Part shown: piece after piece, positions 1-6,161 of the stretch
How positions within the stretch are numbered: the stretch's first letter is position 1
How the letters are laid out: every line of letters begins with the position of its first letter
From: Acetobacteraceae bacterium
Lineage (GTDB): Bacteria > Pseudomonadota > Alphaproteobacteria > Acetobacterales > Acetobacteraceae
Length of the DNA stretch: 6,161 nt
Direction of reading: 5' to 3'
Assembly: GCA_947462945.1 (NCBI GenBank)
Contig: CANHTE010000095.1
Location: forward strand, 1-6,161
Notes under the pieces: model-generated
Databases searched by the model: none
What the model saw: the letters and a program-made list of their open reading frames with translations, nothing else
What the model was told of the DNA's origin: nothing
Program-made: the position numbers and the translations under genes

Positions 1-81
1 CTGACGGCTGGCGCCGAGCTCGCAAACGGAACAAGTCCGTGGCACCGGTGCACCCCGCCCGGTACGCGCGAGAACAACTCT
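1..81 (-). other. Leader region downstream of the cobalamin aptamer (expression platform; target gene off-window)
   Basis: These 81 bases follow the B12 box on the minus strand and should carry the switching part of the riboswitch leader. I see a small hairpin (arms 26-30 and 36-40, five pairs, five-base loop) and two overlapping palindromes, GCACCGGTGC at 42-51 and GGTGCACC at 47-54. No run of Ts follows any of them, so a classical intrinsic terminator is not visible. Switching could instead work by hiding a ribosome binding site, or a terminator could lie further left. No convincing start codon with a Shine-Dalgarno is present, so the controlled gene must begin beyond base 1. Its identity cannot be told from this window. 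Confidence 0.5.
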
Positions 82-373
82 GTGCAGGCCGGTCTCCTGG
101 CTCGCGGGTCAACGCCTGGGTCCGCCTTCTCACTCCCGTCTGGAGCATGATCTGCTGAGGCGGCTTCGCCTGAGCAGTGAATCATTCTCCCGTCTGATGC
201 ATGATCTGCTGAGGCGGCTTCGCCGAAGCAGTGGATCATGCGCCCAACTCTGGGGGCAATGGCATTTGGACCGAGGCTCACCGCCTACAGTTGCGGGGGC
301 AGCCGCGGATTGGCCGGCAAGAGGACCGGCTCGTCACGCATTCCCGTTTCAACCCTCATCGGGTCACCTACAC
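82..373 (-). promoter_or_regulatory. Cobalamin (vitamin B12) riboswitch, enlarged aptamer
   Basis: Read on the minus strand, this region has the conserved elements of the cobalamin aptamer in the right order. GGTTGAAACGGGAA (354-341) is the 5' core. GCGGCTGCCCCCGCAACTGT (306-287) follows, then ATGCCATTG (265-257), GTGAGAAGGC (133-124), and the B12 box AGCCAGGAGACCGGCC near 102-87. P1 can be closed by GTGTAGG (373-367) with CCTGCAC (88-82), seven pairs including one G-U. An internal hairpin GCCGG...CCGGC lies between the first two core blocks. The aptamer is about 292 nt; removing the two 54-bp units at 133-240 leaves about 184 nt, the usual size. Such RNAs bind adenosyl- or methylcobalamin and normally turn off B12 synthesis, uptake or B12-independent isoenzyme genes. 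The target gene lies left of the window. The riboswitch call is firm; the ligand form is not determined. Confidence 0.93.
133..240 (-). repeat. Two tandem 54-bp hairpin units inside the riboswitch
   Basis: Bases 133-186 and 187-240 are head-to-tail copies of one 54-bp unit, matching at 48 of 54 positions. The differences are at 143/197, 144/198, 171/225, 172/226, 180/234 and 186/240. A 26-bp core (145-170 = 199-224) is identical. Each copy folds on itself. The right-hand copy has an outer stem GCATGATC/GATCATGC (241-234 with 206-199), then CTGCT/AGCAG, then GGCG/CGCC around AAGC. The left-hand copy has a five-pair outer stem and a five-pair AGGCG/CGCCT inner stem. On the minus strand each unit runs from near CACTG to CAGACGGGAG. 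The pair sits between the riboswitch segments ATGCCATTG and GTGAGAAGGC, that is, within one peripheral arm. It could be a duplicated RNA arm or a REP-like palindromic insertion. Confidence 0.9.
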
Positions 374-381
374 ATGCAAAT

Positions 382-411
382 ATCCTAGACCGCTTCAGAC
401 GATCCAGCCAA
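382..411 (-). promoter_or_regulatory. Putative sigma70-type promoter for the riboswitch transcript
   Basis: On the minus strand TTGGCT (411-406) and TAGGAT (387-382) are separated by 18 bases and resemble -35 and -10 hexamers. Counting about seven bases on from the -10 places the start near base 374, right where the P1 helix begins at 373. That agreement is the main support, since the hexamers are imperfect. The -35 lies inside the last codons of exoD and the -10 just past its stop codon. The riboswitch transcript can therefore start on its own even though no terminator is visible after exoD. Confidence 0.5.
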
Positions 412-1033
412 GAGCCTGAATGCCCACCCATATCAATGCGCCGATGACGAAGGTGGCAAAGAGGCACCCCAACAGCGTCAGGGCCGCACCAATACCAATG
501 ACGCGGTTATCAGCTTCAACCACGCCCAGCGACATGATGATGGTGCCGAAGGCGGGCGGACCATTGGTGCCGGGGCCGGGCAGAATGAGCATGATGGCCG
601 AATAGACGGTGAGCCACCCCACCATCTTGTCACCGATCGGACCCGTGAAGAAACCCGGGCGCGGCTTTACGAATTTCTCGATCCGCTTGATCCAGGATGA
701 GCCAGAGGCGCCGGAGAGGCGCAGCAGATCCTCACGCTTGATGGATTGGCGGGCGATGAAGCGCGGCAGCTTGGGCACGCGCCGCCCCATGCCCATCTGG
801 GCGCCCAGGATCAGCATTGGAATGCCAAAGACGGAGGCCATCCCGGGCAGCAGCGAAGGCAGGCAAAGCAGCAGGATCAACAGGCCGAAGGCACGGTCCC
901 CGAAAGCCTCGGCCATCTCGCCCAGGGTAATGCGCGCGCCAGGAAATTGCGCCGCCACTTCAGTGACAATTCGCGAAATCGGCGCGAGATGCTCATCACG
1001 GTGATCAGATGCGGGTTGCGCCGTTCCGTCCAA
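395..1033 (-). CDS. exoD: ExoD-family exopolysaccharide synthesis membrane protein
   Basis: The 212-residue protein matches the ExoD family: an N-terminal segment ISRIVTEVAAQFPGARITLGEM (residues 19-40), then AFGDRAFGLLILLLCLPSLLPG, and the conserved QMGMGRRVPKLPRF block (79-92) followed by RQSIKRED. Hydrophobic stretches at about 46-78, 139-155 and 180-208 suggest an inner-membrane protein. Family members are linked to exopolysaccharide production in rhizobia, but their biochemical role is unclear. Full length is typical of the family. The start is TTG at 1033-1031, chosen because AAGGA (1045-1041) sits seven bases upstream and no better in-frame start exists before the upstream TAA. The gene stands alone: a terminator precedes it at 1116-1158 and the riboswitch promoter overlaps its end. 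No extracellular polysaccharide genes are in view, so its local role is not indicated by neighbours. Confidence 0.85.
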   Translation of the reverse strand: MDGTAQPASDHRDEHLAPISRIVTEVAAQFPGARITLGEMAEAFGDRAFGLLILLLCLPSLLPGMASVFGIPMLILGAQMGMGRRVPKLPRFIARQSIKREDLLRLSGASGSSWIKRIEKFVKPRPGFFTGPIGDKMVGWLTVYSAIMLILPGPGTNGPPAFGTIIMSLGVVEADNRVIGIGAALTLLGCLFATFVIGALIWVGIQALGWIV

Positions 1034-1040
1034 AACCCTG

Positions 1041-1045
1041 TCCTT
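1041..1045 (-). promoter_or_regulatory. Shine-Dalgarno AAGGA fixing the TTG start of exoD
   Basis: AAGGA on the minus strand is followed by seven bases and then TTG. This spacing is optimal and supports the non-ATG start of the ExoD-family gene. Confidence 0.7.
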
Positions 1046-1115
1046 GTGACATTCCCATCCGCAGGCGTCCCGCAGATGAACGGGAACTTAACGCGATATT
1101 GCAGCGGGGCCAGTG

Positions 1116-1158
1116 AAAATTTTGCGGATGGCTTCAGCCCATGGGCCGGGCCATCCGC
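1116..1158 (-). terminator. Intrinsic terminator after the crotonase gene
   Basis: On the minus strand GCGGATGGC (1158-1150) pairs perfectly with GCCATCCGC (1132-1124), nine pairs. The 17-base loop contains the palindrome GCCCATGGGC, which can fold further. The hairpin is followed by AAAATTTT (1123-1116), giving a short U-run. It begins 15 bases after the crotonase stop codon and lies before exoD, so it probably ends the trmB-to-crotonase transcript. The U-run has only four bases, so termination may be partial. The rest of the 140-base spacer (1034-1173) shows only the exoD ribosome binding site; I could not identify a convincing exoD promoter. Confidence 0.72.
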
Positions 1159-1173
1159 ATGGGGCGCTCAGTC

Positions 1174-1977
1174 TCAGGCGCCCGTGAAGGCCGGCTTGCG
1201 CTTTTCCATGAAGGCACGGCGGCCTTCGCGGTAATCGGCGCTGTCGAAGCAGGCATCCTGGTTGGCGGCGATGGACGCCATGTCACGATCGGCCGCGTCC
1301 GCCAGGACGGCACGCACGGTCCGCTTGTTGGCGCGCAGAGAGAGTGGCGCGTTGACGGCGATGGTGGAGGTGATCCTGGCCACCTCCGCATCCAGCGACT
1401 CGGCCGGGTGCAGCTTGTTGATCAGCCCCATCCGCTCCGCCTCCGGCGCATCCAGCCGGCCGCCGGTCATCAGGATGAAATGGGCATGGGCGGGGCCCAC
1501 CAGGTTCACCAGATTGGTCACCATGTCGAAGCCATAGGCGATGCCCAGTTTGGCGGCGGGGATGCCGAATTCGCTGCCCGTCCCCGCGATCCGCATGTCG
1601 CAGGACATGGCGATGCCCAGGCCCCCGCCCATGCAGAAGCCCTGGATCTTCGCGATCACCGGCTTGTCGAATTCGGCCAGCCTTTGGCGGCCATGGCTGG
1701 TCTTGATGTTGTACTGCCGCTGCGCATCGGCGTCCGAGCGGTTCTGCTCGAACTGGCTGATATCGGCACCCGAGACGAAGGCCTTGCCGCCGGCGCCTTC
1801 CAGTACCACGCAACGCACGGCTGCGTCGGCGGCGAAGATGTCCAGCGCCTCGGCCATGCCGTCCCACATGGCAATGCTCATCGCATTGCGCTTCTCGGGC
1901 TGGTTGAAGACGATCGTGCCCACGCCGCCTTCGCTGCGGGCCAGGATTTTACCATCGGCGAATTGCATCTCACTCAC
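1174..1977 (-). CDS. Crotonase-fold (enoyl-CoA hydratase/isomerase family) protein lacking the classical glutamates
   Basis: The 267-residue length and motifs fit the crotonase superfamily. GTIVFNQPEKRNAMS (20-34) is the N-terminal signature. FVSGADISQF (67-76) supplies the first oxyanion-hole amide, and IQGFCMGGGLGIAMSCDMRIA (111-131) the second. FGIPAAKLGIAYG follows at 137-149. Aligned by eye with rat mitochondrial enoyl-CoA hydratase, the catalytic Glu144 position is Gly121 and the Glu164 position is Ala141. CoA-thioester binding looks intact, but ordinary water addition to a trans-2-enoyl-CoA is doubtful. GTG at 1977 overlaps the upstream CoA-transferase stop as GTGA, indicating coupled translation; ATG at 1968, three codons on, has GGGAG ten bases upstream and is a reasonable alternative. 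It probably acts on the acyl-CoA made by its neighbour. Family call sure, reaction unknown. Confidence 0.88.
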   Translation of the reverse strand: MSEMQFADGKILARSEGGVGTIVFNQPEKRNAMSIAMWDGMAEALDIFAADAAVRCVVLEGAGGKAFVSGADISQFEQNRSDADAQRQYNIKTSHGRQRLAEFDKPVIAKIQGFCMGGGLGIAMSCDMRIAGTGSEFGIPAAKLGIAYGFDMVTNLVNLVGPAHAHFILMTGGRLDAPEAERMGLINKLHPAESLDAEVARITSTIAVNAPLSLRANKRTVRAVLADAADRDMASIAANQDACFDSADYREGRRAFMEKRKPAFTGA

Positions 1978-3182
1978 TCTCCCAAAACTCTTCCCGCACG
2001 CAGCGCGGAAATTTCCTCTGCAGTCAATCCGGCTTCCGCCAGGATCTCATTGGCATGTTCGCCCAGCGCCGGCACGCCACGGCGGATGCCGGGCTTGTGG
2101 CCCTCGATGTTGATCGGTGTGCGCACCACACCGGCCTGGCCCAGCCTGGCATGCGGCACATTCCACACCATGCCCAGATGCTGCACCTGCGGGTCTTCGA
2201 AGACCTCGCGAATGTTGTTGATCGGCCCGCAGGGGATGCCGGCCTCCTCCAGCAAGGTGATCCAGTATTCGCTGGGCTTCTGGCGTGTCACGTCACTGAT
2301 GGCGGCGTTCAGCGCGGCGCGGTCAGCCGTGCGGCCCTCGGCGGTTTTCCATTCCGGCTTGTCCAGCCAGTCCAGGCGCCCGGCGGCCTGGCAGAACACC
2401 GCCCAGAGCTTGGGCGAGGAGGCCGCGATGTTGATCGGCTTGTCGGCGCTGGGAAACACGCCCATCGGCGTGTTCACCGGGTGGTCATTGCCGGCCTGGC
2501 CGGCCACCTCGCCCTTCTGCAGCCAGCGCGTGGCCTGGAAATCGAGCATGAAGACCTGTGCCTCCAGCAGGGAGGTATGGACCCAGCGGCCCCGCCCGGT
2601 CTTCTCGCGCTCATACAGCGCCATCATCACGCCCATGGCGAGCAGGTTGCCCGCGGTCAGATCGTCGATCGGGATGCCCACGCGCATCGGCCCGCGCCCC
2701 GCTTCGCCGGTGATGGACATCAGGCCGCCCAAACCCTGGGCGATCTGGTCCACGCCGCCGCGCGTGGAATAGGGGCCGGTCTGGCCGAAGCCGGAAATGC
2801 TGGCATAGACCAGGCGCGGATTGATGGCCGAGAGCGTTTCGTAATCGATCTTCAGCCGGTGCTTCACCTGCATGCGCATATTCTCGACCACGATATCGGC
2901 CGTGGCGGCGAGGCGCAGGAAGGCCGCGTGCCCCTGGGCGCTTTTCAGGTCCATCGCCAAGCCGCGCTTGTTGCGGTGCAGGTTGACCGAATCAAATCCA
3001 TCCCGCGCGCCGCCGAAGCCGTCATTATTGCCCGGCGGTTCGATGCGGATGATGTCAGCGCCCCAATCGGCCAGATGCCGCACACAGGTGGGGCCGGCAC
3101 GGGCGAGCGTGAGGTCAAGCACGCGAAGCCCGTTCAGGGGCAAGGTGTTGGCTGCCTGGGCGGCGGCGCTGTCTTCGGGCAT
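1974..3182 (-). CDS. CaiB/BaiF-type family III CoA transferase
   Basis: This 402-residue protein has the family III CoA-transferase signatures. LPLNGLRVLDLT (14-25) is followed by LADWGADIIRIEPP (37-50), then NKRGLAMDLKSAQG (71-84) and ADIVVENMR (95-103). RLVYASISGFGQTGPY (123-138) and VGIPIDDLTAG (168-178) come next. In the last motif Asp174 aligns with the catalytic aspartate that forms the acyl anhydride in formyl-CoA transferase. The C-terminal half has IPCGPINNIREVFEDPQV, also typical. Members move CoA between carboxylic acids in the cytosol; formate/oxalate, carnitine, bile acids and mesaconate are known substrates. The substrate here cannot be read from sequence. ATG at 3182 has AAGGA seven bases upstream (3194-3190). 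It follows the AbrB-family gene by 24 bases and is coupled to the crotonase gene, suggesting activation of an organic acid followed by a crotonase step, as in CaiB/CaiD. Confidence 0.92.
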   Translation of the reverse strand: MPEDSAAAQAANTLPLNGLRVLDLTLARAGPTCVRHLADWGADIIRIEPPGNNDGFGGARDGFDSVNLHRNKRGLAMDLKSAQGHAAFLRLAATADIVVENMRMQVKHRLKIDYETLSAINPRLVYASISGFGQTGPYSTRGGVDQIAQGLGGLMSITGEAGRGPMRVGIPIDDLTAGNLLAMGVMMALYEREKTGRGRWVHTSLLEAQVFMLDFQATRWLQKGEVAGQAGNDHPVNTPMGVFPSADKPINIAASSPKLWAVFCQAAGRLDWLDKPEWKTAEGRTADRAALNAAISDVTRQKPSEYWITLLEEAGIPCGPINNIREVFEDPQVQHLGMVWNVPHARLGQAGVVRTPINIEGHKPGIRRGVPALGEHANEILAEAGLTAEEISALRAGRVLGE

Positions 3183-3189
3183 GGGGCGT

Positions 3190-3194
3190 TCCTT
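3190..3194 (-). promoter_or_regulatory. Shine-Dalgarno AAGGA of the CoA transferase
   Basis: AAGGA within AAGAAGGA lies seven bases before the ATG at 3182. It is the best ribosome binding site in the four-gene group and sits in the 24-base gap after the AbrB-family stop codon. Confidence 0.75.
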
Positions 3195-3206
3195 CTTGCC
3201 GCGAAG

Positions 3207-4280
3207 CTACGCGTTGCCGGGTGGCCTGAACAGACCAAGCGCCACCAACCCGCGATAGAGCGGCCCCAGCAGGAAATTGCACATCAAGGTGCGCGTCAGG
3301 TGAAAGGCCAGCACCAGCGGCACGGCGACACCCAGCGCCTTGGCGGTGACCCCCATCTCCGGCATGCCGCCAGGCGCCATGCCGATCATCACGGCTGAGG
3401 GCGGCAGCCCCGTGCTCCAGGCCAGGGCGGCACCAAACACCGTGCAGAACAGGCAGAGCAACAAGGATGAGATCAGCGCGGCCCGCATCAGCCGGCGCGA
3501 ACTCAGCAGGAATTCCCGCGTCATCTTTTGGCCCAGCCCTGCCCCCATCCCCACCTGCGCCGCATCGATCAGCCAGGCGGGCACGGATGAGGGGAGTTGG
3601 CCGAAAGCGGCGGCGGTGATGGCCAGAAAGCAGGGCCCAATCATCCAGGGATTGGCGATGCCGGTGCGGCGCATCACCAGCGCCGCCACCAGCCCGATGG
3701 CCAGCATCGCCAACAACCCCAAAGCTTCGAACCCAAGGCGGGGCGCGACGAAGGCGCTGGAATCGCCATGCGGTGCAATGGCCGAGAGCATGGGCGGCAT
3801 GACCAGCACCACCACCAGCACGCGCAAGGTCTGAGCGAGCGTGACGGGGGCAAGGGGCGCGCCCTCACGCTGGGCCAGCACCGCCATGACAATGACGCCC
3901 CCCGGGATGGTGGCGAAATAGGCGGTGCGCGCATCCGTGCCGGCCATGCGCGTGAAGATCGGCATGGTGGCGATGCCCGCCAGGATGGAGAGCGCGCCTG
4001 CCATCAGGATGACGGGTGCGGCACCCAGCAACGCCCCCAGCACTGGGCCTGAAAAGGTTTGCCCGAAGGCCAGCCCGATGACGATCAGGGCCGCCGGGCG
4101 TGCGGCCACATGCACGGCTGGGTTCACACCCAGCGGCCGGAACCAGGCGACCGCGGCCGTGCCGAACATGGCGCCGATCATCCAGGCGAGCGGAACATGC
4201 AGCGCGGCAAACACCGCCCCACCCGTTAGCGCGGCGGCAAGGGTGACAAGATGCGCGAGAAGGGTAGGGGAAAGGGGCAC
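3207..4280 (-). CDS. AbrB-family (duplicated-domain) inner-membrane protein, possible transporter
   Basis: The 357-residue protein is almost wholly hydrophobic, with about ten membrane segments, and matches the gram-negative AbrB duplication family (often mislabelled ammonia monooxygenase). The internal repeat is visible. LAWMIGAMF (31-39) matches NPWMIGPCF (210-218), IGLAFGQTFS (68-77) matches GMGAGLGQKMT (244-254), and IPGGVIVMAVLAQREGAPLA (125-144) matches APGGMPEMGVTAKALGVAVP (302-321). This AbrB is unrelated to the Bacillus transition-state regulator of that name. Function is not established; membrane transport of small organic acids is a reasonable guess given the CoA-transferase and crotonase genes just downstream. 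The start is GTG at 4280, the only usable start after an in-frame TGA; no clear Shine-Dalgarno precedes it, so translation may depend on trmB, whose stop is 33 bases upstream. It ends in TAG. Confidence 0.85.
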   Translation of the reverse strand: MPLSPTLLAHLVTLAAALTGGAVFAALHVPLAWMIGAMFGTAAVAWFRPLGVNPAVHVAARPAALIVIGLAFGQTFSGPVLGALLGAAPVILMAGALSILAGIATMPIFTRMAGTDARTAYFATIPGGVIVMAVLAQREGAPLAPVTLAQTLRVLVVVLVMPPMLSAIAPHGDSSAFVAPRLGFEALGLLAMLAIGLVAALVMRRTGIANPWMIGPCFLAITAAAFGQLPSSVPAWLIDAAQVGMGAGLGQKMTREFLLSSRRLMRAALISSLLLCLFCTVFGAALAWSTGLPPSAVMIGMAPGGMPEMGVTAKALGVAVPLVLAFHLTRTLMCNFLLGPLYRGLVALGLFRPPGNA

Positions 4281-4313
4281 GGATCGGGAGAATCAACCCT
4301 GGGCGATCATGCG

Positions 4314-5012
4314 TCAAACCGGACCGCGCTGCCACTCCCAGTAAAGTGGCTTGCGGCCTGCCGCGAAGGCCTTGGCCTCATACCGCGTGGGCGGCCAGCC
4401 CGCGGGGCGTTCCGTGGCTGGCGGCGCCCCGCTGAAGATGGACTGGCCGGCGAAAACCTCCGTCACCCAGGCCTGGTAGGTCGGGTCGTCGCTGGCCACG
4501 CGCCAGAAACCGCCGGGCTTCAGCGCGCGTGCCACGATGGGGATCATCTCGGGATGCACGAAGCGGCGCTTGGCGTGGCGCGTCTTGGGCCAGGGGTCGG
4601 GGAACATGAGAAAGACGCGGTCCAGGCTGGCTTCCGGCAGGGCCAGCAGCAATTCGCGCGCATCCTCGGGCCAAAGGCGCAGCAGCGGCGGCGGGGGCGC
4701 CGTGGCTTCCTGGCCATCGGGGATGATGTCCGTCAGCAGGGAGCAGAGGCCATGCTCATAGACCTCGCTCGCGATGACGGCGATGCGCGGATTGGCGCGC
4801 ATTTGCGCCAGCGTGTGCTCCCCCCCGCCAAAGCCCACTTCCAGCCAAAGTCCATCCGCACCGGCTGCGAAGCCGAGATCGGTGAAACGAAGGCGCGGCA
4901 GGGCGTCGCTCAGCAGGCGTTCCTGGCGCGGGCGCAGCTTCTTGCCCCGTCTGCGGCCATAGAGCCGATGCGGAATGCCTTCGGGCCAGTCTTCGTCCGT
5001 ATCCTCGTTCAT
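4314..5012 (-). CDS. trmB: tRNA (guanine-N7-)-methyltransferase TrmB
   Basis: TrmB methylates N7 of G46 in the variable loop of tRNAs, using S-adenosylmethionine, as a cytosolic Rossmann-fold enzyme. From the ATG at 5012 it is 232 residues. WLEVGFGGGEHTL (56-68) is the SAM-binding glycine loop and SEVYEHG (82-88) the following strand. WPEDARELL (114-122) is the second nucleotide-binding region. FPDPWPKTRHAKRRFV (137-152) is the family's hallmark catalytic and tRNA-binding block. PPTRYEAKA (207-215) is the C-terminal Thr/Glu motif. The basic N-terminus RRRGKKLRP is usual in alphaproteobacterial homologues. A GTG at 5021 would add three residues; neither start has a strong Shine-Dalgarno and I prefer ATG. 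It lies downstream of metK, whose product makes its methyl donor, but a strong terminator stands between them. It may head the four-gene run ending at the crotonase. Confidence 0.93.
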   Translation of the reverse strand: MNEDTDEDWPEGIPHRLYGRRRGKKLRPRQERLLSDALPRLRFTDLGFAAGADGLWLEVGFGGGEHTLAQMRANPRIAVIASEVYEHGLCSLLTDIIPDGQEATAPPPPLLRLWPEDARELLLALPEASLDRVFLMFPDPWPKTRHAKRRFVHPEMIPIVARALKPGGFWRVASDDPTYQAWVTEVFAGQSIFSGAPPATERPAGWPPTRYEAKAFAAGRKPLYWEWQRGPV

Positions 5013-5030
5013 GGCGCCCACTCATGGATT

Positions 5031-5050
5031 GCAAAGGCCTGGGCCTTTGC
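5031..5050. repeat. Perfect palindrome upstream of trmB
   Basis: GCAAAGGCC (5031-5039) and GGCCTTTGC (5042-5050) are perfect inverted arms around two bases, ending 18 bases before the trmB ATG. In RNA it would form an eight-pair stem with a four-base loop close to the start of translation. No T-run follows on either strand, so it is not an obvious terminator. It could slow ribosome access or simply be part of the palindromic spacer. Confidence 0.6.
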
Positions 5051-5054
5051 CGGG

Positions 5055-5110
5055 GTTCAAGGGGCGGCGCCCCTTGCTGGCTTCGTGCGTTCAAGGGGCG
5101 GCGCCCCTTG
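5055..5110. repeat. Two identical 22-bp GC-rich palindromic repeats
   Basis: Bases 5055-5076 and 5089-5110 are the same 22 bases, repeated directly with a 34-base period. Each contains the 19-base perfect palindrome CAAGGGGCGGCGCCCCTTG (nine-base arms around one G). Identity over all 22 bases, including the non-palindromic GTT at the left edge, suggests copies of a family of intergenic elements, as REP sequences are, rather than chance. Neither copy is followed by a T-run. They fill the spacer between the metK terminator and the palindrome before trmB. I see no other copy in the window. Confidence 0.75.
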
Positions 5111-5122
5111 TGGTGTTTCAAC

Positions 5123-5156
5123 AAAAAAGGGCGGCTCCCTTTCACGGAAGCCGCCC
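5123..5156 (-). terminator. Strong intrinsic terminator of metK
   Basis: On the minus strand GGGCGGCTTCC (5156-5146) pairs with GGGAGCCGCCC (5139-5129), eleven pairs with one G-U, around a six-base loop. Six Ts (5128-5123) follow at once. On the plus strand the G-U becomes a C-A mismatch and no T-run follows, so it works for metK only. It lies 21 bases past the metK stop codon. Confidence 0.93.
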
Positions 5157-5177
5157 CCTCTTATTGTGGCACGCAGC

Positions 5178-6161
5178 TCAGCGGCCGAAGGCGGCCTTGA
5201 GTGCGGGGACCAGGTCGGTCCGTTCCCAGGTGAAGGTGCCCTTCTCCTCATCCGGCGTGCGGCCGAAATGGCCATAGCTGGAGGTCGGCACATAGATGGC
5301 GCGGTTCAGGTGCAGATGCTCCCGGATGCCGCGGGGCGAGAGGTTCATCATGTCCTGGACCACCTTGGCCAGCTTCACCTCGTCCACGTCGTGGCCGGTG
5401 CCGTGCAGGTCGAAATACACCGAGAGCGGCTTCGCCACGCCGATCGCGTAGGAAACCTGGATGGTGCATTTGTCGGCCAGGCCGGCGGCCACGACGTTCT
5501 TGGCGACATAGCGCGCGGCATAGGCGGCCGAGCGGTCCACCTTCGTCGGGTCCTTGCCGGAGAAGGCGCCGCCGCCATGCGGGGCCGCGCCGCCATAGGT
5601 ATCCACGATGATCTTGCGCCCCGTCAGGCCGCAATCGCCGTCCGGGCCGCCGATCACGAAGGTGCCGGTCGGGTTGATGTAGAGTTCGTTGTCCGGGCAC
5701 ATCCAGCCATCGGGAAGGCTGCTGGCGATCAGCGGCTTCACCATCGCCTTGATCTGCGCCTGGTCGAGGCCTTCCTCGTGCTGCGTGGAAACCACGACCG
5801 AGGTGACGCCGACGGGCTTGCCATCCACATAGCGCAGCGTGACCTGGCTCTTCGCGTCCGGCAGCAGGCCCTTCACGGAGAGGTCGTTGCTGCGGCGCAA
5901 TTCGCTGATGCGGCGCAGAATCAGGTGCGCGTAATACAGCGGGGCGGGCATGAGGTCGGGCGTCTCGGTGCAGGCGTAGCCGAACATGATGCCCTGGTCG
6001 CCGGCGCCAATGTCCTCAGGGGCGCGGCCAATGTGCACGCCCTGCGCAATGTCGGGCGACTGCTCCTCAATGGCGACGATGACGTTGCACGTCTTGTAGT
6101 CGAAGCCCTTGTCCTCGCTGTCGTAGCCGATGTGCGCGATCGCGTCGCGCACGACCTGCTC
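5178..6161 (-). CDS. metK: S-adenosylmethionine synthetase MetK, 5' end cut by the window edge
   Basis: MetK makes S-adenosylmethionine from ATP and methionine in the cytosol and supplies nearly all methylation, including that by TrmB next door. The visible part is 327 residues; about 65-75 N-terminal residues, including the first ATP-binding histidine, lie beyond the right edge. Counted from the first visible codon, [12 protein letters not shown] (52-63) is the adenosine-binding signature and [11 protein letters not shown] (101-111) carries a catalytic lysine. [30 protein letters not shown] (162-191) follows, and [27 protein letters not shown] (196-222) is the glycine-rich triphosphate loop. 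It ends with SYGHFGR and FTWERTD. No frameshift or missing key residue is seen. Open reading continues to the edge (E-Q-V-V-R-D), so the GTG at 6152 is an internal valine codon. Any SAM riboswitch would be upstream of the window. Confidence 0.98.

Follow-up and report, generated by a model that had tools for sequence, protein, structure and literature searches.

One arm of a complete cobalamin riboswitch is enlarged by two tandem copies of a hairpin repeat in the window, the whole 6,161-nucleotide stretch of Acetobacteraceae DNA (contig CANHTE010000095.1), from a bacterium of the Roseococcus group, analysed here. The repeat is dispersed through related genomes, and its presence inside a riboswitch aptamer is well supported. 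Each unit of the enlargement consists of a 47-nt hairpin repeat, which is one inverted repeat, and 7 bp of flank. The REP-like repeat very probably arrived in the arm and then, likely, duplicated in place together with the 7 bp flank, with the aptamer predicted to work around it. This would provide a concrete route for the growth of riboswitch accessory domains, in which a genomic hairpin repeat enters a tolerant loop and multiplies there, and the natural leaders with 0, 1 and 2 copies form a ready series for measuring the effect of added stems.

The enlarged riboswitch arm

The features of the riboswitch region are listed in Table 1. The earlier note, made from the sequence alone, had placed two near-identical 54-bp units within one arm of the riboswitch, and both the units and their location inside the aptamer are confirmed. 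The units are direct copies (133-186 and 187-240) that abut and are 89% identical, and they are spanned by the RF00174 match, which runs from 386 to 70 on the minus strand and covers the model at full length with a score far above the curated cut-off (gathering threshold 31.5 bits). The hairpin enclosed by GCCA..G and GAGAAGGC comprises 117 nt in the window versus 5 in the RF00174 model. Besides the riboswitch, no Rfam family is reported over the repeat in the window. On the RNA strand, CAGACGGGAG comes after each of the two units. Each copy leads into CAGACGG and then into GAG, the starting letters of copy 2, and one-copy relatives have CAGACCGG where the window has CAGACGG after copy 2. Judged by its position, the arm would belong to the P6 accessory region, which a figure legend in PMC9600662 presents as highly variable.

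Table 1. Features of the riboswitch region of the window.
Feature	Position	Strand	Evidence and remarks
Cobalamin riboswitch aptamer, RF00174, complete (model 1-189)	70..386	-	94.5 bits, E 2.9e-23; 105/105 invariant columns kept
Enlarged arm, GCCATTG to GAGAAGGC	124..263	-	Putative P6 accessory region, by position
Repeat copy 1 (5' copy on RNA), 47-nt hairpin	197..243	-	Model R1, 62.6 bits, E 3.6e-17
Repeat copy 2 (3' copy on RNA), 47-nt hairpin	143..189	-	Model R1, 69.2 bits, E 2.8e-19
Linker CAGACGG between the copies	190..196	-	Sequence; unit length 54 = 47 + 7
Second CAGACGG, after copy 2, then GAG at 135-133	136..142	-	Sequence; likely flank duplicated with the repeat
Upstream gene, ExoD family	395..1033	-	ORF; PF06055, 138.3 bits

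The stop codon of exoD is separated from the start of the riboswitch match by 8 nt. The contig stops short of the gene downstream of the riboswitch; in relatives with the same arrangement this position is occupied by a TonB-dependent receptor gene, the product of which has its best NCBIfam match in TonB-B12, at 250.7 bits and below the model cut-off of 599.7. A match to RT-11 at 2579-2447 is below threshold (20.3 versus 143.5 bits) and was disregarded. Intergenic DNA of the window also contains two occurrences of another near-perfect palindrome, CAAGGGGCGGCGCCCCTTG, at 5058-5076 and 5092-5110, with 0 expected by chance (200 shuffles).

Copy number is variable among relatives, at 0, 1 or 2, as had been proposed, with the two-copy state resting on the window's genome, a metagenome-type assembly that is 57% complete. 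Two further loci of the genus, L063 and L129, carry one copy each in the same arm (arm A) and in the same orientation as in the window, and 14 genus relatives have none. The 14 zero-copy relatives have an arm interior of 14-30 nt; in two other relatives it reaches 70 and 72 nt, and in the window 125 nt. In all, 3 of 44 cobalamin riboswitches of the genus contain the repeat, all three at the exoD locus. Extra arm sequence of other kinds is found in two riboswitches: the riboswitch of L018 (genome G020) carries approximately 48 nt of it, and that of L072 carries it in a second arm (4840-4895). The repeat model leaves the extra sequence of both riboswitches unmatched (loci searched, L212 and L072).

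A third, older and degenerate module had been suggested at 261-241. In the alignment with the one-copy relatives, this stretch corresponds to the native 5' side of their arm, and a search of L043, the locus that holds positions 1-1886 of the window, with the repeat model returns the two copies and nothing more except a weak hit on the opposite strand of one of them. The suggestion was rejected on these grounds.

Retention of the aptamer core

The core elements of the aptamer were said to be retained, and they are: the columns that are invariant in the 14 zero-copy relatives are kept at 105/105 in the window, 104/105 in genome G005 and 105/105 in genome G015. When four close zero-copy rows were held out in turn as a control, 105/106 columns were kept once and 105/105 three times.

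In the predicted folding of the whole RNA each unit forms its own hairpin, also as had been claimed, with mean probabilities of 0.81 and 0.88 for the 16 pairs of each. The predicted closing helix and first hairpin have nearly equal probabilities with 0, 1 or 2 units, in a comparison of core pairing in which one probe fell on an unintended helix. The Rfam helix GGCGG/CCCGC is improbable by free-energy folding (≤0.29, and ≤0.32 with both units removed), so the core fold rests on conservation and not on folding. The riboswitch as a whole folds only modestly better than shuffled sequences (z -1.76; 4 of 100 shuffles as good). A putative working aptamer core is supported by conservation rather than by folding prediction, and the expectation is that the aptamer folds and functions around the inserted hairpins.

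A dispersed repeat of the Acetobacteraceae

The repeat model, R1, was built from 28 units and has 47 positions and 16 pairs. Elsewhere in the window's own genome the repeat forms an array of 3.2 units of 55 bp on contig C21 and a single hairpin on contig C411. R1 matches all 21 genus genomes, with 1 to at least 150 matches in each and at least 25 in 13 of them; the incomplete genome of the window has 25. In the family, 133 of 297 sampled genomes and 49 of 91 genera have matches. A class-wide sample yielded matches in only 18 of 337 genomes. Besides the window's own, these are 17 genomes, of which 13 have a single match and none a match of more than 45.2 bits. This scarcity in the class versus the frequency in the family indicates that the repeat is concentrated in the Acetobacteraceae. 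Blastn searches with the two units returned no match at E 0.01 in plasmid and phage collections, leaving spread on plasmids or phages without support. In the open-licence PMC literature, no description of the 47-nt repeat was found and no REP-like repeat inside a riboswitch aptamer was recognised.

The stem of R1 covaries, with two-sided changes in 7 pairs and 51 cells versus shuffled means of 4.9 and 15.7, counts in which tandem copies are not independent of each other. Further pair types, 11 versus 12.7, are not above the shuffles. The 1040 stem cells of 65 distinct ungapped elements include 987 that are Watson-Crick, 10 that are G-T and 20 that are A-C as read on the riboswitch strand. Selection on the RNA of this strand was considered and dropped, the G-T and A-C cells giving no sign of it.

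Arrays of the repeat are widespread. Units are 52-59 bp long in 25 of the 26 arrays listed, and the remaining one, from the other riboswitch clade, is an 85-bp composite. The linkers differ from array to array and are nearly identical inside each array, and by eye they are often similar to the sequence that borders the first or the last copy. In arrays with matching flanks the number of copies varies by genome, with 5 in G004 versus 2 in G003 (L173, L180) at one and 4 in G011, 3 in G003 and 3 in G004 (L174, L175, L181) at a second. Close pairs of elements are head-to-tail in 81 of 81 cases, in a set partly chosen for arrays. Two long and nearly perfect tandem arrays were seen, one of 11 copies of 52 bp (L114:1120-1684) and one of 12 copies of 54 bp (L176; G041:C2:80061-80700). 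The earlier note had called tandem duplication inside a riboswitch domain unusual; tandem copies of the repeat are present at many other loci, and it is the address inside a riboswitch that is unusual.

A simple ORF finder placed 24 of 57 distinct element sites, some of them orthologous, between unidirectional genes, 19 between convergent and 3 between divergent genes, the remaining sites lying inside an ORF (3) or at an edge (8). By hand count, a gene ends within 20 nt of the element at 35 of the 57 sites. Single-copy repeats (32 sites; L002, L138-L192) have a loose flank consensus, TTTG.TGA before the 47 nt and TAG after, often preceded by a partial GGATCA.G.TC.AGCC; given this consensus, more than these 47 nt may be mobile. 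A search for an empty site away from the riboswitch, based on one site of G004, gave no clean one: G003 also has the element, G011 differs at this site, and in the other genomes the two flanks mostly match separate places. Nor did inspection by eye reveal, at the riboswitch itself, a clean target-site duplication of the kind expected for a MITE.

Repeat-bearing riboswitches in related genomes

The named loci found through the ExoD protein number 72, and the arm could be read by pattern in 57, the other 15 being left out. The repeat lies within the riboswitch in 13 of the 57 readable loci, either in arm A, in one or other orientation, or in arm B. Nine of these loci belong to a clade of metagenome-assembled, mostly 'Roseomonas' genomes, where the repeat is in arm A in the opposite orientation and is joined to a second hairpin; six of the nine were identified by pattern and R1 rather than by Rfam. 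Seven of the nine have the repeat once and two (L116, L131) have it twice. In the latter pair (L116:4790-4980; L131:4766-4950) the insert, a reversed repeat and a second hairpin (GATGATGA...TCATCATC), is doubled as an 85-86-bp unit, and the riboswitches score just 37 bits with Rfam, the match being displaced into the insert. The same clade includes zero-copy loci (L088, L115, L119, L120, L125 and L132). In L086 and L110 the repeat is in the second arm and directly precedes the GAGCCAGG box. Besides the lineage of the window, three lineages therefore have the repeat in this riboswitch, one of them in arm A and two in the second arm. The repeat also occurs near the riboswitch position at two other loci, in the gap preceding the riboswitch in L075 and as three copies after exoD in L091, a locus in which no riboswitch was detected.

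In a tree of the ExoD protein, which represents one gene and has unsettled bootstrap values, the sets with a repeat-bearing riboswitch fall in four separate places. Orientation, arm and this one-gene tree together suggest that the insertions were independent across lineages. L064 and L069, with 0 copies, nest beside the window among copy-bearing rows, a placement that could reflect loss, repeated gain or an error in the tree. L088 and L132 (labelled Asaia bogorensis) and L066 (Hyphomonadaceae) are found among Roseomonas-type and Rubritepida/Roseococcus rows and are probably mislabelled bins.

Origin of the two units

Insertion of a mobile repeat is the likely source of the first copy, which would have entered loops of the variable P6 accessory region that tolerate it. 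The 47 bp of the repeat and 7 bp of flank would then have been duplicated in place. In-place duplication is the simplest account because CAGACGG is common to the linker and the flank and GAG is present on both sides. The address would fit the habit of the repeat, which tends to sit just behind genes; the gap between exoD and btuB would be such a place, and since this gap is largely filled by the riboswitch, surviving insertions would be found in loops that the aptamer tolerates.

Two readings give the added stems a role. One, which we regard as improbable, is that the btuB-type riboswitch has been a recurrent target of colonisation by the repeat, in two arms and in either orientation, with copy number acting as a tunable add-on to folding or the B12 response. 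The other, slightly less probable again, is that the extra hairpins are a selected extension tuning folding or ligand response, their number adjusted by selection. Points in favour of selection are the retention of the aptamer core and the presence of the repeat in the riboswitch of four or more separated lineages, but close relatives lack the repeat (14 of 17 genus rows and, in the other clade, 6 of 15), as do all but 3 of the 44 riboswitches of the genus, and predicted core pairing hardly changes with the number of units. Moreover, insertion at this place needs no special cause, because intergenic copies of the repeat are common elsewhere.

The repeat is very unlikely to be a classical REP element mobilised by a Y1 (RAYT) transposase. 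Its hairpin form, high copy number and intergenic location, mostly between unidirectional or convergent genes, are as described for REPs in excerpts of PMC3733652, and genome G017 has three matches to Y1_Tnp. However, all 21 genus genomes have the repeat and only one has Y1_Tnp (1 of the 13 of good quality), and the search for this domain in the 21 genomes identified no mobilising enzyme. The tags of the two REP types are also rare among 120 distinct elements, with GTAG near an end in 7 and CGTC in 3, a count that leaves the variants TGTC and CCTC outside; GGAG was counted 20 times. Least credible is duplication of the riboswitch's own hairpin module inside the aptamer with no mobile repeat involved, as the earlier note had it, for although the units are tandem and CAGACGG is common to them and to the 3' side of the arm, a repeat that matches the unit is spread over many unrelated sites of the genus and family, the 14 genus relatives with the short arm have no repeat, and another lineage has the repeat in the same arm in opposite orientation. 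What stands of that proposal is that the two copies look duplicated; the origin of the unit is a dispersed repeat and not a module of the riboswitch. Arrival of the dispersed repeat followed by duplication in place is the favoured reading.

Relation to known systems

The window resembles RF00174 riboswitches in covering all model positions and keeping the core columns, and differs from those with a variable P6 region in that its extra stems are a dispersed genomic repeat present in 0 to 2 copies among relatives. Short tandem repeats are likewise tolerated in a peripheral part of cyanobacterial RNase P RNA, which is alike in this peripheral tolerance and unlike in the RNA, the repeat and the bacteria concerned.

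Like REP elements, the 47-nt repeat is a short dispersed palindrome of high copy number that is mostly extragenic (3 of 57 sites in an ORF). It is unlike the GTAG and CGTC types in its greater length and in the rarity of their tags. CGTC REPs, according to excerpts of PMC3733652, have no dedicated transposase and are mostly arranged head-to-head, with head-to-tail pairs negligible, whereas the close pairs of the present repeat, in the array-enriched set, are exclusively head-to-tail. The same excerpts report CGTC REPs as missing from the Acetobacteraceae, a family to which the present repeat adds a high-copy REP-like family.

For the pneumococcal trp leader, an excerpt of PMC3049150 describes a BOX repeat between two T-box riboswitches in a leader that appears to be still working. 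As described there, the case is similar in that a dispersed repeat is incorporated in a riboswitch leader, but the BOX repeat is located between two riboswitches and the repeat of the window inside the arm of an aptamer.
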